A stretch of 64,000 bases of DNA from Bacteroidota bacterium (lineage in GTDB: Bacteria > Bacteroidota > Bacteroidia > Bacteroidales > VadinHA17): contig JADFDS010000042.1 of assembly GCA_018262715.1 (NCBI GenBank), positions 62,001 to 126,000 on the forward strand. Direction: 5' to 3'. The notes below the pieces were generated by a model. It made no database searches. It had not been told where the DNA came from and saw only the letters and a program-made list of their open reading frames with translations. A program made the translations under genes and the position numbers. Of this stretch, positions 1 through 64,000 are shown piece after piece; positions within the stretch are counted from its first letter, which is position 1, and each line of letters starts with the position of its first letter.

Positions 1-672
1 AGGGCTGTCCGTGACTCCTCGGAGCACGCCGGAGGAAGAGATGTCTACCTGATCTATGAGCCAATGGCTGCTGCAATAGGAATCGGACTTGACGTGGAAG
101 CGCCCGAGGGATGCATGGTGGTGGATATCGGAGGCGGAACCACAGAGATAGCCGTCATCGCACTGGGCGGAATAGTATGCAACAGGTCGATAAGGGTGGC
201 CGGCGACGGCTTCACCGCTGACATCCAGGCTTACATGCGTCACCAGCATAACATCAAGATCGGTGAGAAGACTGCTGAAGATATCAAGATTGCCGTCGGA
301 GCAGCGCTTCCTGACATTGAAAATCCGCCCGCCGACTTCGTGGTACGAGGCCCCAACCTCATGACCTCGCTCCCAATAGAGATCCCCGTATCATACCAGG
401 AGATCGCCTACTGCCTTGACAAGTCTCTTACAAAAATAGAGGCATCGGTCCTTCAGGTACTCGAGCAGACTCCTCCCGAACTGTACGCTGACATCGTCAA
501 CAAGGGCGTGTTCCTTGCAGGCGGCGGCGCTCTGCTGAGAGGCCTTGACAAGCGTCTCACTGACAAGATCAACATCCCCTTCAGGGTGTCGGAAGACCCG
601 CTTCACGCTGTGGTCAGAGGCACCGGGGTGGCGCTGAAGAATGTAGAGAAGTACCCGTTCCTGATGAGATAA
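1..672 (+). CDS. mreB: Rod shape-determining protein MreB, C-terminal part (5' end outside window)
   Basis: Frame is open from base 1 (RAVRDSSEHAGGRDVYLIYEPMAAAIGIGLDVEAPEGCMVVDIGGGTTEIAVI), typical MreB; followed by mreC/mreD. Confidence 0.97.
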   Translation, partial: RAVRDSSEHAGGRDVYLIYEPMAAAIGIGLDVEAPEGCMVVDIGGGTTEIAVIALGGIVCNRSIRVAGDGFTADIQAYMRHQHNIKIGEKTAEDIKIAVGAALPDIENPPADFVVRGPNLMTSLPIEIPVSYQEIAYCLDKSLTKIEASVLQVLEQTPPELYADIVNKGVFLAGGGALLRGLDKRLTDKINIPFRVSEDPLHAVVRGTGVALKNVEKYPFLMR

Positions 673-685
673 ACCCTGTTCATGA

Positions 686-1510
686 ATGAGAAGCCTTCTG
701 AACTTCCTGCTCAGGTTTAAAACCCTGATCCTTTTCCTTGTGCTGGAAGCGGTGGCTCTCGTCATGATCTCAACATCGCATAATTACCATCAGACCGTGT
801 TCTACGGCCTGTCCCGCAATATTTCCGGATTTGTTGCCAGGAGACTGGAAAGGGGCACTTACTATTTTCGCCTGCGAAGCGTAAACGAAGAGCTCGTTAA
901 GGAAAACACCCTGCTGCGGAGACGCCTCGAGGGGCTGACCGCCATGCCTGCGGAAGGATTTTCCGGAGTACATGATACCATCAGTGGTGTCAATTACACA
1001 TACCTGAATGCCAGGGTCATAAGTAATTCTGTCAACAAACAGAAGAACTTCATTACCCTAGACCGGGGATCAAAGCACGGAGTGCACGTTGGCATGGGGG
1101 TAGCTTCCCCTTCAGGAGTGGTCGGAGTAGTAGTGGGTGTCTCACCTAACTACTCGGTGGTGATGTCACTGCTGAACACCGATTTCCGCCTCAGTGCCAG
1201 TATTGCCCGCAATGACTATTTCGGATCCCTTGCATGGGACGGTATAAATTACCGGTATGCAAAGCTCTCGGAGATACCTCATCATGTGACGGTAAGTGAG
1301 GGTGATACAATCGTTACCAGCGGCTATTCAGCAATCTTCCCGGCCGGGTTGATGGCCGGAACCCTAACCGGCGATCAGAACCGGGGAGGCGACTTCATCT
1401 CCCTGGAGGTTATGCTCTCGGTAGATTTCAAAAAGCTTACCGATGTGTACGTAATAGGCAACCTGACCAGGGATGAGCGGGAAACCCTTGAGGAGGAGGT
1501 GGTGAAATGA
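686..1510 (+). CDS. mreC: Rod shape-determining protein MreC
   Basis: N-terminal TM, coiled coil, MreC core (ITLDRGSKHGVHVGMGVASPSGVVGVVVGVSPNYSVV); position after mreB. Confidence 0.95.
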   Translation: MRSLLNFLLRFKTLILFLVLEAVALVMISTSHNYHQTVFYGLSRNISGFVARRLERGTYYFRLRSVNEELVKENTLLRRRLEGLTAMPAEGFSGVHDTISGVNYTYLNARVISNSVNKQKNFITLDRGSKHGVHVGMGVASPSGVVGVVVGVSPNYSVVMSLLNTDFRLSASIARNDYFGSLAWDGINYRYAKLSEIPHHVTVSEGDTIVTSGYSAIFPAGLMAGTLTGDQNRGGDFISLEVMLSVDFKKLTDVYVIGNLTRDERETLEEEVVK

Positions 1511-2010
1511 ACAGTATCCTCAGGTATACGGGCGCCTTCGTACTGCTGGTAGTGCTGCAGCTCCTCATATTCAATAACATTGAGTTCAGCGGGTATGTCA
1601 ACCCTTATGTATATGTGATGTTTATCCTGATCCTCCCGGTGTCGATACCCTCATGGATACTTCTCCTGCTGGGCTTCCTGACCGGGTTTGTGATCGATAT
1701 CTTCACCGGAACCATGGGTGTTCATACATTTGCAACCGTACTAGCCGGCTTCGTCCGTCCATGGGTGCTGTCTCTCAACGTCACCGCCGAGGCTGCTGAG
1801 GGGGACATGTCGCCCTCTTCTTCCCGCAGCGGACTGAGATGGTTCTTTATCTATACCGTTACAGTGGTGCTGGTGCATCACCTGGCCCTCTTCTTCGTGG
1901 AGCTGTTCAGCCTGAAGCATTTCTTCCACACTCTGCTGAGAGTGTTGCTGAGCACTGCGGTTACCACATTCTTCATCCTGCTTTTCGACTTCATCAGGCC
2001 ACACAGATGA
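1507..2010 (+). CDS. mreD: Rod shape-determining protein MreD
   Basis: Small polytopic membrane protein overlapping the mreC stop; operon position. Confidence 0.88.
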   Translation: MNSILRYTGAFVLLVVLQLLIFNNIEFSGYVNPYVYVMFILILPVSIPSWILLLLGFLTGFVIDIFTGTMGVHTFATVLAGFVRPWVLSLNVTAEAAEGDMSPSSSRSGLRWFFIYTVTVVLVHHLALFFVELFSLKHFFHTLLRVLLSTAVTTFFILLFDFIRPHR

Positions 2011-2020
2011 GGATGCGGAT

Positions 2021-3856
2021 ATGAAGGACCGGTTTGCAAACAGGAAATACTTTATCATGGCGCTGGTGCTTCTGGCGGCCGTGGTACTCATTGCCCGGCT
2101 TTTCTATATCCAGATAGTTGACAAGACCTATCGGGTATCTGCCGCCAACAACGCCCTCCGGCCGGTAACGCAATATCCGGCACGCGGACTAATCTATGAC
2201 CGTAACGGCAAACTGATCGTTTACAACCAGGCAGCCTATGACCTGCTGGTGATACCAGTCCAGACAAGCGCCTTTGATACCACGAGGTTCAACGAGGTCC
2301 TTGGCATCACCATGGATGATTTCAAGTCCAGGATGAAGGCTGCCGTATCATATTCGCGCCGGGCGCCGTCAGTTTTCATGAAGATGATTTCTTCAGAGAC
2401 ATACGCAGTATTGCAGGAGGAGCTTTACCGCTTCCCCGGCTTCTACGTGCAGGCCAGAACCCTCAGAAAGTATACCCGGCCGGTTGCTGCTCACCTGATG
2501 GGCTACGTGGGCGAGGTTGACAACAAGCTTATTGCAAAGGACAGGTATTACAGGTCGGGCGACTATATAGGCGTCAGCGGCATTGAGAAATCTTACGAGG
2601 AGCATCTCAGGGGAAGGAAGGGGGTCAACATCTTCCTTGTTGATGTGCACAACAATATCAAAGGATCATATGCCGAGGGCAGGTATGATACGGTGGCCAT
2701 CCCGGGAACCAACCTGTGGTCTACCATTGACCTTACCCTCCAGGAGTACGGTGAACGGCTGATGCAGAACAAGACAGGCTCAATCGTTGCAATCGAACCC
2801 TCGACGGGTGAAATTCTCACCCTCGTTTCATCTCCAACCTATGATCCTTCACTGCTGGTTGGAAGAGTCAGGTCTGAGAATTTTACTGCCTTGCAGGCTG
2901 ATACGGTCAAGCCGCTCTTTGACAGGGCCCTGATGGCCTCATATCCGCCCGGTTCCACATTCAAGATAATGAATGGCCTCATAGGCTTACAGGAGAATGT
3001 CATTAAACCCACTTCCCTTTTCAGTTGCAGCAACGGTTACCATGCCGGTTCGCTGACGGTAGGATGTCACTCGCATGCCTCGCCCCTCAACCTCCCCCAG
3101 GCTGTGGCACAGTCGTGCAACGCCTGGTTCTGCAACGCCTTCCGCAATATACTGGAGAACCCTGCCTCCGGATCAATACAGGATTCATTTGACAAGTGGC
3201 GGGCGTACCTGGTGGCTTTCGGCTTCGGAAACAAGATGGGGATAGACCTGCCAAACGAGTTGTCTGGAAACATTCCAACAAGGTCATACTATGACCGTTA
3301 TTACGGAAAGGACCGCTGGAAGGCCCTCACGGTGATCTCACTGGCTATCGGCCAGGGGGAGATTGGCGCCACCCCGCTGCAGATGGCCAATATGGCAGCT
3401 GTAATTGCCAACAGGGGTTCGTTTTATATTCCTCACGTGGTCAAAAAGATAGGTGATAATGGAACACCGTCTCCCCTCTATACCCAGAAATACATTACCG
3501 GTATCTCGCCGGAGAATTTTCTGCCTGTTATTGAAGGAATGGAAGGAGCCGTCAACGGAGGCCCCGGCTCAACGGCACGCGGTGCACGCCTTGACAGCAT
3601 CATAATATGCGGAAAGACCGGAACGGCACAGAACCCGCACGGGAAAGACCACTCCATCTTCGTGGCCTTTGCCCCCAAGGACGATCCGAAGATCGCGATT
3701 GCAGTGTACGTGGAGAACGCAGGTTTCGGCTCCACATTCGCTGCCCCCATTGCCAGCCTGATGATAGAAAAATACCTTACTGACGACATAAAGAGAAAAT
3801 ACCTGGAGGATCACGTCCTGAATATGGTAATAAAACCAAGTGGAAAAGAGCAATAA
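2021..3856 (+). CDS. mrdA: Penicillin-binding protein 2 (transpeptidase)
   Basis: PARGLIYDRNGKLIVYNQAAYDL, SYPPGSTFKIMNGLIGLQ (SxxK), CGKTGTAQNPHGKDHS (KTG); between mreD and rodA. Confidence 0.96.
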   Translation: MKDRFANRKYFIMALVLLAAVVLIARLFYIQIVDKTYRVSAANNALRPVTQYPARGLIYDRNGKLIVYNQAAYDLLVIPVQTSAFDTTRFNEVLGITMDDFKSRMKAAVSYSRRAPSVFMKMISSETYAVLQEELYRFPGFYVQARTLRKYTRPVAAHLMGYVGEVDNKLIAKDRYYRSGDYIGVSGIEKSYEEHLRGRKGVNIFLVDVHNNIKGSYAEGRYDTVAIPGTNLWSTIDLTLQEYGERLMQNKTGSIVAIEPSTGEILTLVSSPTYDPSLLVGRVRSENFTALQADTVKPLFDRALMASYPPGSTFKIMNGLIGLQENVIKPTSLFSCSNGYHAGSLTVGCHSHASPLNLPQAVAQSCNAWFCNAFRNILENPASGSIQDSFDKWRAYLVAFGFGNKMGIDLPNELSGNIPTRSYYDRYYGKDRWKALTVISLAIGQGEIGATPLQMANMAAVIANRGSFYIPHVVKKIGDNGTPSPLYTQKYITGISPENFLPVIEGMEGAVNGGPGSTARGARLDSIIICGKTGTAQNPHGKDHSIFVAFAPKDDPKIAIAVYVENAGFGSTFAAPIASLMIEKYLTDDIKRKYLEDHVLNMVIKPSGKEQ

Positions 3857-5255
3857 CATACTGGCAAGGCTTGACTGGGTTACGGTGATACTGTGGCTGG
3901 CAATGATGATCATGGGATGGCTGAACATCTATGCGGCTGTCTACAATGAGCAACATACCAGCATCTTTGACATGTCGCAGCGTTACGGGAAACAGCTGAT
4001 CTTCATTATCGCGGCAATTATCCTGGCCGTTATGGTGATGGTTACTGACAACAAGCTATGGTTCTTTTTTGCATGGTTCATCTACGGCTTCTTCATCCTG
4101 CTGCTTATTCTTGTGCTGGTTATCGGGAAGGAAATCAACGGCGCGAGGGCCTGGTTCGGAGTTGGTGCATTCAGCATTCAGCCTTCTGAGTTTGCCAAGT
4201 TTGCCACCGGCCTGGCGCTTGCATCATATCTCAACTCCAAACGGCAGTTACTTGGCATCAGGGAGATGATAGCGGCTACAGCTATCATCATAGCCCCTGT
4301 ACTGCTGATTGCAGTCCAGCCTGACATGGGATCGGTGGTGACTTATTTTGCATTTTTCGTTGTCCTTTACCGCGAAGGGATGAGCATATGGGTGTTTATC
4401 ACGGCAATCCTTGCCGTGGCACTGTTCCTCCTGACCCTGATACTCGGAAACCTGCCGGTGGCCATCGGGCTGCTGGTGGTAGCAGCCATAGCTCTCCTGG
4501 TTACTTCCGGATACCTGCTGACCCTTAAAGCAGCCGCAGTTATGGCTGTCACCGGAGGTATGGCTTTCCTCATCGGGAATTACATTCTTGACCTTGACAC
4601 AGTACTGATCATTGTTCTTGCAGTGTTCCTTGCAGGTGTGGTGTACGCCTGGTTCATTTACCGGCTGAGAATGGTAAACCAGGCAATCATATACGCTTTC
4701 CTGCTGGGTGGATTGCTGTACCTCTTTACCGTCGACTATGCATTTCATGAGGTACTCAAGCCCCACCAGCAGACCAGGATCAATATCATGCTGGGCATGG
4801 AAGATGATCCCTTCGGGGAAGGATACAATCTTAACCAGTCTCTGATCTCGATCGGCTCCGGCGGATTCGCCGGGAAGGGCTACCTGAACGGTACCCAGAC
4901 GAAATTCAAGTTCGTCCCCGAACAGAGCACCGATTTCATCTTCTGCACTGTCGGAGAAGAGTGGGGATTTATCGGTTCCACAGTGGTAACAGGACTCTTC
5001 GTCTGGCTTCTCCTCAGGCTGATGATGATGGCTGAGCGACAGAGGACAACCTTCGTACGCGCTTACGGTTATGGAGTATTCGGGCTGTTCCTGGTCCACT
5101 TCTTTGTCAATATCGGGATGACCATCGGGGTAATGCCCGTAATAGGCATACCCCTGCCGTTCTTCAGTTACGGGGGAAGCTCTCTATGGGGATTCACCAT
5201 GCTTCTGTTTATTTTCCTGAGGCTTGACGCAGGGCGAACCGAGTATCTTGGCTGA
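3840..5255 (+). CDS. rodA: Rod shape-determining protein RodA (SEDS glycosyltransferase)
   Basis: Polytopic; SEDS motifs (GARAWFGVGAFSIQPSEFAKFATGLALA; VMPVIGIPLPFFSYGGSSL); overlaps mrdA 3' end. Confidence 0.95.
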   Translation: MEKSNNILARLDWVTVILWLAMMIMGWLNIYAAVYNEQHTSIFDMSQRYGKQLIFIIAAIILAVMVMVTDNKLWFFFAWFIYGFFILLLILVLVIGKEINGARAWFGVGAFSIQPSEFAKFATGLALASYLNSKRQLLGIREMIAATAIIIAPVLLIAVQPDMGSVVTYFAFFVVLYREGMSIWVFITAILAVALFLLTLILGNLPVAIGLLVVAAIALLVTSGYLLTLKAAAVMAVTGGMAFLIGNYILDLDTVLIIVLAVFLAGVVYAWFIYRLRMVNQAIIYAFLLGGLLYLFTVDYAFHEVLKPHQQTRINIMLGMEDDPFGEGYNLNQSLISIGSGGFAGKGYLNGTQTKFKFVPEQSTDFIFCTVGEEWGFIGSTVVTGLFVWLLLRLMMMAERQRTTFVRAYGYGVFGLFLVHFFVNIGMTIGVMPVIGIPLPFFSYGGSSLWGFTMLLFIFLRLDAGRTEYLG

Positions 5256-5867
5256 TCAGAAAGGCACGCGGATTCCCGGTGAAAGCTCTATCCCGAATTC
5301 AGATTCAACGTAGCTTATCAGTTGCGGGAAAAACTCCATGAAGTCTTCCTCGATGGAGTAATACTGTTTCTTCCAGACCCTCATCGCCCACCGTGTCTCC
5401 TTTGGAAGGGAAGTAATGCCGCTGAGCGTTTTCAGCACCCTGCGTATTCCCCTGCGGGTCTGATATGTCTCAAGCCAGTTGTCAATGATGAAAAATGGCA
5501 TCTTCTCACGTACTGACTCGGGCAGGATCTCAAAGTTGTTCACCATGGCCCTGTAAAAGTTATAGGTTACGCTCTCAAGAGGCCTCCTGGAAAAGAGATC
5601 CCATTCCCTTGTCAGATAATGATCATAAAGAATGTCAATGATCACACCTGCGTACTTGCGGTAGCGTCCTACGAAGTGCAGCTTGCTGCGGTGAACCACA
5701 GGATGCCTGTCAGTAAAGGCATCAATGTGGCGGTGAATGATGATTCCCTTGCGTATTCCCTCAGGGTACTGCAGGTAATCACGGCCCTTAACATAGTCGC
5801 CTATGTAATTGCCGATGATTATGTTATCAGAGTCGCCAGAGAGGTATATGTGCGCCAGAACATTCAT
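5256..5867 (-). CDS. Acyl carrier protein phosphodiesterase family protein (AcpH/DUF479-like)
   Basis: MNVLAHIYLSGDSDNIIIGNYIGDYVKG...GIIIHRHIDAFTDRHP...YAGVIIDILYDHYLTREW is characteristic of the family. Confidence 0.85.
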   Translation of the reverse strand: MNVLAHIYLSGDSDNIIIGNYIGDYVKGRDYLQYPEGIRKGIIIHRHIDAFTDRHPVVHRSKLHFVGRYRKYAGVIIDILYDHYLTREWDLFSRRPLESVTYNFYRAMVNNFEILPESVREKMPFFIIDNWLETYQTRRGIRRVLKTLSGITSLPKETRWAMRVWKKQYYSIEEDFMEFFPQLISYVESEFGIELSPGIRVPF

Positions 5868-6115
5868 CCGCCGAAAGTTAGTGCAAAGATTCTGCCAATA
5901 TGCTGTGGTTTAAAATATTAAGAAGAGATTTAATCAACAAACCCGAGTGATTTATTAACTTCCATAATATCAAAATATTATAAGTCTCAGAAAGATTGAA
6001 TGAAACTGACTATTATCACTTCCGATTTCAGTTACAAATTATAAATTTGCCGGATACGTCAACTGACTTATGCTGATATTATTTTAAAAAAATCAATAAC
6101 TAACGAGGAGGTTAT

Positions 6116-7453
6116 ATGTTAAAAAGGAATGTTATTATCATTGGTGCCGCGGGCAGGGATTTTCACAATTTCAATACCTATTTCCGCGACAATGAGCTTT
6201 ACAATGTCGTTGCCTTCACAGCTGCCCAGATACCCGATATTGACGGCAGAAAATATCCGGCCGGGCTGGCAGGAAAACTCTATCCTGACGGCATTCCAAT
6301 TTATTCCGAAAGTGACCTTCCTCGCCTGATCAGTGAACTTAAGGTTACCGACTGTGTCTTTGCATACAGTGACGTTCCCTACCAGAGGGTAATGGCAGTG
6401 AGCGCCATAGTGAACGCGGCAGGAGCCAACTTCTCTCTTCTGGGATGGAAGGAGACGATGATTAAGAGCACAAAACCTGTTATTGCTGTCGGAGCTATCC
6501 GCACCGGTTGCGGCAAGAGCCAGACCTCACGCAGGGTTATCGAACTGCTCATGAAGAAAGGACTGAAGGTTGTGGCCGTGCGTCACCCGATGCCTTACGG
6601 CAACCTGATGGAGCAGAAGGTACAGCGTTTTGCAAAGGTTGAAGACCTGGAGAAACACAAGTGCACCGTTGAGGAGATGGAAGAATATGAACCCCACGTA
6701 ATACGCGGGAACGTAATATATGCAGGCGTCGATTATGAGGCAATACTCCGTGCTGCCGAGAACGATCCTTCAGGATGTGATGTTGTGCTGTGGGACGGCG
6801 GAAACAACGACTTCCCCTTCTACAATCCTGACCTGATGATCACCGTCACCGATCCACACCGTGCAGGCCACGAGCTTTCATACTACCCGGGCGAGGTGAC
6901 ACTCCGCCTTGCCGATGTGGTTGTCATCAACAAGATGGACAGCTCGGCTCCGGGCGATATTCAGACTGTGCGCGAAAGCATCGAGAAAGTGGCTCCTAAA
7001 GCCATAGTGGTTGACGGCGCATCACCCATCAGCGTTGATGATCCTTCAATTATCAAGGGCAAGCGCGTTCTGGTGGTTGAGGATGGCCCGACACTCACCC
7101 ACGGTGAGATGAAGATTGGTGCAGGTGTGGTTGCCGCCCGTAAGTTCGGTGCTGCCGAACTGGTTGATCCGCGACCCTTCACCGTAGGCAAGCTCACCGA
7201 GACCTTCGAAAAATACCCGAACATCGGCACCCTGCTTCCTGCAATGGGTTATGGCGATCAGCAGCTGAAGGACCTGGAGACCACCATCAATAACACCGAG
7301 TGTGACGCAGTGGTTATCGGCACTCCGATTGACCTGAACAGGATCATTAAAATCAAGAGGCCTTCAACAAGGGTATGGTATGATCTCCAGGAGATCGGCA
7401 GCCCGAACCTCGAAGAGGTCATCGATGAGTTTGTGAAGAAGCACAAGCTTTAG
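6116..7453 (+). CDS. GTPase / cyclic 2,3-diphosphoglycerate synthetase-like protein
   Basis: N-terminal Rossmann-like region, then P-loop AVGAIRTGCGKSQTSR and ADVVVINKMDSS; strong Shine-Dalgarno-like gaggaggt upstream. Family recognised from overall layout. Confidence 0.75.
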   Translation: MLKRNVIIIGAAGRDFHNFNTYFRDNELYNVVAFTAAQIPDIDGRKYPAGLAGKLYPDGIPIYSESDLPRLISELKVTDCVFAYSDVPYQRVMAVSAIVNAAGANFSLLGWKETMIKSTKPVIAVGAIRTGCGKSQTSRRVIELLMKKGLKVVAVRHPMPYGNLMEQKVQRFAKVEDLEKHKCTVEEMEEYEPHVIRGNVIYAGVDYEAILRAAENDPSGCDVVLWDGGNNDFPFYNPDLMITVTDPHRAGHELSYYPGEVTLRLADVVVINKMDSSAPGDIQTVRESIEKVAPKAIVVDGASPISVDDPSIIKGKRVLVVEDGPTLTHGEMKIGAGVVAARKFGAAELVDPRPFTVGKLTETFEKYPNIGTLLPAMGYGDQQLKDLETTINNTECDAVVIGTPIDLNRIIKIKRPSTRVWYDLQEIGSPNLEEVIDEFVKKHKL

Positions 7454-7482
7454 GCAGGATGCAATAGAGGGCCAAGCGTGTG

Positions 7483-7512
7483 AAAATGATCCGCCTGCCG
7501 GCGGATCATTTT
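7483..7512. terminator. Hairpin, possible bidirectional terminator
   Basis: Perfect 13-bp stem AAAATGATCCGCC / GGCGGATCATTTT with 4-nt loop, 30 bp after the 7453 stop. Confidence 0.7.
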
Positions 7513-7547
7513 AGCGAAGGAGCCAGATTGCAGGGTAGGCAATAGTT

Positions 7548-7599
7548 AAGTCTTCAGGCTGTATCCCGGTTATGGGCTTGGCAGGCTGAAGACTTTTTT
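7548..7599 (+). terminator. Hairpin followed by T-run
   Basis: AAGTCTTCAG (7548-7557) / CTGAAGACTT (7586-7595), followed by TTTT. Confidence 0.6.
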
Positions 7600-7775
7600 A
7601 CACAATGACTGCCATCCCGATCCGCCCCTGGTGGATACGGGATTGAGCCTCCTTCCCGACGCTCCCGATTTCATCGGGACACGTCCGCGTACGGGACTTC
7701 GCCGGGGTCGGAGTCTCAAACTGCTGACTGCCGACTGAAATTGACTATCTTTGCACCGATCTAAATAATCAACCG

Positions 7776-9122
7776 ATGAAACAGAGGATCTCCGTCAACA
7801 TAAAGGGAATCAATTCATTTGCAGACAGTTCTGTGCTGAATGCAATCCGTGACAAAGCCATTGCAAACCTTAAGGCGCTGCGTGACGGCACCGGCCGGGG
7901 AAGCGAGTTCACCGGCTGGCTCCGTTTGCCTGACAGTGTTGTCAATGAGACCGCGGCTGTTAAGGCGTGTGCAGCAAGGCTGCGTTCCCAGGCGCCTGTG
8001 ACAGTGGTTGTCGGCATAGGTGGCTCATACCTTGGCGCCAGGGCTCTCACCGAGGCACTGAATGACCCCTTCGCTCCGAAGGAGCACACGCTCCTCTTTG
8101 CAGGCCATACCCTCAGCGAGGATTACCATGCGGCCCTGCTCAGATTCCTTGACGGCACTGCCTATAATATAGTCGTAATCTCAAAGAGCGGCACCACCAC
8201 CGAGCCGGCAATAGCCTTCCGGGTCCTCCGTGACCACCTCAGGAACAAGATGGGGGTGGCTGCCATGAAGTCACATATTGTTGCTGTCACTGACGCCCGG
8301 CGAGGTGCATTGCATGACCTTGCCGTCACCGAGGGTTATGAGACTTTCGTTATCCCTGATGATGTTGGCGGCCGCTATTCGGTTCTGACACCGGTTGGAT
8401 TACTGCCTCTTGCCCTCGCAGGGTATGACATTGACGCTTTTGCCCGTGGAATGCTTGACATGGCCCTCTCCGTAAGGGAGGGGAATGATACGCCTGCAAA
8501 CATTGCCGTAACCTATGCGGCAGCACGTAACACCCTGTATTCAATTGGGTATTCGACAGAGATCCTTATAAGCTACGAACCATCGCTGGTTTTCCTTGCC
8601 GAGTGGTGGAAACAGCTCTACGGCGAGAGTGAGGGCAAGGAGAGCAAGGGCATCTTCCCGGCATCGGTGACATTTACAACAGACCTCCATTCCATGGGAC
8701 AGTATATCCAGCAGGGCGAACGCAAGCTGTTCGAGACGGTGATCCACGTGGCGGACTCGCGTAATAAGCTTGTTGTGCCCGGCGCCACTGACAACTCTGA
8801 CGGCATCGGCTTCATCGCCGGCAAAAGGATGACCGAGGTAAACCACAAGGCTGAGGACGGCACTCGCATTGCGCATACAGACGGAGGTGTACCTGTGATA
8901 ATGGTCAGCATGGAGCGTATTGATGAATATAACCTGGGCCAGCTGATGTATTTCTTTGAACTGGCCTGCGCCATCAGTGGTTATGTTTTGGGCGTCAATC
9001 CCTTTGACCAGCCGGGGGTGGAGTCATACAAGAAGAATATGTTCGCCCTCCTGGGCAAGCCTGGTTTCGAAGCCGAACGCGAACGGCTCGAGCAACAGTT
9101 GAAGACTCAGGCTGGCTTATAG
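7776..9122 (+). CDS. pgi: Glucose-6-phosphate isomerase
   Basis: VVVGIGGSYLGARA, VISKSGTTTEPAIAFR, GGRYSVLTPVGLLPLALAG, NPFDQPGVESYKKNMFALLG; Bacteroidetes -7-like TATCTTTG at 7746-7753. Confidence 0.97.
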   Translation: MKQRISVNIKGINSFADSSVLNAIRDKAIANLKALRDGTGRGSEFTGWLRLPDSVVNETAAVKACAARLRSQAPVTVVVGIGGSYLGARALTEALNDPFAPKEHTLLFAGHTLSEDYHAALLRFLDGTAYNIVVISKSGTTTEPAIAFRVLRDHLRNKMGVAAMKSHIVAVTDARRGALHDLAVTEGYETFVIPDDVGGRYSVLTPVGLLPLALAGYDIDAFARGMLDMALSVREGNDTPANIAVTYAAARNTLYSIGYSTEILISYEPSLVFLAEWWKQLYGESEGKESKGIFPASVTFTTDLHSMGQYIQQGERKLFETVIHVADSRNKLVVPGATDNSDGIGFIAGKRMTEVNHKAEDGTRIAHTDGGVPVIMVSMERIDEYNLGQLMYFFELACAISGYVLGVNPFDQPGVESYKKNMFALLGKPGFEAERERLEQQLKTQAGL

Positions 9123-9727
9123 AGACCATCAATATCGGCACCGGCAAAGCCTGCATCATAGAGATATTTCGGGACATGATTGAGCCTCTTCGCCTGGGCC
9201 GGTGTTATGAGCGGGTAGTGTCTCATCGTGTACGTATGATCGCCAATGTATTCAAGGTCTTCTCCTGTTGTTTCCCAGTCGCGGTCATCAAATCGCGAAA
9301 GGTCAATAGCACGTGAATAGCTTCGCAGCGATTTCTGCCCGTTCAGGTTATAATAGAGATCGAAATAGGACATTGCCAGTTCGCGAAGTGTCCGGTAAAC
9401 CGGTTCGCGGAAGCGCAATACGGTGGTATTTGATTTCGCGACGGCGCCCCAGCACCCTGCCTCACGGAATACGGCAATTATATGATCATCATCATTTTCT
9501 GCAGTCAGATCGACGATAAGCGGTAGGTATCCAAGCCTGCGGAGGGCAGCGGCAGCAAACATCCCGCCATCCATGCAGTGGGCCATCCGTTCCTTCATTA
9601 CCAGCAGTGGCGAGAGTGTCCGTTTTGTTGAGTTGTACGGAATTGAATCCAGAAATTCCTGGATTTTCACCGGGGAATTGAGAGGTTTCAGCAGCTCACT
9701 CAGCTCCATGTGTCTCAGTTTATTCAC
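9107..9727 (-). CDS. Transglutaminase-like / conserved hypothetical protein
   Basis: Complete 206-aa ORF with MAHCMDGGMFAAAALRRLGYLPLIVDL...DDDHIIAVFRE (Cys/His/Asp layout resembling transglutaminase-like folds). Confidence 0.65.
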   Translation of the reverse strand: MNKLRHMELSELLKPLNSPVKIQEFLDSIPYNSTKRTLSPLLVMKERMAHCMDGGMFAAAALRRLGYLPLIVDLTAENDDDHIIAVFREAGCWGAVAKSNTTVLRFREPVYRTLRELAMSYFDLYYNLNGQKSLRSYSRAIDLSRFDDRDWETTGEDLEYIGDHTYTMRHYPLITPAQAKRLNHVPKYLYDAGFAGADIDGLYKPA

Positions 9728-9739
9728 GAATGTCGGATA

Positions 9740-9856
9740 TACAATGCTGTATGGCCTACGGTCAAATTTATTTTATGTTGCTCTTCTACAATGCTTTATG
9801 GCCTACGGCTAATCTGTATAATATGCTACTGGTCTACAATGCTGCATGCTCTGCGG
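9740..9856. repeat. Three copies of an intergenic repeat TACAATGCTKTATGGCCTACGG
   Basis: 9740-9761, 9787-9808 and degenerate 9835-9856; related copies at 16789-16865. Confidence 0.85.
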
Positions 9857-9861
9857 ATAAA

Positions 9862-9980
9862 ATCTCACATTGCAAATCGCACGTCTCAACTCCAAGTATT
9901 TTTTATTATCAGCCATCAACAGTCCTGCAAAGCTGTATTACAGGCCAAATTAATTCGCAACTCGCAATTCGCAACTCGCA
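9862..9980. repeat. Two 4x heptamer arrays
   Basis: ATCTCAC-ATTGCAA-ATCGCAC-GTCTCAA (9862-9889) and ATTCGCA-ACTCGCA-ATTCGCA-ACTCGCA (9953-9980). Confidence 0.8.
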
Positions 9981-9983
9981 AAT

Positions 9984-11495
9984 CTAAGCCTCCGGCTTCA
10001 TCTGCGGGAAGAACAGCACATCCTGTATCGAGGGCTGGTTGGTCATGAACATGGTGAGCCTGTCGATACCCATTCCCATTCCCGAGGTAGGAGGCATGGC
10101 ATATTCCAAAGCCCTGACGAAGTCCATGTCGATAAACATTGCCTCGTCATCACCCTTTTCCGAGAGACGAAGCTGATCCTGGAACCTCTCGAGCTGGTCG
10201 ATTGGGTCATTCAGCTCGGAGTAGGCGTTGGCCAGCTCCTTGCCGTTGACCATCAGCTCGAAACGCTCGGTCATACCATGCTTGCTGCGGTGTTTCTTTG
10301 TCAGCGGTGAGGTCTCCTGCGGGTAGTCAATGATGAATGTGGGCTGGATGAAGTGATGTTCGCACTTCTCTCCGAAAATCTGGTCAATCAGCTTGCCCTT
10401 TCCCATCGAGGGAGAGTGGCCTATCTCCATCCTGTCGCACTCCCGGCGCAGGTCATCCTCAGTCATGTCTGTTATGTCAATGCCGGCATATTCTTTTATG
10501 GCGTCGGTCATGGAGATACGCCTGTAGGGAGCCTTGTAGTCTATGACATGCTCACCGAGAGGCACCTTTGTGGTGCCGTGGAGGTCCATGGCCACCTTCT
10601 CAAGTATCTTTTCTGTGAACTCCATCATCCAGTTGTAGTCCTTATAGGCCACATAGATCTCCATCACTGTGAACTCGGGATTATGCGTGCGGTCCATCCC
10701 CTCGTTGCGGAAGTCCTTTGCAAACTCGTAGACTCCGTCATAACCGCCTACTATGAGACGCTTCAGGTAAAGCTCGTCCGCTATCCGGAGGTAGAGAGGT
10801 ATGTCGAGGGCATTATGATGAGTTATGAATGGTCTTGCTGCGGCACCGCCGGGAATAGGCTGAAGCACGGGTGTCTCCACCTCGAGGTAGCCATAAGAGT
10901 CAAAGAGCTCACGCATCGACCTGATTATCTGCGTGCGCTTGCGGAAAACCTCACGGACTTCGGGATTGATGATCAGGTCGACATAACGCTGGCGGTATCG
11001 CATCTCAGGATCAGTCACCGCATCGTACAGAACCCCGTCCTTTTCCTTTACTATGGGAAGAGGGCGGAGCGACTTGCTGAGGAGGGTCAGCTCCTTCACA
11101 TGAACGGTGATTTCGCCCATCTGGGTGCGGAATGCAAAACCCTTCACTCCGATGATGTCACCAATATCCAGAAGCTTTTTAAACAGGGTATTGTACAATG
11201 TTTTGTCCTCGCCCTGGCAGAGGTCATCACGACGTACATAGATTTGTATGCGGCCAGAAGAGTCCATCAGCTCGGCGAATGAGGCGTTGCCCATGATACG
11301 GCGGCTCATGATCCGGCCTGCCAGGCATACATCCGTGAATTTATTTTCAGTGTCACTGAATCCTGCCAGTATTTCTGCGGCCGAAATGTTAACCGGGTAC
11401 ATTGCAGCAGGATAAGGGTCTATGCCAAGTTTGCGTATTTCTTCAAGTGATTGCCTGCGAACCAGTTCCTGCTCGCTCAGTTGGGGTGTGCTCAT
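9984..11495 (-). CDS. lysS: Lysyl-tRNA synthetase (class II)
   Basis: YPAAMYPVNISAAEI, MRYRQRYVDLI, FRNEGMDRTHNPEFTVMEIYVAYKDYNWMME, GMGMGIDRLTMFMTNQPSIQDVLFFPQMKP. Confidence 0.98.
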   Translation of the reverse strand: MSTPQLSEQELVRRQSLEEIRKLGIDPYPAAMYPVNISAAEILAGFSDTENKFTDVCLAGRIMSRRIMGNASFAELMDSSGRIQIYVRRDDLCQGEDKTLYNTLFKKLLDIGDIIGVKGFAFRTQMGEITVHVKELTLLSKSLRPLPIVKEKDGVLYDAVTDPEMRYRQRYVDLIINPEVREVFRKRTQIIRSMRELFDSYGYLEVETPVLQPIPGGAAARPFITHHNALDIPLYLRIADELYLKRLIVGGYDGVYEFAKDFRNEGMDRTHNPEFTVMEIYVAYKDYNWMMEFTEKILEKVAMDLHGTTKVPLGEHVIDYKAPYRRISMTDAIKEYAGIDITDMTEDDLRRECDRMEIGHSPSMGKGKLIDQIFGEKCEHHFIQPTFIIDYPQETSPLTKKHRSKHGMTERFELMVNGKELANAYSELNDPIDQLERFQDQLRLSEKGDDEAMFIDMDFVRALEYAMPPTSGMGMGIDRLTMFMTNQPSIQDVLFFPQMKPEA

Positions 11496-11623
11496 GTTAC
11501 GAAAAATTTTTGCAAAGGTAGCACTTGAGAGGCAATAGACAATAGCAGAAATTCACCGAAGGCGATTCATCCGGTCACAATTCTTATTGCCCTGCGGGCG
11601 AAGGTGCTGCGGGGTTCTGCCAG

Positions 11624-12229
11624 TTACCGGCAGTAACGAATCCCGATGCTGGCATTGACGGATGAAACTGCCTTGATTATGCCCGTGGTACTGATACCGA
11701 AGTTCACCCGCCAGTTCTCCCCGGTACGTACATTAACCCTGCAGCCTGCTATACCTCCGAAGAAGGTTCCTTCGAGCACCCTGTTGAGATACACAATATT
11801 TGTCATCCTTCCGATGTAATCAGGGCTTTCAGGCATCTCATAACGGTTCAGGTCAAACACATTTGACTGCCAGGTGATGACCGGGCCTGCATAAACATCC
11901 AGTGAAACCGCCCCGCCGTTGCCGGCTGTCACAACCGGTGCCGCATACAGACTGTAAGCCGCATGATGGTAATTGAGATCCAGCAGCTTCACGCCATTGA
12001 CGGTTTCGTTTCTCCTGATTGTCCGTGACCCGAGAGTATAGCTTCCCCCGATCTCGAGTCTGAGCCAGGGCTTCAGACTGTGCTGCAGGGATATAGTGTA
12101 ACCCGCACCGCTCATCCGGTACTGTGGCATATAAATATATGAGCCCGAAAAATTGAGGGATCCATTGGCCTGTGACCAGATTATACCGCCGCCGGCAAGC
12201 AGAATCATTGTTATAATCAGCTTTTTCAT
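11624..12229 (-). CDS. Secreted/outer-membrane hypothetical protein
   Basis: Signal peptide (MKKLIITMILLAGGGIIWSQA) and alternating beta-barrel-like pattern; end of the minus-strand ECF sigma gene group. Confidence 0.65.
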   Translation of the reverse strand: MKKLIITMILLAGGGIIWSQANGSLNFSGSYIYMPQYRMSGAGYTISLQHSLKPWLRLEIGGSYTLGSRTIRRNETVNGVKLLDLNYHHAAYSLYAAPVVTAGNGGAVSLDVYAGPVITWQSNVFDLNRYEMPESPDYIGRMTNIVYLNRVLEGTFFGGIAGCRVNVRTGENWRVNFGISTTGIIKAVSSVNASIGIRYCR

Positions 12230-12239
12230 GGTTTCCGGG

Positions 12240-13115
12240 TTATCTGTAGTTTAAGAATTCAATCATCAGTCGCACCGAGGCCAGGCTTGATTTTTCAAGT
12301 ATGACGAACTCTGCCTTATCGCTTTCAGCCGAGATCTTCAGTGCCCAGGCTGAGTCTCCGTCGGCCTCATCACCAGTCCAGTAATATCCTGCGGTATTCT
12401 TTTCCTGCAACTGGCCTTCAGTAACTATTCCCGGCAAAGTGAGCCGCAGTCCGTGCTCTGTCTCCACCTGCAGATTGAAACCTGCCAGGACAGCCCCGCC
12501 GCAGAAGTCAATCATCTTCTGCCAGTCGGCTTTTGAGGGAAGGTCATAATCTTTTTCAAGGGTGTCTGCCACAGTCCAGGGCATCAGGGTACCGTATGCG
12601 GCACGGTCCGCAGAAGCAGTGTAGTTGTACCAACTGTCAGAGTCGGGAAGCTGAATGTTGTCATAAGACCACATCCATGACCAGTGGTGATCAGGATAAG
12701 AGAACTGGTAGTTTATTGTACGGAATCCAATCTGAAGATCTGTAAAAGGCCTGATAATTCCGTAGTTCACATCGGTATAGAAGCCCTGATAAAGCTCTGT
12801 AATATTCCCATCGCTGTTTCTAACCTGCAAACCGATATAACCGCTGTTATCGTAAGGGAACTGCACGGTAACGACAGGACTGTTGCTCCAGTCTGTTTCC
12901 CACCCGAGGTGATCACCGTTGAGATCCCACCGGTATTCCAGCCAGTCACCCTCCTCTGTTGAAAAGGAACCGGACGCATCAAGATTTACCTTGAACATAT
13001 AAATGGGAGACGTCTGAGCGCTGAAAAGGGCCACAGGCGATGTCAGTTCTTCAGGGTCACAGGATGCAAGGATAACCGCCGATAGTAAAATTGATAGTAT
13101 TATGGGTGTTTTCAT
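12240..13115 (-). CDS. FISUMP-like / PKD-like lipoprotein
   Basis: Likely start at 13115 (MKTPIILSILLSAVILASCDPEE, lipobox); DLPSKADWQKMIDFCGG...AGYYWTGDEADGDSAWAL resembles Fib_succ_major domains. Confidence 0.7.
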   Translation of the reverse strand: MKTPIILSILLSAVILASCDPEELTSPVALFSAQTSPIYMFKVNLDASGSFSTEEGDWLEYRWDLNGDHLGWETDWSNSPVVTVQFPYDNSGYIGLQVRNSDGNITELYQGFYTDVNYGIIRPFTDLQIGFRTINYQFSYPDHHWSWMWSYDNIQLPDSDSWYNYTASADRAAYGTLMPWTVADTLEKDYDLPSKADWQKMIDFCGGAVLAGFNLQVETEHGLRLTLPGIVTEGQLQEKNTAGYYWTGDEADGDSAWALKISAESDKAEFVILEKSSLASVRLMIEFLNYR

Positions 13116-13125
13116 GGCAGGTAGT

Positions 13126-13812
13126 CTATTTGGTATAACTGAAAAGAACGCCGAACAGAACCCTGATCTGGAATCCGAAATCGTCGTCAAGGATACTGTA
13201 GTTGCATGAGAGAGCCGAATCGAAATAGAGATGGTAGTCAAGCCTCTGCTGGAAGCCTATGCCTATTTCGGGAGTCAGTGAACCTTTTATGAATCTTTCC
13301 AGATGAGGATTATGAGATGACGGATCATAACCGCTGCTTTCTGAACGGGTTGTTACAAGTGAGAGAAGGTCGCTCATCTTAAAGAGTCCGTAAACTCCCT
13401 GCAGGTTGTTGCCGCTGCGCCCCTTTTCAATGTCACTCTTCTTGAGGAAATAGTAACGTCCTCCGAGTGACAGCCCCTGGAGATGGAATGCTTCGCCCTC
13501 AGACCATGTCATTATCGAGTTAATCTCTGTAACTGCCGAAAGGGAAGTGTTGATCTTCTGTTCAAATCCGCCATGCAGTGTAAAGACCAGGAAATTGAAG
13601 TTGTCACTGGGCTTGAAAGGCTGGATACCGATCTTGAGCAGCCTGTCTTCGTCTCCCAGCCGCACATCGAGGTAGCGGTACTTGTTCCGGTAGTAATACT
13701 CCTGGTCCTGCTGAAGCTCTGTCTCAATCTTCACCGTATCGGTCTGTGCAAGGCAGACTGTGCCCGTAAGTGAGGCCGCGCAAATTAGAAATATCAATGC
13801 TGACTTTTTCAT
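13126..13812 (-). CDS. Secreted/outer-membrane hypothetical protein
   Basis: Signal peptide (MKKSALIFLICAASLTGTVCLAQ), beta-rich pattern, conserved gene order. Confidence 0.65.
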   Translation of the reverse strand: MKKSALIFLICAASLTGTVCLAQTDTVKIETELQQDQEYYYRNKYRYLDVRLGDEDRLLKIGIQPFKPSDNFNFLVFTLHGGFEQKINTSLSAVTEINSIMTWSEGEAFHLQGLSLGGRYYFLKKSDIEKGRSGNNLQGVYGLFKMSDLLSLVTTRSESSGYDPSSHNPHLERFIKGSLTPEIGIGFQQRLDYHLYFDSALSCNYSILDDDFGFQIRVLFGVLFSYTK

Positions 13813-13818
13813 TTCCTG

Positions 13819-14493
13819 TTACTTTTTAAATAGTTCGCGGGCATCAAAGCCGACACCAATAGTGATCATCGAGATTGCTGATCCGGTACTTAAATGTGAC
13901 CGGAAATCAGCCCGTGCGTTAAGGTACAGGGAAGGAGAGACCTGCCGGTGGTAGTTGACTCCGAAAGTAATTCCGAAATCAGGCGTTCTGGCAAGTTTCT
14001 GCTCAAAATACTGCATGTAGCTGTAATCTCCGGTGGCAGGATTGTAGGTAAGCCATGTCCCGCCTCCGGTCGCATCAGTGTTTATAAAATACGCACCGCT
14101 GATGCCACCATGTACGCTGAAGAAACGCTGGCCCATCCTGAAGGGAGAGAAACCCAGTTCGGCACTCAGGTCAATGGCAGTCTGATTCTCGAAAGCCCCT
14201 TCAATCCAGCTCTCTCCGTTAATTATCCATGAGGTCAGGTTCTCCCGTATATAGAACCTCCTGCCTATAGTCTTCAGGTGAGAAACGCCGGTGCCGATTC
14301 CCCAGCAATCGCCGTCGCCTGAAAAGACAGCCCCGCTGTTAAAGCTGAAGATCCGCTTATTGTAAGGGCTCTCCCTGAAATCCTGTGCATTTGCTTCCCG
14401 GCTCATCAGCAGAACCAGGGCCAGGGCTGCCAGACAAAACATATGATGCCTTTTCTGCAAGACCCCTGAAATCGGTTTATCCTTCGTTTTCAT
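13819..14493 (-). CDS. Secreted/outer-membrane hypothetical protein
   Basis: N-terminal hydrophobic segment, beta-barrel-like periodicity. Confidence 0.6.
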   Translation of the reverse strand: MKTKDKPISGVLQKRHHMFCLAALALVLLMSREANAQDFRESPYNKRIFSFNSGAVFSGDGDCWGIGTGVSHLKTIGRRFYIRENLTSWIINGESWIEGAFENQTAIDLSAELGFSPFRMGQRFFSVHGGISGAYFINTDATGGGTWLTYNPATGDYSYMQYFEQKLARTPDFGITFGVNYHRQVSPSLYLNARADFRSHLSTGSAISMITIGVGFDARELFKK

Positions 14494-14500
14494 AGACGGA

Positions 14501-15358
14501 TTATTTCTTTGCTATTGTAATGTCACAGTATGAAGTGGTTACATCAATAAGTCCTGCAGGAACCTGTGGTATGACCTCCACCGGCTGGTTCCGGTATTGT
14601 TTCCCGTCGGACATGATTATCCTTCCCTGCGGTGCCTTGAGTGCGTACTGGAATTTGCCCGGCTCGTCAAGGGAGATGTTAACCGTGGTACGGTATCCCT
14701 TGACAATCAGTGGTCCTGATCCGGCCAGCTCAAGGTTTGCAGTGCCGTACGAGCAGTTTATGACTGTTGCAGCACCAAGGGCCGTCATCAGAATATCAGA
14801 CTTTTCAGCTTTAATATCAGCCTTTCCACGGATGGATGTCAGTTCCATGTCCGAGTACCGGGCAGTTACAGTGGTCGCTGAGCCAATGTCAGTGAGCCGC
14901 AGCGAGCCGAAGGAAACATTGGCAGTCATTGAAGCGAGGTTACCGGCTTCCACCGGGCCATACAGATTGGTGATACTCACGGGCAGGGATGAAGGCATGA
15001 TGATCTCGATCTCCATGCTAAGGTTGCTGGTAATCTGTTCCGGTTGTCCCCTGAATGAATTCCTGATCACCAGGATGTCACCCTCTTTCTCAGCTGAATA
15101 ATGAATATATTTCAGATCAGCTACCGCCAGCTCCTTATTCCTGTTCCGGGAGACAGGCCTGAGCAGCACCTTCAACTCGCTGACGGCTGTGCCTCTGACA
15201 GTTACGGTGGCCTTCTCCCCATATACCGAGACTCCGCTGATCCCCTTTCCGAAGCTCCTTTCATCAGTCCTTGATGCCTTTTGCATTACCTCCTGAGCTG
15301 CGAGATCGCAGGTTCCGAGCAGGACGAGGCACATTACCATGTGTTGCAGGATTTTCAT
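14501..15358 (-). CDS. Putative DUF4097/DUF2807-like secreted beta-helix protein
   Basis: Signal peptide and repeated short beta motifs (LRLTDIGSATTVTARYSDMELTSIRGKADIKAEKSDILMTALGAATVINCSYG). Confidence 0.6.
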   Translation of the reverse strand: MKILQHMVMCLVLLGTCDLAAQEVMQKASRTDERSFGKGISGVSVYGEKATVTVRGTAVSELKVLLRPVSRNRNKELAVADLKYIHYSAEKEGDILVIRNSFRGQPEQITSNLSMEIEIIMPSSLPVSITNLYGPVEAGNLASMTANVSFGSLRLTDIGSATTVTARYSDMELTSIRGKADIKAEKSDILMTALGAATVINCSYGTANLELAGSGPLIVKGYRTTVNISLDEPGKFQYALKAPQGRIIMSDGKQYRNQPVEVIPQVPAGLIDVTTSYCDITIAKK

Positions 15359-16104
15359 GAATGGATCAGTTGTATGAGTTCCTGCAGGGTGCCCGACTTA
15401 AGATTTTCGATCCGTATGACCGACTGTATGATTTCGGGAGAGTCGCCCACCTGGCCGATCACTGTTTCGAGCTGACGGAGCTCCTCGTTCAGTTCCTGGT
15501 AGAGCTGCATTTTTTCTCTGAATAGCTCTGACTGGCATACCGGTGCGCCGGTCTTGCAGAGGTCTTTGATGACTTCGATCGGGTCTTCATCTTCGCCGGC
15601 CGGAGTCACAGGAGTGCCATGCTCTTCACTCAGGACAATTTCACTCTCAACTGTAATGCCTTTTTCTGTGCGCACAAGGCGAGGGATCATAAATAAAATC
15701 AGGACAACGGCCGCAACTCCGGCTGTTGTCAGAAGGAGTACCCTTCGGCTAAGCCCGGCACGCTTTTCCCCGGCCAGAAGGAGTACCCTTCGGCGAAGTC
15801 CGGGACGCTTTTCCCCGGGCAAAAGGGTATCAGCCCTTTCAGAGGGTATCTGCAGAGTCCTTTTCACCGGCCCGCGCACATCTGCGCCTGAATATCCGTC
15901 CTGATGCCCGTCCTGCAACGCAGCCTCAATGGTTTCCCATATAGCAGCTGACGGCTGGTGCAAGGGCAGATCCCGGAGCTGGCTGGAGATGGTATCTTCC
16001 ATATCAAGGGCAGCTTCTATCTCCCTCCAGAGGTTCGCGGAAGGTAAGCGGGAGGGCAGCTCCCTTATTCTTTCGGATAATATGTCATCAAACTCTTTGT
16101 TCAT
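15355..16104 (-). CDS. Putative anti-sigma-like single-pass membrane protein
   Basis: One TM segment (TAGVAAVVLILFMIPRL); 5' end overlaps the ECF sigma gene and 3' end overlaps the next gene. Confidence 0.55.
   Translation of the reverse strand: MNKEFDDILSERIRELPSRLPSANLWREIEAALDMEDTISSQLRDLPLHQPSAAIWETIEAALQDGHQDGYSGADVRGPVKRTLQIPSERADTLLPGEKRPGLRRRVLLLAGEKRAGLSRRVLLLTTAGVAAVVLILFMIPRLVRTEKGITVESEIVLSEEHGTPVTPAGEDEDPIEVIKDLCKTGAPVCQSELFREKMQLYQELNEELRQLETVIGQVGDSPEIIQSVIRIENLKSGTLQELIQLIHS
15731..15820. repeat. 45-bp tandem duplication inside the putative anti-sigma gene
   Basis: 15731-15775 and 15776-15820 nearly identical; encodes GEKRPGLRRRVLLLA / GEKRAGLSRRVLLLT. Confidence 0.9.
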
Positions 16105-16636
16105 CTGACGGTTTTGTCAGTCGATTCCTTAACAGCTTCTTTGCATAATTCAACTGGGACTTTGAGGTCCCTTCATTTATATTCAGTATTTCGGCCACTT
16201 CCTGGTGCTTATATCCTTCTACCTCAATCAGGATAAACACGCTCCGTGCCTGTGCCGGCAGTGAGAGTATCGCCTTCTCGAGGTGTTCAGCGGTGAAATT
16301 GAACGAGCCCTCTGACGCCTGGTCGGGGATCTCGTCGGTTGCCACCTGCAGCCGGGCATTTTTCCTCAGGTAGTTCATCGTGTTTCTTATTACTATGGTG
16401 CGCATCCATGTAAAGAGCGACGATTCGAACCTGAAGGTTGCCATTGACCGGAATATCTCAATGAACGAATCCTGAAGAACATCATTACTGGCATCGCGAT
16501 CGCTTATAAGCCTGTATACCAGGGTATAGAGGCGGGTGCTAAACCTTTCGTACAGGGCGCGCTGCACCAGCCTGTTGTTTTCCAGGCATCCCCGGACAAG
16601 CTCCCTGTCGTTCTGGTTCAGTTCACTCTGCTGCAT
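16088..16636 (-). CDS. RNA polymerase sigma-70 factor, ECF subfamily
   Basis: Region 2 (ALYERFSTRLYTLVYRLISDRDASNDVLQDSFIEIFRSMATF) and region 4 (LSLPAQARSVFILIEVEGYKHQEVAEILNINEGTSKSQLNYAKKLLR). Confidence 0.92.
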   Translation of the reverse strand: MQQSELNQNDRELVRGCLENNRLVQRALYERFSTRLYTLVYRLISDRDASNDVLQDSFIEIFRSMATFRFESSLFTWMRTIVIRNTMNYLRKNARLQVATDEIPDQASEGSFNFTAEHLEKAILSLPAQARSVFILIEVEGYKHQEVAEILNINEGTSKSQLNYAKKLLRNRLTKPSDEQRV

Positions 16637-16788
16637 CTTCGTCTTCTGTCTATATAGTGCGGATCAGGCCGGAAAAGGTTGGAAGAGAGAGAAAATAATT
16701 TATGTGTCCAGCTAATATCATGGATTCAGACAGCCTGACATTCAAGGGGCAAGCTATTCATACAAAATTACCGGGATTGTTTGTAATA

Positions 16789-16865
16789 TACAATTGTTTA
16801 TCCGCTACGCGGAAAGGAATGGTGCCCGCGGCTGGTCTACAATGCTTTATCCGCTACGCGGAAAG
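16789..16865. repeat. Two copies of the TACAATGCTTTATCCGCTACGCGGAAAG repeat
   Basis: 16789-16816 (TACAATTGTTTATCCGCTACGCGGAAAG) and 16838-16865. Confidence 0.85.
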
Positions 16866-16882
16866 AGGGGGGATGCCGCTGT

Positions 16883-17740
16883 CTACCGCCGCGGATCACA
16901 GGATTGAATGAACTCCCTCAGCAGAACCTGCAGCTTCCGTGTCAGATGGCCCGGGGTACCCTCCCCGATGACCTGTTCACTGATCCGCGTCACAGGCACT
17001 ATCTCTCCGGTAGTGTTGGAGATAAACGCTTCGTTCATGTACGGTATCATGTCAGCGGCGACAGCCTCCTCAACCACGCTGATATCATTTGTCCTCGCAA
17101 CGGAGATAATGTTTTTCCGGGTGATCCCGGAGAGGATATCATTATTCCCCGGATGGGTGTAAAGTGTTTCGTCCCTCACAAAAAAGATATTTGAATGAGC
17201 TCCTTCGGTTACAAAGCCATTCCGTACGAAGCACACCTCTGCAAATCCCTGGTCATGTGCCTCCTGATAAGGCAGGATATTGGCTATCAGTGCAGTGGTC
17301 TTGATATCGCAGCGGTTCCACCGTGGATCCGGGGTGAGAAAGATAGCGACACCCCGCTCGGAAGCAAGTGTATTGATGCTCTGGCGGCGGGCAAATCCGT
17401 AGATGGTCGGTTTGACCGGAGGATCGGGAAAGGCGTGGTTGCGCGGCGCAACACCCCGGGTGGCCTGGAAATAAACTATTGCGCATTCGGCGCCAAGCTC
17501 ATTTCGCTGTATAAGCTCTTCAAAGATTTCCTCGAGCTTTGCTTCATCTTCCCATACCATGTGTGTCTCCTTCATGCTGCGCCTGAACCTGCCGGTATGG
17601 CCCGTGAGATCAAAGAAGTACCCGCCGTACCATCTTGCAACCTCGTAAACACTGTCCCCGAAAATAAAACCCCGGTCATCAGGGCTGATCAATGCCTGAT
17701 CCTTCGGGAGAAACTGACCGTTAAGATATACTACTTCCAT
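16883..17740 (-). CDS. Aminotransferase class IV (D-amino acid / branched-chain type)
   Basis: MEVVYLNGQFLPKDQALISPDDRGFIFGDSVYEV...FVTEGAHSNIFFV...ILSGITRKNII. Confidence 0.9.
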   Translation of the reverse strand: MEVVYLNGQFLPKDQALISPDDRGFIFGDSVYEVARWYGGYFFDLTGHTGRFRRSMKETHMVWEDEAKLEEIFEELIQRNELGAECAIVYFQATRGVAPRNHAFPDPPVKPTIYGFARRQSINTLASERGVAIFLTPDPRWNRCDIKTTALIANILPYQEAHDQGFAEVCFVRNGFVTEGAHSNIFFVRDETLYTHPGNNDILSGITRKNIISVARTNDISVVEEAVAADMIPYMNEAFISNTTGEIVPVTRISEQVIGEGTPGHLTRKLQVLLREFIQSCDPRR

Positions 17741-17927
17741 ATTTTAAGATTTACACTTTGCCGGTTGGGTCATGATGGCCTGCGACTCTGATTTTTTGCC
17801 CATACGGGAATCTGAAAATTAATCTTCAAAGATACATTTTCAATGGATTGGTCATACAAATTTCAACCCATCCTTTCTCTTTTATTATGTACCTTTGCAT
17901 ATTCACGAAATTCGGCAATCAGAATTT

Positions 17928-18779
17928 ATGACAGGCAAGAGGCGACTGCCATCATGGCTCAGGATGGAGAGGGCAAGCGGGGAGAGCTACACCATGGTGA
18001 AGAACCTCGTGGAGAGTCATCGGCTGCATACCATCTGCACCTCGGGCAACTGCCCGAACATAGGGGAGTGCTGGAACGCCGGCACTGCCACCCTGATGAT
18101 CCTCGGTGACATCTGTACAAGGTCATGCAAGTTCTGCGGCACGAAGAGCGGCCGTCCGCTTCCCCCTGATCCGGGGGAACCTGAGAGGGTGGCCGGTGCA
18201 GTGAAGACGATGCACCTTAAACATTGTGTCATCACCTCGGTTGACCGTGACGACCTGCCTGACGGCGGAGCTGCTCATTGGGCAGAAACGATACGTAAAA
18301 TCAAGGAGGTGAATCCGGGAGTGACCATCGAAACACTGATTCCCGACTTCAGGGGTGAGACAGAACATATTGACATGGTTATTGATGCAGGGCCCGATGT
18401 CATCTCTCATAACATAGAGACAGTCAGGCGCCTGACTCCCCTGATCAGGTCAGTCGCAAAGTACGAGGTAAGCCTGGCGGTACTCAGGCACATCGCTTCG
18501 CGCGGTAGGCGCGCAAAATCCGGAATTATGCTTGGCCTGGGTGAGACCGAAGAGGAGGTGACCGAAGCGCTGACCGATCTTTATGCAACCGGTTGCAAAA
18601 TTGTGACTATCGGGCAGTATCTTGCTCCAAGCCTTGAGCATATGCCAGTTGTTGAATATGTTACGCCCGAGAAGTTTGAAGAGTACAGGAAAAGGGGACT
18701 GGAGACCGGATTTGAATTCGTTGAGAGCAGTCCGCTTGTCAGAAGTTCCTTCCATGCTGAAAAGCATGTGGGTAAATAG
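17928..18779 (+). CDS. lipA: Lipoyl synthase
   Basis: CTSGNCPNIGECWNAGTATLMILGDICTRSCKFCGT (two Fe-S motifs), HNIETVRRLTPLIR, SGIMLGLGETEEEV. Start chosen at 17928 because TACCTTTG at 17890-17897 looks like a -7 box. Confidence 0.96.
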   Translation: MTGKRRLPSWLRMERASGESYTMVKNLVESHRLHTICTSGNCPNIGECWNAGTATLMILGDICTRSCKFCGTKSGRPLPPDPGEPERVAGAVKTMHLKHCVITSVDRDDLPDGGAAHWAETIRKIKEVNPGVTIETLIPDFRGETEHIDMVIDAGPDVISHNIETVRRLTPLIRSVAKYEVSLAVLRHIASRGRRAKSGIMLGLGETEEEVTEALTDLYATGCKIVTIGQYLAPSLEHMPVVEYVTPEKFEEYRKRGLETGFEFVESSPLVRSSFHAEKHVGK

Positions 18780-18780
18780 T

Positions 18781-18838
18781 GGTTATCGGTTATCGGTTAT
18801 GGTTATCGGTTATGGTTATCGGTTATGGTTATCGGTTA
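18781..18838. repeat. Tandem GGTTATCGGTTAT repeat array
   Basis: Units of 7/7/6/7/6/7/6/7/5 nt (GGTTATC/GGTTAT) read directly. Confidence 0.97.
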
Positions 18839-18843
18839 GGTGA

Positions 18844-19218
18844 ATGAAAAGTTATAAGGATCTTGACATATATAATGAGGCTTACAGGTTGGCGCTGGCT
18901 GTTCATGTTATGACACAGAAACTGGCTAAAGCAGAGCATTATGAGCTTGGAAGCCAGGTGCGAAGAGCTGCACAGAGTGTGAGATCCAATATAGTGGAAG
19001 GGTATGGCAGGAGAGAGTATAAAAATGAGTTCATAAGATACCTGATTTTTGCCAGGGCCTCATTGCTTGAAACCGGGTCTCATCTTGAGATGAGCAGAAG
19101 TTTGTACGAAAATATTGAAATTGCCGGATTGATCGAAGATTATAATCTGCTGGGTAAAAAGCTCGCTGCATTCATTCACTATGTGGAATCCTCCTGGATG
19201 ACCCCCCATGATAAATAA
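18844..19218 (+). CDS. Four-helix-bundle protein (S23 / TIGR02436-like)
   Basis: MKSYKDLDIYNEAYRLALAVHVMTQKL...ELGSQVRRAAQSVRSNIVEGYGRREYKNEFIRYLIFARASLLETGSHLEMSRSL is the typical family sequence. Confidence 0.93.
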   Translation: MKSYKDLDIYNEAYRLALAVHVMTQKLAKAEHYELGSQVRRAAQSVRSNIVEGYGRREYKNEFIRYLIFARASLLETGSHLEMSRSLYENIEIAGLIEDYNLLGKKLAAFIHYVESSWMTPHDK

Positions 19219-19251
19219 CAGACAATAACCGATAACGGAAAACCGACAACA
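19219..19251. repeat. Degenerate heptamer array, inverted relative to 18781-18838
   Basis: ATAACAGACA-ATAACCG-ATAACGG-AAAACCG; ATAACCGATAAC (19225-19236) is the exact reverse complement of GTTATCGGTTAT upstream. Confidence 0.8.
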
Positions 19252-19256
19252 TAAAC

Positions 19257-19949
19257 ATGCCCAACCTGGTTATATATGATGATCTTGGCCTCAGGGATTA
19301 TAAGGAGACCTGGGATTACCAGGAGAGCCTCTTCAATGCCAAGGTAGAAGAGAAGAGATCGCCTGCTGCTGACGGGGCTAAGACACCTGACCATCTGATC
19401 TTTGTTGAACACAATCATGTGTATACCCTTGGCAAGAGCGGCTCGGAGCAGAACCTGTTGCTTGACTACATCCAGTTGCAGGCCCGCGATGCTTCGTTCT
19501 ACAGGATTGACAGGGGAGGTGACATTACCTATCACGGTCCCGGCCAGCTCGTCGGTTACCCGATCTTTGACCTTGAAGAAATGAAGCTTGGGCTTCGCGA
19601 TTATATTCATCTGCTTGAAGAAGCAATTATCATGTGCATCTCCCGTTTCGGTATAGAAGGTAGCCGCCTGGAGGGCGCCACGGGGGTATGGATTGACCCC
19701 GACAAGGGAGCCCGCGCAAGAAAGATGTGTGCAATTGGCGTAAGAGCATCGCGGTTCGTGACGATGCACGGCTTTGCCCTTAACGTCAGCACTGACCTCT
19801 CCTATTTTAACCATATCAACCCGTGCGGCTTCACCGACAAAGGTGTTACAAGCATTGAGAAAGAGACGGGGCGAAAGATTACAATGGAGGATGTGAAGCG
19901 AGTGATGTACAACACAATGCGGGAGGTCTTCGGATATGAATATTATTAA
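19257..19949 (+). CDS. lipB: Octanoyltransferase
   Basis: VEHNHVYTLGKSGSEQNLL, RIDRGGDITYHGPGQLVGYPIFDL, HGFALNVSTDLSYFNHINPCG. Confidence 0.96.
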   Translation: MPNLVIYDDLGLRDYKETWDYQESLFNAKVEEKRSPAADGAKTPDHLIFVEHNHVYTLGKSGSEQNLLLDYIQLQARDASFYRIDRGGDITYHGPGQLVGYPIFDLEEMKLGLRDYIHLLEEAIIMCISRFGIEGSRLEGATGVWIDPDKGARARKMCAIGVRASRFVTMHGFALNVSTDLSYFNHINPCGFTDKGVTSIEKETGRKITMEDVKRVMYNTMREVFGYEYY

Positions 19950-19960
19950 AAATAAATATA

Positions 19961-21667
19961 ATGGAAAAAAGGTGGCTCTTGAAAGAGAGGGGCGACACAC
20001 GTGTCGTCACGACCCTGGCGACAGAGATGGCGGTGCCTGCCGCTGTCGCCAGCCTGATGGCCCAGCGGGGCATAACGACAAAAAGCCAGGCTGAGGAGTT
20101 CTTCAACCCCACACTGGGATCCCTGCATGACCCCTTCCTGATGAAGGACATGAACAGGGCGGTTGACAGGATCAGCACGGCAATATCAAGGAACGAAAAG
20201 ATACTTGTTTACGGCGACTATGATGTTGACGGCACCACCTCGGTGGCAATGCTCTATTCCTTCCTGAGGGAGAGACATTCTAGCCTTGATTACTACATCC
20301 CTGACCGTTACCATGAGGGGTACGGGCTTTCCCTCAAGGGTATTGACTATGCCGCTGAGGGTAACAGCAGGCTGATAATTGCGCTCGACTGCGGAATTAA
20401 GGCTGTTGACAAGGTGAAATACGCACGGTCAAAGGGTATAGATATCATTATTTGTGACCATCACCTCCCGGGCGACGGGATCCCTGATGCCACTGCTGTA
20501 CTTGACCCCAAGCAGCCGGGGTGCGGTTATCCCTACAAGGAGCTGTCAGGGTGCGGTGTGGGATTCAAACTGATGCAGGCCATATGCAAGGTGCAGAACA
20601 TCCCGTTTGAGAGGATCATTCCTTACCTGGATATGGTGGCGGTAAGTATCGGGTCAGACATTGTGCCTATGACCGGCGAAAACAGGGTGCTGGCTTACTA
20701 TGGGCTGAGGCAGCTCAACGAATCGCCCCGCCTGGGATTTCAGAAAATAATTGAAAAGGCCAAGATCCGCAAACCGCTTGCCATTGAGGATGTGGTGTTT
20801 CGCATCGGGCCCCGCATAAACGCCGCCGGACGGATGGAGTCAGGCAGCAGGGCGGTCGATCTGCTGGTATCGCAGAATCCGCAGGAGGCACTGACAATCT
20901 GCGATGCAATTGACATCAATAACGACGACCGCAGGAAAAAAGACAGTGAGATCACATCCGAAGCGCGCCGTATGGTGAGCGAGGACAGCAGGTCAGGCAA
21001 TACCCGCACTACGGTGCTGTTTCACCAGGGATGGCACAAGGGGGTGATCGGTATTGTGGCATCACGCCTTATTGAGACATATTACAGGCCTACGGTGATA
21101 CTGACGGAGTCGAAGGATGGTTTTGCCACCGGCTCTGCACGCAGTGTGCCGGGGTATGACCTTTACCAGGCCATCGAGTCCTGCTCTGATCTGCTCGAGA
21201 GTTTTGGAGGGCATATGTTTGCGGCCGGACTGACCCTGAAGCAGGAGAACCTGCAGCAGTTTCGCGAGAGGTTTGAGAAATTTGTCAGCGAGACGATAAG
21301 GGATGAGCACCTGGTGCCGTCAGTCAATGTCGATGAGGAGATTCCTCTTGAAGAGGTCACCATGGAACTTTACCGGAATCTTGAGAAGTTTCAGCCGTTC
21401 GGTCCTGAGAACACAGCGCCGGTGTTTGTCTCGAGGAGGGTCAAGACCCTCTCATGCCAGCCTGTGGGCACAAACGGGATGCATCTCAAGCTCACCTTTG
21501 CAAGGCAGAATGGTGAGCCTGTGGGTGCCATTGCGTTTGGCCAGGCTGACATGATCGAGACCTTCCGTGAGTCAGGCGGTGTTGTTGACATAGCCTACTC
21601 AGTGGAGCTGAATGAGTTTCGCGGGAAGACGTCAGTACAGCTCAATATAAAGGATATTAAAGGGTAG
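19961..21667 (+). CDS. recJ: Single-stranded-DNA-specific exonuclease RecJ
   Basis: VYGDYDVDGTTSVAMLY, DIIICDHHLPGD, RIGPRINAAGRMESG, SFGGHMFAAGLTL. Confidence 0.97.
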   Translation: MEKRWLLKERGDTRVVTTLATEMAVPAAVASLMAQRGITTKSQAEEFFNPTLGSLHDPFLMKDMNRAVDRISTAISRNEKILVYGDYDVDGTTSVAMLYSFLRERHSSLDYYIPDRYHEGYGLSLKGIDYAAEGNSRLIIALDCGIKAVDKVKYARSKGIDIIICDHHLPGDGIPDATAVLDPKQPGCGYPYKELSGCGVGFKLMQAICKVQNIPFERIIPYLDMVAVSIGSDIVPMTGENRVLAYYGLRQLNESPRLGFQKIIEKAKIRKPLAIEDVVFRIGPRINAAGRMESGSRAVDLLVSQNPQEALTICDAIDINNDDRRKKDSEITSEARRMVSEDSRSGNTRTTVLFHQGWHKGVIGIVASRLIETYYRPTVILTESKDGFATGSARSVPGYDLYQAIESCSDLLESFGGHMFAAGLTLKQENLQQFRERFEKFVSETIRDEHLVPSVNVDEEIPLEEVTMELYRNLEKFQPFGPENTAPVFVSRRVKTLSCQPVGTNGMHLKLTFARQNGEPVGAIAFGQADMIETFRESGGVVDIAYSVELNEFRGKTSVQLNIKDIKG

Positions 21668-21757
21668 AGGCGATAGGCATTAGGCAATAGTCATAAAATC
21701 AGCATGTTATTGCCAACGCTGTCACACTACTGCCTTCTGCCTACTGCCTGCTGCCTT
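21668..21757. repeat. Paired inverted 4x heptamer arrays
   Basis: AGGCGAT-AGGCATT-AGGCAAT-AGTCATA (21668-21695) and CTGCCTT-CTGCCTA-CTGCCTG-CTGCCTT (21730-21757). Confidence 0.85.
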
Positions 21758-21826
21758 TTTTTATCATCTTTCCCTTGACATTCTCGCTTTCCTGTCCTAA
21801 ATTTGATGGAGTAATTATGTCTCACC

Positions 21827-22633
21827 ATGATGCTGCGGTGGAATGCGGTATTATTGTTGCTGGTTTGCCATATATCCGGGCTGCGGGCCGGAGAACCTCT
21901 GTTTGTGCCACATGGCGCTGATGCCATGGGGATGGCCTTTGCAGTCACGACCACACCCTGGCACTGGAACTGCTTCCATAACCAGGCGTTGCTGACTGCG
22001 GTTCCCTCATCAGGCCTCTCATTTGCACTTGAGAACCGGTTCATGATGCCTGCCCTCTCATCTAAGGCAGTGAGTGCAGTTTTCGCAATGAAACCCGCTC
22101 CTCTGGGTCTGGTGGCAACTCATTACGGCAATGCCGATTACTACCGGATCTTTACAGGACTTGGCAGCGCCGTGAAGATCACTGAGGCCGTTGCGCTCGG
22201 GGTGCAGGTCGATTATATCTCGGAACACGGCATTGGCGAATACCGCGATGTGTCACATGTTACCTTCGAGGCAGGATTTACCTGTCTTCTTTCGCCTGCC
22301 CTGACCGCAGGGGTGCATCTCTTCAATCCATTGGCTCCCCTGAATTCTCTTCCTTCTTCAATTGATGCCGGCCTGAGCTGGAAGCAGTCTGAAGGGCTAT
22401 TTCTCACCCTGACCGGCTCGAAGGTGAGCAATGAGCCGCTCTCCGTACAGTGCGGCATTTCATGGAATGTGATGCAAAGGCTGACATTGCGTACCGGGTA
22501 TATGAGTTCCCCATCCGCCTTCGCGTTCGGTATCGGGTTCAGAACAGGCCGCCTTCAGGCTGATGCAGGGTTCCTCATTAACGGTGTCACCGGTGTCACC
22601 TCTTCTGTTTCAATTACATGGTTGCTCAGATGA
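21827..22633 (+). CDS. Outer-membrane/secreted hypothetical protein
   Basis: Signal peptide and beta-barrel-like pattern (GISWNVMQRLTLRTGYMSSPSAFAFGIGFRTGRLQADAGFLING); overlaps next ORF. Confidence 0.65.
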   Translation: MMLRWNAVLLLLVCHISGLRAGEPLFVPHGADAMGMAFAVTTTPWHWNCFHNQALLTAVPSSGLSFALENRFMMPALSSKAVSAVFAMKPAPLGLVATHYGNADYYRIFTGLGSAVKITEAVALGVQVDYISEHGIGEYRDVSHVTFEAGFTCLLSPALTAGVHLFNPLAPLNSLPSSIDAGLSWKQSEGLFLTLTGSKVSNEPLSVQCGISWNVMQRLTLRTGYMSSPSAFAFGIGFRTGRLQADAGFLINGVTGVTSSVSITWLLR

Positions 22634-22662
22634 ACTGCCTCTGTTCCGTTGATAATATAATC

Positions 22663-24783
22663 ATGCTGAATGAAATATCAGATGAGCTTCCTGAACATAA
22701 CCTTGGCTCCGGGAAGAATCATCTGAGCTTCAGTATCGCCCTTGTAGTAATAATGGCACTTCTCCCGGGCCGCCTGTTGTGCCAGGAGGAGAACCTGGCA
22801 ATAAAGGAATCAGTTGAGGAGATATTGGCATTGTCTGAGGATGCCGATCCGGCTGCCATGCTGGAGGAACTTGAGGAGTTGAAGGAGTCACCTGTGAAGA
22901 TTAACAGCGGAGATGCAAAGGAAATTTCCCGGCTCTTTTTCCTGACAGAATTCCAGGTCATGGTCCTTGCCGACCATGTCAGGAAGAACGGCAGTGTGGT
23001 GACCCTGTATGAACTTGCCCTGCTGCCCGCCTTTGACCGCAATACAGTGTTGCTGATGGTTCCTTATATTTCACTTGAACCGGTGGCACCGAAAGGAGGA
23101 AAGAGCTACGGACGGACCCTGGTGACGCTGACGGTGTCAGCCCGGTTCAGCGGCAATGAAAGCGATACTGAAGGCATACGGTCATTGTTGAAAGTGAAGC
23201 ATGAACAGGGCAGATTCAGTTTCGGCCTGACGGCAGAGAATGACCCGGGCGAACCGCTTACATTCAAAAACGCTCCCGGTACTGACTTCCTTTCAGGTTA
23301 TATTCAGTATGAAGGCAAAGGTTTTATAAACAGGATTATAACGGGGGATTTCGCCGTCAGGGCGGGAGAGGGGCTGCTCTTTAACAGCAGCCGGTGGATG
23401 GGCTCATGGCTAAGCTCGCCGTCGTTCATGTCAGGCAGCAGCACGGCTGCACCATATACATCCACCGAAGAGAACAATTTCTTCAGGGGAATAAGCCTTA
23501 CCCTCGGAAGCATGAATGCCGGTGCCGTGTTGTTTGCCTCTTCAAATGAAATCGATGCCCGAGTTCTGTTTGCCGAAGACAGCACTGCCACCGGGGTAAG
23601 CAATCTTGTCAGTGGAGGTATTCATACAATTGAATCCCAACTCGAAGCACGCAACAGTCTTACGGAAAGGGTTGCCGGCCTGCGTCTGACTGCCGGTGCT
23701 GAAAAGGTCAGGGGCGGGGTGACTGCAGCTGCAACCTGGTTCTCCCTGCCGTTTATCCCCGACCTGACTGAACCCGAGAACCTTCATGCCTTTGCAGGTG
23801 ACAGGCTGCTCAACCTGGCTGCTGACATCAGGGCAGGGACAGGCTCCGTGCTATTTTTTGCCGAGGCGGGCCTGGGTCTTTCCGGACCTCTGACAGGTAC
23901 TGCCGGAACAGACAATCCGGGTCCGCAGACAGACACAACCGGAACAGATCTTTCTGGCACAGTATCAGCCAGGGGCGGACTGAATCTTTCAGATTCCTGG
24001 GCAGCAACAGCAGGGTTGCGGGTAAAACCATCCGGTAGGATTACATTCAATATCCTCGCACGTCACTTCGCCCCGGGATACATTGCATTTCATTCCGGTG
24101 CCTTCAAAGCCGGTTCAGGATCAGGCAACGAGACCGGCCTTTCAGCCTCGGTGCACCTGGAAGCCGCCAGGCATCTTTTCATTACGGCAGCAGCGGACCA
24201 CTACCGCATACCCTGGCCCAGGTACCGTTCCTCATCACCTTCATTTGGCAGCAGGATTGAGATCAAGGGAGAATACGTCCCCCGCGATAATACCTCTCTA
24301 CGATTGTCATGGACATCCTCATCACGGGAGTATGATACCACCGCAGAGACAGGTACAGCCGTGTCAGTGACACATACCAGACAGCAGCTGGGGCTGGTGT
24401 TTGATATAAGCATGGCCGGGACTCTGCGTCTCACGACGCGGGCATCGGCATCCTTCATCACTCCTTCGCAGGAGAAAGGTTACATGCTCAGCCAGGACTT
24501 CTCTTATTCGTTCCGGAGTGTGCCTCTGAAGCTCTGGTTCAGGTATGCCCTGTGCTCCACAGGGGGCTGGGACAGCCGGCTCTATGCATGGGAGAACGAC
24601 CTGCTTTCCTCTTTCAGTGTTCCTGCACTTTATGGTGAAATGACACGGTCATTCATAATGCTTTCATGGAAACCCACTGACCGCATCGAAGCACGGGTGA
24701 AGTACGGTTATACGTTGGCCGGAAACAACTCTGCGACAGGCATCAGACAGGAGGTGAAGGGGCAGGTCAGAATTGTGTTTTAA
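22663..24783 (+). CDS. Helix-hairpin-helix-containing outer-membrane-like protein
   Basis: N-terminal KINSGDAKEISRLFFLTEFQVMVLADHVRKNGSVVTLYELALLPAFDRNTVLLMVPYI, then a long beta-rich region. Start uncertain (22618 or 22663). Confidence 0.65.
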   Translation: MLNEISDELPEHNLGSGKNHLSFSIALVVIMALLPGRLLCQEENLAIKESVEEILALSEDADPAAMLEELEELKESPVKINSGDAKEISRLFFLTEFQVMVLADHVRKNGSVVTLYELALLPAFDRNTVLLMVPYISLEPVAPKGGKSYGRTLVTLTVSARFSGNESDTEGIRSLLKVKHEQGRFSFGLTAENDPGEPLTFKNAPGTDFLSGYIQYEGKGFINRIITGDFAVRAGEGLLFNSSRWMGSWLSSPSFMSGSSTAAPYTSTEENNFFRGISLTLGSMNAGAVLFASSNEIDARVLFAEDSTATGVSNLVSGGIHTIESQLEARNSLTERVAGLRLTAGAEKVRGGVTAAATWFSLPFIPDLTEPENLHAFAGDRLLNLAADIRAGTGSVLFFAEAGLGLSGPLTGTAGTDNPGPQTDTTGTDLSGTVSARGGLNLSDSWAATAGLRVKPSGRITFNILARHFAPGYIAFHSGAFKAGSGSGNETGLSASVHLEAARHLFITAAADHYRIPWPRYRSSSPSFGSRIEIKGEYVPRDNTSLRLSWTSSSREYDTTAETGTAVSVTHTRQQLGLVFDISMAGTLRLTTRASASFITPSQEKGYMLSQDFSYSFRSVPLKLWFRYALCSTGGWDSRLYAWENDLLSSFSVPALYGEMTRSFIMLSWKPTDRIEARVKYGYTLAGNNSATGIRQEVKGQVRIVF

Positions 24784-25038
24784 TAGACAGTTAGCAGTCG
24801 GTAGTAAAAAATGGATCAAGTCATCCCGGAATGACATGCTTCCTAAATTTCTGATGCATACAGCAGTATATGAAATTTCCATCCGTTTGTTTCCACGTAT
24901 TAGCATAAACAGAACCTATGCAGGTAGGGCCTCACTGCCATGTAACCATGAAAAATAGCATCGAATATATTTGGAAATGTAATCAGCCTGGCCTATCTTT
25001 TATGAGTGATTGTCAATTTAATCTTATTGTTTAAGCCT

Positions 25039-25983
25039 ATGTGGATCTCCAAGTTATTATTAAAGCACAGAGTTATGTTTGGTGTCAGTTGTAGAAATGT
25101 CTATGAAATCCTGGGGTTGTTTATGGTCGTTGCTATTGTTCAATCATGTGAAGATAATAATATCGACCCTGCCAGCTATGAAAACTATATTTCGGTAAGC
25201 GCTGACCAATATCCTGCAGTATCTCCTGATGGTATGAGCATAGCTTATTATCACAAATGCCTGGAGTACCCTGAACCTGTTGAATATCCGACAGGTTTGT
25301 ATGTAATGGATATTGATGGAACCAACAGAAAACTCATGGCCGCCGGTAATAATTTCACTCCAAGCTGGTCACCTGATGGGCAATGGTTAGCATTTACTGC
25401 TGAGGGAACAATAAAAATCATAAATCTTGAAGGTAGTGTTATAAGAACCTTTGAAGGAATTAATAATGTGCCTTTGTTTTTTCCTGATTGGTCTTCTGAT
25501 GGCAAAATGATCTTAATGAGTTCACCTTATGTGGTTGGAGGAGGAGTCTTCATTTCAACGCCTATGCTTAGCAGTGCCCGGCAATTATTTGCGCAAGAAA
25601 TACTTACCGGTTATGTGGCACGATGGACTCATGGTATGGATAGAATAATATACCAAAAATATTCCAGAGATTGGCATGGAGCTGAGGTTTTTATTATAGA
25701 TACCTTGGGGATCAATGATTTAAGGATTATAAACGATAATATTGATGACAGATCTCCTGTATTATCAAATACTTCTGATATGATTGCCTGGAGCAGCATG
25801 GTCAGGATTACAGTAATGAAGATTAATGGCACAGGGCGAAAAACACTTGATTTTGGCCAGTATCCGTCATGGTCACCCGGATCCGATTTTTTAGTGTATA
25901 GTAATGCCAATAGTGATTTCACCAAGGAAGTTTTGTGGAAAATAAATATTAATGGTTCAGATAAAGCGCAGTTAACCTTTTAA
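25039..25983 (+). CDS. TolB-like / PD40 beta-propeller lipoprotein
   Basis: Lipobox MVVAIVQSC and PD40 repeats (QYPAVSPDGMSIAYY, FTPSWSPDGQWLAFTAEG, FPDWSSDGKMILMSS). Start uncertain (25006 or 25039). Confidence 0.75.
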   Translation: MWISKLLLKHRVMFGVSCRNVYEILGLFMVVAIVQSCEDNNIDPASYENYISVSADQYPAVSPDGMSIAYYHKCLEYPEPVEYPTGLYVMDIDGTNRKLMAAGNNFTPSWSPDGQWLAFTAEGTIKIINLEGSVIRTFEGINNVPLFFPDWSSDGKMILMSSPYVVGGGVFISTPMLSSARQLFAQEILTGYVARWTHGMDRIIYQKYSRDWHGAEVFIIDTLGINDLRIINDNIDDRSPVLSNTSDMIAWSSMVRITVMKINGTGRKTLDFGQYPSWSPGSDFLVYSNANSDFTKEVLWKININGSDKAQLTF

Positions 25984-25993
25984 CCTGAAAAGC

Positions 25994-28717
25994 ATGAAAA
26001 GAATTATTGTCTTTTCTGTCTTGATTTCATTATGCATTGCATTTACTGTGTTTTCAGTTCATGGAAAATCAACAGTGAACATTCTGAAATCAGCTGAAAA
26101 TGTAAGGGTGATTGCTCATTTTGACAGTAGCATCATTTCCGGAACTACCATCACAGTCCCTACCGGCAGTGTGAAATCAAAAGAGGTAAGAGAATTGCTC
26201 GAGCATTATGATGTTCATAGGATGCAGGCGGTTTTCCGTAACAGGTATAATTCATTAGGCTTATTGCAAACCCCGGTTATCACAAATAATAATCGCTATT
26301 TTCTGGAAGGATGGCAATTAATCTTAGTCAAAGGAAAAGCGAGAGCCGATGAACTGGTATGCCTGTTAAAAGAGCAAACAGGGGTAAAAGAGGCATTTGT
26401 AGAACTGCCGTTACGTGTAAAGCCCTCAGTTTCCCCCAATGATCCGTATTTCGTTAATGGGTCGCAATGGCATCTTAAATCCATCTCGAATCCTTTGGCG
26501 GATATTGATGCTGAAGCAGCCTGGGATATTAACAGAGGAAGAAATGACGTAATAATTGCTGTCGCTGATGGAGGTGTTGATTACAATCACCCTGATCTTG
26601 ATCCGGGTAATAGAAGCCGGGTTATAGCAGGTTACGATTTCGGAGATTTTGATTCTGACCCGATGGACGACCTGCCTGATAATAATCCTTTAAGTTATGC
26701 TGGCCACGGAACCAAAGTTGCCGGCGCTATCGGCGCTATTACGAATGATTCAACAGGCGTGGCAGGTATTATGTGGAACTGCAAGATTATGCCTCTTAAA
26801 ATGGTTTCAAGCTTTACTATATCCTATCCTTTTTTCGGTACCATATTTGATTTTTCCACTACGGCATTACCATCTTCAACCGCGATGGCAATTGATTATG
26901 CAGTTAACCATGGGGCTCATGTTATAAATATGAGTTATGGAATTTCGGGGCTGGGATATACATTAGCTGTTGTTACTCAGCAATTATCGGTATTATATGA
27001 TGCAATCGCCAATGCTTATTAGAATAATGTAGTACTGGTCGCAGCTATGGGAAATGAATATCAACAGGGCAATCCTGTCGAATATCCGGCCGGCTTCTAT
27101 GAGGTCATTGGTGTCGGGCAGACTAATAGTTCATTACAGCGGGTAGGAACTTCCAACACCGGTCCGGACATCGATGTTTCCGCTCCTGGTTTTTATTATA
27201 CAACATCAAGAAATAATGGCTATGCTTCTCTTGATGGTACTTCTTCCGCTACCCCGGTTGTTTCAGGAGTGGCAGGGTTGGTGATATCGCAGGGTTTGGA
27301 CAAGGGATTTAATCTAACCAACGATGATGTCGAACACATATTAGAGATAACTGCTGATGATATGCTCCAGCCAGGATGGGATGAAGAAACAGGTTACGGG
27401 AAAGTAAATGCCTATAACGCATTGCAGTTGCTTGATGAACCTAATGAACTGTATCATTATACCTCTACGGGTGGAGCCTCCGTTAAAATACAAACCTTAG
27501 ATCAATGGATATTGACAGACGGACGCTGGGGTCTTGCTCCCGGTACGTATTTCAGCGTCGATCAATACAAGGTCACCAAACATGTTACTTTTAATGTGCC
27601 GTTCTGTTCACTTCCAAAAGTATGGATGCGGGAAAGACAAAGTAAAAGCCTGAGCTATGGCAATCCAAATAACGGACGCCCTTTTTGTATAATTACTAAT
27701 GTCTCTAATACCGGTTTTGATATTGAGTATGCAACCTATTATGTTCGTTATAATCTTTTGGGGCAAACCATTAACACATGGGTTCCCTTGGCGCCTGCAT
27801 CAACTTATGTTGCTTATACAGCAGTCGGCGAACCAAATCTTGCAGCAATAGCAGGTCCCATCACCGGTCCCTCAGTTATTTGCTCGTCTGTGGCGACATT
27901 TGAGGTTAGTAACCTTCCGGACGGGGTTTCTGTCAGCTGGAGTGCCAGTCCGTCCTATTATTTCACAACCACCTCCGGAACTGATTCAACCTTTTCAACA
28001 GCCTGGACAGGCGGATTCAGAAAGGGAGTCGGAACAATTACTGCCACATTAGTGACTTCCTGTGGTACGTTCAATCTCACGAAGTCTGTATGGGCAGGTA
28101 CACCTACAAGCCCGACCGCAATTGCATTGCTTCCTGATGATGGCGTATGCAGAGGTCCTGCCTATTACTACCAGGTAGGCCTGTTACATCCGTACCCGTC
28201 ATACGTCAGCTCATGGTACTGGGATCTTCAGCCACCCGGGGTGATAATCGGGAGCAGGACAGGCTCCTCATTGAAATTCTATTACCCTGCAGGTACCACC
28301 CCGGGCAGGTATTCCGTCGGAGTAAAAGCTGTTAATCCATGCGGTGACAGTTCGTATCATATCGAGTATTTTGATGTCATTGACTGTGACCGGCAGGAGA
28401 TTGTATCATTTAATATCTATCCCAATCCGGTAAGGGATGTGCTCAATATTGAAATTACCGCCAATGATGCTGTGGAGATCAATCCTGAAGCCATCACCGA
28501 ATTAAGGATATATGATACATTCCTTTCGCTGAAGAAACAGCTGACCTTTAGCGGCAGCACAGTGTCAGTAAATACCGGGGATCTTCCGCAGGGGGTGTAT
28601 CTTATACAGTTTGTAACGGAGGAAGACTTTCTCTGGCAAACTGACACAATGGATGCAAAACTGGCGGAAGCTTTAAAGCAAAGAGTATTCTGGAGTAAAT
28701 TTGAAAAGATACCCTGA
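25994..28717 (+). pseudogene. Subtilisin-like (S8) serine protease with C-terminal T9SS-type sorting-like domain, interrupted by in-frame TAG at 27020-27022
   Basis: ORFs 25994-27022 and 27047-28717 share a frame; Asp (VADGGVDYNHPD) and His (GHGTKVAG) motifs lie before the stop, Ser (DGTSSATPVVSGVAGL) after it; C-terminus NIYPNPVRDVLNIEI...LPQGVYLIQF. Confidence 0.85.
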
Positions 28718-28768
28718 CCCGGCCAGACAATTGACACTCCTCCGGTGCCGGAGACTCAGGCTGTCTGC

Positions 28769-29275
28769 TTAATTCGTCCTGTACCTGTACTTCACCGCCC
28801 CCAGCTCCTCATTGGCCTTGACTATCTTATCCTTAAGGCTCTCCTTGTAGGCGATCAGCTTCTCCATGACGGCCGGGTCACCGGTGGCGATTATCTGTGC
28901 TGCCAGGATGCCTGCATTCAGCGCTCCGTCAATTGCAACTGTGGCAACGGGTATCCCGGGTGGCATCTGCACGATGGCAAGCAGTGCATCCATCCCGTCA
29001 AGGGAGGCCTTCACAGGCACACCTATGACCGGCACCGGGGTCATCGCTGCTATCACTCCCGGCAGATGTGCTGCCATGCCGGCTCCGGCAATAATGACCT
29101 TTACTCCCCTGCCGGCGGCACCGCGGGCAAACTTCTCAACTGCCTCCGGCGTACGGTGTGCCGAGAGTGCATTGATCTCAAAGGGTATCCCCACACTGTC
29201 AAGAAACTCAGCCGCCTTCTCCATGACCTTCAGGTCGGAAACGCTGCCCATTATGATACTGACTGCCGGATTCAT
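28769..29275 (-). CDS. purE: 5-(carboxyamino)imidazole ribonucleotide mutase
   Basis: VSIIMGSVSDLKVMEKAAEFLDSVGIPFEINALSAHRTPEAV...IIAGAGMAAHLPGVIAAMTPVPVIGVPV; start at 29275 (ORF extends to 29356). Confidence 0.96.
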   Translation of the reverse strand: MNPAVSIIMGSVSDLKVMEKAAEFLDSVGIPFEINALSAHRTPEAVEKFARGAAGRGVKVIIAGAGMAAHLPGVIAAMTPVPVIGVPVKASLDGMDALLAIVQMPPGIPVATVAIDGALNAGILAAQIIATGDPAVMEKLIAYKESLKDKIVKANEELGAVKYRYRTN

Positions 29276-29358
29276 ATGCTCTTTTTTAACGGTTAGCTCA
29301 TTGTCAGGGCAAAAATAAGCTTTAAATTTATAATTTTGCGGCATCAACCACCTCAACC

Positions 29359-29895
29359 ATGAATGAGATAACAGTCCTTGACAGAGAGTTCTCGGTGTAC
29401 ATCACCGAAGACGAGATACAGAGCCGTATCACGGCCCTGGCTGAAAAGATCAATGAAGACCTGAAGGGTCAGGATGTCCTCTTCTTCGGAGTCCTTAACG
29501 GAGTATTTCTGTTCGCTGCTGACATATTCAGACAGATAAACCTCGACTGCCAGGTCTCATTCATCAAACTGGCCTCATATGACGGTACATCCAGCACCGG
29601 CAAGATCAAGGAACTCATCGGCTGGAACGAGGACATAACCGGCAAGACAGTTGTTGTACTGGAGGATATCGTTGACACCGGAGCTACGCTCGAAAGGGTG
29701 ATAGGCGAACTGAAGCTCAGGAAGGCAGCCGAGGTAAAGATATGCACCCTGCTCTTCAAGCCGGAAGCTTATACAAAGGATATCCCTATAGACTATATCG
29801 GATTTGAGATCCCGAACAACTTCGTAGTGGGATACGGGTTGGACTATGACGGTTATGGCCGCAATCTGAGAGCAATTTACAAACTAACAAAATAA
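29359..29895 (+). CDS. hpt: Hypoxanthine phosphoribosyltransferase
   Basis: VVVLEDIVDTGATLERVIGEL and FEIPNNFVVGYGLDYDGYGRNL. Confidence 0.95.
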   Translation: MNEITVLDREFSVYITEDEIQSRITALAEKINEDLKGQDVLFFGVLNGVFLFAADIFRQINLDCQVSFIKLASYDGTSSTGKIKELIGWNEDITGKTVVVLEDIVDTGATLERVIGELKLRKAAEVKICTLLFKPEAYTKDIPIDYIGFEIPNNFVVGYGLDYDGYGRNLRAIYKLTK

Positions 29896-29904
29896 CATTC
29901 TGCA

Positions 29905-30480
29905 ATGATAAATATTCTTATGTTCGGCCCTCCCGGATCAGGGAAGGGAACACAATCGGTCACGCTGGCTGAGAAGTATAATCTGCTTCATCTTTCAACA
30001 GGTGACATGCTCAGGGCTGAGCTGGCCGCAGGCACCCCCCTGGGAAAAAAGATGGAAGCAATCATGGCAGCGGGCGAACTTGTTCCGGATGATGTTGTTA
30101 TAGCAATGATTGCCGGGAAGATAGACTCCACAACCGGAAAGGCAGGTTTCATATTTGACGGGTTCCCCCGCACGGTGGAACAGGCTGAAGCGCTCCAGAA
30201 AATGCTCGGAGGAAGAGGAATGAAGATCGACCTCATGCTGGTGCTTGAGGTAAACGACGCTGAGCTGATGGACCGCATGAAGAAGAGGGCAATGGTATCA
30301 GGCAGGGCAGATGATGCAGATGAAAATATCATCAATAACCGCATTGCCGTCTACCGCGCCAAGACAGAACCTGTCATTGACTTCGGAAGGAAGGCAGGAG
30401 TCTCGAGGAGCGTTGACGGAGTTGGTTCAATAGATGACATTTTCGGCAGGCTCTGCACAGAAATAGAAACAGTAATTTAG
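29905..30480 (+). CDS. adk: Adenylate kinase
   Basis: MINILMFGPPGSGKGTQS, HLSTGDMLRAELAAGTPLG, FIFDGFPRTVEQAEAL. Confidence 0.97.
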   Translation: MINILMFGPPGSGKGTQSVTLAEKYNLLHLSTGDMLRAELAAGTPLGKKMEAIMAAGELVPDDVVIAMIAGKIDSTTGKAGFIFDGFPRTVEQAEALQKMLGGRGMKIDLMLVLEVNDAELMDRMKKRAMVSGRADDADENIINNRIAVYRAKTEPVIDFGRKAGVSRSVDGVGSIDDIFGRLCTEIETVI

Positions 30481-30483
30481 CTG

Positions 30484-31476
30484 ATGGCTGAGACAAACTT
30501 CGTTGATTACGTAAAGATATTTTGCCGCTCAGGCAAGGGTGGCGCGGGATCAGCACACCTCAGGCACGAAAAATCGAAGCCCAAGGGCGGCCCTGACGGC
30601 GGCGACGGCGGCAGGGGCGGCGACGTAATCCTCAGGGGTAACTCTCAGCTGTGGACCCTGCTGCATCTTAAATATACCAAACACCTGTTCGCCGGACACG
30701 GCGGATCAGGCTCATCAAACCAGAAGAGCGGCGCCGCCGGTGAGGATGTCATCATCGAGGTCCCCCTCGGCACAGTGGCCCGGGAGGAAGAGTCGGAGAA
30801 GATACTCTTTGAGATTACCGGTGATGGAGAAGAGATGATACTCCTCAAGGGAGGGCGCGGCGGCCTGGGAAACACCCACTTCAAGTCGGCCACCTTCCAG
30901 ACTCCCCGTTTCGCCCAGCCGGGAGAACCAAGCCTTGAAGGATACTTCATCCTTGAGCTGAAGGTGCTGGCTGACGTGGGATTGGTGGGATTCCCCAACG
31001 CGGGCAAATCAACTCTCCTTTCAGTGGTCAGCGCCGCGAAACCCAAGATCGACAACTACCCTTTCACAACTCTCACCCCGAACCTCGGAATAGTAAGCTA
31101 CCGCGATGACAAATCGTTTGTGATGGCAGACATCCCCGGCATCATTGAAGGCGCTGCCGAGGGCAAGGGACTGGGCCACAGGTTTCTGAGGCACATCGAG
31201 CGCAACTCTGTGCTACTCTTCATGATAACGGCTGACACGGAGGATATTGCGAAGGAGTATGCCATCCTTGTTGAGGAGTTGCGCAAGTACAACCCGGAGC
31301 TTCTTGACAAGAAACGGGTGATGGCAATCTCAAAATGCGACCTGCTCGATGAGGAGCTCACTGACGCGATGAGGCCGTTACTTCCTGGCGATATGCCGGC
31401 AGTATTTATCTCTTCAGTGAAAGGTACTGGAATCACCCCGCTGAAGGACCTGCTCTGGAGGGCAATAAACAGCTGA
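30484..31476 (+). CDS. obg: GTPase Obg/CgtA
   Basis: Gly-rich Obg domain ([34 protein letters not shown]) and [36 protein letters not shown]. Confidence 0.98.
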
Positions 31477-31478
31477 AA

Positions 31479-32027
31479 ATGGTTGAGCTGGACCGTACAA
31501 TATTCCTGTTTCTCAATTCACTTCACACGCCATTCCTTGACAGTGTGATGTGGATCCTGAGCATGCGTGCGGTATGGATACCGCTGTATGTGCTGATTAT
31601 CTGGCTTCTTGCGGAAAAATACGGGAAACGTGTCTGGATCCCGCTTGTTCTTGTGCCGTTACTGGTTCTGCTCACTGACCAGGGCTCCAACCTGCTCAAG
31701 AACCTCGTTGAACGCCCGCGGCCGTGTCATGAGCCCGCTCTGGCTGGCCTTGTACACACGGTGAAGGGATATTGTGGCGGGATGTACGGGTTTGTATCAG
31801 GGCATGCCGCGAACACCTTCGGTATAGCAGCATTCACAATCCCGCTGCTGCGGAGGAGTTGGTATACGTGGACGATTATTATATGGGCAACGGCTGTCTC
31901 CTATTCGAGGATATACCTCGGGGTGCATTATCCCGGCGATGTGCTCGGGGGAGCCCTGCTGGGCCTGGCTGTCGGCGCTGCACTGGCATGGACGGCACAA
32001 AAAATGAATAAAAGCATAAAACAATGA
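31479..32027 (+). CDS. PAP2 superfamily phosphatase
   Basis: KNLVERPRP, FVSGHAANTFG, SRIYLGVHYPGDVLGGALLG. Confidence 0.92.
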   Translation: MVELDRTIFLFLNSLHTPFLDSVMWILSMRAVWIPLYVLIIWLLAEKYGKRVWIPLVLVPLLVLLTDQGSNLLKNLVERPRPCHEPALAGLVHTVKGYCGGMYGFVSGHAANTFGIAAFTIPLLRRSWYTWTIIIWATAVSYSRIYLGVHYPGDVLGGALLGLAVGAALAWTAQKMNKSIKQ

Positions 32028-32761
32028 ACCTGATAAAGTCACTGTGGGTTTGGTTTTCAAGCATCACCTTCGTGCTGCTTGCCCTTCCCGTCGCGGTCAT
32101 ACTCTGGCTGCTGGCGCTTGCCTTTGACCGCCGCCGGCTGATGAACAACAGGTGGATGGTCATCCAGGGTATAGTGCTCACAAAGATGAGTCCTTTCTGG
32201 AAAGTAATAGTTGACGGCCGGGAAAAGCTTGACCAGAAACAGGCTTACATAATCATCCCCAATCATCAGTCGCTTCTGGATATCGTCTTTTTCAACATGC
32301 TCCGGCATCGTCTGAGGTGGGTTTCCAAGGCTGAGATCTTCCGCGTACCGGTAGTAGGGTGGGAGATGAAGATGGTCAAGTACATCGAACTGATCAGGGG
32401 TAACAAATCCAGCGTTGTAAAAATGATGGAAAAGTGTGTGGAGTCACTGCATGACGGAATCTCTGTGGTGATATTCCCCGAAGGTACACGCTCATTGACG
32501 GGCGCTATCGGAAAGTTCAAGACGGGCGCGTTCCAGCTTGCAGTGAAGACAGACAAGCCGCTGCTGCCCGTGCTGATTGACGGCACAGGCGAGATCATGC
32601 CCAAAAAAGGTGGAATCATTTTCCGGAACCGCCGCATTGTAAGGATCAGGGTCCTGGATCCCATCTTCCCGGGGCAGTTCGGCACCGGCGACCCGGAGGA
32701 ACTGGCCACAAGGGTACAGTCCATCATGGTTACCGCCATGGACCAGCTGCGAAGCGAGTAG
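32024..32761 (+). CDS. plsC: 1-acyl-sn-glycerol-3-phosphate acyltransferase
   Basis: IIPNHQSLLDIVFF (HX4D-like NHQSLLD) and VVIFPEGTRS. Confidence 0.92.
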   Translation: MNLIKSLWVWFSSITFVLLALPVAVILWLLALAFDRRRLMNNRWMVIQGIVLTKMSPFWKVIVDGREKLDQKQAYIIIPNHQSLLDIVFFNMLRHRLRWVSKAEIFRVPVVGWEMKMVKYIELIRGNKSSVVKMMEKCVESLHDGISVVIFPEGTRSLTGAIGKFKTGAFQLAVKTDKPLLPVLIDGTGEIMPKKGGIIFRNRRIVRIRVLDPIFPGQFGTGDPEELATRVQSIMVTAMDQLRSE

Positions 32762-32763
32762 CA

Positions 32764-32834
32764 TGTGAGATTTGAGATTTGAGATTTGCGAGTTTTGGTT
32801 TATTTGTCGCACATCGCAAATCGGAATTCGCAAA
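32764..32834. repeat. Paired inverted 4x heptamer arrays
   Basis: TGTGAGA-TTTGAGA-TTTGAGA-TTTGCGA (32764-32791) and TCGCACA-TCGCAAA-TCGGAAT-TCGCAAA (32807-32834), 15-nt spacer. Confidence 0.9.
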
Positions 32835-32919
32835 TCTGGGCACAATTCCCCCTGGTTGTTGATAAATCGGAAAGATTCGCCTTGCCTAATTCTTTATATT
32901 TGCCCCAAAATTTGGGATA

Positions 32920-34767
32920 ATGGACGGCAATTATTCTGAGGAGAACATTAAAACCCTTGAGTGGAAGGAGCATATCAGGCTGCGTCCCGGTATGTACATC
33001 GGCAAGCTGGGTGACGGCTCCTCACTTGATGACGGTATATATGTCCTGCTCAAGGAGGTGATGGATAACGCGGTTGACGAGTATATGATGGGTTTCGGCC
33101 GCAGAATTGACGTCAGCATCGTTGGCTCGGAAGTGAGGGTCCGCGACTACGGCCGTGGCATTCCACTCGGAAAGGTACTCGATGTCTCCTCCAGGATGAA
33201 TACCGGAGCCAAATATGACTCAAAGGCATTCAAGAAATCTGTGGGTCTCAACGGCGTGGGTATCAAAGCCGTCAATGCTCTCTCATCATCTTTTGTTATC
33301 AGATCTTTCCGTGACAGCCAGCTTAAGGAGATTGAATTCAGGTGCGGGGAGCTGGTAAGGGATGAGCCCCTGAGAAAAACTGAGGAAGAGAACGGCACAG
33401 AGGTGATCTTCGTGCCTGATGAAGCCATGTTCGGCAACTTTCATTACATAGCCGAGTACGTTGAGAGCATGATGAAAAACTACTCGTACCTCAATGCGGG
33501 TATGATCATCAACCTCAACGGCAACAAGATAGTCTCGCGCAACGGTCTCGTCGACCTCCTCAATGACAATATGAACTGCGAAGGCCTTTACCCCATCATC
33601 CACCTGAAGGGTGATGACATTGAGGTGGCCATGACGCACGGAACCCAGTACGGAGAAGACTACTACAGCTTTGTAAACGGCCAGCATACCTCACAGGGAG
33701 GAACACACCTCATTGCGTTCCGCGAAGCGATAACCCGCACTGTCAAGGAGTTCTTCAAAAAGGACTTTGACGTTTCCGATATAAGATCATCAATCATCGC
33801 GGCCGTCTCGGTCAAGATAGAGGAACCCATCTTCGAATCGCAGACCAAGACCAAACTGGGATCAAAGGATATGGGACCAAACGGCCCCTCGGTGCGTAAC
33901 TATGTGGTTGACTTCATCCGCAAGCACCTCGACGATTACCTGCACAAGAACGGTGAGACTGCCCGTATCATGCTGAAAAAGATCCAGGAGTCGGAGAAGG
34001 AGCGGAAGGCCATCAGCTCAATACAGAAACTGGCGCGTGAACGCGCGAAAAAGGTGAGCCTGCATAACCGCAAGCTGCGCGACTGCCGCATCCATTACAA
34101 CTCAAACGATGAGCGCCGGCTCGAATCAACCCTCTTCATCACCGAGGGCGACTCGGCAAGCGGCTCCATCACCAAATCGCGCAATGTGGAAACCCAGGCT
34201 GTCTTCAGCCTCCGGGGAAAACCACTGAACAGCTACGGCCTGACAAAAAAGATTGTTTACGAGAACGAGGAGTTCAATCTGCTTCAGGCCGCCCTCAATA
34301 TTGAGGAGTCTCTCGATGACCTCCGTTACAACTATGTGGTGATAGCCACCGACGCAGACGTTGACGGGATGCATATCAGACTGCTGCTCCTGACCTTCTT
34401 CCTGCAGTTCTTCCCTGACCTCGTCCGCAAGGGCCATGTTTACATCCTGCAGACTCCCCTGTTCAGGGTACGCAACAAGAAACTGACACGTTACTGCTAC
34501 TCCGATGAGGAGAGGCAAAAAGCAATAAAGGATCTCGGTCCTGACCCCGAGATCACCCGCTTCAAGGGGCTGGGCGAGATATCCCCGGATGAGTTTATTC
34601 ACTTCATCGGGAAAGACATGCGCCTGGAACCTGTGATCATGAAGAAAGCAGATCCGTATACCCAGTTCCTCGAGTTTTATATGGGCAAGAATACTCCTGA
34701 ACGTCAGGACTTTATCATTGACAACCTGCGGGTTGAGGAGGAAATTCCGGAAGCAGCCCAGGCGTGA
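32920..34767 (+). CDS. parE: DNA topoisomerase IV subunit B
   Basis: [55 protein letters not shown]; next to parC. Confidence 0.93.
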
Positions 34768-34783
34768 GTGAAGGTTTCAGCAG

Positions 34784-37432
34784 ATGATGAAAGAAAGTGA
34801 TCCTTTTGAACTGATCCCCGAAGAAGAGGGAGGGGAGAAGGAAGTACCCAAAACCGGTTATATACCTGAGGCCCTGCATACTGTCACGGCTCTCTCAGGC
34901 ATGTACCAGGACTGGTTCCTGGATTATGCGTCATATGTAATCCTTGAGCGAGCCGTGCCCCACATGTCTGACGGGCTTAAACCGGTACAGCGTCGTATAC
35001 TGTACTCCATGAAGCGCATGGATGACGGGCGGTTCAACAAGGTTGCAAATATCATCGGGCATACGATGCAGTTTCATCCTCACGGTGACGCCTCCATAGG
35101 CGATGCCCTGGTACAGCTGGGACAGAAGGAACTTCTCGTGGAATCACAGGGAAACTGGGGAAACATTCTTACAGGTGACGGCGCCGCAGCACCCAGGTAT
35201 ATAGAAGCCAGGCTCTCAAAGTTCGCCCTGGAGGTGACCTTCAACAGCAAGACCACCGAGTGGATGAGCTCATATGACGGGCGTAACAGGGAACCCGTTA
35301 CCCTCCCGGTGAAGTTCCCGCTGCTCCTTGCTATGGGCGTGGAAGGCATCGCCGTAGGCCTCTCTTCAAAGATTCTCCCTCACAACTTCAATGAACTGAT
35401 TGACGCTTCCATTAATTACCTGCAGGGCAAACCCTTCGAGCTGTACCCTGATTTCCCGACAGCTGGCATGATTGATGTGTCAAAATACAATGACGGTGCC
35501 CGCGGAGGGGTAGTTAAGGTCAGGGCCAGGATCGAGAAGGTTGACAAAAAGGGACTGGTCATTTCCGAGATTCCTTTCGGACGCACCACGACCTCGCTCA
35601 TCGAGACAATAGTCAAGGCCAATGACAGGGGCAAGATCAAGATCAAAAAGATCGATGACAACACCGCAGGGGGAGTGGAGATAGTCATTCAGCTGCAGAG
35701 CGGCATCTCGCCTGACAAGACCATTGACGCACTCTATGCCTTCACAGACTGTGAACTGTCAATCTCGCCAAACGCATGCGTCATCACTGACGAAAACAAG
35801 CCTGCGTTCGTTGGCGTGAGTGATATCCTCAGGCACAATACGGACCAGACGGTAAAGCTTCTCAAGCTGGAGCTTGAGATACGCAAGGCCGAGCTGGAGG
35901 AAGAGTGGCACTTCTCGTCTCTTGAAAAGATTTTCATCGAAAAGAGAATTTACCGTGACATCGAGGAGTGCGAGACCTGGGAGGCTGTGATCACCGCCAT
36001 TGAGAAAGGGCTGAAGCCATATAAAAAGCTTTTCAGGCGCGAGATCACCCGCGATGACATCATAAAGCTCACAGAGATAAAGATCAAGCGGATCTCGAAA
36101 TATGATTCCTCGCGTGCCGATGAACATATAAGAGGCCTCGAGACAGACCTGGAAGAAGTCGCCATCCATCTTGCCAACATCATTCCATATGCCATCAACT
36201 ACTATCGTCAGATCAGGAAAAAGTACGGCAAGGGCAGGGAGCGCAGGACTGAGATACGTAGCTTCGAGACCATTGAGGCGACCAAGGTGGTGGCCGCCAA
36301 TGCCAAGCTTTACGTGAACCGCCAGGAGGGATTCATCGGAACGGGGCTTAAAAAGGATGAGTACGTGTGCGATTGTTCTGACATTGATGATATCATAGTC
36401 ATCAGGAAGGATGGCACCTATCTTATCACGAAGGTTGCAGAAAAGCAGTTTGTCGGAAAGGATGTCATTCACGCACAGGTATTTCTCAGGAATGATTCGC
36501 GCACCATTTACAATGTGGCATACCAGGATGGCCGGGAAGGGCCTTATTATGTCAAACGCTGTGCACTTACAGGGCTCACGCGCGACAAGGAATACAACCT
36601 CGGAAGAGGTACAGCCGGCACTAGGATCCTGTATCTCAGCGCCAATCCCAACGGTGAGGCTGAGGTGATAAGGGTGTACCATAAACCCAAGGCCAGGCTG
36701 AAGAAGCTGACCTTTGATTTTGACTTCGGGGAGCTGGCAATCAAGGGACGTGGTTCAATGGGAAATATCCTGACAAAGAACGCGGTTCATAAGATCACCC
36801 TTAAGGAAAAGGGCCTCTCGACCCTTGGCGGCCGCAAACTGTGGTTTGATGATGCGGTGATGAGGCTGAATGCCGATGGCAGGGGGAAATTCCTGGGTGA
36901 GTTCGCTTCCGAAGAGATGCTGCTCGTGGTCACCCGGGGCGGTTGGTACCGGACCTCCGGCACTGACCTCTCATCACATTTCGAGGATGACCTGTTGCTG
37001 CTTGAAAAATTCCGCGAGTCAAAGATCTTCTCCTCTGTATACTGGGATGAGGAGCAACAGTTTTACTATGTCAAACGGTTTGCCTTTGAGGAGGCAGATA
37101 GGCTTCAGTGTTTCATCTCTGACAGTGAGGGATCACGGCTGGTGAGCCTCACAGAGGTGGAGTACCCTAGGTTTGAGATAAAGTTTGGCGGCAAGAACGA
37201 AGGCCGCAAGCAGGAGATAATAGAGGTGGCGGAATTCATCGGTGTAAAGAGTTTCCGCGCCAAGGGAAGAAGGCTTTCCAACTACAGTGTTGCCGATATC
37301 AGGGAGATTGATCCCGTGGTCAGAAGCGAGGCAATGCCTGTGCCTCCGGAACCGGAGAACGGTACTGCGGATGAGTCCCCGCTACAGGATCACACGCCTG
37401 ATGATCCGGCCCAGATGAAACTAGATCTTTAG
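34784..37432 (+). CDS. parC: DNA topoisomerase IV subunit A
   Basis: YASYVILERAVPHMSDGLKPVQRRILYSM, IIGHTMQFHPHGDASIGDALV, GDGAAAPRYIEARLS. Confidence 0.95.
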   Translation: MMKESDPFELIPEEEGGEKEVPKTGYIPEALHTVTALSGMYQDWFLDYASYVILERAVPHMSDGLKPVQRRILYSMKRMDDGRFNKVANIIGHTMQFHPHGDASIGDALVQLGQKELLVESQGNWGNILTGDGAAAPRYIEARLSKFALEVTFNSKTTEWMSSYDGRNREPVTLPVKFPLLLAMGVEGIAVGLSSKILPHNFNELIDASINYLQGKPFELYPDFPTAGMIDVSKYNDGARGGVVKVRARIEKVDKKGLVISEIPFGRTTTSLIETIVKANDRGKIKIKKIDDNTAGGVEIVIQLQSGISPDKTIDALYAFTDCELSISPNACVITDENKPAFVGVSDILRHNTDQTVKLLKLELEIRKAELEEEWHFSSLEKIFIEKRIYRDIEECETWEAVITAIEKGLKPYKKLFRREITRDDIIKLTEIKIKRISKYDSSRADEHIRGLETDLEEVAIHLANIIPYAINYYRQIRKKYGKGRERRTEIRSFETIEATKVVAANAKLYVNRQEGFIGTGLKKDEYVCDCSDIDDIIVIRKDGTYLITKVAEKQFVGKDVIHAQVFLRNDSRTIYNVAYQDGREGPYYVKRCALTGLTRDKEYNLGRGTAGTRILYLSANPNGEAEVIRVYHKPKARLKKLTFDFDFGELAIKGRGSMGNILTKNAVHKITLKEKGLSTLGGRKLWFDDAVMRLNADGRGKFLGEFASEEMLLVVTRGGWYRTSGTDLSSHFEDDLLLLEKFRESKIFSSVYWDEEQQFYYVKRFAFEEADRLQCFISDSEGSRLVSLTEVEYPRFEIKFGGKNEGRKQEIIEVAEFIGVKSFRAKGRRLSNYSVADIREIDPVVRSEAMPVPPEPENGTADESPLQDHTPDDPAQMKLDL

Positions 37433-37438
37433 GTATCC

Positions 37439-37966
37439 GTGAATATTTATCTGATAGGATTCATGGGCAGCGGAAAAAGCTCCGCGGGGAAGGGCATTGC
37501 TGCGCTTCTCCGATGGAGGTTCACTGACCTTGACAAACTTGTAGAGGAGAAAGAGGGGATGACGGTAGCCGGCATTTTTGCCACAAAGGGTGAAGAATAT
37601 TTCAGGAAGGCTGAGGCAGAAGCGCTGCAAGATGTATCAGGACGGACCAGGACAGTTGTAGCCTGCGGAGGAGGCACCCCATGTTCTGATAAAAACATTT
37701 CCCTCATGAAGGCAACCGGAGTAACCATATACCTGAGACTGACCGTCGATGCCCTGGTGTCACGCCTGAGCCGGTCCAGGACCGACAGGCCGCTGCTGAA
37801 AGATGCCGGGCCTGATGAACTTCATTCAATCGTGCAGAAGCTCATGGGAAAAAGAAGCTCATGGTATGAGCAGGCTGACCTCATCCTGGATTCGGAGACC
37901 ATGGGAGAGGAAGAGATGACTGCGATGATTGCTGGCACTGTAAGATCAAAGGGAGCCTACTTGTAG
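37439..37966 (+). CDS. aroK: Shikimate kinase
   Basis: IYLIGFMGSGKSSAGKGIA, FTDLDKLVEEKEGMTVAGIFATKGEEYFRKAEAEAL, VVACGGGTPC; GTG start. Confidence 0.94.
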   Translation: MNIYLIGFMGSGKSSAGKGIAALLRWRFTDLDKLVEEKEGMTVAGIFATKGEEYFRKAEAEALQDVSGRTRTVVACGGGTPCSDKNISLMKATGVTIYLRLTVDALVSRLSRSRTDRPLLKDAGPDELHSIVQKLMGKRSSWYEQADLILDSETMGEEEMTAMIAGTVRSKGAYL

Positions 37967-38019
37967 GTTTCATTTTTTCCCCGTATCTTTATTAAGAAAG
38001 TCTGTACTTAAACCCGGAT

Positions 38020-40368
38020 ATGTCAAAACCTCGGAGGGCTATGAAAACCGGTTTCAACTGGGTCTTCCTTACGGCATTAGTCCTGATGGCACTAACCGCT
38101 GCAGCTATGGTTGCAGTGCTGACTGACCTGTCCCTCTTCCGTGCTACACCGCTCCTCTACACTCTGACTCTCTCGGTAATAGTCATCAGCACAGGACTGG
38201 TAATCAGAAACCGTTACTACCTGCCCATACTTCGTAACCTTGTTCTTCGCGGCAAGCTGCTGCTGGCCCCGATGGTGCTGCTGGCACTGACCATTCCGGC
38301 CGCCCTGATATATATTTATTATGACCTCACCGGCAGGGAGTCTCTGCTGCTGCTGTCAGCACTGGTCACATCAGTTGCAGCCGCCTTCTTCCTTCCATCG
38401 ATGGCAATGATCACTCTGCCAGCGCTGGCATCCGTGAGTCACCTGGCTGAAAAGGCAGGGCTGCCATCAGGCAGGATAAAGGCAGAGGACATTGCCAGGC
38501 AGACGGTCATTGCTGCCGCATTCATTGCCGTCATTTTAGTTGTGGTAACAATAACTGCAGATTTGAGAATTTCCGGCATTATCTTCCTTTTCCCGGTGGC
38601 TGCGATTGCGCTGATGCTTCTTGACATTGTCATCGTGGCTCACTTCCGGAACAGGCTTGCCATGATGCTGGATGCCCCGGTACCTGCGGAAACCTCCGGA
38701 GCAGGGCAGAATCAGGCGACGGAGAAGTCAGAGGGCTTCATGAGCGTGATGCTCGTTGCTGACCATTACCCTGACCTGATTGGCGGCAGGCTTGAGTACC
38801 TGTTAAACAATGCGGGTGATTTCTATGCCATGGAAGTCATTTCACTTGCTTCCAAAACTTATGACCCGGCACTTCTTCCGGCCATGAAGGCCATTGCCTC
38901 CGCCAGCCGTTTCAGCGACAAGTTGAGACATGAAGCTGCCAACGGGGTTTCAGTCATTGAAAAGTATTATTCTGACCCGGTCAGGAATGTTGATCTTTTA
39001 CGCCTCCCGGGTATCCCGGAGAAAGCCGCCGCTGCCAGGGCAATATTTTTAAGTAAAAGCAAACCTTCGGAGCAGGAGATTATCAAGCTCCTCAGAGATG
39101 CCAGTGCTGAAGTAAGGAGAACGGGTTTGATGGCGGCAGGCCGTTACGGCATGACATCGCTTCGGGATGAGGTGATGAAGGGACTTGACAACCCGGATAC
39201 TGCCCGCGAAGCCTATTATGTGCTCAGACAGTTCGGTCCGGAGGTATACGGTGACCTGATCGGAACAGTAATCAGGCCCGGCAACAGTGAACGGGAGAAT
39301 TACATTATCCTCCGGCTTCTGGATGCCATGCCGGCCAGCGAGGCATTCCCGTGGCTCAGCGATTTTGTCGTTGCCGGTCATATGGGCGTCCGTCTTAAGG
39401 CAGCCTCTTCCCTGTGCAACAGAGGATGGTCACCGCAGGGAAGGCAAAGGCTTAAGATCGGGGAAACACTCAGCGAAACCATTCATGTCATGGCCAGGCT
39501 TATCGCCATGCAGACTGAGGTATCAAGATCCAGGCATTTCCTCCTGTCAGCAGCCCTTGAACAGGAGAGGGAAAATAACTATGAACTCATCAGGTGTCTT
39601 GTTCATCTCCTTGCAGGAGGAGTGGCTGCCGAATTGATACTGCCGCGCAAACGGGATGACAGGCCATGCCAGGCCGGTGTCGCCTCGGAGGCAATAGAAA
39701 GCGTGATAAGCGAACCAATGCGCAGACCGCTTAAGGCACTTCTGGGAAACAGTACTGACAATCGCAGGCTGGCTGAACTTTCCCTTTACTTTCCCGTCAG
39801 GAGCGTGAAAGGCCAGTCAATTTCATCATTCCTCCTGGCTTCGGAGCAGAATATCACCGGCACCTGGAGCAAGGCGTGCGCGCTCCACCTGGCAGCTGCG
39901 GAAGGCAGAGGCCTCGACAGGGAACATGCAATCTCATACCTGTTCAGTAACAGCCAGATACTGCAGGAGGAGAGCGCCCGCGTCATCAGGTCAATCAACC
40001 CTGACTGGTACAGGGATGCAGAGCTGCGTCTCCCTGACCCGGCGAGGGCAAGAATATCAGCAGTCACGGGTGGCACCCTTCCGCAGGCAGCAATGAGCTT
40101 CGAGAAAACAAGGTTTCTGAGCCTGTGCTTTTCTAAAATTCCTGAAGAAACCATGATCATGCTGGCCTCGCACCTCCGTTACTCAGGGTCATATGATGCA
40201 GGTTCCCTTCCAGGGGTGATTTCATGGGTGGTACCCTCCCGGGACGGGAAGACCGGCCTTTATTCAATACCGGTAAATGATATTGCCGCCTTTGTGTTTT
40301 ACTATCCGGAATTCACTGATATCTTTGTAAATTATACAGACAGCCAGGAGGGGGTACCTGCAATCTAA
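38020..40368 (+). CDS. Polytopic membrane protein with HEAT-like repeats
   Basis: About six N-terminal TM segments, then helical repeats (PSEQEIIKLLRDASAEVRRTGLMAAGRYGMTSLRDEVMKGLDNPDTAREAYYVLRQFG). Confidence 0.75.
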   Translation: MSKPRRAMKTGFNWVFLTALVLMALTAAAMVAVLTDLSLFRATPLLYTLTLSVIVISTGLVIRNRYYLPILRNLVLRGKLLLAPMVLLALTIPAALIYIYYDLTGRESLLLLSALVTSVAAAFFLPSMAMITLPALASVSHLAEKAGLPSGRIKAEDIARQTVIAAAFIAVILVVVTITADLRISGIIFLFPVAAIALMLLDIVIVAHFRNRLAMMLDAPVPAETSGAGQNQATEKSEGFMSVMLVADHYPDLIGGRLEYLLNNAGDFYAMEVISLASKTYDPALLPAMKAIASASRFSDKLRHEAANGVSVIEKYYSDPVRNVDLLRLPGIPEKAAAARAIFLSKSKPSEQEIIKLLRDASAEVRRTGLMAAGRYGMTSLRDEVMKGLDNPDTAREAYYVLRQFGPEVYGDLIGTVIRPGNSERENYIILRLLDAMPASEAFPWLSDFVVAGHMGVRLKAASSLCNRGWSPQGRQRLKIGETLSETIHVMARLIAMQTEVSRSRHFLLSAALEQERENNYELIRCLVHLLAGGVAAELILPRKRDDRPCQAGVASEAIESVISEPMRRPLKALLGNSTDNRRLAELSLYFPVRSVKGQSISSFLLASEQNITGTWSKACALHLAAAEGRGLDREHAISYLFSNSQILQEESARVIRSINPDWYRDAELRLPDPARARISAVTGGTLPQAAMSFEKTRFLSLCFSKIPEETMIMLASHLRYSGSYDAGSLPGVISWVVPSRDGKTGLYSIPVNDIAAFVFYYPEFTDIFVNYTDSQEGVPAI

Positions 40369-40370
40369 AA

Positions 40371-43300
40371 ATGTTTTCTATGCCAGAAAGGAATATAATT
40401 ATCAGACCAAATCCATTTCCGGGACTGAGAGCATTCAGACCTGACGAAGGTCACTTGTTTTTCGGGCGAATGGAAAGCACTCTCAAGGTTGTTTCCAAGC
40501 TTAAGGAAAACAGGTTCGTTGCTGTATTGGGTGCATCAGGCAGCGGCAAATCATCCCTTGTTCTGTCAGGAGTCATTCCTGCTCTTCTGAAGGAAAATAC
40601 AGAAGAAAAAAAATCCTGGTCATATCTTGTCTTCAGACCTGCACTCAATCCGGTTGACCACCTGGCAACAGAATTGTCAGTACTCTCTGCAGGAGCAGGG
40701 TTCAACCAGCTGTCAGATGTGAGCGTGGCGGCATCACTGCATAACAGAACCGAAGGACTGAATGACGTGATCAACCGTATCAGGAAGAACCTCCGTCAGC
40801 AGGTGGTGATAGTCATCGACCAGTTTGAAGAGATCTTCCGGTTCAGCCCGGCAACTTCCAGAGGCCTTCCCGGCGATGATGCCACAGATTTCATTGACCT
40901 GATAGTCAATGCGATGCAGAAACCCGACCATGGGCTGTACATCATTTTGACACTCAGATCTGAATATGTCTCTGACTGCGGGCGGTTTCATTCTCTTACA
41001 GACCTGATGAACAGCAGCAGTTACCTTCTGCCACAGATTCCCGTCGACCAGATGGTTACTGTTATTGAAGAGCCTGTGAAGCTTTCAGGAGGTTCAATTG
41101 ACAGGTCGCTGGTGAAGCTTATACTGAGTGATCTTGAAGAGAGACCCGGACAGCTGCCGGTATTGCAGCACCTGATGATGCGTACCTGGAACCAGTGGAG
41201 CAGGCTTGGTGACCTGAGCCGCCCCATCGGTATCGCTGACTATGAAGCTGTCGGGATGCTTAAGGGAGCCATCTCTCAGCATGCCGGGCAGGCCTTTGAT
41301 TCACTGGATGAGAGGCACCGTTATGTCTGTTCCCGGCTCTTCCGCACAATCACCACACGCTCGGATGACGGCAGGGAACTTAGGAAACCTGAGCGTATTT
41401 CAACAATTGCGGTTCTTACAGGGTGCGCTGAGCATGAAATCATTGGTGTGGCTGAGGTGTTCAGATCACCGGAATATTCATTCCTGACCCCGTCAAAGGA
41501 GGTGCCGCTAAACGGCGAAAGCATCCTTGACCTGACCCATGAAAGCATCATAAGGCTATGGGGGAATCTGCGAAAATGGATGGATGAAGAGGAAGCATCA
41601 GTGAAGCTTTACAGGCAGCTGGCCTCCGCAGCTGCACAATACCAGGAGGGTACAGGCCGTCTTTGGACAGCTCCTGACCTGCTGATGGCCCTCAGGTGGA
41701 GAGATGAAAACAATCCCACCCTCGCCTGGGCCGAAAAGATTGATCCTGCCTTCGAAAGAGCCCTCATCTTCCTGAAAAATTCTGAGGAAGAATATCTGAT
41801 ACGGGAAGAATACGGGCGGAAAAGCAGTAATGAAACGGTCAGGCGTTCACGCCTGATAGCAGGATTGCTCGGTTTATTGGCCATTCTTACCCTGGTTGCC
41901 CTGGGGGCTGTTTATTCGCTCAGGAACAGGGCTGAAAGGCAGAAATCGGTTGCCATCCAGATGAAAGACGAGGCTGTTACCCTGAACGACAGGCTCAGTG
42001 ACAGCCTGGAGGTACTGTCGTCAGCCCTGGGATTAGCTCCCGCTGCGACAGAAGGCAACCTGATCATGCCTGAGGAGAGGGTGAAACAGGCTGAAGCACG
42101 GGCAAGATCAGCCGAGGAGGCGGTAAGGGAGATGGCTTCCGGCAAGGCCGAAGACATGGAGAGATTTTCGAAGGCTAACAGCAACCGGATGCTCTCTCTG
42201 GCCAGGTCGCTGGCTGTGAGGTCACTGAACCATGCCGGGAACAAGGACCTTCAGATATTGCTGGCATGGCAGGCTTATCTCTTTAACCGGAAGTATGATG
42301 GCATAGCTGAGGATGCAGATGTCTTTGCCGGTCTCTACGATGTTTCAAAACGTTATGGAAACAGGTTCTGTGCCAGGTATACCCCTGACGGAGCTGAGTA
42401 TACCGCTATGGCCGAAGGCTTTGACGGCATATTCTTTACCGCTGATTCCAAAGGCAGGGTGCTTAGCTGGAAAGCAGGGCAACCATCTGCAGGATATGAC
42501 CTGGTATGGTCCGGAAACAAAACCATCAGCGCCATGACTCTCAGCCCTGACAGATCATGGCTCGCCTGCGGAACGGATGATTCGGAAATCCTTATGATAC
42601 CATTTGACGATGATTCGATAGGTTACCAGTTGCATGACTCCACCGGCACCATAACAGCCCTGTCATATACAGACACTGACCATCTTTACTCTTCCACCTC
42701 AGGGGGCAGTGTGAACGAATGGGATCTCAGAAACCGCAGTGTGAGAAAGGTTGCCAGTGATGGTTCAGGAATAGTCGCTCTGGAAATTTCGGATGACAAT
42801 AACATGCTGGCAGCCCTGACGGGCAACGGCAGGCTGATTTGCTGGCAAACAGGGTCGCCTGCGAAGCATATCACCATCAATACGGGAGATAAAATCATAA
42901 CCGCTCATAAATTCATACCGGGAGGAAACAGGCTGGCAACGGGGGACGATACCGGCACTATTGATATCTGGAGCACCTCTACCGGTCTTGCTGACGGAAA
43001 TGCGTCAGGACATATGTCAGCAGTAAGGGGCATTGCCTTCGACGTGGCTGACGGGCAGATGCTTACAGCTGATGAGGCAGGAGAAGTCAGGCTATGGACG
43101 ATGGCCAACCTGGAGCAGCCTCCCGTAGTTTTTACCGACGGAGGGCAGGAAGTTCTGCGCCTTGCCTTCAGTGACGGCGGAGAGTCATTCCTTGCTGCCA
43201 CACAGACAGATGTCATCAGGCGCCCCGCACACATCAGGCTCATGACTGACGGCCTCTGTGACAAGGTCACGAGAAATCTCACCATGCAGGAATGGTCAGC

Positions 43301-43388
43301 TTATGTGGGAAGGGATATAGAGTACGAGACCACCTGCCCCGATAAAGAATACCGCATCAGGGTCAGGGAGATCAGGGGAGCCCGCTGA
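40371..43388 (+). CDS. Membrane-anchored nSTAND-type NTPase with C-terminal WD40-like repeats
   Basis: NPFPGLRAFRPDEGHLFFGRMESTLKVV, Walker A AVLGASGSGKSSL, Walker B VVIVIDQFEEIFRF, TM helix near residue 500, then WD40-like repeats. Start 40371 or 40380. Confidence 0.82.
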   Translation: MFSMPERNIIIRPNPFPGLRAFRPDEGHLFFGRMESTLKVVSKLKENRFVAVLGASGSGKSSLVLSGVIPALLKENTEEKKSWSYLVFRPALNPVDHLATELSVLSAGAGFNQLSDVSVAASLHNRTEGLNDVINRIRKNLRQQVVIVIDQFEEIFRFSPATSRGLPGDDATDFIDLIVNAMQKPDHGLYIILTLRSEYVSDCGRFHSLTDLMNSSSYLLPQIPVDQMVTVIEEPVKLSGGSIDRSLVKLILSDLEERPGQLPVLQHLMMRTWNQWSRLGDLSRPIGIADYEAVGMLKGAISQHAGQAFDSLDERHRYVCSRLFRTITTRSDDGRELRKPERISTIAVLTGCAEHEIIGVAEVFRSPEYSFLTPSKEVPLNGESILDLTHESIIRLWGNLRKWMDEEEASVKLYRQLASAAAQYQEGTGRLWTAPDLLMALRWRDENNPTLAWAEKIDPAFERALIFLKNSEEEYLIREEYGRKSSNETVRRSRLIAGLLGLLAILTLVALGAVYSLRNRAERQKSVAIQMKDEAVTLNDRLSDSLEVLSSALGLAPAATEGNLIMPEERVKQAEARARSAEEAVREMASGKAEDMERFSKANSNRMLSLARSLAVRSLNHAGNKDLQILLAWQAYLFNRKYDGIAEDADVFAGLYDVSKRYGNRFCARYTPDGAEYTAMAEGFDGIFFTADSKGRVLSWKAGQPSAGYDLVWSGNKTISAMTLSPDRSWLACGTDDSEILMIPFDDDSIGYQLHDSTGTITALSYTDTDHLYSSTSGGSVNEWDLRNRSVRKVASDGSGIVALEISDDNNMLAALTGNGRLICWQTGSPAKHITINTGDKIITAHKFIPGGNRLATGDDTGTIDIWSTSTGLADGNASGHMSAVRGIAFDVADGQMLTADEAGEVRLWTMANLEQPPVVFTDGGQEVLRLAFSDGGESFLAATQTDVIRRPAHIRLMTDGLCDKVTRNLTMQEWSAYVGRDIEYETTCPDKEYRIRVREIRGAR

Positions 43389-43487
43389 TTCAAACTTTAA
43401 AGCCTCTGCCGTGTTATAGTACCGCGATGGCAATCTTGCCGGAAATGGCTATTTTTGCTGCCAGCATATGAAATAATTATTGATTTG

Positions 43488-45008
43488 ATGAAAGAAAACA
43501 AAATACTACTGATGATCCTCGACGGCTGGGGGATTGGTGACGGCTCCAGAAGCGACGTGATCAGCACAACCGGCGCACCACACATTGAAGCCCTGAAGAA
43601 GGCCTTCCCCTCGTCTCAACTGCTCACCTCCGGCGAAGACGTGGGTCTCCCCGAAGGACAGATGGGCAACTCGGAGGTCGGTCACCTGAATATAGGAGCC
43701 GGACGGATTGTCTACCAGGACCTGGTTAAGATAAACAAAGCATGCCGCACAGGCGAGATACGCACGAACGGGACTCTCCGCGAGGCATTCACCTATGCCC
43801 GCGAAAAAGGGGTCAAGGTTCACTTCATGGGACTGCTCTCTGACGGCGGGGTTCATTCGCTCGACAGTCATCTCTATGCACTTTGTGACATGACCATGGA
43901 TTATGGCCTGAAGGAGGTTTATATCCATGGCTTCGGCGACGGCCGTGACACTGACCCGAAGAGCGGAAAGGGTTACATGGCAAACCTGCTTAAGCATCTG
44001 GAAAAAAGCAACGGCAGGGTGGCATCTTTTGTAGGCCGTTACTATGCCATGGACCGTGACAAGCGATGGGAACGGATCAGGGAGGCATATGAGATGCTTG
44101 TCCACGGCAGGGGAACACAGACCAGGGATATACTCCAGGCAATGCAGGAGTCATATGATGCCGGAGTCACAGATGAATTCATGAAACCTGTCGTGGTAAC
44201 CGGCGCTGACGGACATCCCCTGGCAACTATCGCAGAAGGCGATGTGGTTGTCTTCATCAATTTCAGGAATGACAGGGCCCGAGAGCTGACAATAGTGCTT
44301 ACGCAGCAAGACATGCCGGAGGCCGGGATGAAGACCATTCCCCTGCACTATCTCACCATGACCCCGTATGACGATAAGTTCCGCGGACTTCACGTCATCT
44401 TCCCCAAGGAGAATGTCGACAGAACCCTCGGAGAAATCATTGCTGATGCAGGTAAGAAACAGCTTCGCATTGCCGAGACGGAGAAATATGCCCATGTGAC
44501 CTTCTTCTTTTCCGGCGGAAGGGAGAAGGAGTTCCAGGGTGAGGAACGGATCCTCATCCCTTCACCGAAAGTGGCCACCTATGACCTGCAGCCCGAGATG
44601 AGCGCTTACGGGGTAAGGGATGCAATTATTGCAGAACTCCGCAAAAAGAAATTTGACTTCATCTGCCTGAATTTTGCAAATGGTGATATGGTCGGTCATA
44701 CCGGGATATACGAAGCCATTCAGAAAGCCGTAAGAACTGTTGACGAATGTGCCGGTGATGTCGCAGAGGCTGCAACAGCGAACGGCTATGAGGTGATCAT
44801 AATTGCTGATCACGGCAATGCTGATTATGCGGTCAATCCTGACGGATCACCCAATACCGCCCATTCACTCAATCCGGTCCCCCTTTACCTTATAAGCAAA
44901 AGGTACAAAAGCGTCAGGGCAGGCATCCTCGCTGACGTGGCGCCCACCATTCTGACAATGATGGGCATACCCGTTCCCCCGGAGATGACAGGCAAATCAC
45001 TTGTGTGA
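43488..45008 (+). CDS. gpmI: 2,3-bisphosphoglycerate-independent phosphoglycerate mutase
   Basis: [71 protein letters not shown]; start at 43488. Confidence 0.97.
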
Positions 45009-45604
45009 GGGAAACGATGCTGCAGATTGATGACACCATAGTCTCCCTGGCTCTCATAGAGAAGAAGTTTGTGTGTGACCTGGCGGCCTGCAAGGGAAGC
45101 TGTTGCAGGTACGGTGACACCGGTGCTCCGCTGACGGCAGAGGAAGCATCAGCGCTGGAGCGGATATGGCCTGACCTGTGGCCATGGCTCCGCCCTGAAG
45201 GCATCAGGGCAATAGAAAAGCAGGGCACAAGCATCACCGACATCGAAGGTGAACTGGTCACACCGCTGATCACCAACGAGGAATGCGCATACACCATCAT
45301 GGATGATGATGTTTACAAGTGCGGCATCGAAACGGCTTTTAACGCAGGAGCCGTGGACTTCCGCAAACCCCTGTCATGTCACCTCTTCCCCGTGAGGGTT
45401 AAGCAGTACAGCACTTTCAGGGCAGTGAACTACGAGGAGTGGTTTATCTGCAAATCCGGTGTCGCCTGCGGAGCGAAACAGAATACTGAACTTTACCTCT
45501 TCCTTCGCGAACCCCTGATAAGGGCTTTTGGCGAAGAGTGGTACAACAGGCTGCACTGGGCGGCCGGCGAATATCATAAATACAACGATAATGGAAAGCA
45601 TTAA
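45005..45604 (+). CDS. DUF3109 family protein (Cys-rich)
   Basis: [28 protein letters not shown]...CHLFPVRV pattern. Confidence 0.85.
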
Positions 45605-46967
45605 GAACTACATCGAAACAAACAGGGACAGATTCATCGAGGAACTATTCGGACTGATCAGGATACCTTCGGTCAGCGCTTCTGAATCCAGCAAGGCCGA
45701 TATGGTAAGAGCTGCTGAATACATACGTGACCTGATGGCTGCCAACGGAGCGGACCAGGCAACAGTCTATGCCACCCCCGGCAATCCCATCGTATACGGT
45801 GAGAAGATGGTTGATCCGTCCCTGCCAACGATACTTGTCTACGGCCATTATGACGTAATGCCTGCTGAACCTCTTGAGAAGTGGACCTCGAAACCCTTCG
45901 AGCCGGAGATTCGTGACGGAAAGATATGGGCACGCGGCGCCGATGACGACAAAGGACAGCTCTTCATGCACCTGAAGGCATTCGAGATGATGAACGCCAC
46001 AGGCACCCTTGCATGCAACGTCAAGTTCATGATTGAGGGTGAGGAGGAAGCCGGTTCGGCGAGCATCGCCGGATTCTGTGCTGAATACAGCGAGACGCTC
46101 CGCTCTGATGTGATCCTGGTTTCAGATACCACAATGATCTCACCTGAGATACCGTCAATCACATCAGGATTGCGCGGATTGTCTTATATCCAGGTAGAGG
46201 TTGAGGGTCCGGATCATGATCTCCATTCAGGGATCTATGGAGGAGCAGTGGTAAACCCGTGCAATGCTCTGTGTGATATCATCGCCAGGCTGAAAGACAG
46301 CGACGGCAGGGTGACAATCCCGGGCTTCTATGACAACGTGCATGTTCCCTCTGATGCCGAGAGAGCCAAGATGGCTGAGAGACCGTTTGATCCTGAAAAA
46401 TACAGGAAATCCGTAGGCGTTGATGCCCTGGCTGTGGAGAAGGGATTCTCAACACTGGAGAGTACAGGTATCAGGCCCACCCTTGACGTCAACGGCATCT
46501 GGGGCGGTTATACCGGCGAGGGGGCCAAGACCATCCTGCCCGCCAAAGCCTCGGCAAAGATCTCGATGAGACTCGTGCCATACCAGAAAGCCGGTGATAT
46601 AGCTGAACTGGCTATCAACCACATTAAGTCGCTGGCGCCTGCCGGAGTAAAAGTCAGCGCCGAATACCTCCACGGAGGTGAGGCGTATGTGAGCCCACTC
46701 GATACCCCGGAATACCTTGCAGCCGAGAAGGCCTATACTGAAATTTTCGGCAGGAAGCCAATACCCATAAGGAGCGGCGGCAGCATTCCGATCATTTCTA
46801 CCTTCGAAAAGATACTCGGGGTAAAATCGATTCTGATGGGATTCGGGCTGGAGTCAGATGCAATACACTCACCCAATGAGAATTACCCGCTTGAGAACCT
46901 GTTTGCAGGGATGAGGGCAATTCCTCTTTATTTCAAGTATTACGCTGAACTGAAAAAGAAAGGTTGA
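45591..46967 (+). CDS. M20 family dipeptidase/metallopeptidase
   Basis: LVYGHYDVMPAEPLEKW, GADDDKGQLFMHLKA, MIEGEEEAGSASI, RSGGSIPIISTFE; ORF runs from 45528 but natural start is 45591. Confidence 0.94.
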   Translation: MESIKNYIETNRDRFIEELFGLIRIPSVSASESSKADMVRAAEYIRDLMAANGADQATVYATPGNPIVYGEKMVDPSLPTILVYGHYDVMPAEPLEKWTSKPFEPEIRDGKIWARGADDDKGQLFMHLKAFEMMNATGTLACNVKFMIEGEEEAGSASIAGFCAEYSETLRSDVILVSDTTMISPEIPSITSGLRGLSYIQVEVEGPDHDLHSGIYGGAVVNPCNALCDIIARLKDSDGRVTIPGFYDNVHVPSDAERAKMAERPFDPEKYRKSVGVDALAVEKGFSTLESTGIRPTLDVNGIWGGYTGEGAKTILPAKASAKISMRLVPYQKAGDIAELAINHIKSLAPAGVKVSAEYLHGGEAYVSPLDTPEYLAAEKAYTEIFGRKPIPIRSGGSIPIISTFEKILGVKSILMGFGLESDAIHSPNENYPLENLFAGMRAIPLYFKYYAELKKKG

Positions 46968-47112
46968 TAATCTGACCGGTATTACCGGTCATCACTTTCT
47001 GCGTGACCGTCTGCGTGGCTGCCATTATGCCCGCCTGTTCGCGCGCCCGCCCGCTTGTTCGCCCGCCTGCCTGCGTGTCTGGCCGGGCCGTGTGCCCGTT
47101 TGCACAGACCTC

Positions 47113-48372
47113 TCAGTCAATCTGGAGCTTCAGCAGTTCCACCTTTGTTGAGGAACTCCTGAGCACCGTGAAAAGATTACGCCCTACCCTGATTTTTTCC
47201 TGCTGGCGCGGGATGTTGCCGTGAGCAAACAGTATCAGGCCTGCCAGCGTGGTGTACTCATCGCTCTCCGGCAGGCCGAGGTCGTACTCCTCGTTGAGGT
47301 AGTCTATGTCAAGGCGTCCTGACAGGACATACTCTTTCTCATTTATCTTCTTCTCCACGAGGTCACTGATGTCATGCTCATCTTCAATGTCACCAACTAT
47401 CTCTTCTAGAACATCCTCGATGGTGATCACTCCTGCGGTGCCGCCGAACTCGTCAACAACAAGTGCAATGCTCTTCTTGGCATCAGAGAGCAACCTCAGC
47501 ACCCTGTTGGCGGTCATGGTCTCAGGGACAACAGGCAGCTTACGCATGCCGGTGGCAATGTCAGCCGGCCCGTGCAGTATGTCCTTCAGCTCGTAATACC
47601 CTACCATGTTGTCAATGTTGTCACGGTAGAGTAGGATCTTGGAGTGGCCTGATTCGATGAACTGGTGCCTTAATTCGTCAGGTGAGGAGTGCACCGGCAG
47701 GGCCACTATCTCTGTCCTTGGCACCATGCACTCGCGTGCCTTTACCGATGAAAAATCAAGTGCGTTCTGAAAAATCCTGAGGCTGCTGTTTTCCTCCTCC
47801 TTCTCCTCATCCGTCTCAACCATGTCATTGACGAAATGGTCAAGGTCAATCCGGGTGAAGATCCTGTTTTCCTGCTCTTTCCTCTCTGTCTTTATACCGA
47901 AGAAAATCCTCATGATCATGTTTGCCAGCCAGAGCGTGAACTTGCTGACCGGGTAGAAGAGGTAATAGAATATGGCTGTGGGGACAGCAAAGATGCGAAG
48001 GAAGAAATTCGGGCTGATCCGCACCACTGACTTGGGGAGGAAGTCGGCGAACACAAGAATAACCATTGTTGTGATTACTGTCTGGATGATGAAGATCAGC
48101 ACCTCTGAGGGGATCAGGTTTTTAAACCATGATTCCATCAGGTCAGCGGCAAGCATACTGAATATGACCGTGGCAATGTTGACCCCGATCAGCATGGTTG
48201 ATATATACAGGCCCGGGTTGCGTGAGAAGAGGGCGATTATGCCCGATCCGAAATTCCCCTGCTTGCGGTCAAGCTCAATACGAAGCTTGTTGGAGGCAAT
48301 GAATGCAAGCTCCATTGCCGAAAAGAATGCGGCAAGAAGAATTGCAAAGGGGATTATGACCCATGGGTTCAT
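47113..48372 (-). CDS. Hemolysin-type CNNM/CBS domain protein (possibly GldE-like)
   Basis: CNNM region (AAFFSAMELAFIASNKLRIELDRKQG), CBS (MVPRTEIVALPVHSSPDELRHQFIESGHSKILLYRDNIDNMVGYYELKD), CorC/HlyC C-terminus. Confidence 0.9.
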   Translation of the reverse strand: MNPWVIIPFAILLAAFFSAMELAFIASNKLRIELDRKQGNFGSGIIALFSRNPGLYISTMLIGVNIATVIFSMLAADLMESWFKNLIPSEVLIFIIQTVITTMVILVFADFLPKSVVRISPNFFLRIFAVPTAIFYYLFYPVSKFTLWLANMIMRIFFGIKTERKEQENRIFTRIDLDHFVNDMVETDEEKEEENSSLRIFQNALDFSSVKARECMVPRTEIVALPVHSSPDELRHQFIESGHSKILLYRDNIDNMVGYYELKDILHGPADIATGMRKLPVVPETMTANRVLRLLSDAKKSIALVVDEFGGTAGVITIEDVLEEIVGDIEDEHDISDLVEKKINEKEYVLSGRLDIDYLNEEYDLGLPESDEYTTLAGLILFAHGNIPRQQEKIRVGRNLFTVLRSSSTKVELLKLQID

Positions 48373-48381
48373 GCCCCAAAT

Positions 48382-48564
48382 TTACAGCTTTTTTCGCTGA
48401 GAGTCACGTATCCACGCCAGAACAAATGCTGCGATGGCCATCACATAAAACAGCCATGCCCGGCCTATGCCGGCGTTGACTGTCTCACGGATGGCTATTC
48501 CAAGGCACATCAGTCCCAGAATGATCCAGATGATCTCAATCAGCAGGAGTGACTTCTTGTTCAT
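48382..48564 (-). CDS. Small membrane protein (60 aa)
   Basis: Two hydrophobic segments; start overlaps lptC 3' end, consistent with translational coupling. Confidence 0.6.
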   Translation of the reverse strand: MNKKSLLLIEIIWIILGLMCLGIAIRETVNAGIGRAWLFYVMAIAAFVLAWIRDSQRKKL

Positions 48565-49114
48565 CCCTGATATAAATTGTTCCTGTTACGTTCTTGATTG
48601 TCCAGTTGGAAAAGCGTGAGTCTGAATCAAATCCTGTACCCATCACAATCTGGTCATTATGTGTGAACCTGACAAACCTGTCAGACCAGATCCTGTCCCT
48701 GGGCTGACTCCAGAAAAGCAGTTCCGTCTCCAGCACTTCTCCCTTGTTGCTCACAGCCACCACACTGTCACGGAGTTCCCATACATCATCCTTCTCCGTG
48801 TAGCGGGCATAGTGAGAGGTGATGCTTGCCTGAGGTACGTCAGTCCGGTCATAGAACAACACTGTCAGCCCTTCGGGGAAGAGGGTATACGGGTTTTCTT
48901 CTGAGGTGAACTGCTGTATCAGGGGTGTGCGTACCACCATGGTGACTTTACCGGAGTCAGAATACATGGTTTCAACATTCCTTGACGAAAGCGTCGGCAA
49001 CCCCTTTATCATCAGATCCTTTACCGTTGTTTCCTTCTTGTCACACGATGAAAGCAAAGCAGTCCCGGCAACCAGGACTGCTATCATGATATTGTATGTT
49101 GTGAAGGACTTCAC
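48536..49114 (-). CDS. lptC: LPS export ABC transporter periplasmic protein LptC
   Basis: Lipobox ALLSSC; SSRNVETMYSDSGKVTMVVRTPLIQQF and ITSHYARYTEKDDVWELRDSVVAVSNKGEVLETELLFWSQPRDRIWSDRFVRF. Confidence 0.88.
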   Translation of the reverse strand: MKSFTTYNIMIAVLVAGTALLSSCDKKETTVKDLMIKGLPTLSSRNVETMYSDSGKVTMVVRTPLIQQFTSEENPYTLFPEGLTVLFYDRTDVPQASITSHYARYTEKDDVWELRDSVVAVSNKGEVLETELLFWSQPRDRIWSDRFVRFTHNDQIVMGTGFDSDSRFSNWTIKNVTGTIYIRDEQEVTPAD

Positions 49115-49119
49115 TGCTG

Positions 49120-50463
49120 TTATTCCTTCCTGAACCTGATGGTTGTGGATTCATTGATCCAGCCGCCCACCTGGTAGGAAGCGCCCTCCTCGACGAGGCT
49201 TCTGAAGAAGGCTTCCTCCTTTGTGGGGAATAGCCTTGAATATATTCCAATCCGCTCGTCAACCTGTTCCTTAAGGGTGGGATCAGTGTTTCTTGCCCTG
49301 ATGAGGTAGTCAACCACCACCCAGTAAACGGTCTGGTTCTCGAATGTTTCGCCAATCCGTGACCCGGCATATGCTTCAGCGATGATGAAAAGGGCATTGC
49401 CGTTGGTGGGATCGAGCGAGAATGCAGCTCTTGCAAAGTCACGCGCAGCCTGCTTGCTGTCTGACGTCAGCTCAAGGGTGGCCAGTTTGGTAAGCAGTCC
49501 TGATTTGACTTTGCTGTCAGTCTCCAGGTCAATGGCTTCAGTGTAGTATTTTTCGGCCTCGTTGTATTTCTTGCGGGCCAGGTTCATTTCAGCCAGCTGA
49601 GCCGCTGATGATGCACTCGGATCAGAGCGGTAAAGATTGGTGGCTGCCTTGTAGTAAAGCTCCGAGTCCTTGCATCCGGTTTCACCGAGCAGGGTGAGCA
49701 CCTTCCTGAGCATGGCGGTGTCACCGGGGTTGTTATCAACACCGGCGGTGAAGAGATGCTCAAGGTTCTCACATGAGGCGGCGCCGCTGGACCGGAAGAC
49801 TGCGTCAATGTTCTTCCTGGCTTCAGTAAAGCGTGCGTCACCGGGTTTGCGTGAAAGCTGGTTGTCAACCACCTTCATTGACTGTGAGTACGCAGTGATA
49901 ACCTCAGGCGCCTCAATAAGCTTGAGGGCATAGCATTTTGCCGTGATGGCCATATAGAGACTTGAGTAGGTATGGTCAAAGCTCTGGGGCGATGTCTCCA
50001 TCACACCCTTGATGATATCATAGCACCTCCTGGCGTAGTCGGCATCATTCCCCCCGAACTCGTAAAGGGCAAATGCCTTTCGGAGGTTGTTTGCGGGCTC
50101 TTCGTTGAAATATTTGGTCCGCTGGTCAAGGATCATCATTACAGTGTCAATGTAAGCCTTGTTTCCCGTCTTGCGGAAGAACTCCTTGAACATTGTCTCA
50201 CCCTTAATGTAAGTGTTCTTTGATGATCCGGGACACTCATAGAAAACCGGTCTCCAGAACTGAACAGCCATGTTGTAGTCCTTGTTCTCATAGTAGGTTG
50301 AATAGAGGGATGTATTGCGCAGGCACCTCGTGCTGTCCTCGCCTCTTCCGAACGGTGTGCCCGTTTCAACACCCTTCTGGGCCTGGAGGGCCAATGAAAA
50401 CACTGACAGAAGCAATCCGGTGAAAATCGTGCTGGTTGTTCTTTTCATCTCTTTCTTATTCAT
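49120..50463 (-). CDS. Tetratricopeptide repeat protein
   Basis: Signal peptide and TPR-like helices (SAAQLAEMNLARKKYNEAEKYYTEAIDL; AARDFARAAFSLDPTNGNALFIIAEAYAGS). Confidence 0.75.
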   Translation of the reverse strand: MNKKEMKRTTSTIFTGLLLSVFSLALQAQKGVETGTPFGRGEDSTRCLRNTSLYSTYYENKDYNMAVQFWRPVFYECPGSSKNTYIKGETMFKEFFRKTGNKAYIDTVMMILDQRTKYFNEEPANNLRKAFALYEFGGNDADYARRCYDIIKGVMETSPQSFDHTYSSLYMAITAKCYALKLIEAPEVITAYSQSMKVVDNQLSRKPGDARFTEARKNIDAVFRSSGAASCENLEHLFTAGVDNNPGDTAMLRKVLTLLGETGCKDSELYYKAATNLYRSDPSASSAAQLAEMNLARKKYNEAEKYYTEAIDLETDSKVKSGLLTKLATLELTSDSKQAARDFARAAFSLDPTNGNALFIIAEAYAGSRIGETFENQTVYWVVVDYLIRARNTDPTLKEQVDERIGIYSRLFPTKEEAFFRSLVEEGASYQVGGWINESTTIRFRKE

Positions 50464-50466
50464 TTT

Positions 50467-51738
50467 TTAATCATACTGCCTTTTAACGAACCAGTAATCA
50501 TACAGATTCAGGCTGGCTCCGACCGATACCCTTGTTTCCTGCGGTATACTCCCGTTCCCTCCCCTGGTTGACAGGTCTACCGTCAGTGAGATTCGTGATC
50601 TCGATCTTTTCATTGGTATACCTGTTCCAAAAGTTATGCCGTACTCTTTCAGCTCATCTCCGCCAAACAGGGTGTAACTCTCACCATAGCGGCATCCTAT
50701 GCGGTATTCAACACGGTCAAAAAAACTGTAATTTGAATATCTCTCAGGTATGTATTCTGCCCCGGCATGGAGTGCAAGTGCATCAGTATAGGTTCCATAG
50801 GTCCCCGGCAGTGATGCTTTGGTCCAGCGTGTATATACAATGTCTGCCCCGGCCGTCAGCTTGTCAACCTTGCCGAGTGAGAAGCCTGCCCTGAGTGACT
50901 GTGGCATCCGGCTGGTGGTTGAGAGTTTGCCGTAGGTAAGGGTGTCAAATGAATATATGGAGTTGGAGACCGTCGAGTATCTCATTATAATATCCTCGTT
51001 GTTTGTCTTCAGGTCATATGCAGGCGTGTAGGTCAGCCCGGCATTGATGAACCTGCCCCCTGAAAGATTGAGCATGAACTGTACCGATGCATCGTAACCG
51101 AATCCCCTCATTCCTGATGTACCCTGCTTCCTGGTATTATAATAATTGTTGTCACCTGTGAACACAAAGTCATTGATCCTGGTCTCCTCCCCGAACATGT
51201 AGAAGACATTAGCGCCGACCGAGACGAAGGGAAGGACCCGGACTCCTGTGCCAAGAAGAGCCTTCTGGAATCCGCCGCTGCCGTTATGCAGTTCGTAAAT
51301 GGAGCCGGTCACTCCGGTGCCTTCTGACTTGTATCCGATATCATATGATCCGTTGGCATAAGGCAATACCGCAGCAGCAACGCCCCAGCCCTTCATTATC
51401 GGAAATCCCATCATAAGATGAGAGAAGGTCATGTCCTGGGAATTGTATCTGAGGTCATCTCCTTTCAGCTTTGCCACGGCGTAATCAATGCCGAAGTCGA
51501 AAAGGAAGGAGGTTGTGTCAGTGCTGCTGTACGACGCAGGCGTAAGGTAGTTCAGCGTGAGGTTGTCCCTGATGCCGCTGCTGATGCCCCCCATGGCCCG
51601 CGTTCTGAAAGCTCCCTGAAGCTCCAGGGTGCCGATTCCGTACCTCGCGAAAGGTGTATTGACTGTTTTCTGACCTGCAGCTCCTGTAGCCAGGAGAGCA
51701 AGGAGACTTATCATAATTGCTCTTATGCCCTTATACAT
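50467..51738 (-). CDS. Outer-membrane beta-barrel protein
   Basis: Signal peptide and FadL/OmpP1-like pattern (NTPFARYGIGTLELQGAFRTRAMGGISSGIRD...). Confidence 0.72.
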   Translation of the reverse strand: MYKGIRAIMISLLALLATGAAGQKTVNTPFARYGIGTLELQGAFRTRAMGGISSGIRDNLTLNYLTPASYSSTDTTSFLFDFGIDYAVAKLKGDDLRYNSQDMTFSHLMMGFPIMKGWGVAAAVLPYANGSYDIGYKSEGTGVTGSIYELHNGSGGFQKALLGTGVRVLPFVSVGANVFYMFGEETRINDFVFTGDNNYYNTRKQGTSGMRGFGYDASVQFMLNLSGGRFINAGLTYTPAYDLKTNNEDIIMRYSTVSNSIYSFDTLTYGKLSTTSRMPQSLRAGFSLGKVDKLTAGADIVYTRWTKASLPGTYGTYTDALALHAGAEYIPERYSNYSFFDRVEYRIGCRYGESYTLFGGDELKEYGITFGTGIPMKRSRSRISLTVDLSTRGGNGSIPQETRVSVGASLNLYDYWFVKRQYD

Positions 51739-52450
51739 TTGTTTCCAGTAAAAAGTTCAATCCCTCCGTTACCAGGTCAGGGTAGTGAAGCAATCTGCCT
51801 CCTGCCAGCGGCGTGACCAGACCGCTGTCTCCGCCCGTGATGACCGCAACGGAATTATGGTGTTTTTCCTCGAATGTGCGAATATACTCAATTATTTCAT
51901 ACACCAGGCCTGTTATAACACCGCCAGCAATAGCATCTTCCGTCGTTTTGCCCGGGAAGGTGAACCCGGTTCTCTTTGTCACCAGGGGCAGTCTCCCCGT
52001 GAATTCATGAAGCGCCCGGAACCGCATTGCCAATCCCGGTGAGATGCTTCCTCCCCTGTAAACTCCGCCGGTCACCTGGTCAACTGTCAGGGCGCTGCCG
52101 GCATCAATCACCAGCAGGTCAGCTCCCGGATGATGATCAACAGCCCCTGCTGCGGCGGCGAGACGGTCAGTGCCGAGAGTCTCCGGTGTCGCGTAGTCTA
52201 TTGCGAACGGGTATTGTGACTGTGAGGTGAGGTGATGTACCCTCCCGGCCCTGGTGCGAAGCCAGTCAAGCAGCCCCAACGGATCACCGCCAACACTCGA
52301 GACAATTGCACCGGAAAGCCTGCGACGCCCCGTGAACATGCCAATCATCTCCGGATCAGTACTGCCAAACCGTTCCTGGCTTATTATCACACCCTTGCTG
52401 ACAAGCGCTGCCTTGACTGAAGTGTTTCCGATGTCAATTATCAGGTTCAT
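51731..52450 (-). CDS. coaX: Type III pantothenate kinase
   Basis: MNLIIDIGNTSVKAALV, GTDRLAAAAGA, LLVIDAGSALTVDQV, GGSISPGLAMRFRAL. Confidence 0.95.
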   Translation of the reverse strand: MNLIIDIGNTSVKAALVSKGVIISQERFGSTDPEMIGMFTGRRRLSGAIVSSVGGDPLGLLDWLRTRAGRVHHLTSQSQYPFAIDYATPETLGTDRLAAAAGAVDHHPGADLLVIDAGSALTVDQVTGGVYRGGSISPGLAMRFRALHEFTGRLPLVTKRTGFTFPGKTTEDAIAGGVITGLVYEIIEYIRTFEEKHHNSVAVITGGDSGLVTPLAGGRLLHYPDLVTEGLNFLLETNV

Positions 52451-52453
52451 CAG

Positions 52454-55400
52454 TTAATTTGCCTTTGAAGCCTGAGCCGACTCATGCCATGCGAGTATCG
52501 CTGTGAAAAGGTCAATGGCCTGCACCACGGTGGTGACACTCCTGACCGTCAGGCTCAGCTTGTTGTTGTTCTGTTTCACTGACATGTTGCCCTGTCTCCT
52601 GTTGACATAGTTCATCACCGACACGAACAGTGGCGAACGATAGAACTGCGACGACTGGTCCGTCACAAAGTTAGCAATCAGTGTGTTATTTTTAAGAATT
52701 ACTTTTTCAATTCCTGTCCGGGCTGCTGCCCATTTGAGCCTGACCAGCTGCAGCAGCGCCAGCGCAGGTGGCGGAGGCGGCCCGAACCTGTCCGTAAGGT
52801 GTGACTCATAGGCTTTAAGCCCTGCCTCATCCCTGATATCATTGAGCTCCTTGTAGAGCCTGATTCGCTCAGGTATGTTGGAGACGTAATCATCGGGGAA
52901 CATTATCTCGAGGTCAGTCTCTACCGTCACATCCTCAACAAATTGTTTCGGTTTTTCCTCGGCAGCGTGCTCCTTCTTCTCCGCCGGCCCGGGGAAGAGG
53001 CCGCCGAACTCCTCATCCTTCAGCTCCCTGACAGCCTCGTCAAGAATCTTCTGGTAGGTTTCATAACCCACGTCGGCTATAAAGCCGCTCTGTTCACCTC
53101 CGAGGAGGTTCCCTGCACCGCGTATGTCAAGGTCCTGCAGTGCGATATTGAATCCGCTGCCAAGCTCATAGTTCTCCTCTATGGCCTTGAGCCTGCGCCT
53201 TGCGTCACCGGTCAGGACCGAGAGCGGGGGAGTGAGCAGGTAACAGAAGGCCTTCCTGTTGGAACGGCCCACCCTGCCACGAAGCTGATGAAGCTCGGAA
53301 AGGCCGAAATTATGAGCATCATTGATGAAAATGGTATTGGCATTGGGGATATCCAGGCCCGATTCAATGATTGTTGTTGCCAGAAGCACATCATAATCGC
53401 CGCGTATGAAATCAGACATGACGTTCTCTATCTCATCACCCTCCATGCGGCCATGTACAACGGCAATCTTTATCTCCGGACAGAAGTGGAGCAGGGAGGC
53501 TTTCACCTCCATAATGTTTTCTATCCTGTTGTTGATGAAGAAAACCTGCCCGTTACGGCTAACCTCGTAAACTATTCCCTCGCGGATAATATCCTCATTG
53601 AAGCCGTGAAGCTCGGTGATGATGGGCATCCTGTTGGGGGGAGGAGTGCTGATCACTGACAGGTCACGGGCTCCCATCAGCGAAAACTGCAGTGTCCGGG
53701 GTATGGGTGTGGCGGTAAGCGTGAGGGTGTCAACACCGGCTCTGAGCGTCTTGAGCCTCTCTTTCGCGGCTACGCCGAAGCGCTGTTCCTCATCGATGAC
53801 GAGCAGACCCAGGTCCTTGAACATCACCTCTTTGCCGGTGAGTTTGTGGGTTCCCACGATAATGTCAATTTCGCCGTCGGAGAGTTGTTTGAGGATTTTC
53901 TTCTGTTCCGCGGGCTTGCGGTGCCTGCTGATGTAATCAACCTTGCAGGGGAAGTTCTCAAGCCGGGACGAAAAGGTTCTGAAATGTTGCAGCGCCAGAA
54001 TGGTCGTAGGTACCAGCACCGCGGTCTGTTTACCGTCAGTGGCTGCCTTAAATGCCGCCCTGATTGCTATCTCGGTCTTGCCGAATCCCACATCACCGCA
54101 TATGAGGCGGTCCATCGGCACCGGGGCCTCCATATCCTCCTTCACAGCCACGGTGCTGGCTAGCTGGTCAGGCGTATCCTCCCAGATGAATGAGGCTTCC
54201 AGCTCGCGCTGAAGGTATGAGTCGGGCGAGTAGGCGAAACCGCCGGAGGCTTTTCGCTTTGCGTAAAGAAGAATCAGGTCGCGGGCAATGTCCTTTACCT
54301 TCTTCTTCGTCGCCTGTTTTACCTTTTGCCAGGCCCCTGTGCCCAGCTTGTTGATGCGCGGCGGGGTGTCATCCTTGCCCTTGTACTTGGAGATGCGGTG
54401 CAGGGCGTGGATACCAACGTACAATATGTCATTATCCTTGAATACCAGCTTGATGGCTTCCTGCATCCTGCCGTTGACCTCAATCTTCTCCAGCCCGCCA
54501 AACCGGCCGATGCCATGGTCTGTATGTACAACATAATCACCAGGGTTGAGATCAGTCAGCTCTCTTACGGTCATGCTGTCACGACGAGTGAAGAAGCCCC
54601 TGATACGGAACTTGTGATAACGGTCAAAGATCTGATGATCAGTGTAAACGGCTATCTTAAGGTCATGGTCTGTAAAGCCCTGATGCAGGTTGAGCAGGAG
54701 GGGAGTGAACTGAACTGCCGGATCGGTCTCTTCGAAGATCTCCTTCAGGCGCTGTTCCTGGACCTCGCTCTCTGAGATGATGAAGTTGCTGTAGCCCTCC
54801 TGAACGTTTGAGGCAAGCTTTGATGTCAGCAGGCCGAAGTTCTTGTTGAATGCCGGCTGTGGCTCGGTGCGGAACCCGATGTTGACTGTATCAGGGTCCT
54901 GCCTTCCCCTGCCGAAGAAGATACGGCGGTGACGCGAGCAGAGTTCTTCGAGGTGACGGCCTGTGATGATAATGTCACGCCGGTCGGATATCTCTCCCTT
55001 CGAGCTTCGGCTCCGGGCCTGCGCCCATATGTTGTCAGTCTTCTCAACGATGTAGTCAAAATTGTCGCTCCAGATGATTGATGACGGGGGAATGAAATCG
55101 ATGAAGCTGTCAGCGCTCTCCTGGAAGGCAAGCAACTGGATGTCAGGAATGACCTGTATCTCATCATGAAGCTGCAGGGAAAGCTGGTCATCCGGACTGA
55201 ACGAACGAATTGAATCAACTTCCTCGCCGAAGAAGTCTATCCTGTAAGGTTTGTCCGCTGAATAGGAAAAAAGGTCGGTGATGCTTCCCCTGACTGAATA
55301 CTGGCCAGGCTCATAGACAAAATCAGTACGCCGGAAGTTATATTCACGGAGGACCTCCTCAAGGAACTCGATGGAGAGTTTCGCTCCTTTTTTTATGAAG

Positions 55401-55831
55401 AAGGTGTTTTTCTTAAGGCTTGATTTGCTGATGACCTTCTCCATGACCGATTCGGGGTAGGTGACGATGATGCATTTTCTTCGCCCCGAGCTGAGGAAAT
55501 TGAGTACCTCAGCCCTGAGAATGATGTTGGCGGGCTCAGTCTGGTCATACATCACTGACCTTTTGTAAGTTCCCGGGAAGAAGAAGATGTTGTCATCACC
55601 CATGAGTGATGTGAGGTCATTGTAGAAGTAGGCAGCGTCTTCCTTTTCGGGAAGCAACACCACGTGTGTCGTGGGCTGCTGTGACAGTGCCCCGGCCATC
55701 ACAATTGAACGTGACGAGCCTGTCAGCCCGTGTATCGTCACCGGTTCTGCGCTGTCACCAGCCAGCAATTCCTCAAGCCTGCGGAATGATGGATGCTGCC
55801 TGTAAATGTCCCTGAAAACGGTGCTGGCCAT
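52454..55831 (-). CDS. mfd: Transcription-repair coupling factor
   Basis: DYVVHTDHGIGRFGGLEKI, LICGDVGFGKTEIAIRAAF, DLGLLVIDEEQRFGV, LTLTATPIPRTLQFSLMGARDLS; start at 55831 (ORF to 55861). Confidence 0.97.
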   Translation of the reverse strand: MASTVFRDIYRQHPSFRRLEELLAGDSAEPVTIHGLTGSSRSIVMAGALSQQPTTHVVLLPEKEDAAYFYNDLTSLMGDDNIFFFPGTYKRSVMYDQTEPANIILRAEVLNFLSSGRRKCIIVTYPESVMEKVISKSSLKKNTFFIKKGAKLSIEFLEEVLREYNFRRTDFVYEPGQYSVRGSITDLFSYSADKPYRIDFFGEEVDSIRSFSPDDQLSLQLHDEIQVIPDIQLLAFQESADSFIDFIPPSSIIWSDNFDYIVEKTDNIWAQARSRSSKGEISDRRDIIITGRHLEELCSRHRRIFFGRGRQDPDTVNIGFRTEPQPAFNKNFGLLTSKLASNVQEGYSNFIISESEVQEQRLKEIFEETDPAVQFTPLLLNLHQGFTDHDLKIAVYTDHQIFDRYHKFRIRGFFTRRDSMTVRELTDLNPGDYVVHTDHGIGRFGGLEKIEVNGRMQEAIKLVFKDNDILYVGIHALHRISKYKGKDDTPPRINKLGTGAWQKVKQATKKKVKDIARDLILLYAKRKASGGFAYSPDSYLQRELEASFIWEDTPDQLASTVAVKEDMEAPVPMDRLICGDVGFGKTEIAIRAAFKAATDGKQTAVLVPTTILALQHFRTFSSRLENFPCKVDYISRHRKPAEQKKILKQLSDGEIDIIVGTHKLTGKEVMFKDLGLLVIDEEQRFGVAAKERLKTLRAGVDTLTLTATPIPRTLQFSLMGARDLSVISTPPPNRMPIITELHGFNEDIIREGIVYEVSRNGQVFFINNRIENIMEVKASLLHFCPEIKIAVVHGRMEGDEIENVMSDFIRGDYDVLLATTIIESGLDIPNANTIFINDAHNFGLSELHQLRGRVGRSNRKAFCYLLTPPLSVLTGDARRRLKAIEENYELGSGFNIALQDLDIRGAGNLLGGEQSGFIADVGYETYQKILDEAVRELKDEEFGGLFPGPAEKKEHAAEEKPKQFVEDVTVETDLEIMFPDDYVSNIPERIRLYKELNDIRDEAGLKAYESHLTDRFGPPPPPALALLQLVRLKWAAARTGIEKVILKNNTLIANFVTDQSSQFYRSPLFVSVMNYVNRRQGNMSVKQNNNKLSLTVRSVTTVVQAIDLFTAILAWHESAQASKAN

Positions 55832-55897
55832 TGATTTTGTCTGAGGGTGCAAAATTAACAAAGCCGAAGCTCACCGCAAAAAGAAAGCGATGAACTT

Positions 55898-56902
55898 TCA
55901 GCAGCACATTCCCACAAGCTTCCTGATCATATCAGGTGATCCGCAGTAGAATGGAGTCCGCTGATGAAGGCTTTCGGGTTTCAGCGAAAGGATTCTCCTC
56001 GTGCCGTCGGTGGCAACGCCGCCGGCCTGTTCGATAATGAACGAGATCGGATTGCATTCGTAAACCAGCCTCAGCTTCCCGGAAGGGTAACTGATTGAAG
56101 GCGGATAAAGAAAGATGCCCCCGGTCAGCATGTTGCGATGCACATCGGAGACCAGGGAGCCGATATACCTTGAGATGTAAGGCCGTTTGGTGGCAGGATC
56201 ATTCTCCTGACAGTATTTGATATATTTCTTTACCCCTTCAGGGAACTTGATATAGTTACCTTCATTGATTGAATAAATCCTTCCTGTTTCCGGCGTCTTC
56301 ATGTTCGGGTGCGAAAGACAGAACTCCCCGATGGTAGGGTCAAGGGTAAAGCCATTAACCCCGTTGCCGGTGGTGTAGACCAGCATGGTGGATGACCCGT
56401 AGATAACATAGCCGGCAGCAACCTGCCTGCTTCCCTCCTGGAGGAAATCTGCGATTGAGACCTCCTCATCACGTTCAGTGACGCGGCGGTAAATGGAAAA
56501 GATTGATCCGACCGATACGTTTACGTCAATGTTGGATGAACCGTCGAGCGGGTCGATACAGACCACATACTTGCCCCGGGAAGCAAACTCCCCGGTGAAG
56601 ACGACCTCGTTCTGGTTCTCCTCGGAGGCGATACCCGCACACTGGCCTGACGATTTAAGGGCATCGATGAATACCTCATCAGCATAACGGTCAAGCTTCT
56701 GCTGTTCCTCGCCCTGCGGGTTTTCAGCTCCGGCCCTGCCCAGTATCTCTACCAGTCCGGCTTTGCGGATCTTGGCGTTGACCATCTTGGCAGCTGTGCC
56801 GATGTGATGAAGAAGGCTTGACAACTCCCCCTGTGCGAAGGGAAAGTCTTTCTGTTTGCTGATGATAAAGTCATTCAGACTGGTGATATCATAACTTGGC
56901 AT
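55898..56902 (-). CDS. fbp: Class 1 fructose-1,6-bisphosphatase
   Basis: [62 protein letters not shown]. Confidence 0.97.
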
Positions 56903-56929
56903 ACTGAAGATGTTTTGGTTTGTCGTTTG

Positions 56930-57541
56930 TCAGTTCAGGTCAGCCCGGAAAGCAGCCCTGTATGCATAAACCTTCCCCGTGTTGTTGTATAGCTCATAAC
57001 CGAAAGTGACAGACTTTGCCCTTTTTTCAACCCTGTTGTCCTCCGGGAAATAGTACCAGTCTTCTGTAAATGAGATCTTCCCGATCTTCGTTCTGTCATT
57101 TTTAAACTCACTCTCAATCTTTTTTACATCGGCAGGGCTGAGTGGTGCGCCGCTGTGATAATCATAAACAGTCATGCTTCCGTCATAGATACGGCTGAAT
57201 ACAGCGTCAACGAGGACCTGGCCGTTATATCCGGCCACCTTTTCCACCTCCCATGGATCACCTTCTGGATCCGGCTTTATGATTACCTCGGTGACTATGT
57301 CGCTGGCAATGAGCACTGCGCCGGCATGGAGCTCAGTGCCGGCACTGCGGTTCAGTGCGGTGCTGCTGTCCGCCCCGGCCCGGTTCATCGCTGAGGTTCC
57401 TCCCTGACTTTTCGTGTTGGCGCTATCTCCGGCCTCAGTTCCGCCAGCACCGGCAGTGGAGGCCCCTCCTTTTTCCCTGCCTCCCTCCCCGCACGAGGTG
57501 AAAAGTGCAATGAGTATGATAAACAAAGCAATTCTGTTCAT
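56930..57541 (-). CDS. Hypothetical lipoprotein with low-complexity linker
   Basis: MNRIALFIILIALFTSCGEGG (lipobox), G/A/S/T-rich linker, then a folded-looking domain. Confidence 0.65.
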   Translation of the reverse strand: MNRIALFIILIALFTSCGEGGREKGGASTAGAGGTEAGDSANTKSQGGTSAMNRAGADSSTALNRSAGTELHAGAVLIASDIVTEVIIKPDPEGDPWEVEKVAGYNGQVLVDAVFSRIYDGSMTVYDYHSGAPLSPADVKKIESEFKNDRTKIGKISFTEDWYYFPEDNRVEKRAKSVTFGYELYNNTGKVYAYRAAFRADLN

Positions 57542-57553
57542 AATGCTTCTCTT

Positions 57554-58912
57554 TTATCTTTTGAAACGGAGCATCTCCGGTGCCCTGCGGCCTGTCAGCC
57601 CGCCTTCCTCAAATACCGGCACCCCGTTAGCAAATACTGTTATGACGCTGCTTCGGAAAGTGGTTCCTTCCAGTGGCGACCATCCGCACTTGTAAAGGAT
57701 GTTACCTTTATTGACCGTCCATGGTGCCGCAGGATCGACAAGGACCAGATCAGCCTTGTATCCTTCCCTTACAAAGCCCCGGTCCGTGATGCCGAAGAGC
57801 AATGCCGGGTTATGGCACATCTTCCTCACCACCAGCTCCGGATTGAGCTCGCCCCGGTGGCACAGCTCCAGCATCATCACCAGTGAGTGCTGTACAGTGG
57901 GACCGCCCGAAGGTGCCTTGAAATAAGGGGCACTCTTCTCCTCAAGAGTGTGGGGAGCATGATCTGTGGCTATAACGTCAATGAGCCCCTTCCTTACGGC
58001 ACTTAACAGCGCTTCCCTGTCGGCTGCGCTGCGCACCGGGGGATTCCATTTGACCAGGTTTCCTTTGGAAGCATATGAGCTGTCATCAAACCAGAGGTGA
58101 TGGACGCATGCTTCGCCTGTGATCTGCTTCGCGGAAGGATCGGCTCCGGGTGTCAGCAGTTGTGTCTCCTCCGCAGTCGACAGGTGGAGCAGGTGCAGCC
58201 TCGCACCGCCATGGCGGGCAAGACCAACTGCAGTTTCCGATGAGGCTATGGCGGCCTCGCGGCTTCTGATCAGCGGATGAAATGCCGGATCTATAGTTAC
58301 ACCGTACTCTTCGCGGTATGCGGCGATATTGGCCTTGATGATCTTCTCATCCTCACAATGGCAGGCCACCGGGATCTTCCTGAGTCTGAATATGGCTTCC
58401 AGCGTTGAGCTGTCACTTACCAGCATGTTGCCGGTGGAAGCACCCATGAAGAGCTTGAAGGCAGGCACCAGTGATGGATCTGCCATGCGGAGCTCATCTA
58501 TGTTGCTGTCAGTGGCCCCGATGTAAAATGAATAGTTGATCACAGATTTTTCTGCTGCCAGCCTGTTTTTCCCTTCCCACTCACTGATGGAAATTGTCTG
58601 CGGCAGGGTGTTTGGCATTTCCATGAACGATGTCACCCCTCCGGCTGCAGCGGCAGCGCTCTCGCTGGCAATGTCCGCCTTATGCGTCAGCCCCGGCTCC
58701 CGGAAATGGACATGATCGTCGATGATGCCGGGCATGAGCCATAACCCTGACGATTCAATCATCTTTGTCCCGGCGCCTGAAGGAGCCTTCCCGGGTGGAA
58801 AAATTCCGGCTATGCGGTCACCCGCAATCATGACATCCGCCTTCCGCATGCTCTCTTCATTGATGAGCAGTGCGTTGCGGATAACTGTTTTGTTCTCTGC
58901 TTTTTCCTGCAT
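57554..58912 (-). CDS. pyrC: Dihydroorotase
   Basis: LMPGIIDDHVHFREPGLTHKADIASESAAAAAGGVTSFMEMPNT, VIATDHAPHTLEEK; start at 58912 (ORF to 58963). Confidence 0.94.
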   Translation of the reverse strand: MQEKAENKTVIRNALLINEESMRKADVMIAGDRIAGIFPPGKAPSGAGTKMIESSGLWLMPGIIDDHVHFREPGLTHKADIASESAAAAAGGVTSFMEMPNTLPQTISISEWEGKNRLAAEKSVINYSFYIGATDSNIDELRMADPSLVPAFKLFMGASTGNMLVSDSSTLEAIFRLRKIPVACHCEDEKIIKANIAAYREEYGVTIDPAFHPLIRSREAAIASSETAVGLARHGGARLHLLHLSTAEETQLLTPGADPSAKQITGEACVHHLWFDDSSYASKGNLVKWNPPVRSAADREALLSAVRKGLIDVIATDHAPHTLEEKSAPYFKAPSGGPTVQHSLVMMLELCHRGELNPELVVRKMCHNPALLFGITDRGFVREGYKADLVLVDPAAPWTVNKGNILYKCGWSPLEGTTFRSSVITVFANGVPVFEEGGLTGRRAPEMLRFKR

Positions 58913-58922
58913 GATAAGACGG

Positions 58923-59657
58923 TCAGGCGACTGTCCTGGCCGGCTTCCGGAAGATACTGACAATTTTCATACGGAGAACACCCCACATGGCTTCGCCGAA
59001 GATGCCTCCCGACATTTTTGAGGTTCCCGCTTTCCGGTCAGTGAAGATTATCGGCACTTCAACTATTTTATATCCCAGTTGCCATGCTGTGAACTTCATC
59101 TCAATCTGGAAACCGTACCCGACAAGCCTTATATGTCCCGGATTGATATTCAGCAATACCTCGCGGCGGTAGCATTTGAAGCCTGCCGTTGTGTCCATGA
59201 TCTTCATGCCGGTCACCAGTCTCACATACATCGAGGCGATGTATGACATCAGCACCCTTCCCATAGGCCAGTTCACGACGTTAACGCCGGAGATGTACCT
59301 TGAGCCGATTGCCAGGTCAGCACCGCCGTTCTCACAAGCATCCCAGAGCCTGACAAGGTCATCAGGATTATGGGAGAAGTCTGCGTCCATCTCGAATATG
59401 TAACTGTAGTCTCTCTGCAGTGCCCATTCGAAACCTGCGATATATGCCCTGCCGAGCCCCATCTTGCCGGGTCTTTCGAGAAGGTGGAGGTTGGGAAATG
59501 AGACCATCATTTCCTTGACTATTGAGGCTGTACCGTCAGGAGAGTTGTCATCAATGACCAGTATGTCAAATGGTACGGATAGACCGGTTATTGCTCTGAC
59601 GAGGCCGGGGATGTTCTCCCGCTCGTTGTAGGTGGGTACTATGACAAGATTTGGCAT
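58923..59657 (-). CDS. Glycosyltransferase family 2, dolichol/polyprenol-phosphate mannosyltransferase-like
   Basis: LVIVPTYNERENIPGLVRAI, VIDDNSPDGTASIVKEM, FEMDADFSHNPDDLVRL, DRKAGTSKMSGGIFGEAMW. Confidence 0.93.
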   Translation of the reverse strand: MPNLVIVPTYNERENIPGLVRAITGLSVPFDILVIDDNSPDGTASIVKEMMVSFPNLHLLERPGKMGLGRAYIAGFEWALQRDYSYIFEMDADFSHNPDDLVRLWDACENGGADLAIGSRYISGVNVVNWPMGRVLMSYIASMYVRLVTGMKIMDTTAGFKCYRREVLLNINPGHIRLVGYGFQIEMKFTAWQLGYKIVEVPIIFTDRKAGTSKMSGGIFGEAMWGVLRMKIVSIFRKPARTVA

Positions 59658-59775
59658 ATTGATCCGCTATGAATGCGAAGTTAATTATTTTTATTACTCT
59701 GTCCCGCAATACCATGCTGAACCTGGGTCCAGGGCTTTGGTTTTGGCAGGGCTGAAAAAATATTTTTGAAAAAAT

Positions 59776-59806
59776 TTTGGATGTTTACAAGGAAGCGTTA
59801 CTTTTG
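59776..59806 (+). promoter_or_regulatory. Bacteroidetes-type promoter of the tRNA operon
   Basis: TTTG (59776-59779), 19 nt, TACTTTTG (59799-59806; TAnnTTTG). Confidence 0.75.
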
Positions 59807-59856
59807 TCACCCCAAATGATTCAAAAACGGGGTGTTCTTTATAGTGTGCGCTTATC

Positions 59857-59930
59857 AGTCCCATAGCTCAGTTGGTTAGAGCGCTACACTGATAATGTAG
59901 AGGTCCCCAGTTCAACTCTGGGTGGGACTA
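59857..59930 (+). tRNA. tRNA-Ile(GAT)
   Basis: Cloverleaf: AGTCCCA/TGGGACT acceptor, GCTC/GAGC D stem, CTACA-CTGATAA-TGTAG anticodon arm, CCCAG-TTCAACT-CTGGG T arm. Confidence 0.95.
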
Positions 59931-59935
59931 CAGGA

Positions 59936-60003
59936 TTTGAGATTTGCGAATTGCGATTTGAGATTGTTGCTTAACTCGAAAATCGGGAATCGAAAGTCGA
60001 AAA
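59936..60003. repeat. Paired inverted 4x heptamer arrays
   Basis: TTTGAGA-TTTGCGA-ATTGCGA-TTTGAGA (59936-59963) and TCGAAAA-TCGGGAA-TCGAAAG-TCGAAAA (59976-60003), 12-nt spacer. Confidence 0.9.
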
Positions 60004-60010
60004 TAAAATT

Positions 60011-60090
60011 GGGGATTTAGCTCAGTTGGCCAGAGCATCCCGTATCCGCCGGTTGGCGGATCGGGAGGGTCAAGGGTACTGAATCCGGTT
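60011..60090 (+). pseudogene. Degenerate tRNA-Ala copy with palindrome in place of the anticodon arm
   Basis: First 27 nt identical to the intact tRNA-Ala; then TCCCGTATCCGCCGGTTGGCGGATCGGGA; GGGTCAAGGGT shared; T stem and 3' acceptor lost. Confidence 0.88.
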
Positions 60091-60102
60091 CTTTACAAAA
60101 TT

Positions 60103-60176
60103 GGGGATTTAGCTCAGTTGGCCAGAGCACCTGCCTTGCACGCAGGGGGTCAAGGGTTCGACTCCCTTAATCTCCA
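60103..60176 (+). tRNA. tRNA-Ala(TGC)
   Basis: Cloverleaf: GGGGATT/AATCTCC acceptor, CCTGC-CTTGCAC-GCAGG anticodon arm, AAGGG-TTCGACT-CCCTT T arm. Confidence 0.96.
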
Positions 60177-60180
60177 CGGA

Positions 60181-60210
60181 AGAGTCTTCAGCAATGAAGG
60201 CTCTTTTTTT
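60181..60210 (+). terminator. Rho-independent terminator of the tRNA operon
   Basis: AGAGTCTTCA-GCAA-TGAAGGCTCT followed by TTTTTTT. Confidence 0.9.
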
Positions 60211-60309
60211 GTAATGATTCCGGAGCATCCAGACGCGCACAGTATAGAGCTGGCCTGGGTACCCCGGCAGTGAATCAAGATAAAGAGGAGTTCCGGTTGC
60301 TGATGCTTG

Positions 60310-60861
60310 TCAGAATTTCAGCGCCACGCCGATGTTAAGATATGCGATTCCGTAGCCCAGTTCCAGCATTGCAGCAAAAGCATCTGTGAAGTAGTACCGT
60401 CCTCCGATATAACCTGACCAGGCCAATCCTCCGGAGCCATAGTTGTCCAGACCAGTAGGATCACCTATCTCTTTTGACGTGACTATGTTGTATCCCAGGA
60501 GAATGCCTGCATATGTATCCAGTTTGTCTACCAGCGGATAATGAAAGCTGCCCCTTGCACCCACAATTATATTCGAGTATTTCCAACCCCATCCCATAGA
60601 TTCATACTTGAAGGATGAATATCCCAGGTAGGGGCCGATTCCTATCACCCCTTTTTCAATGAGTCCGTCCACAATGCCAATCTCAAGGGAAGCGGATACC
60701 GGAGGTATCTGGCTCGAATAGTATGTGCCGGAATAGAGGGTTGACCCAAGGCCCAGGCCCAGGTTCAGCACTTTGTCGCCTTTAAGGAATGTTGATTCCT
60801 GGGCATGGAGATTAGCAGATGCAATTATCAGTGCACCGGCGAAGAGTAGAACTTTTTTCAT
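60310..60861 (-). CDS. Outer-membrane beta-barrel hypothetical protein
   Basis: Signal peptide (MKKVLLFAGALIIASANLHAQ) and barrel-like pattern ending in LGYGIAYLNIGVALKF. Confidence 0.72.
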   Translation of the reverse strand: MKKVLLFAGALIIASANLHAQESTFLKGDKVLNLGLGLGSTLYSGTYYSSQIPPVSASLEIGIVDGLIEKGVIGIGPYLGYSSFKYESMGWGWKYSNIIVGARGSFHYPLVDKLDTYAGILLGYNIVTSKEIGDPTGLDNYGSGGLAWSGYIGGRYYFTDAFAAMLELGYGIAYLNIGVALKF

Positions 60862-61130
60862 GATGGTGTATTTTAATGGTTAACACAAATTAAATAACAA
60901 GCCGTTCCGGCAGTTGTTCAACCAATGTGTGGGTCAGGCCGTTACATTCATCGGTGAATGAAGATTGTCCGGAGACAATTCTATATGTAATGGTCAAGCT
61001 ATAAGGAAGATAGGTATGTCCGGGCCTTCCGGTCCGGTCTGCAGGGGCAAATAAAATCTCTCAGGAGAGATGTAAAAAATGCAACAAAATTCGCGGATTG
61101 CAGTTATAATAGGTACCTGTAAAACAAAAA

Positions 61131-61212
61131 GGCGGTCCCCATTCATATGTTAGTCAAATATACATTCGTCAAAATATGGACCCAGAAAGGGTCGGCGAGG
61201 TAGGGGACCGCC
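61131..61212. other. Long inverted repeat, candidate structured RNA
   Basis: GGCGGTCCCC (61131-61140) / GGGGACCGCC (61203-61212) enclosing hairpin GACCC-AGAAA-GGGTC. Confidence 0.5.
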
Positions 61213-61724
61213 CATTTCAAAATTAAGAAATATTTCAATCCAAACTGTTTTTTCGCCAACTGTTATCCAATTTTTTGGATTTACTGTCGTTTCCGGTGGT
61301 TTTTCCGAGCCTTTCTGACATTGAGGGAGCGATCAGTCACCTGCGTGGGACCGGTCAGAGAAGACCAGGAGGGTGAGGTTTTCCGGGAAATGGATAGCAT
61401 TCGGGGAGCGGATCCGTCACCAGAAATTTGCCGGTTAAAGTATGCCGGGAGGATTTTGGACTTTAGCCGGCCGAAGGATAAAACAGAGCTTTTCAGAGAG
61501 AAGACGACGCAGGTCAGTCGGTTTTCAGGATGTTAATAACCCTGCCGGAAGGAACCGGTAGATGAATTCCGGGCACTTGCAGACCGGGCAGGGTAAAATG
61601 GGCGATGACAGAGGCCGGGGATATTTTTTTTCATTGTGTCTTATATAATATATGGTATACGGTAATAGAGGAGGCTTTTTCCCGTTACTTTTCAGAAAAA
61701 ATATGCAAAAAAAAGCATGAAAGA

Positions 61725-61755
61725 TTTGTTTTATTGAAAAAGCTCCATATCTTTG
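61725..61755 (+). promoter_or_regulatory. Putative rRNA promoter P1
   Basis: TTTG (61725-61728), 19 nt, TATCTTTG (61748-61755). Confidence 0.75.
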
Positions 61756-61865
61756 CACCCGCTTTTGAAGAAAAGCACGTTCCCTGAAAGAGTGATTTGA
61801 CAAGACTGGCTTAAGAGGAAAGACCTGAGAGGGTCAAAAAAAGTTGGAAAAAACTTTGAAAAAAG

Positions 61866-61897
61866 TTTGGTGAAGAAAAGTGAGTACAGTATCTTTG
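61866..61897 (+). promoter_or_regulatory. Putative rRNA promoter P2
   Basis: TTTG (61866-61869), 20 nt, TATCTTTG (61890-61897). Confidence 0.78.
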
Positions 61898-61930
61898 TCG
61901 TCCCTTGCCTTCAAAAAAAAGGGTGGGAAA

Positions 61931-61941
61931 AAGTTCTTTGA
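61931..61941 (+). promoter_or_regulatory. boxA-like element in rrn leader (AAGTTCTTTGA)
   Basis: Identical 11-mer recurs in the 16S-23S spacer at 63747-63757. Confidence 0.6.
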
Positions 61942-62061
61942 ATTAATGATGAAGTAGTAGCACACAGGCGGGAGAGATCTCGCCAAAAACCTAGCGATTT
62001 CGATTGAGTTTTTGAAGAGACCGGATTGATCTTCAAAGGATATTTAAGAAATAAATATTAC

Positions 62062-63588
<1,527 letters not shown>

Positions 63589-63647
63589 GGAGATGATCAA
63601 ATCGGTAAAATCAATTCCGTCTGTGACTACTTCATTATAAGATATTG

Positions 63648-63729
63648 GTCCAAAAGTCCAAAAGTCTAAAGTCCAAAGGTCAGTTAAATGACCTTCAGAC
63701 CTTCAGACCTTCAGACCTTCAGACCTTTT
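63648..63729. repeat. Paired inverted octamer arrays in the 16S-23S spacer
   Basis: GTCCAAAA-GTCCAAAA-GTCTAAA-GTCCAAAG (63648-63678) and GACCTTCA x4 (63690-63721) + GACCTTTT. Confidence 0.92.
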
Positions 63730-63745
63730 CGCCGCAAGGCGAAAA
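63726..63745. other. Stable hairpin with GCAA tetraloop in rRNA spacer
   Basis: TTTTCGCC-GCAA-GGCGAAAA, just before the boxA-like element. Confidence 0.7.
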
Positions 63746-63746
63746 T

Positions 63747-63757
63747 AAGTTCTTTGA
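63747..63757 (+). promoter_or_regulatory. boxA-like element in 16S-23S spacer (AAGTTCTTTGA)
   Basis: Same 11-mer as in the 16S leader. Confidence 0.6.
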
Positions 63758-63830
63758 CATGCTGGTTTTTGAGAAGATATCAAATCTGATATATTTTTAA
63801 ATTGTAAGATTAATAAGAGATTACTCAAGA

Positions 63831-64000
63831 AAGTAATTAAGAGCAAATGGCGGATGCCTTGGCTCTCAGAGGCGATGAAGGACGTGACAAGCTGCGAAAA
63901 GCTGCGGGGAGGAGCAAATATCCGTTATATCCGCAGGTATCCGAATGGGGCAACCCTCCAGGTTGAAGACCTGGAATCCCGATGCAAGTCGGGAAGCGAA
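63831..64000 (+). rRNA. 23S ribosomal RNA, 5' part (truncated by window end)
   Basis: CGGATGCCTTGGCTCTCAGAGGCGATGAAGGACGTG; mature 5' end approximate. Confidence 0.95.

Follow-up and report, generated by a model that had tools for sequence, protein, structure and literature searches.

What is the inverted heptamer structure that follows directly upon recJ, and what does it belong to? In the 64-kb stretch of DNA analysed here (the window, part of genome G000) the recJ gene (19961–21667, plus strand; Pfam DHH, DHHA1 and RecJ_OB) is followed on the next base after its stop codon (0 nt) by a left array of four heptamers, AGGCGAT AGGCATT AGGCAAT AGTCATA (21668–21695, plus strand), of which the fourth is degenerate. 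A spacer of 34 nt (21696–21729) separates it from a right, inverted array of four, CTGCCTT CTGCCTA CTGCCTG CTGCCTT (21730–21757, minus strand). The original prediction had described this 4+4 arrangement at 21668–21757, and it is present base for base; both arms were recovered by TRF, and our inverted-array detector agrees. Read on the minus strand the right arm is AGGCAGN, which matches the AGGCAxx of the left one, as had also been stated. There is no ORF between the arms. The element lies between recJ and a 268-aa ORF and not inside a 23S rRNA gene, the rRNA genes of the window being elsewhere. At gathering score Rfam offered no family for it, the window's matches being to rRNA and tRNA only.

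The RNA fold of 21660–21770, in which the spacer forms the loop, has an energy of −41.7 kcal/mol (z −5.4), and no shuffle was equally good. The stem is followed by a terminator-like run of seven T residues (21756–21762, plus strand), seen in the sequence, the fold and the congener comparison. As in intrinsic terminators, then, 21668–21762 contains a GC-containing stem and a T-run; a consensus terminator scan, whose rule admits loops of 3–8 only, gave the hairpin no score. Judged from its sequence, the hairpin with its T-run probably acts now as a transcription terminator of recJ or as a protector of its 3' end. By itself this element is modest; the class to which it leads is the point of interest.

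In the window the detector found four inverted pairs of period 7 (18781/19225, 21668/21727, 32763/32807 and 59934/59973) and none of period 5, 6, 8, 9, 10 or 11, while 30 Markov-1 shuffles of the window contained no inverted array pair. The first pair encloses a gene which the original prediction overlooked and which is the key to the identity of the recJ element. This is an S23 four-helix-bundle gene (18844–19218, plus strand; 124 aa; PF05635 23S_rRNA_IVP, E 8e-24; TIGR02436). Its left array of GGTTATC units, some of them shortened (18781–18838, plus strand; TRF and detector), begins 1 nt past the stop codon of lipA, and its right, inverted array of the same family (19225–19250, minus strand; detector) ends a few nt before lipB. 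The remaining two pairs belong to ORF-less elements. One of these, built of GATTTGA/GATTTGC (32763–32836; detector and congener comparison), lies between plsC and parE and begins a few nt after plsC; it had been cited, at 32764, as sharing the architecture of the recJ element with an unrelated unit, and it is likewise real, with a unit that is indeed unrelated. The other, of GATTTGA and degenerate units (59934–60002; detector), starts 3 nt after a tRNA gene. G000 has only one other PF05635 match (L002); inverted arrays flank it too, and their unit, GATTTGC, is that of these two ORF-less elements.

No AGGC-type S23 occurs in G000, and the recJ-site copy is therefore an orphan here. Its unit, AGGCAnT, is the arm of S23-bearing elements in two congeners (L007 and L009, AGGCAGT/AGGCAAT), so that it shares its arms with S23-bearing elements. 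The feature at 21668 is thus real and, as an orphan lacking an ORF, belongs to the AGGC family of heptamer elements linked to S23. A strict inverted-pair search of 464 kb of G000 returned only the two best pairs of the window, and many arrays in a 400-kb sample were one-sided or degenerate. A one-sided array of AATTCGC/AACTCGC is present within the window (9952–9984, minus strand; TRF), and its orthologous site carries an AGGC array in another congener (L282).

S23 loci were gathered from relatives and from GTDB contigs, giving 168 with both flanks from Bacteroidota and neighbours; 366 stretches from those same loci served as controls. Of the 168, 67% have a period-7 array upstream, 63% have one downstream and 55% have both; the corresponding figures for the control stretches are 4%, 6% and 0.8%. 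Except for multiples of 7 no other period is prominent (at most 5% on both sides), periods 8 and 9 being slightly raised at 5% and 3%, respectively. About one quarter of the S23 genes have no array on either side. S23 genes on cyanobacterial and Azospirillum lipoferum plasmids display a like architecture, occasionally with 8- or 9-mers; at two plasmid loci (Gemmatirosa L387 and Pseudanabaena L388) the arrays are direct rather than inverted. We also noted that three S23 elements (L263, L266 and L388) lie within CRISPR-cas operons of cyanobacterial plasmids (cas10-cmr3, cas6-cas4).

The two arms of a locus match one another, the upstream unit agreeing with the reverse complement of the downstream unit at 5.17 of 7 positions against 3.72 when permuted. 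The units themselves are very diverse (GGTTGTC, AGTCGGC, AGGCAGT, GAAGACC, GCACAGG, TTAATGG, AATTAGG and AGCCAGT among them), and one unit is common to the S23 proteins of a clade: protein identity and unit similarity are correlated with a Mantel r of 0.42, the highest of 500 permutations being 0.15. Architecture, arm matching and a clade-specific unit are therefore directly seen. The idea that sequence is of no account is not supported, since the units fall into discrete families which a plain sequence pattern finds and each of which tracks an S23 clade.

The position of the elements is equally regular. Where a neighbouring gene exists, it runs in the direction of the S23 element in 104 of 107 cases upstream and in 79 of 93 downstream, and a post-stop position is observed directly, the array starting at a median of 4 nt past the upstream stop codon (bulk −2 to +9). 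In approximately 80% the coding strand has a G-rich left and a C-rich right arm; the orientation of the arms is therefore fixed relative to transcription. Purifying selection acts on S23 (median dN/dS 0.08), no S23 match was found in phage records, and the only solved relative found is XCC0516 (2gsc). To our knowledge the S23/IVP family has a solved structure and no function, nor do we know of S23 as a transposase.

Based upon these observations we regard the recJ feature, with good probability, as a copy without ORF, either non-autonomous or derived by deletion, of a mobile element composed of a heptamer array, an S23 gene and an inverted array. Deletion derivatives are directly visible at the lipA–lipB site, where one orthologous position occurs in three states: S23-bearing (G000, G002, G005 and G016), internally deleted for S23 with the arms retained (G017 and G001), and empty. 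In view of these internal-deletion derivatives, and of its spacer of just 34 nt, we call the recJ-site copy ORF-less. In eight genomes (G007, G020, G013, G019, G012, G006, G009 and G021; L150–L159) lipA and lipB are apparently fused into one ORF.

Comparison of alleles, suggested in the original prediction, does reveal turnover of units between congeners at recJ, at plsC–parE and at other sites. The plsC–parE site has GATTTGA, AGGCA and AGTCGGC versions together with empty sites of about 112 nt, and the recJ 3' site carries AGGCAnT, AGTCTTC/AGTCGGC, AGCAAGG/GGGGCAA or GAGGGAT arrays across the genus. Orthologous sites without arrays were also looked for and are present: G021 has no array at recJ and G014 only a degenerate remnant, and lipA–lipB and plsC–parE are each without an array in seven species. 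On a tree built from RecJ, LipB and PlsC the 17 species require at least 9 changes of the unit label at recJ (shuffled labels, 9.1), and the units do not cluster on the species tree beyond one clade. Most alleles nevertheless keep a long hairpin that leads into a T-run (z about −2.6 or lower in 12 of 15), and a resident hairpin that served recJ as terminator or 3' protector would explain its being kept in nearly every congener. That structure and not sequence is conserved, as had been claimed, consequently stands for the recJ site, where hairpin and T-run have mostly outlasted at least nine changes of unit; as a general statement it is not supported, since the unit tracks the S23 clade.

The stem and T-run which most congeners have at the orthologous recJ position, irrespective of the unit, together with variable copy numbers, might also be read as a fast-evolving intrinsic terminator whose stem grew in place by heptamer slippage and arm-to-arm template switching, the link to S23 being incidental. 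We think this improbable: the same small set of units is met with at many unrelated loci and also at S23 loci of the genus, and growth in place leaves unexplained why a single period is preferred across phyla, why the AGGC family keeps to 4+4 and why there are empty sites. Plain slippage was rejected because unit families are shared between many loci and with the S23 arms.

Lineage-specific amplification of the AGGC family is evident, an exact pattern (AGGCRNTAGGCRNTAGGCANTAG) giving between 0 and 97 matches per congener and its reversed control none. Many of the copies in G015 consist of four units, a loop and four units, and the S23-bearing AGGC elements L007 and L009 likewise possess 4+4 arms. 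Some copies are situated among AGTC-type arms, that is, they are nested. Arrays of a unit are more numerous where the matching S23 clade is present (p 0.025 and 0.021 for two families, in a test uncorrected for phylogeny or genome incompleteness), and three genomes (G001, G006 and G011) combine a high copy number with the lack of an intact matching S23. In G020, which has 29 AGTCGGC pattern matches, the AGTCGGC-type S23 (L023) contains two internal stop codons, which suggests that the gene was lost after its arrays had spread. Inspection by eye of the sequences flanking complete G015 elements revealed no target-site duplication.

One might instead expect arrays of this kind to be operators, that is, binding sites at which a global regulator (S23 or another protein) controls a 3'-end regulon, and not mobile arms at all. 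Similar arrays have been so read in Geobacter metallireducens (PMC2700814) and, for TAACTGA, in Beggiatoa (PMC4679880), and both the purifying selection on S23 and the way in which the unit follows the protein would suit a regulator. Positions, counts (0–97) and units shift rapidly between congeners, however, the matching S23 can be absent from high-copy genomes, and nested copies exist; a regulon of this sort therefore seems to us unlikely, if less so than growth in place.

For the mobile element which we prefer, we infer that the heptamer arms of an element are recognised by its own S23 protein, which thereby spreads copies with and without the S23 gene. The protein would bind these arms probably as RNA or as single strands, because their strand asymmetry is fixed relative to the gene, and both kinds of copy would move via a cut-and-join step. 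Spots just behind stop codons may be used again by new elements, which may also insert into the loops of old ones; given such reuse and loop insertion, the unit at a site would change and the hairpin would stay. Like MITEs, these are ORF-less inverted-repeat elements related to ORF-bearing parents; unlike MITEs, they have tandem heptamers as terminal repeats and no transposase gene, and no target-site duplication was seen.

Two better known routes of movement were considered. Since the elements occupy transcribed positions, co-directional with the upstream gene, and an AGGC-type S23 weakly matches the model of its relative Avd, a protein of diversity-generating retroelements (E 1.9e-4), S23 might carry transcribed hairpin RNA to a resident reverse transcriptase of the host. 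We give this retrotransposition little credence, as PF00078 has no match in many of the S23-carrying relatives, including the near-complete G026, G028 and G029 and the high-copy G015. G000 has a single RVT_1 match, with a stop inside it. A diversity-generating retroelement was rejected, the reverse transcriptase partner being interrupted in G000 and lacking in many relatives.

The hairpin form, the ORF-less copies and the occurrence of Y1 genes in 38 of 60 relatives bring to mind REP/RAYT-like single-stranded DNA elements, which a transposase of Y1 (IS200/IS605) type would move in trans. Of all the explanations this is the one to which we attach the least probability: as a control family 20 Y1-transposase loci showed no matched inverted heptamers in their flanks, and G000, G013, G015, G020 and G026 have arrays or S23 yet no Y1 match. 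Membership of the REP/RAYT group was rejected, no association with Y1 (RAYT) transposase genes having been found. With the reverse transcriptase missing in many S23-carrying relatives and Y1 in several genomes, G000 included, neither enzyme is a general requirement.

The intervening sequence (IVS) in the 23S rRNA gene of Coxiella burnetii contains an S23p ORF and has 28-bp inverted termini that form a stem, with three GACAGAT and one GACAGAA heptamers before the ORF (PMC4990558). As here, an S23 ORF is enclosed by inverted termini, and 28 bp is four times seven, which compares with our 4+4 elements. By analogy the Coxiella IVS can be taken as an independent case of the S23-element anatomy, inside rRNA. 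Unlike the IVSs, which are inside 23S rRNA genes, the elements described here stand by themselves, either between protein genes or behind tRNA genes, and the recJ-site copy, unlike the Coxiella IVS, is without an ORF. In the account of the latter we found no mention of ORF-less dispersed copies or of a clade-specific unit (PMC4990558).

Other heptamers have been reported from the repeat side. The GGGAATC and GGGGA(T/C)T repeats of Xanthomonas and Nostoc mostly comprise four units, form 70–75 nearby inverted pairs and lie between aligned ORFs at most 50 bp from stop codons; they were interpreted as G-quadruplex repeats with generally no mobile-element association, and S23 went unmentioned (Rehm 2015, PMC4692102). 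The Xanthomonas GGGAATC repeats resemble ours in being heptamers in four units and inverted pairs near stop codons. Because XCC is a Xanthomonas campestris locus name, we predict that the XCC0516 gene (2gsc) is flanked by GGGAATC arms. TAACTGA repeats are known from Beggiatoaceae, cyanobacteria and Bacteroidetes as direct repeats upstream of genes, and it was suggested that an unknown repeat-binding protein may be the mobile element (MacGregor 2015, PMC4679880). The reverse complement of TAACTGA, TCAGTTA, is a GTT-family unit which we found around S23 genes; the published description differs from S23 elements in that S23 is absent and arms are paired in one case only (PMC4679880). Geobacter metallireducens has dozens of copies of four tandem octamers or five heptamers, in opposite-strand pairs of variable spacing (PMC2700814); these are paired and inverted as are S23 elements, and were called global-regulator sites with no link to S23. 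By analogy the Xanthomonas, TAACTGA and Geobacter repeats look like the S23-element class seen from the repeat side.

The heptamer arrays themselves are thus already known. In the open-access literature, subscription papers being outside the scope of the search, we found no report that draws a general link between S23 genes and inverted heptamer arrays, and the S23-bearing, heptamer-armed element appears to be widespread and little described. On balance we incline somewhat towards a broader reading in which a class of mobile elements spanning several phyla, with no known transposase, would have S23 as its only protein. Each S23 lineage would recognise its own arms of 7 nt (rarely 8 or 9), target transcribed post-stop or rRNA positions and spawn ORF-less hairpins. 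Such a class would account for the heptamer repeats of Bacteroidota, cyanobacteria, Xanthomonas, Beggiatoaceae and Geobacter, and 23S IVSs would be one special insertion site. If true, this would connect a number of unexplained repeat families of bacteria with a single protein. Tandem heptamers have so far been reported separately in several phyla, where they passed for G-quadruplexes, regulator sites or curiosities; linking them to S23 would give the protein a candidate ligand in its own arms and the repeats a candidate origin, and would make the mobility of IVSs testable. At recJ a hairpin persists while its sequence family is swapped repeatedly, a pattern that sequence-based repeat catalogues miss.

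Three further repeats of the window deserve mention. An octamer-based inverted element lies in the 16S–23S rRNA spacer (63648–63727; TRF), its left arm being of the AAAAGTCC type and its right arm 4.8 copies of GACCTTCA; this is near where IVS-like elements would be expected. The segment 7440–7760 is composite: other hairpins in it are surrounded by remnants of AGGC- and AGTC-type units, which suggests layered insertions. Finally, 15730–15826 contains 2.2 copies of a 45-nt tandem repeat which, its period being a multiple of 3, is putatively coding.

Follow-up and report, generated by a model that had tools for sequence, protein, structure and literature searches.

The plsC–parE heptamer element as a probable ORF-less member of an insert family with opposed G-inward arrays

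The gap between plsC and parE in a Bacteroidota genome holds two short arrays of heptamers in inverted orientation, which we judge probably to belong, as a copy without an ORF, to a family of intercistronic inserts. The ends of these inserts are opposed heptamer arrays with the G-rich strand facing inward, and fuller members carry an S23p gene (PF05635) between them. Family architecture, polarity, association with PF05635, placement of arrays at insert boundaries, fast turnover and empty sites are all observed in the loci described below. We infer that copies without an ORF arise from, or rely on, those that carry one.

Results

The plsC–parE element

The window analysed here is a 64,000-nt stretch of one contig, whose relevant features are collected in Table 1. 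A sequence-only reading had described the element as 4 + 4 heptamer arrays around a 15-nt spacer (GTTTTGGTTTATTTG), and this proved correct letter for letter at 32764–32834. The left array starts 2 nt 3′ of the plsC stop codon (TAG, 32759–32761), and the right array stops ahead of the parE promoter region (about 32838–32919), which is conserved in congeners whereas the element is not. A topoisomerase IV A-type gene follows parE and supports that naming. The arms form an inverted repeat, G-rich strands facing inward, able to make a closing stem; folded as DNA the element reaches z = −4.2, a value matched by 0 of 200 shuffles, and folded as RNA z = −2.7. The copy has a T-run on neither strand and contains neither an ORF nor an ORF remnant. 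Its site lies outside 23S rRNA, and an Rfam scan of the window returned rRNA and tRNA only.

Table 1. Arrays, loops and genes discussed in the text, by position in the window
Feature	Position	Strand	Evidence
C-rich array TTCGCAACTCGCAA at the lysS 3′ end, one-sided copy	9952..9984	-	
Left GGTTATC heptamer array of the ORF-bearing copy	18781..18838	+	
S23p / 23S_rRNA_IVP four-helix-bundle ORF, 124 aa	18844..19215	+	PF05635 8e-24; PDB 2gsc XCC0516 E=6e-9
Right inverted array ATAACCGATAACGGAAAACCGACAAC of the ORF-bearing copy	19225..19250	-	
Left TAGGCAR-type arm of the ORF-less copy directly after recJ	21668..21693	+	
Right CTGCCT-type arm of the recJ copy, then T-run	21727..21756	-	
Upstream gene, plsC-type acyltransferase	32024..32761	+	PF01553 7e-31, TIGR00530
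Focal left arm, G-rich heptamers TGTGAGA TTTGAGA TTTGAGA TTTGCGA	32764..32791	+	sequence, direct reading
Focal spacer or loop, 15 nt, without ORF	32792..32806	.	sequence
Focal right arm, C-rich on the + strand, TCGCACA TCGCAAA TCGGAAT TCGCAAA	32807..32834	-	sequence
Downstream gene, parE/gyrB-type topoisomerase subunit	32920..34767	+	DNA_gyraseB + Toprim
Left arm of the tRNA-Ile/tRNA-Ala spacer copy	59934..59965	+	
Right arm (TCGAAAA-type) of the tRNA-Ile/tRNA-Ala spacer copy	59973..60002	-	

Six congeners have no element at all in the plsC–parE gap, their flanks being too diverged to define base-exact ends. The closest congener carries the same word family, rearranged and with a different number of units, and other congeners carry TATTGCC or GACTGCC words. 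In five congeners (G015:C97, G020:C1, G007:C129, G013:C41 and G011:C274) a PF05635 gene lies ~3.6–3.7 kb upstream of plsC, apparently as an orthologous insertion; the corresponding place in this window gave no PF05635 match.

A family of period-7 arrays with fast turnover

That the element is one copy of a family was borne out in a 444-kb sample of this genome, which holds 27 non-coding tandem arrays of period 7 and 0–3 of each other period from 5 to 12; equal non-coding DNA from 250 kb of E. coli gave no period-7 array. Inverted array pairs with matching units within 100 bp numbered five at k = 7, one at k = 6 and none at k = 5, 8, 9 or 10, and five dinucleotide shuffles of the sample yielded none at any k, which together with the DNA fold upholds the earlier view of a non-random, 7-phased inverted element. 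The refuting outcome named with that view, comparable arrays in shuffled DNA, was thus looked for and did not occur. The claim of exactly four units per side was too strict: four is only the mode among 221 detected arrays, which span 2 to 23 units.

Copies of the focal word TTTGMGATTTGMGATTTG number 36 in this genome, and 17 of 22 genus genomes have it, with reversed-pattern controls near zero. Other sampled genera of the family have none, and across the phylum 9 of 200 genomes show it, with at most 7 matches each. The sampled genus genomes use many words, most commonly TAGGCAR, TTTGMGA and TYGGCAG, and several may succeed one another within one element (for example, L218 17404–17672). Units are gained, lost and changed fast across congeners, and words turn over likewise in the tRNA-Ile/tRNA-Ala spacer and in the gap after recJ. 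Similarity between copies ends at the arrays, with no conserved body outside them, and a mobile element with a conserved body was rejected on this ground. The median distance of arrays from a gene 3′ end is 30 nt, and from a 5′ end 112 nt; their density peaks in convergent gaps and is lowest in divergent ones.

These properties bear on two alternatives. The arrays might be plain heptamer microsatellites, produced by polymerase slippage with a favoured 7-nt step in unconstrained intergenic DNA, their matched arms arising by hairpin-templated copying, with neither an element nor a function. Heptamers are over-represented among bacterial simple repeats, an excess for which Mrazek (cited in PMC4679880 and PMC4692102) proposed the polymerase footprint as an explanation, and the avoidance of divergent (promoter) gaps and the fast turnover suit this account. 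It does not, however, predict the inward polarity of the G-rich strand, its persistence when the arms carry different words, the association with PF05635 or the location of arrays at exact insert ends (below), and we regard it as rather unlikely.

The second alternative is an intrinsic transcription terminator or a 3′-end RNA stabilizer of the upstream gene, as the proximity to 3′ ends and the density in convergent gaps could suggest. The T-run behind the right arm makes the recJ copy resemble an intrinsic terminator, and nearly every congener keeps the order G-arm, loop, C-arm and T-run there despite differing words. At two sites, arms also pair better with their own partner than with arms from other species (54 of 5,000 and 113 of 5,000 permutations as good), a result compatible with either selection on pairing or hairpin-templated copying. 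Against a general role, T-runs at C-arm ends (7 of 205 arrays) are rarer than background, which led us to reject it; a GC-rich stem followed by a T-run was found only at 21668–21763, and the focal copy has no T-run. Terminators in the tRNA-Ile/tRNA-Ala spacer would block an operon, the two arms differ in word in about 13 of 29 opposed pairs, and the plsC–parE gap is empty in six congeners. We consider termination improbable as the explanation of the family, although the recJ element may also serve as a terminator-like hairpin, to judge from its letters.

Several other repeats occur in the sampled sequences. Dispersed copies of CTACAATGCTTTAT, each with a small hairpin behind it that shows compensating changes (GGCCTACGG.., CCGCTACGCGG), lie at 9785, 9833 and 16836 in the window, at L025 13524 and at L032 13656; they often adjoin heptamer arrays and look REP-like. 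Arrays of periods 8 and 11 (GTCCAAAA, GACCTTCA, AAAAAAGTTTG) at 61837–61869 and 63648–63727 lie around the 16S gene and within the 16S–23S spacer. The tRNA-Ile and tRNA-Ala genes lie upstream of 16S (window 59857–60177; L267–L291), and their spacer in many congeners holds a repeated tRNA-like fragment (GGGGATTTAGCTCAGTTGGCCAGAGCATCCCG...GGTTCTTTACA), which is in tandem in G011. Imperfect GCCCGCCTGCTCGC repeats of period 16–20 occupy 47029–47071 of the window, in a convergent gap.

Opposed arrays point G-inward

Neighbouring opposed arrays present the G-rich strand inward in 35 cases against 2, of which 29:2 fall in this genus and two further genera (G029, G057) and 6:0 in other Bacteroidota. 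The pairs whose arms differ in word retain the polarity, which is therefore more than a matter of hairpin complementarity and belongs to the architecture. Single arrays, too, are directed away from the closer gene, by 75 to 25. Transcription-coupled polarity was rejected: in tandem gaps the G strand is directed away from a 3′ end in 31 cases and away from a 5′ end in 27, a near-even split that the direction of transcription does not explain.

A dispersed, inverted, intergenic and polar repeat recalls REP/REPIN elements moved by a Y1 transposase (RAYT), and G-strand-inward polarity resembles head-to-head telomeric tracts; repeats added by reverse transcriptase, or by end joining at breaks, belong to this class of explanation as well. 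But the families concerned are absent where arrays are rich: this genome and several array-rich congeners have no Y1_Tnp match, most array-rich congeners have no reverse transcriptase, and Ku is absent in 60 of 60 genomes. RAYT, reverse transcriptase and Ku origins were rejected accordingly and leave this class of explanation very unlikely. Directional array growth, which would give a decay asymmetry along the arrays, was rejected separately since they show none.

A regulatory repeat based on G-quadruplexes, as suggested for the GGGAATC arrays of Xanthomonas, would share much of the geometry: convergent pairs of about four units, near ORFs and few in divergent gaps (PMC4692102). The words TTTGAGA and TTTGCGA have no GG tract, so that no quadruplex is possible at the focal element, yet the geometry is unchanged. 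We give this explanation almost no credence; words without a G tract demonstrate that quadruplexes cannot be what generally underlies the convergent geometry.

S23p genes lie between opposed arrays in Bacteroidota

An ORF-bearing copy (18781–19250) lies 14 kb from the focal element in the same window. Its gene encodes a homologue of Xanthomonas campestris S23p, whose structure is known (Table 1), and its position between a GGTTATC array and the inverse of that array makes the copy one of the same kind as the focal element, its loop being occupied by a gene. The S23p four-helix bundle is structurally similar to Avd, the accessory protein of diversity-generating retroelements. Searching with the window protein alone (phmmer) retrieved few relatives among the sampled loci, and Pfam matches and a small HMM were needed.

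All four readable PF05635 genes in the Bacteroidota loci (window, L174, L235 and L038) sit between opposed arrays, the right arm at L038 falling just below the score cut-off and being called by eye. The L235 gene has hexamer arrays and is sited between tRNA-Ser and tRNA-Pro. From coordinates only, the PF05635 gene at C91 of the congener G001 (G001:C91, 100408–100701) is enclosed by G-inward arrays of the focal word TTTGCGA at 100277–100301 (+) and 100764–100781 (−), and in this genome, at G000:C21, a TTTGCGA array at 98310 adjoins the PF05635 gene at 98483–98776. PF05635 genes number two in this genome, and ORF-less arrays are far more numerous. Few arrays occur in G010 and G014, near-complete congeners that lack PF05635, and few also in G021, which has one such gene.

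Arrays flank S23p genes in other phyla

Eighteen plasmid PF05635 genes from Cyanobacteriota, Chloroflexota, Spirochaetota, Alphaproteobacteria and Bacteroidota were retrieved before their flanks were inspected, and arrays of period 6–9 were sought on both sides within 150 nt of the gene. Such arrays flank 18 of 22 PF05635 genes (five phyla), G-inward in 13. Small control genes from this genus have both-sided arrays in 5 of 268 cases, none of them G-inward, and none were found at 187 control genes from other Bacteroidota or at 62 from E. coli. The difference between PF05635 and control genes (Fisher 1e-20) is to be read with controls that are mostly Bacteroidota, heptamer arrays being common in cyanobacteria generally; a cyanobacterial control of 29 genes in one 50-kb stretch gave two both-sided cases, one of them G-inward. 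The PF05635 gene of Pseudanabaena (L339) is without arrays, and a few flanking arms elsewhere are not G-inward. In 50 kb of Nostoc punctiforme pNPUN01, both PF05635 genes have clean G-inward heptamer arms built of two different words, and the long heptamer arrays of that stretch are mostly these arms.

Plasmid relatives reveal the limits of the insert. In Calothrix brevissima the array–S23p–array unit extends exactly from an integrase stop codon to the next start codon; in Nostoc carneum and Aulosira a short gap occupies this position. Picosynechococcus 7003 has an S23p copy with 8-mer ends between cas10 and cmr3 that is missing from 7002. Comparison of filled and empty sites for these two ORF-bearing copies identifies the arrays as the ends of the insert. 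The multi-copy S23p gene of Nostoc flagelliforme gave no information on insert boundaries, having been duplicated together with the surrounding plasmid backbone.

Two of the S23p genes lie within CRISPR operons (L344, L349), one at the cas10–cmr3 site of Picosynechococcus 7003 and the other in Anabaena cylindrica, between cas2 and cas1. On pNPUN01 an S23p element (L361 31796–33050) directly adjoins xisH/xisI; TAACTGA heptamers and XisH/XisI have a common patchy distribution (MacGregor 2015, PMC4679880).

Discussion

As an ORF-less member of the S23p insert family, the focal copy would behave in outline as follows. Once transcribed, the opposed arms would pair into a long imperfect stem enclosing a loop or an ORF, and the insert would act like a ribosomal intervening sequence, removable from RNA or harmless between genes, including tRNA genes, while its arrays quickly gain, lose and change units. 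Such RNA processing of heptamer-ended inserts is proposed by analogy with ribosomal intervening sequences removed by RNase III.

Several observations stand against this reading, among them that the focal copy has no ORF, that ORF-less arrays far outnumber PF05635 genes, that the Pseudanabaena gene has no arrays and that some arms are not G-inward. The 15-nt focal loop may never have held an ORF, and the copy could have arisen by deletion, depend on other copies or be the product of an array-making process.

A wider reading, which we offer tentatively as possible rather than probable, is that minimal mobile elements occur across phyla, each a single S23p gene bounded by G-inward heptamer arrays and accompanied by ORF-less swarms. 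S23p would recognize, make or maintain the repeats, and much of the bacterial heptamer excess would consist of the termini and remnants of such elements. This would join two unexplained features, the dominance of tandem heptamers among bacterial simple repeats and the role of the common orphan S23p proteins. If S23p genes and heptamer arrays are parts of one element, both puzzles are open to direct testing, and a likely origin emerges for many intergenic arrays. A limited literature search found no paper linking heptamer arrays with S23p in general beyond the Coxiella case discussed below.

Comparison with known systems

REP/REPIN elements with RAYT are likewise dispersed, intergenic, inverted and polar, but the copies described here have no conserved palindromic body and their genome has no Y1 transposase. 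Cyanobacterial STRR repeats are also tandem, intergenic heptamers; Mazel et al. (1990) are said to have described them as direct repeats, with no mention of ends, of polarity or of a gene that goes with them. PMC4692102 cites heptanucleotides from Calothrix PCC 7601. The TAACTGA repeats of Beggiatoaceae, Cyanobacteria and some Bacteroidetes resemble the present arrays in being intergenic heptamers scattered patchily across phyla, and differ in being mostly direct, upstream of start codons and of one word, with one inverted case reported (MacGregor 2015, PMC4679880).

The G-rich heptamers of Rehm et al. 2015, GGGAATC in Xanthomonas and GGGGA(C/T)T in Nostoc, for which G-quadruplexes were considered, are heterogeneous 7-nt units with a mode of four, in convergent pairs near ORFs, rare between divergent genes and fast to turn over among relatives (PMC4692102). 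In contrast, the words described here have no G tract, form no G-quadruplex and are many per genome. The parts of PMC4692102 consulted contain no link to S23p, although the S23p protein XCC0516 (PDB 2gsc) is from Xanthomonas campestris.

Against the 23S rRNA intervening sequences that carry an S23p/IVP ORF (PF05635), as in Coxiella burnetii, the present copies lie between genes and have heptamer arms on both sides, and the focal copy has no ORF. The two systems share an inverted stem around a loop, which in full copies encloses the S23p ORF. In Coxiella, tandem GACAGAT heptamers stand just upstream of that ORF, and the intervening sequence is excised by RNase III (PMC4990558).

Follow-up and report, generated by a model that had tools for sequence, protein, structure and literature searches.

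A palindrome-interrupted tRNA-Ala copy in a Bacteroidales genome as a candidate ORF-less member of a GIY-YIG-linked, tRNA-resident element family

Results

Organization of the tRNA-Ala locus

The window (the whole 64,000-nt stretch of DNA analysed) carries an intact tRNA-Ile(GAT) gene and an intact tRNA-Ala(TGC) gene on the same strand, with a broken copy of the tRNA-Ala gene between them. The features are as follows.

7489-7506, no strand assigned: dispersed palindrome core ATCCGCCTGCCGGCGGAT, without tRNA context
59857-59931, + strand: intact tRNA-Ile(GAT), the upstream neighbour (ARAGORN and Rfam RF00005)
60005-60037, + strand: 33-nt repeat, copy 1, comprising a 6-nt leader and tRNA-Ala positions 1-26 (acceptor 5' strand and D arm)
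60011-60077, + strand: broken tRNA-Ala copy, comprising the 5' half, the palindrome, and the variable loop with the T-stem 5' strand (GGGTCAAGGG)
60038-60066, + strand: 29-nt palindrome TCCCG-T-ATCCGCC-GGTT-GGCGGAT-CGGGA in place of the anticodon arm (read from the sequence)
60038-60129, + strand: 92-bp unit (equivalently 60005-60096) that is missing from the close relative G001
60067-60077, + strand: GGGTCAAGGGT, following the palindrome in the broken copy
60078-60102, + strand: leader ACTGAATCCGGTTCTTTACAAAATT, from the broken copy to the real tRNA, missing in relatives without the unit (comparison with G001)
60097-60129, + strand: 33-nt repeat, copy 2, an exact repeat that is part of the intact tRNA-Ala(TGC) region
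60103-60177, + strand: intact tRNA-Ala(TGC) (ARAGORN and Rfam RF00005)

The original prediction described an exact 33-nt duplication and a broken tRNA-Ala copy, and both are confirmed. The direct repeat AAAATTGGGGATTTAGCTCAGTTGGCCAGAGCA is identical at 60005-60037 and 60097-60129, and the identity stops there on both sides. Direct comparison with 60103-60177 demonstrates that the broken copy retains the 5' half and has lost the T loop and the acceptor 3' strand; its GGGTCAAGGGT segment is followed by ACTGAATCCGGTTCTTTAC and then by the second 33-nt repeat. The proposed TCCCG/CGGGA stem falls exactly at the position of the anticodon stem. Neither ARAGORN nor Rfam calls a tRNA here and, with the anticodon arm replaced and the T loop missing, the copy does not qualify as a tRNA gene. 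Folding of the element as RNA gives a rod-like structure with z = -3.7, part of the pairing being inherent in tRNA-Ala.

The tRNA-Ile/tRNA-Ala pair, usually found in the 16S-23S spacer, is located about 1.9 kb upstream of the 16S gene (59857-60177 versus 62060-64000), and the 240-nt 16S-23S spacer (63587-63826) is devoid of tRNA. The tRNA-Ile to tRNA-Ala spacer (59932-60004) consists of degenerate TTTGCGATTTGCGA-like repeats, which differ greatly from one relative to another and are also found at other places in the genome. The leaders between broken and real tRNA-Ala (60088-60102 in the window) contain GTTCTTTAC, which resembles GTTCTTTGA of the rRNA leader (61932-61941). This weak resemblance possibly reflects an antitermination boxA.

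The tRNA-Ala locus within the genus

The locus was compared by BLAST of 40 related genomes and by direct reading of the loci. Another 11 genomes of the genus have hairpin-bearing pseudo-tRNA-Ala copies, on one side of the tRNA or the other and with differing hairpin sequences. They are upstream in G004, G017, G018, G013, G007, G005, G021, G011 (three in tandem), G002 and G010 (at least two), and downstream in G001; in some genomes of the genus both sides of tRNA-Ala carry broken copies. The hairpin interiors read ACACTTGTGT, ACTTGAAAGT, ACTTACAGT or ATCCGCC..GGCGGAT, and the TCCCG/CGGGA around them is constant. Between G001 and the window the flanks are 99% identical (BLAST query 1-188 and 248-351), and exactly the 92-bp upstream unit is missing. 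Since the genus genomes carry copies with different hairpins and G001 has an empty site, an assembly error is excluded and presence/absence variation is evident.

Recurrence of hairpin-broken tRNA copies

Similar copies were searched for with the pattern GAGCNTCCCG-N5-30-CGGGANGGT, which does not impose the inner hairpin pairs. The pattern matches 6 times in the window genome, with none in the reversed control, and is present in 16 of 22 genomes of the genus and in 64 of 395 genomes of the order (52 genera covered), compared with 1 of 395 in the reversed control. A permuted-stem control, with loops of 8-30 only, matched in 3 of 149 genomes, none of them tRNA-like. Scanning of 85,488 species genomes yielded at least 120 loci; the matches listed are mostly from Bacteroidota, with others from Ignavibacteria, Armatimonadota, Acidobacteriota, Chloroflexota and further groups, and also include chance matches in high-GC genomes. 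A chance hairpin is ruled out by the reversed and permuted-stem controls and by the recurrence in other genomes of the genus. A genuine but unusual tRNA carrying an odd anticodon is likewise ruled out, given loop lengths of 5-19 and the lack of a tRNA call for the window copy.

The adjacent tRNAs include Ala, Val, Met, Lys, Thr, Arg, Pro, Gly and others, and the broken copies are often in tandem. Nearly all of them are on the same strand as, and close to, their tRNA, which typically lies 17-60 nt downstream or 23-330 nt upstream of the broken copy; within arrays the distances are greater. Across 122 different hairpin interiors, the first inner position is paired in 115/122, the second in 102/121 and the third in 69/97, compared with shuffled maxima of 104, 75 and 57. 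The inner hairpin pairs thus covary. The same architecture is present at tRNA-Val in the cultured isolates Marinirhabdus gelatinilytica DSM 101478 and Flavipsychrobacter stenotrophus. The M. gelatinilytica locus (L078, 5216-5640) contains a GIY-YIG unit, and a second GIY-YIG copy starts right after the broken copy.

Dispersed palindromes

Palindromes related to that of the window were looked for elsewhere in the genome, as the original prediction had suggested: the core TCCGCC-N4-GGCGGA occurs in 35 copies in the window genome, with none in the reversed control. Full 29-nt palindromes with the same bulged base are also found outside tRNAs. The dispersed palindromes (L001-L003) are often composite with a second hairpin (CTCCGAC..GGAG), in arrays of short intergenic repeats.

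The palindrome had been described as REP-like, which is fair as far as its dispersal is concerned. Membership in the REP/RAYT system is not borne out. REPs carry a GTAG or CGTC tag (PMC3733652); neither is present here, where the sequences across the two palindrome edges read GAGCA-TCCCG and CGGGA-GGGTC. The accompanying search for RAYT transposases (Y1_Tnp, PF01797) gave no match in the window genome (G000, 98.4% complete). Across the genus the counts of palindromes and RAYTs are unlinked: G015, G021 and G011 have 29-34 palindromes and no Y1_Tnp, and G018 and G006 have 3-4 palindromes and one Y1_Tnp. A RAYT as the mover is ruled out by its absence from G000 and by the lack of correlation between the counts.

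A small GIY-YIG nuclease gene linked to the broken copies

In longer units, the small ORF between the intact tRNA and the broken copy encodes a GIY-YIG domain (PF01541, E 1.8e-17). The tRNA-linked proteins, most of them encoded in cellular genomes, are bare catalytic domains about 80-95 aa long, and no DNA-binding domain was recognised in them. The window genome has one such ORF, 251 nt after a tRNA-Met that has two broken copies upstream; the structures closest in sequence to this 85-aa nuclease are those of the UPF0213 proteins 1YWL (E 1.3e-8) and 1ZG2 (E 6.7e-7). Within the genus, the tRNA-Ala(TGC) locus yielded no GIY-YIG gene, and the window unit is assigned to the GIY-YIG-linked family, putatively, by shared anatomy only.

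A GIY-YIG ORF is present at 44 of 90 tRNA- or GIY-linked hairpin loci, the loci having been chosen by the pattern. When the ORF comes first, 2-46 nt separate the end of its domain from the broken tRNA, and the reading frame itself can extend into the remnant. A reverse survey took all PF01541 matches in 40 relatives with hairpins disregarded and a neighbourhood of 600 nt. Within this distance of a same-strand tRNA or hairpin copy lie 34 of the 52 small GIY-YIG genes, or about 33 of 52, as one locus (L274) is probably spurious. As a control, none of 13 UvrC loci, which share the Pfam domain, has a tRNA in the flanks taken.

All well-preserved tRNA remnants beside GIY-YIG ORFs are interrupted by a palindrome. 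It is located in the anticodon arm of Asn, Met, Lys, Val and Thr remnants, in the T loop of Gly, Leu and Arg remnants and also of Thr and Val, and in the D loop or at its edge in Pro and Arg, where the ORF is upstream of the intact tRNA. This second arrangement is found at L257, L223, L258, L260 and L251: the intact tRNA-Pro or tRNA-Arg has the GIY-YIG gene upstream of it, and farther upstream still there is the 5' part of a tRNA whose D loop, or its vicinity, holds a palindrome.

Nuclease lineages and selection

A tree was built from 52 tRNA-adjacent GIY-YIG domains; it rests on few columns and has many open forks. The label test used 51 rows, with one mis-called pseudo-tRNA left out and one label changed from Glu to Arg because that unit is a tandem copy before tRNA-Arg. 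The tree requires 21 changes of tRNA label, compared with a shuffled mean of 36 and a minimum of 32 (300 shuffles). Clustering by genome of origin is absent (10 changes versus a shuffled mean of 8.9, on 13 rows). GIY-YIG lineages therefore group by tRNA species, not by genome. Pairs with computable values have dN of 0.03-0.18 and dS of 0.30-1.01, most pairs being saturated, and these values imply purifying selection on the tRNA-linked GIY-YIG genes.

Empty and filled sites

Occupied and empty alleles of one site are found both for the 92-bp tRNA-Ala unit, in comparison with G001, and at the tRNA-Val(GAC) locus. The latter is empty (flank-tRNA-flank) in G001 and G018 and filled in G021, G011, G010 and G007. 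In G021 the order is flank, broken copy, intact tRNA, GIY-YIG ORF, palindrome-broken remnant and flank. There are two upstream broken copies in G011 and in G010 and at least three in G007, and in G003 the intact tRNA is followed by a decayed GIY-YIG ORF with an internal stop. In the window genome (contig C8:52518-53112, L293), the locus holds four tandem broken copies with a 79-nt period and a downstream remnant. The flanks are like those of G001, there is no intact tRNA or ORF at the locus, and a second tRNA-Val is located on contig C3. The missing intact tRNA could be either a real recombination loss or a collapsed assembly.

Discussion

The original prediction suggested that the broken copy may be a scar of palindrome insertion followed by tandem repair. 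This reading is understated, as such copies recur beside many tRNA species with differing hairpins, vary in presence at the same site, and are linked to a GIY-YIG gene. On balance we favour, with modest confidence, the interpretation that the 92-bp unit is an ORF-less member, either non-autonomous or a relic, of a tRNA-resident, GIY-YIG-linked mobile-element family of the homing type. The observed basis is the anatomy, its recurrence, the close link between nuclease and broken tRNA, the tRNA-specific nuclease lineages under purifying selection, and the empty and filled sites. A complete unit of this family would comprise one intact tRNA gene, a small free-standing GIY-YIG gene, and an additional, incomplete tRNA copy with a palindrome interrupting its anticodon arm, T loop or D loop.

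Presumably, the nuclease would cut an unoccupied tRNA gene, and repair would copy the unit into the cut gene by homing. The palindrome would then leave the duplicated arm non-functional and no longer cuttable. Later breaks, through break-induced repair, or unequal exchange could generate tandem arrays and ORF-less copies such as the window unit; the direct repeats permit loss of a unit as easily as gain. The copies are palindrome-broken, yet an intact tRNA usually remains beside them and beside the nuclease gene. The persistence of this possibly cleavable tRNA is the chief difficulty for the homing account: simple homing immunity, in which insertion destroys the target, would probably fail unless the target spans a junction.

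Of the alternatives, an assembly artefact with just one clean tRNA-Ala was already raised by the original prediction. Direct repeats and MAG-style assemblies might give rise to such an error, but independent genomes carry the structure with different hairpins and the cultured isolates have the same architecture at tRNA-Val, so that this account is excluded for practical purposes. Nearly as improbable is an att-site remnant, left by a tyrosine-recombinase element (phage or ICE) once integrated in the tRNA anticodon arm: known cases are kilobases long with a simple partial copy, whereas the units here are 70-470 bp (92 bp in the window), often in tandem and with a palindrome that replaces part of the copy, and the gene repeatedly linked to them encodes a GIY-YIG nuclease, not an integrase.

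Two further accounts have more in their favour, and we consider both unlikely. Tandem tRNA duplication may have generated dispensable copies into which a REP-like palindrome inserted as into neutral DNA, with the GIY-YIG gene as a bystander. The dispersal of the palindrome family outside tRNAs, the direct repeats flanking the unit and the abundance of ORF-less arrays are consistent with these two unrelated processes. They do not readily account for the same tRNA position and TCCCG/CGGGA base in more than 100 loci with interiors changing by compensating pairs, for a palindrome in every well-preserved remnant beside a GIY-YIG ORF, or for the tRNA specificity of the nuclease lineages, and no transposase was identified for the palindrome, RAYT being absent. 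Alternatively, and with slightly less probability, the copies may be functional RNAs. They would be made as stable tRNA-like RNAs that lack an anticodon, or as leader hairpins, and would either serve as decoys for tRNA-cutting toxins or function as leader, processing or antitermination elements of the tRNA transcript. The compensating changes that keep the hairpin, the same-strand position of nearly all copies close to a tRNA, the acceptor, D and T arms kept in some copies (e.g. L230 and L217), and the weak likeness of the leader GTTCTTTAC to the rRNA leader GTTCTTTGA at 61932 are in line with such a role. However, distribution is patchy within the genus with array sizes from 0 to 9, the palindrome position varies between tRNA species, and the window copy has lost its T arm.

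Returning to the GIY-YIG-linked element family, we tentatively put forward a wider hypothesis, in which we place somewhat less than even confidence. These would be minimal mobile elements, GIY-YIG homing units that parasitise single tRNA genes in Bacteroidota and other phyla, with one tRNA species per lineage. Host fitness would be spared by the intact tRNA, and the duplicate would be marked by a palindrome that may serve as a structural recognition or protection signal for the nuclease. The same nuclease might also have produced, as by-products, the palindromes dispersed in these genomes. If this is true, a tiny mobile-element family resides inside the most essential RNA genes of many bacterial genomes. 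Its existence would account for tRNA-adjacent small GIY-YIG genes without a known role, and also for tRNA pseudogenes lacking an anticodon, which annotation software may report as odd tRNAs. How a nuclease element targets an essential gene without killing its host would then become testable.

Comparison with known systems

The small GIY-YIG proteins of UPF0213 (PDB 1YWL and 1ZG2) are sequence relatives of the 85-aa nuclease of the window genome; to our knowledge, no linkage of UPF0213 genes to tRNAs is known. With REP/RAYT (TnpA_REP) and REPIN systems the window palindromes share short length, dispersal and many copies, and they differ in the lack of a tag, a genome without RAYT, the fixed position in tRNA copies and the GIY-YIG linkage. 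Rickettsia palindromic elements (RPEs) are longer and inserted into protein genes. The likeness to them lies in palindromes inserted into genes, as mentioned for RPEs in PMC3733652, whereas the palindromes here are in tRNA copies that have an intact twin.

Phages and ICEs that integrate into tRNA genes are also flanked by one intact and one partial tRNA copy. A study of tRNA gene fragments ascribes partial copies to phage or ICE integration or to CRISPR spacers (PMC9897764). The present units are distinguished by their 70-470 bp, the palindrome-broken copy, the upstream and downstream copies, the tandem arrays and the nuclease gene.

The family of mobile elements in tRNA genes is apparently undescribed: no description of the combination of tRNA, GIY-YIG and palindrome was found in the open-licence literature, and its novelty is provisional. 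A phylogenomic paper on GIY-YIG contains three mentions of tRNA, none on linkage to tRNA genes (PMC1564403). Among the systems found, SegB comes closest as a precedent: it is a free-standing homing endonuclease of the GIY-YIG type from the tRNA region of phages T4 and T6 (PMC13096335). SegB cuts inside tRNA genes, at a motif RAWTSGAAC that is the complement of a T-loop-like sequence, and drives amplification of the tRNA segment into tandem copies; hairpins, palindromes and pseudogenes go unmentioned in that paper (PMC13096335). The two systems are alike in having a GIY-YIG nuclease gene adjoining tRNA genes. Unlike the phage protein, the nucleases described here are small bare domains, mostly cellular, forming tRNA-specific lineages and accompanied by palindrome-broken tRNA copies. 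If the proposed interpretation is correct, they would represent a cellular counterpart to the SegB-driven amplification of tRNA genes in phages.
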